A stretch of 7,352 nt of DNA from assembly GCA_046759145.1 (NCBI GenBank), contig JBHIBR010000085.1:1-7352 (forward strand), written 5' to 3'. This DNA comes from JBHIBR01 sp046759145 [NCBI: Nitrospinota bacterium]. Its GTDB lineage: Bacteria; UBA8248. The number at the start of each line of letters is the position of its first letter. Position 1 is the first letter of the stretch. Shown here piece by piece: positions 1-7,352 of the stretch. Under the pieces are notes generated by a model, which saw only the letters and a list, made by a program, of their open reading frames with translations, was not told the origin of the DNA and ran no database searches. The position numbers were made by a program, and so were the translations under genes.

Positions 1-136
1 TCGAATCCGGGCCCCGGTCCACAAAATCCCCGATGAAGACGATCCGGTCCTCGGCCCGGAAGGACACCTTCGGGATCAGCGCCTCCAGCATGTCCAGCCG
101 TCCGTGGATGTCGCCTACGGCGTAGAGCTTCGACAT
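1..136 (-). CDS. Metallophosphoesterase (PPP-type, bis-nucleosyl-tetraphosphatase-like), N-terminal part only
   Basis: Only the first 45 codons are present; the gene continues past the left edge. The translation opens MSKLYAVGDIHGRLDML and later has GDFVDRGPDS. These are the first two metal-binding blocks of the calcineurin-like phosphoesterase superfamily (GDxHG, then GDxVDRG), with D9, H11 and D37 as expected metal ligands. Spacing and wording fit the PPP-like group that includes bacterial serine/threonine phosphatases and ApaH-type diadenosine tetraphosphatases; the fragment cannot separate these. The ATG at 134-136 is chosen because the first motif begins only eight residues in, as is normal for the family. 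A GAGGT lies just upstream at 140-144, with a short spacing of three bases. The gene has its own promoter at 183-211, so it need not be cotranscribed with the protease gene before it. The fold call is firm; the substrate is unknown. Confidence 0.9.
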   Translation of the reverse strand, partial: MSKLYAVGDIHGRLDMLEALIPKVSFRAEDRIVFIGDFVDRGPDS

Positions 137-182
137 GGGACCTCAAGAGGGGCCGCGCCCGGGCCGATCCCCCACGGGGTCC

Positions 183-211
183 ATTAACGGGGATGCGGGG
201 GAAAGGGTCAA
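183..211 (-). promoter_or_regulatory. Sigma70-type promoter for the metallophosphoesterase gene
   Basis: Read on the minus strand, TTGACC (206-211) is followed after exactly 17 bases by GTTAAT (183-188). The -35 matches consensus at five of six positions and the -10 at four of six, though the usually conserved A at position 2 of the -10 is absent. The predicted start falls near 175, giving a leader of about 40 bases before the ATG. The site lies in the 97-base gap (137-233) after the protease stop codon. I see no clear intrinsic terminator in that gap. Confidence 0.6.
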
Positions 212-233
212 GGGGAAGGCGGGGCGCACCAGC

Positions 234-698
234 TCAAAAAGCTAGAGTCCAAAACCCCTCTTTGCCGTTGTAGACAAGCTGGAAGTGACGCAGGACGTCC
301 CTCCCGATGAGGGCGGAATATCCAAGAGATCTAATCTGGCTCCCGACCACGGAGTTGAACGGGAGCGTCGGGATGGGCGTGCCGGGAAAAGAAATGACGC
401 AGGAATAGACGGGTTGTCGGGACGGCCCGTTCGCGGTCACTACCGGGGTGACCCTATGGGGCCTGATGCCCAAGCGGTCAAGGACATCCCGCTCCACTGC
501 CGTGATTGAAGCTCCAGTATCCATGAGCGCGACGCCAACATGCGGTTGCGGGATCGGGATGGAAAGCCGCTGAAGCGCGGCGGCCAAGTGGGACGGGACT
601 GCAATCTCGACCTGGAGGACGGGTCCGTAGAGACTCAGTTGTTCCGGGTCTGGGCCACCCGTCTCTGGGTCTCGGAAGAGACGGCTAAATATGGGCAC
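234..698 (-). CDS. Retropepsin-like (clan AA) aspartic protease
   Basis: This is a small, probably cytoplasmic aspartic protease of the single-domain retroviral type, expected to act as a homodimer with one catalytic Asp per subunit. The active-site motif GVALMDTGAS is present, with catalytic D60 counted from the start chosen here. The second family block, ALIGRDVL followed by HFQLVYNG, sits about 70 residues later, as in retropepsin folds. There is no signal peptide or membrane segment. The frame is open back to a TTG at 716. I prefer the GTG at 696-698 (protein opening MPIFSRLFRD, 154 residues), because that is how I remember bacterial relatives beginning; this rests on memory, not alignment. 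Neither start has a Shine-Dalgarno site. The start lies inside the end of the upstream gene (overlap 14 bases, or 32 with the TTG), so translation probably depends on coupling. Local G+C is low for the window. The substrate is unknown. Confidence 0.85.
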   Translation of the reverse strand: MPIFSRLFRDPETGGPDPEQLSLYGPVLQVEIAVPSHLAAALQRLSIPIPQPHVGVALMDTGASITAVERDVLDRLGIRPHRVTPVVTANGPSRQPVYSCVISFPGTPIPTLPFNSVVGSQIRSLGYSALIGRDVLRHFQLVYNGKEGFWTLAF

Positions 699-936
699 GG
701 CCAATGGCCAAGGCAAGAAGGGGAGCTATCTCAGGTTTTTCCTCTTCAACCACCTTCTTGATGAAGAAGGACTCGAGGCCGAAATGCCGAATCCCCTCCT
801 TATAGGCTTCCTCCTCAGTGGGGAAAACGCCCACCAAGTTCCGCCCCTTGATGAGGGCGAACTGCCCCTCGTGACTTTTGAGCAGCTCCGCCTTTTTCTC
901 CTCGAAGAGCGCCAGCTCTTCCTTGAAAAGGTCCAC
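685..936 (-). CDS. Small DUF5678-like protein, partner gene of the retropepsin
   Basis: This is a small acidic protein of 83 residues from the start chosen here. The first 20 or so residues are a charged amphipathic helix rich in Glu, Leu and Lys. A compact block follows with GQFALIKG, VGVFPTEEEAY and GLESFFIKKV, resembling the DUF5678-type beta-hairpin-plus-helix proteins often annotated as hypothetical; that family match is tentative. The last 20 residues (EEEKPEIAPLLALAIGR and on) look like an added tail and overlap the protease start. The longest reading starts at GTG 942, but the strong Shine-Dalgarno GGAGG (943-947) abuts that codon. It stands six bases from the in-frame GTG at 934-936, which is therefore the likelier start. 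The gene has its own promoter (981-1009) and leads the protease gene, so the two probably form one unit. The function is unknown; a substrate, regulator or inhibitor of the protease are all open possibilities. Confidence 0.75.
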   Translation of the reverse strand: MDLFKEELALFEEKKAELLKSHEGQFALIKGRNLVGVFPTEEEAYKEGIRHFGLESFFIKKVVEEEKPEIAPLLALAIGRAHI

Positions 937-942
937 GGCCAC

Positions 943-947
943 CCTCC
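943..947 (-). promoter_or_regulatory. Ribosome binding site that decides the start of the small DUF5678-like gene
   Basis: The minus strand reads AAAGGAGG immediately before GTG 942, leaving no spacer to that codon. The second in-frame GTG at 936 is six bases downstream, an ideal distance. The site therefore argues for the shorter, 83-residue protein. Confidence 0.65.
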
Positions 948-980
948 TTTCGGATTCGGATCCTCACCCCTACTTTTTTC

Positions 981-1009
981 AGTATCAGGCCTCTACCCTG
1001 CGGTTTCAA
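981..1009 (-). promoter_or_regulatory. Sigma70-type promoter for the DUF5678-like/retropepsin pair
   Basis: On the minus strand, TTGAAA (1004-1009) is followed after 17 bases by GATACT (981-986). These match consensus at five and four of six positions. Transcription would begin near 974, about 38 bases before the GTG at 936. The promoter fills the 83-base gap after the SRPBCC gene, making the pair a separate transcription unit from polA. A weak inverted repeat (CTACC with GGTAG) overlaps it but has no U-run on the minus strand, so I do not call a terminator. Confidence 0.6.
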
Positions 1010-1025
1010 GCGCGGTAGGCGCCCC

Positions 1026-1442
1026 TCACCCCTCCAGCAACCTCTTCAGGTTCGCCACCTCCCGCAGGTTCTCCTCCGTCCCCTTGCGGTGGAGGGTTTG
1101 GTCCTCGTAGGCGTCGGTCTCGACGGTGTGGAGGAGGTGGGTGATCTCTCCCTCTTGCTCGAAGCGGTAGGTGATGACCTGCGCCGGCTTTTCCTCCCTC
1201 CCTACAAAGTTGTGCCAGACGATCTTTCGATAAGGCTCCCAGACCACGATCTCGGAGTCGCACTCGCGGCCGTCCACAAAGACCTGGTGAAACCGGGTGC
1301 CGGCCGCGTTGCGCCGCCCCGAGGTGACCTTCACCTCGCGGCAGAAGTCGGCGAACTGGGGGTGGGTCTCCACGTTCCCGATGAAATGGAAGACCTTCTC
1401 GACCGGCGCCCTGATCTTCTGGAGCACCACGACGGGGGGCAT
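1026..1442 (-). CDS. SRPBCC / polyketide-cyclase-like ligand-binding protein
   Basis: This is a complete 138-residue protein with the pattern of the SRPBCC (START/Bet v1-like) superfamily. An N-terminal strand and helix, VVVLQKIRAPVEKVFHFI, begin the fold. The GNVETHPQF segment is typical of polyketide_cyc2-type proteins. Alternating strands follow, including GTRFHQVFV, EIVVWEPYRKIVWHN and VITYRFEQEGEITHLLHTVE. A long C-terminal helix holds ENLREVANLKRLLEG. Such proteins bind hydrophobic ligands in a cavity; some are enzymes and many have no known activity. There is no signal peptide. The ATG at 1440-1442 has a good Shine-Dalgarno GGGAGG at 1449-1454, six bases away. The gene begins 18 bases after the polA stop, so it is probably expressed from the polA promoter, though nothing suggests a role in replication. 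The superfamily call is solid; ligand and function are unknown. Confidence 0.85.
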   Translation of the reverse strand: MPPVVVLQKIRAPVEKVFHFIGNVETHPQFADFCREVKVTSGRRNAAGTRFHQVFVDGRECDSEIVVWEPYRKIVWHNFVGREEKPAQVITYRFEQEGEITHLLHTVETDAYEDQTLHRKGTEENLREVANLKRLLEG

Positions 1443-1448
1443 GAATCG

Positions 1449-1454
1449 CCTCCC
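1449..1454 (-). promoter_or_regulatory. Ribosome binding site of the SRPBCC gene
   Basis: GGGAGG on the minus strand lies six bases before the ATG at 1442. It sits inside the 18-base polA-SRPBCC spacer, so the second gene has its own initiation site and need not rely on coupling. Confidence 0.7.
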
Positions 1455-1460
1455 TTACCT

Positions 1461-4175
1461 TCAGTGCAAATCCCCCCAGCTCCTCCCCACGCTCACCTCG
1501 ACCGAGAGGGGGACCTTGAGGCAGCAGGCCCTTTCCATCTCCTCCCGGACGAGGTCCGCGGCCTTCTTCTCCGCGCCTTTGTCCACCTCGAAGACGAGCT
1601 CGTCGTGCACCTGGATGAGCAGGTCGGCAGGAAGCGAGCTCTCGTGGATTTTCCGGTCAATCCGGAGCATGGCGAGCTTCATGATGTCGGCCGCGCTCCC
1701 CTGGATGACGGTGTTCACGGCGGTGCGCTCGGCGGCCGAGCGGGCGTTGGCGTTCTTGCTCTTGAGGTCGGGCAGGAAGCGGCGGCGGCCCAGGAGGGTG
1801 CGCACAAGGCCCTCCTCCCGCGCCCGGGCCAGAGTCCCCTCGATGAAGGCCGCCACCTTGGGGTAGCGGGCGAAGTAGGCCTCGATGAAAGCTCTCGCCT
1901 CCTCCATGGGGATGTTCATCCCGAAGGAGAGGCCGAAGGCGCTCAGCCCGTAGAGCACCCCGAAGTTGACCGCCTTGGCCATCCGCCGCATCTCCTCGGT
2001 AACGGCATCGGGCTCTGCGCCGAACACCTCCGAGGCGGTGCGGCGGTGGATGTCCTCCCCCTCCCGGAAGGCACGTACGAGGCTCGGGTCCTCGGTGAAG
2101 TGGGCGAGCACCCGGAGCTCCACCTGGCTGTAATCTGCCGAGAGGAAGAGGCGGCCGGGCGCGGGGACGAAGGCGCGGCGGATCTGCCGGCCCAGCTCGG
2201 TGCGGATGGGGATGTTCTGGAGGTTGGGCTCGGAGCTCGAGAGCCGCCCCGTGGCCGCCACCGTCTGGTTGAAGCTGGCGTGGATGCGGCCCGTGCGCGG
2301 GTTCACGAGACCCGGGAGCGTGTCCACATAGGTGGATTTGAGCTTCGCGAGCTGCCGGTAGGCCAGGATCTCGGCGGGGAGGGGGTGCTGGGCCGCGAGC
2401 TTCTCGAGCACGTCCATGCCGGTGGAGGGCCCCGTCTTGGTGCGGCTGATGACGGGGAGCTTGAGCTTCTTGAAGAGGATCTCGCGGAGCTGCACGGGGG
2501 AGTTCACGTTGAAGGGCTCCCCCGCAAGCTCGTGGATGCGGGCGGTCATCCCCTCCATCCGCCCCTCCAGGTCGGCGCTCATCCTCCGCAGCAGCTCCCC
2601 GTTCAGGCCCACCCCCTTCCGCTCCATCCCGGCGAGGAGCGGGATGAGGGGCACCTCCACCTCATCGAAGAGCCCGTTGAGGCCAGCATCCTCCAGCTCC
2701 TTCCCCAGCAGGTCCGCGAGGCGGAGGGTGAGGTCCGCATCCTCGCAGGAGTAATCGCAAGCGACCTCCAGGGGGACCTCGCTGAAGGGTTTTTGCTTCG
2801 CCCCCGTCCCCGCCACCTCCTGGTAGCTGACCGGCTTGACCCCCAGGTACTCCCCGGCCAGGGCGTCCAGGCTGTGGCTCCTCCGCCCAGGGTCCACCAG
2901 ATAGGAGGCCACCATGGTGTCGAAGGTCACCCCCCGGAGCCGGACCCCGCAGCTGGCCAGGACCACCAGGTCGTACTTGATGTTCTGCCCCACCTTGGCG
3001 AGCTGGGGAGATTCCAGGAGGGGACGGAGGCCCCCCAGCACCTCCCCCGCCGGGAGCTGGCCCTTTGTGCCGAGGCCCACGTGCCCTATGGGCACATAGC
3101 GCGCCCGCCCGGGCCGGGCGGAGAAGCTTAGGCCCACGACCTCAGCGCGGCTGGGGTCAAAATGGGTGGTCTCCACATCCACGGCGAAGCGGCCGGCCCG
3201 CTCGAGCTCGGAGAGGAGTTTTGCGAAGGCCCGCCGGTCGGTGACGGAGACGTAGTCCCTCCCCTCCGCCCTCACCTCCAACCGGCCCGGAGCCGCCCCG
3301 GGCGCGGCCTCCCCTCCCGCCACGACGTGGACCTGGTCCAGGAGGCGAGAAAACTCAAGCTCCTGGAAGAGCGCCTCCAGGGCCGCCCCGTCCGCCCGCT
3401 CCCAGCGGTAGCGCTCGGGGGTGAACTCTACGGGCGCGTCGGTGATGAGAGTGCACAGCTCCCGGGAGAGGCGGGCGAGGTCCGCGTGCTGGAGGAGAGC
3501 CTCCCGTTGCCTGGGGCGGGAGATTTCGGACGCATGGGCGAGGAGGTTCTCCAGAGAGCCATACTGCTGGATGAGTTGGGAGGCGGATTTCTCCCCGATG
3601 CCGGGCACGCCCGGGATATTGTCGGTCGAGTCCCCCATGAGGGCCTGCACCTCCACCACCTTTCCCGGCGGGACGCCGAACTTCTTCTCCACCTCCCCGG
3701 CATCAATCACGAGGTCCTTCATGGGGTCCCACATGAGGACCCCTTCCGCCACGAGCTGCATCAGGTCCTTGTCGCCCGCCACCAGGATCACCTCAAAACC
3801 CCTCTGCCGGGCTTTGCGGGCGAGGGTGCCCATGAGGTCGTCCGCCTCGTAGCCCGGCTCCGAGAGGCGGGGGATCTGCATCGCGTCCACCAGGCGGTGG
3901 ATGTAGGGGAGCTGCTCGGCCAGGTCCTCGGGCGTGGCGGCGCGGTTGGCCTTGTACTCGGGGTAGCGCTGGTGGCGGAGGGTGGGCTCCCTTCGGTCGA
4001 AGGCGATGGCGAGGAAGCGGGGGGTCTTCTCCCGGAGCACCTTGAGGAGCATGTTGGCGAAGCCGAAAACCGCCGCCGTCGAGAGCCCCTTGGAGGTGGA
4101 GAGGGGCTGGCGGATGGCGTAGTAGGCTCGGAAGATGTAGGAAGAGCCGTCGATCAAGAACAGGCGCTCGGCCAT
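1461..4175 (-). CDS. polA: DNA polymerase I with 5'-3' and 3'-5' exonuclease domains
   Basis: This is a complete, 904-residue family A polymerase that removes RNA primers and fills gaps in lagging-strand synthesis and repair. Residues 1 to about 290 are the 5' nuclease. They hold LIDGSSYIFRAYYAI (D9), AFDRREPT (D60), a YEADD acid cluster (E110, D112, D113), GDKDLMQLV and GDSTDNIPGVPGIGEKSA. Residues about 325-490 are the proofreading exonuclease, with VDVETT (D333, E335), NIKYDL (D402) and YSCED (Y475, D479). All DEDY residues are present, unlike Taq. Residues about 500-904 are the polymerase: motif A SADYSQVELR (D681), O-helix RMAKAVNFGVLYG (R730, K734, F738, Y742) and motif C QVHDELVFEV (H857, D858). 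The Phe at 738 is the ddNTP-discriminating type. The ATG gives the canonical N-terminus, though no strong Shine-Dalgarno precedes it. A promoter lies at 4218-4246, and the SRPBCC gene follows after 18 bases. Confidence 0.98.
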   Translation of the reverse strand: MAERLFLIDGSSYIFRAYYAIRQPLSTSKGLSTAAVFGFANMLLKVLREKTPRFLAIAFDRREPTLRHQRYPEYKANRAATPEDLAEQLPYIHRLVDAMQIPRLSEPGYEADDLMGTLARKARQRGFEVILVAGDKDLMQLVAEGVLMWDPMKDLVIDAGEVEKKFGVPPGKVVEVQALMGDSTDNIPGVPGIGEKSASQLIQQYGSLENLLAHASEISRPRQREALLQHADLARLSRELCTLITDAPVEFTPERYRWERADGAALEALFQELEFSRLLDQVHVVAGGEAAPGAAPGRLEVRAEGRDYVSVTDRRAFAKLLSELERAGRFAVDVETTHFDPSRAEVVGLSFSARPGRARYVPIGHVGLGTKGQLPAGEVLGGLRPLLESPQLAKVGQNIKYDLVVLASCGVRLRGVTFDTMVASYLVDPGRRSHSLDALAGEYLGVKPVSYQEVAGTGAKQKPFSEVPLEVACDYSCEDADLTLRLADLLGKELEDAGLNGLFDEVEVPLIPLLAGMERKGVGLNGELLRRMSADLEGRMEGMTARIHELAGEPFNVNSPVQLREILFKKLKLPVISRTKTGPSTGMDVLEKLAAQHPLPAEILAYRQLAKLKSTYVDTLPGLVNPRTGRIHASFNQTVAATGRLSSSEPNLQNIPIRTELGRQIRRAFVPAPGRLFLSADYSQVELRVLAHFTEDPSLVRAFREGEDIHRRTASEVFGAEPDAVTEEMRRMAKAVNFGVLYGLSAFGLSFGMNIPMEEARAFIEAYFARYPKVAAFIEGTLARAREEGLVRTLLGRRRFLPDLKSKNANARSAAERTAVNTVIQGSAADIMKLAMLRIDRKIHESSLPADLLIQVHDELVFEVDKGAEKKAADLVREEMERACCLKVPLSVEVSVGRSWGDLH

Positions 4176-4217
4176 GGGGAGGACACCCCGCAGGCAGGGA
4201 AGTGCTGTCGCTCCTGC

Positions 4218-4246
4218 ACTCTATCCGAGACCCCCACACCCGTCAA
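4218..4246 (-). promoter_or_regulatory. Sigma70-type promoter of polA
   Basis: On the minus strand, TTGACG (4241-4246) and TAGAGT (4218-4223) are separated by exactly 17 bases. They match consensus at five and four of six positions, including the important first A and last T of the -10. The predicted start near 4211 gives a leader of about 36 bases. A second TTGACG lies 23 bases further upstream (4264-4269), but it has no matching -10 at a usable distance. Confidence 0.7.
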
Positions 4247-4273
4247 CGCGCCCCGCCAACCCTCGTCAAATCC

Positions 4274-4301
4274 TTGACTCGGTGGAAGGCGGGCTGATAA
4301 C
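4274..4301 (+). promoter_or_regulatory. Sigma70-type promoter of the divergent coiled-coil gene
   Basis: TTGACT (4274-4279) is followed after 16 bases by GATAAC (4296-4301), matching consensus at five and four of six positions. Transcription would begin near 4308, about 46 bases before the GTG at 4354. Its -35 lies back to back with the polA -35, only 27 bases away. The two promoters may therefore share or compete for regulators and are likely to be affected by each other's supercoiling. Confidence 0.6.
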
Positions 4302-4353
4302 ATAAGTCCCATCCTGCCTCCGCCCAGCCCGAGAAGAAGGGGGCCTGCCTTCC

Positions 4354-5628
4354 GTGGTCGGACCGGGCGTCCCCCGCGAAGAGCTCCTCGAGCATCTCGC
4401 TGCGCTCATCCGCGGGCGCGAGCAAACGCGCACCTCCCTTGACCAGGGCATCCGCCATCTGCGCCAACTGGAGATCGAGATGCAAGCGCGCCTCCTCGCC
4501 ATCGACCGGGAGCGGACGGGGCTGGAGGAGCGCTTCCACCAAGACCTGCGCCGACGGGAAGGGCTGGCCCAGGAGGAGACGCGTCTCCAGAGCGAACTGG
4601 ACCGGGCGCGCGAGCAGCTCCAGGCGCTTGCCGACATCGAGGGGGTCCATCAGCGGGGGCTCGAGGAGCTGGCGCACCAGGAGCAGCTCCTCTTGCTGGA
4701 ATATGAGGAGAAGGTGACGCGGGCGAAGGAATGTCTGCCGGAGGCCACGGATGGCCTTTCCGCGGCCGGCGCCCGCAGCTCGGGGGGGCGCTTCGAGGAG
4801 GTCTTCACCGAGCTCCCCGAGCTCGAGGAAGGGCCCTCCCCTCCTCCCTCCGAGGAGGTGGAGCGGGTGGAGTCCGTCCCCGAGCCCGCACCGCCTCCGC
4901 CTCCCGGCCCGGCCTCCATGCAGGGGGAGGTGGAGGCGGTAGAAGCCGAGCCGACCCTTCCGCCCGAGCCCGCACCGCCCGCCGCCCCCTCTCCCCCTCC
5001 TGCTTCCGCGCCCGTGCGCCCTTCTGAGCGGCTTGCCCGCCATTTCCAGGAGGGGGGCGCGATTCGCCTCTACGACGGGGAGGGCGAGCTGTGCCTCGCC
5101 TTCCTGCTAGGTCGGGAGGGCGGGAAGGCGGTGCTCTCGGTGGACAGCTTCCTGGGCTACCTGCGGAGAAGATTCCGGCGAATTTACGGTCTCCACGAGG
5201 AGCGGCTCAAGGGGGAGGGCGCCTCGACCGGCGATGGAGCGACATCCGAGCTTAAGGCCACCAAAGAGTTCCTCGCCCGTCTCGCCGGCGCGCTCGAGAC
5301 GGGTCAGGTCGCTCCGGTCCTGGAGCTGAGCGGGACCCGAGTACAGGGGGAGAGCCCGCCCGGCGTGGCCACTTTCGAATATGAGAAGGCCACCGCGCAG
5401 GTGCTCAACGGCCGGGTGATGGCCCTGCTCTCCCAGCTCTTGCGGAGCGATCCGGAGAGCTTCTTCGCCGAAGGGGGGCCCTACTCCGAGATCGCCGAGT
5501 ACCTGAACGGACACCTCGAATACGTCAAAGGGCTGGATGAGGAAGAGAGAGGAGAGGGCCTCCTCGCCCAGCTCGGGCTAGACGCCGGAATGGCGGAACA
5601 ACCGAAGCGGGAGAGAGGAGGCCATTGA
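4354..5628 (+). CDS. Unrecognised protein: N-terminal coiled coil, Pro/Glu-rich linker, globular C-terminal region
   Basis: I do not recognise this 424-residue protein. Residues about 8-128 are a strongly charged heptad-like helix rich in Glu, Arg, Leu and Gln, predicted to form a coiled coil and probably a dimer. Residues about 155-225 are a low-complexity linker of Pro, Ala and Glu, with the PEPAPP motif twice. Residues about 226-395 look folded. They contain a possible beta-hairpin (AIRLYDGEGELCLAFLLG), a basic patch YLRRRFRRIYGL, and helices around EYEKATAQVLNGRVMALLSQLL and YSEIAEYLNGHLEYVKGL. The tail is charged and probably disordered. There is no signal peptide, membrane segment or catalytic motif. 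The GTG at 4354 is the first usual start after the in-frame TAA at 4303. A weak purine-rich AAGGGGG (4337-4343) lies ten bases before it. Third-position G/C is strong throughout, and the promoter is well placed, supporting a real gene. A scaffold or adaptor role is only a guess. Confidence 0.75.
   Translation: MVGPGVPREELLEHLAALIRGREQTRTSLDQGIRHLRQLEIEMQARLLAIDRERTGLEERFHQDLRRREGLAQEETRLQSELDRAREQLQALADIEGVHQRGLEELAHQEQLLLLEYEEKVTRAKECLPEATDGLSAAGARSSGGRFEEVFTELPELEEGPSPPPSEEVERVESVPEPAPPPPPGPASMQGEVEAVEAEPTLPPEPAPPAAPSPPPASAPVRPSERLARHFQEGGAIRLYDGEGELCLAFLLGREGGKAVLSVDSFLGYLRRRFRRIYGLHEERLKGEGASTGDGATSELKATKEFLARLAGALETGQVAPVLELSGTRVQGESPPGVATFEYEKATAQVLNGRVMALLSQLLRSDPESFFAEGGPYSEIAEYLNGHLEYVKGLDEEERGEGLLAQLGLDAGMAEQPKRERGGH
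4879..4979 (+). repeat. 17-base direct repeat in the proline-rich linker
   Basis: The identical stretch CCCGAGCCCGCACCGCC occurs at 4879-4895 and 4963-4979. The copies are 84 bases apart and in the same frame, each encoding a PEPAPP block. This looks like internal expansion of a low-complexity linker, not a mobile or regulatory repeat. Confidence 0.7.
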
Positions 5629-5687
5629 CCTCATGAGGGGGATGAGGCGCGAGATGGGTCCCCCGCGGCCCCACAAGAACTGGGAGC

Positions 5688-5711
5688 AAAAAAAGCCACG
5701 CCGCGCGTGAC
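5688..5711 (-). terminator. Intrinsic terminator after tRNA-Asp
   Basis: On the minus strand, GTCACGC pairs with GCGTGGC (7 base pairs, one G-T) around a GCG loop, directly followed by seven T residues (5688-5694). It lies 15 bases after the encoded CCA end of the tRNA, the expected place to end a short tRNA transcript. It has no T-run on the plus strand, so it would not stop the convergent gene ending at 5628. Confidence 0.8.
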
Positions 5712-5725
5712 CCTCGAAAATCAAA

Positions 5726-5802
5726 TGGCGGGGCCGACGAGACTTGAACTCGCGACCTCCGGCTTGACAGGCCGGCGTTCTATCCGTCTGAACTACGGCC
5801 CC
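5726..5802 (-). tRNA. tRNA-Asp, anticodon GTC
   Basis: This is a complete 77-base tRNA with the CCA end encoded (5726-5728). The 7-base-pair acceptor stem is GGGGCCG with CGGCCCC, with a G discriminator. The D arm is GTTC/GAAC around a loop containing GG. The anticodon stem is CCGGC/GCCGG with loop CTGTCAA, giving anticodon GTC (plus-strand 5766-5768). The variable segment is AGGTC, and the T arm is GCGAG, loop TTCAAGT, CTCGT, with one G-T pair. The G discriminator and GTC anticodon are the expected aspartyl-tRNA synthetase identity elements. It has its own promoter and terminator, so it appears to be a single-gene unit. Confidence 0.97.
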
Positions 5803-5811
5803 GCAAGCATC

Positions 5812-5840
5812 ACGCTAGCACACCTCCCCCGAAGGGTCAA
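5812..5840 (-). promoter_or_regulatory. Sigma70-type promoter of tRNA-Asp, overlapping the end of the preceding gene
   Basis: On the minus strand, TTGACC (5835-5840) is followed after 17 bases by TAGCGT (5812-5817). The -35 matches at five of six positions; the -10 keeps the T, A and final T. The start would fall about three bases upstream of the mature tRNA 5' end at 5802. The TGA stop of the radical-SAM-like gene (5837-5839) lies inside the -35 hexamer, so gene end and promoter share sequence. Confidence 0.65.
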
Positions 5841-7352
5841 GGAAGGGGCGACCCGGCCAGGGAGATGGGAGAGGGCTCCGCCGCCACGTGGGCCCAGGGC
5901 AGCAAGTCCCCCTCCTCCCACCTCCGGCTCACGTAATAGTCGGGATTGAGGTTCTTCCGCGCGCAGGCCGCCCGCCAGTCTCCTCCGAGCCGGTCCACCT
6001 CGACCAGGAGTTCCCCCACCCGGCGGTCTCCCCGGGCAAGGAGGCACTGGATGTAGGCCCACTTGGGAAGGTCGAAGCTCGCTCGCACCCATTGCTCCCG
6101 GCCGAGGAGGGCCTTCAGGTGGCGGAGCTTCCCTTTGAGGGACTCAAGCTCCTCAAAGGCCTCCCGCGCCAAGGGGCCAGAGGGCCGCGGCACGAAGGTG
6201 CGAATCTCCAGGGTGAGCGCCGCTTGCGGGCCTCCCGCTCTTCGGGCGCGTGCCATCCGCCGCTTGAGGGCGCGGACGAGTTGGTGGATGCCGTCCACTT
6301 CTTCGCGGTCCTCGGTGGGAAGGCCGATGAGAAAGCTCATCCGGATCTCCGTCACTCCCCCCCGGAGGAGGACCTCCACGGCCTCCTCGACCGCCTCATC
6401 CGAAACGCCCGCTCCCGCGAGGCGCCGGAGCCTCTCCGTCGCCCCTCCGACCGGGAGGGAAGCTCCCTCCAGAGCCCCCTCCCCGAGCCGCGCGACCAGG
6501 TCCTCGGTGAGGACGGAAAGGGGGAGGTGGGTCAGGGAGAGGGCGCCCCCCCCGGCGCGGACCTGTTCTGCCAGGGGCAGGAGGTCGGGGTGGAGGCTCG
6601 AGGCCTCCCCCACGAGGCCGACCCGATGGCGGAACCGGAGGCCAAGCCTCACCTCCTCCAAGAGGGATGCCGTCGAGCGGTGCCGCAACGGGGCGGGCGG
6701 GAGGCCCGCCTCCCCTCCCCGGCCCGCCTCGAGGAGGAACAGGTGGGCGAGCTCCGCGCGGTCGGTGAGAACGAGGCTACGAGTGGGGCTCGCGTCGAGG
6801 TCGGAGAGGTAGCGCCGGGAGAGGAGAGGAGGAAAACCCCCCTTGGGTTCCAGCCGCCGGAGGACCCCATCCCGGTCGTACTCACAGAGGTAACCTGCGG
6901 GGAGGTAGAAGCCGGGGACCATAGCGAGGCGAAGGGAGGGTTTCTCTCCCGTCCGCCTCAGGTCTCCCTCCTGGAGGGCCGCGGCCAACTCCTCAGGGAC
7001 CCCTTCCCCCTCTCCCAGCACGACGAGGTCGGCGATGGGCGCCAGGGGCTCGGGGTTGCAAGAGGGGGCGACGCCTCCTGCGAGGACAAGGGGTTGGGAG
7101 TGAGTCCGCTCCGACCGGAGGGGGGGGATGCCCCCGAGGCGGAGCATGCGGACCATGTTCAGGTAGTCGTGTTCGAAGGAGAGGGAGAAGGCGACGAGGT
7201 CGAACTCGCGGAGGGGGGTGTGCGTCTCCAGGCTTCTGAGCAACTCTCCGGCCCCGCCCTCCTCCTCAAGGAAGACGCGTTCGCAGGAGAAGTCGGGATG
7301 GGCGGCGAAGAGCCCCCACAGTTTCTGAAACCCCAGGCTCGACATCCCCAGG
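5837..7352 (-). CDS. Radical-SAM-like protein of the cobalamin-binding type, lacking the CX3CX2C cluster motif (5' end outside window)
   Basis: The reading frame is open through the right edge, so the true start is outside. The ATG at 7345 falls within what looks like the family's internal GMSSLGFQ block. Residue numbers here count from that ATG. Residues 1 to about 130 match the N-terminal cobalamin-binding-like domain of TIGR03960-type radical SAM proteins, with a REFDLVAFSLSFEHDYLN segment, then AGGVAPSCNPEP and DLVVLGEGEG. The TIM-barrel-like region runs from about 195 to 390, including SFLIGLPTED (337-346) and FVPRPSGP. The C-terminal block, with CLLARGDRRVGE and LLPWAHV, is also family-like. 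Where GRGCxxxCxxC is expected, the protein reads GRGGEAGLPPAPLRHRS, some seven residues short and without cysteine. The later PEAGSERLR-type motif is PVGGATERLR, lacking the usual Glu. The frame is otherwise intact over 505 codons, so this looks like a maintained but non-catalytic relative, not obvious debris. Family assignment rests on recalled motifs. Confidence 0.75.
   Translation of the reverse strand, partial: LGMSSLGFQKLWGLFAAHPDFSCERVFLEEEGGAGELLRSLETHTPLREFDLVAFSLSFEHDYLNMVRMLRLGGIPPLRSERTHSQPLVLAGGVAPSCNPEPLAPIADLVVLGEGEGVPEELAAALQEGDLRRTGEKPSLRLAMVPGFYLPAGYLCEYDRDGVLRRLEPKGGFPPLLSRRYLSDLDASPTRSLVLTDRAELAHLFLLEAGRGGEAGLPPAPLRHRSTASLLEEVRLGLRFRHRVGLVGEASSLHPDLLPLAEQVRAGGGALSLTHLPLSVLTEDLVARLGEGALEGASLPVGGATERLRRLAGAGVSDEAVEEAVEVLLRGGVTEIRMSFLIGLPTEDREEVDGIHQLVRALKRRMARARRAGGPQAALTLEIRTFVPRPSGPLAREAFEELESLKGKLRHLKALLGREQWVRASFDLPKWAYIQCLLARGDRRVGELLVEVDRLGGDWRAACARKNLNPDYYVSRRWEEGDLLPWAHVAAEPSPISLAGSPLP

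Follow-up and report, generated by a model that had tools for sequence, protein, structure and literature searches.

The window, by which we mean the whole 7,352-nt stretch of DNA analyzed here, carries on its minus strand a gene for an apparent radical SAM protein in which the cysteines expected to bind the iron-sulfur cluster are absent. This locus raises the question of whether the gene is an artefact of the assembly, a gene in decay, or a protein retained for a task other than radical SAM chemistry.

Identity and Domain Layout of the Radical SAM Homologue

The reading frame in question (5837–7351, minus strand) spans 504 codons, with its 5′ end off the contig, in agreement with the initial annotation, which had described an open frame of more than 500 codons. 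The predicted protein matched the whole Radical_SAM_N2 profile (PF19864) with 124.5 bits and, from profile position 25 only, the Radical_SAM profile (PF04055) with 31.6 bits against a curated cut-off of 29.5, which makes it a member of the radical SAM superfamily as a sequence family. With TIGR03960 it scored 205.1 bits, well below the cut-off of 462.3 bits, about 40 N-terminal residues being off the contig; among the motif-bearing short forms of the family, at least one falls just under the same cut-off (446.2 bits) and another exceeds it (489.4 bits). The B12-binding domain PF02310 was matched below its cut-off (26.3 vs. 32.1 bits), and a match to this domain at E 0.01 was present in just 16 of 38 family members. 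The protein can be divided into an N-terminal domain with Radical_SAM_N2 and the sub-cut-off B12-binding match (residues 7–151; 6899–7333, minus strand), a radical SAM barrel region (residues 205–400; 6152–6739, minus strand), and a C-terminal part with the PKWAYIQ and GDRR stretches (about residues 422–490; 5882–6088, minus strand). Structure predictions for the window protein (mean pLDDT 42.1) and for the homologue L001 from a two-row alignment (mean pLDDT 41.7) were both of low confidence.

The window protein shares the PF19864 domain, the order of the barrel, and the C-terminal PKWAYIQ/GDRR with short-form TIGR03960-like proteins, of which we compared 188 (27–41% identity by blastp; 42% at best by another alignment). 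These short forms possess the cluster loop, S-x-R, APEAG, a Lys, a Tyr, K-P-x-T-P-x-Q-W, and a final C-terminal stretch, all of which are lacking in the window protein. The long forms of about 850 codons and TIGR03960 proper are homologous over almost the entire window protein (27–39% identity) and adjoin TIGR03936 genes in two Clostridia records. Trees built from the N- and C-terminal parts, from the barrel, and from the whole protein all grouped the window protein with the short forms and not with the long forms, although its exact place varied and was weakly supported. Besides seven long forms, the trees covered 102 of the 188 short forms, L066, L134, L135, and L105 having been dropped.

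Loss of the Cluster Loop

Around the affected site, the minus-strand frame reads ...FLLEAGRGGEAGLPPAPLRHRS..., and residues 210–226, from GRG to HRS (6674–6724, minus strand), read GRGGEAGLPPAPLRHRS. The locus had been placed at 6676–6730 in the initial annotation; the site is real, with the GRG...HRS segment mapping to the slightly different interval given here. Relative to all 188 distinct short-form homologue ORFs, the gap after GRG amounts to exactly seven residues, where about seven had been estimated, and two cysteines go with it; the third cysteine is aligned with a Gly, so that no Cys remains in the former cluster loop. The flanks had been described as kept; the one after the gap is so only in part, since LPPAP stands there in place of the FVYRP-type residues of the family. 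Conserved residues have also been lost at many further places in the barrel.

The CX3CX2C motif required of a radical SAM enzyme is absent from the window protein, as had been claimed, and residues 205–400 contain no cysteine at all. The five cysteines of the protein are located at residues 23, 98, 156, 436, and 463, which rules them out as alternative cluster ligands within the barrel. A frameshift was likewise rejected as the cause of the absence, since the other frames, on both strands, restore no CX3CX2C at the gap, in line with the earlier translation of the two remaining minus-strand frames. The sequence that follows the gap is conserved, indicating that the frame is probably still read through after the loss of the seven residues.

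Conservation of the Cysteine Motif Among Homologues

To place this loss within the family, homologues were collected from a genome_contigs scan, which yielded one locus (L001), and then from the phylum of the L001 genome and three classes in that phylum. The searched sets comprised 148 and 395 genomes of the phylum (overlapping sets) and classes of 8, 58, and 29 genomes. A family match was detected at E 0.001 in 146 of the 148 genomes and at E 1e-60 in 218 of the 395 genomes. No relatives were found in viral_contigs, and plasmid records contained four distant family members only.

At the exact loop columns, CX3CX2C was present in 188/188 distinct short-form ORFs and in the seven long-form ORFs checked. 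It was also intact in 10 further loci of nine genomes (the new part of 19 loci, the other nine being duplicates of ORFs already in the set) and in four records from other phyla, which, like the seven long forms, retain the motif that the window protein lacks. In total, 209 homologue ORFs were read, the best-ranking among the matches listed, the last fourteen having been checked for distinctness against the other 195 and not among themselves; all carried CX3CX2C and none was motif-less. Since every homologue read has the motif, the window copy has lost it, and a family that never had the motif, which the initial annotation had asked an alignment with TIGR03960-type proteins to distinguish, is rejected. 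Among the matches listed, the nearest full-length relative shares 42% identity with the window protein. A 45% match in genome G396 (residues 2–213) comes from an ordinary gene truncated at a contig end, with the motif intact. For PolA, identity reached no more than 54% across the 395 genomes of the phylum and G396.

Loss of Conserved Residues in the Barrel

Among the 188 short-form ORFs, conservation reaches 93% or more in 63 columns. The window protein keeps 24/25 of these in residues 1–204 and 4/4 after residue 400, and only 17/34 in the barrel (residues 205–400). The difference in retention between the barrel and the ends gave a Fisher p of 4e-5, or 1e-3 once the five loop columns were removed, bearing in mind that conserved columns are not independent and that the five loop columns probably represent a single event. 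No homologue that is complete on its contig loses more than seven of the 34 barrel columns (median 0), and the seven long forms lose only two or three, most columns being common to the long-form paralogue. These counts include the cut-short rows L066, L134, and L135, and missing sequence accounts for 23 barrel losses in L066 and seven in L135. An earlier count over 68 short forms, made with a cut-off of 95%, pointed the same way, with 53/78 columns kept and the 25 misses including residues off the contig.

Of the five lost loop columns, four are gaps and one has Gly in place of Cys. The remaining twelve barrel losses, named by the family residue and numbered as in the window protein, are S275, R277, A300, P301, G304, K314, Y339, D351, K389, T392, Q395, and W396, and most of them fall into recognizable motifs. 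The family S-x-R (S in 187/188 and R in 181/188) is replaced by H-L-P at residues 275–277 (6521–6529, minus strand). In the conserved-column alignment, APEAG is replaced by PVGGA at residues 300–304 (6440–6454, minus strand), where residue 302, acidic in the family (E or D in 187/188, with a gap in one), is Gly in the window protein. A Lys and a Tyr, each present in 187/188, are read as Ala at residue 314 (6410–6412, minus strand) and as Ser at residue 339 (6335–6337, minus strand), respectively, and K-P-x-T-P-x-Q-W has become R-P-S-G-P-L-A-R at residues 389–396 (6164–6187, minus strand). GLPTE is kept in the window barrel.

Residues of the S-x-R, APEAGS, and K type are expected to line the SAM pocket. 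A family profile of 38 rows, the window protein itself being one of them, aligned to the barrels of the solved structures 9ccb, 2qgq, 4jc0 (RimO), and 6fd2 (AprD4) with E-values of 1.5e-17, 4.3e-14, 7.6e-14, and 1.2e-7, respectively. The S-x-R, APEAGS, and K stretches aligned to conserved-looking barrel stretches of these relatives, and 9ccb, 2qgq, and 4jc0 show in the alignment the cysteine motif that is missing from the window protein. With the window protein alone as the query, these four structures were not found.

A 10-nt direct repeat is located at the gap, with one copy beside it at 6703–6712 and the other at 6721–6730 (start-to-start spacing of 18 nt). This is the sole direct repeat of such length within 30 nt across the ORF; after codon shuffling, 0.21 such repeats are expected per ORF, and about 1% of 150-nt stretches contain one. 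Replication slippage could have left the repeat as a trace at the gap. The repeat is also what speaks for an error of assembly or sequencing, in which 21 nt were dropped from the gene of an active enzyme. A repeat of 10 nt is, however, shorter than the usual assembly word length, and an indel cannot produce the twelve other barrel residues lost as in-frame substitutions, nor the substitution of the third Cys and of the FVYR-type residues. We therefore regard an error of this kind as very improbable.

Constraint on the Ends and on the Barrel

The identity of the window protein to the other family members was compared part by part, with the cut-short L066, L134, and L135 dropped from this and from the hydrophobicity comparison. 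Mean barrel identity was 0.304, the lowest of 186 (mean of the others, 0.443). The N-terminal part had a mean identity of 0.388 compared to a mean of 0.425, ranking 29 of 186 from the lowest, and the C-terminal part ranked 55 of 186 from the lowest, within the range of the others. Given the N-terminal identity, the residual z was −5.4 for the barrel and +0.5 for the C-terminal part. The root-to-tip lengths follow the same division: in the tree of the N- and C-terminal parts, that of the window protein was 2.40 (others' mean 2.23, maximum 3.07), in the barrel tree it was the longest of all at 3.16 (others' maximum 2.76), and in the whole-protein tree it was 2.91, less than the others' maximum of 3.09. 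The end branch of the window protein is long in all three trees, measuring 1.15 in that of the N- and C-terminal parts (others' mean 0.35, maximum 1.79).

At columns that are hydrophobic and variable in the family, the hydrophobic character was kept at 33/35 positions in the barrel, 38/38 in the N-terminal part, and 14/14 in the C-terminal part. Among barrel columns conserved at 80% or more, the window protein kept by identity 8/17 hydrophobic, 6/19 polar, and 11/15 G/P/A columns. The barrel core has changed too, as judged by identity at its conserved hydrophobic columns; the hydrophobic character of the variable columns suggests that the barrel fold is probably kept. The G+C content at codon positions 1, 2, and 3 (0.77/0.49/0.85 for the whole ORF and 0.82/0.52/0.86 inside the barrel) is that of a coding gene and is normal for the N-terminal, barrel, and C-terminal parts alike.

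A gene in decay, which lost its activity recently, whose barrel drifted first, and which is as a whole on its way out, would agree with the somewhat lower N-terminal identity and with the absence from the window protein of the orthologues' final stretch after L-P-W-D-F-I, an absence that could hint at decay. The pseudoenzyme reading, moreover, rests on one sequence whose nearest full-length relative is distant, and long open frames arise easily at about 70% G+C. Against decay, the N- and C-terminal parts lie within the ordinary range of identity and tree length and keep nearly all of their conserved columns, the variable barrel columns are still hydrophobic, none of the three parts departs from a normal codon-position G+C, and the sequence downstream of the gap is conserved. 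We consider decay unlikely. Even less probable, in our judgment, is a barrel that remains alive with a new catalytic or binding activity for which no iron-sulfur cluster is needed. The kept hydrophobic character and GLPTE, together with the clustering of the changed residues in conserved motifs, would fit such an activity, but the barrel is the fastest-changing part of the protein, a pattern more suggestive of relaxed constraint than of a newly conserved site.

The twelve additional losses and the ordinary ends speak against both a single assembly error and plain decay, and they fit a retained pseudoenzyme. Catalytic residues are lost on a scaffold that appears to be under constraint, by comparison with distant homologues only. 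The gene is, in our view, probably a short-form TIGR03960-like radical SAM member, of a clade usually found after ftsZ, that has turned into a pseudoenzyme. Among the possibilities raised in the initial annotation this is the best supported, given the motif in all homologues, the further losses in the barrel, and the conserved ends. In the proposed course of events, an in-frame loss of seven residues would have removed the cluster loop, and with the nearby, almost invariant residues lost as well, the barrel would be unable to hold a CX3CX2C-type 4Fe-4S cluster; radical SAM chemistry, to judge from these residues, should not start. Since both ends of the protein and the hydrophobic character of its barrel core remain under ordinary constraint, the gene probably still yields a folded product.

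Genomic Context and Possible Role

In 20 of 21 orthologue neighborhoods, mostly those of the best-scoring relatives, ftsZ lies directly upstream of the orthologue (L001, L074, L075, L086–L092, and L094–L103), and ftsA is also present in 17. At L093, the exception, the contig extends only about 700 nt upstream of the gene. The window contig terminates inside the gene on the side where the orthologues have ftsZ. No description of an ftsZ-linked short-form B12-type radical SAM gene was found in the literature, as judged by titles and the openings of abstracts. In titles and abstract openings on TIGR03960, on ftsZ together with radical SAM, and on radical SAM pseudoenzymes or cysteine-less members, neither a protein with its radical SAM barrel disabled in this way nor an activity of this family is described.

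For the retained pseudoenzyme, the conserved ends lead us to prefer a non-catalytic binding or scaffold role. The likeliest of the possible functions of the window protein seems to be the binding of a partner or ligand by these ends, and the active orthologues beside ftsZ may conceivably have such a binding job too. One form of this role, a sub-case of the pseudoenzyme reading whose probability overlaps with it, is an inactive subunit that forms a mixed dimer with an active copy encoded at another place in the genome. Related genomes often have at least two family members (57 of 58 genomes of one class, typically one short and one long form), and genome G446 has two short-form copies (L233 and L242). 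The motif is intact in both of the latter, as in all short forms read, leaving no precedent among them for such a pair, and we hold the mixed dimer to be rather improbable.

The position of the orthologues suggests a possible link of the window protein to division. That an ftsZ-linked, cobalamin-type radical SAM protein became a non-catalytic division factor in one bacterial lineage is a speculative proposal, which we put forward as an unlikely one. If true, the family would have an additional function that does not depend on its chemistry and resides in the N- and C-terminal parts. A natural protein in which the barrel alone is disabled would separate catalysis from the other jobs of this uncharacterized ftsZ-side family, and would offer a handle on which parts of an active orthologue are needed for any effect that it may have on division.

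Other Features of the Window

The radical SAM homologue is closely followed, on its downstream side, by a tRNA-Asp (gtc) gene (5726–5802, minus strand). An identical scan, which does detect this tRNA in the window, found none in the 21 orthologue neighborhoods. A 424-codon ORF at 4354–5628 (plus strand) had no Pfam or NCBIfam match over the cut-off and showed weak sub-threshold matches of coiled-coil type; a search of 297 genomes of the phylum, run with no positive control, returned no match to it at E 1e-8. The remaining features are an ORF for a retropepsin-like aspartyl protease at 234–716 (minus strand), whose first start codon is TTG, and a small polyketide cyclase or SRPBCC-like protein at 1026–1442 (minus strand), which matches PF03364 over the cut-off.
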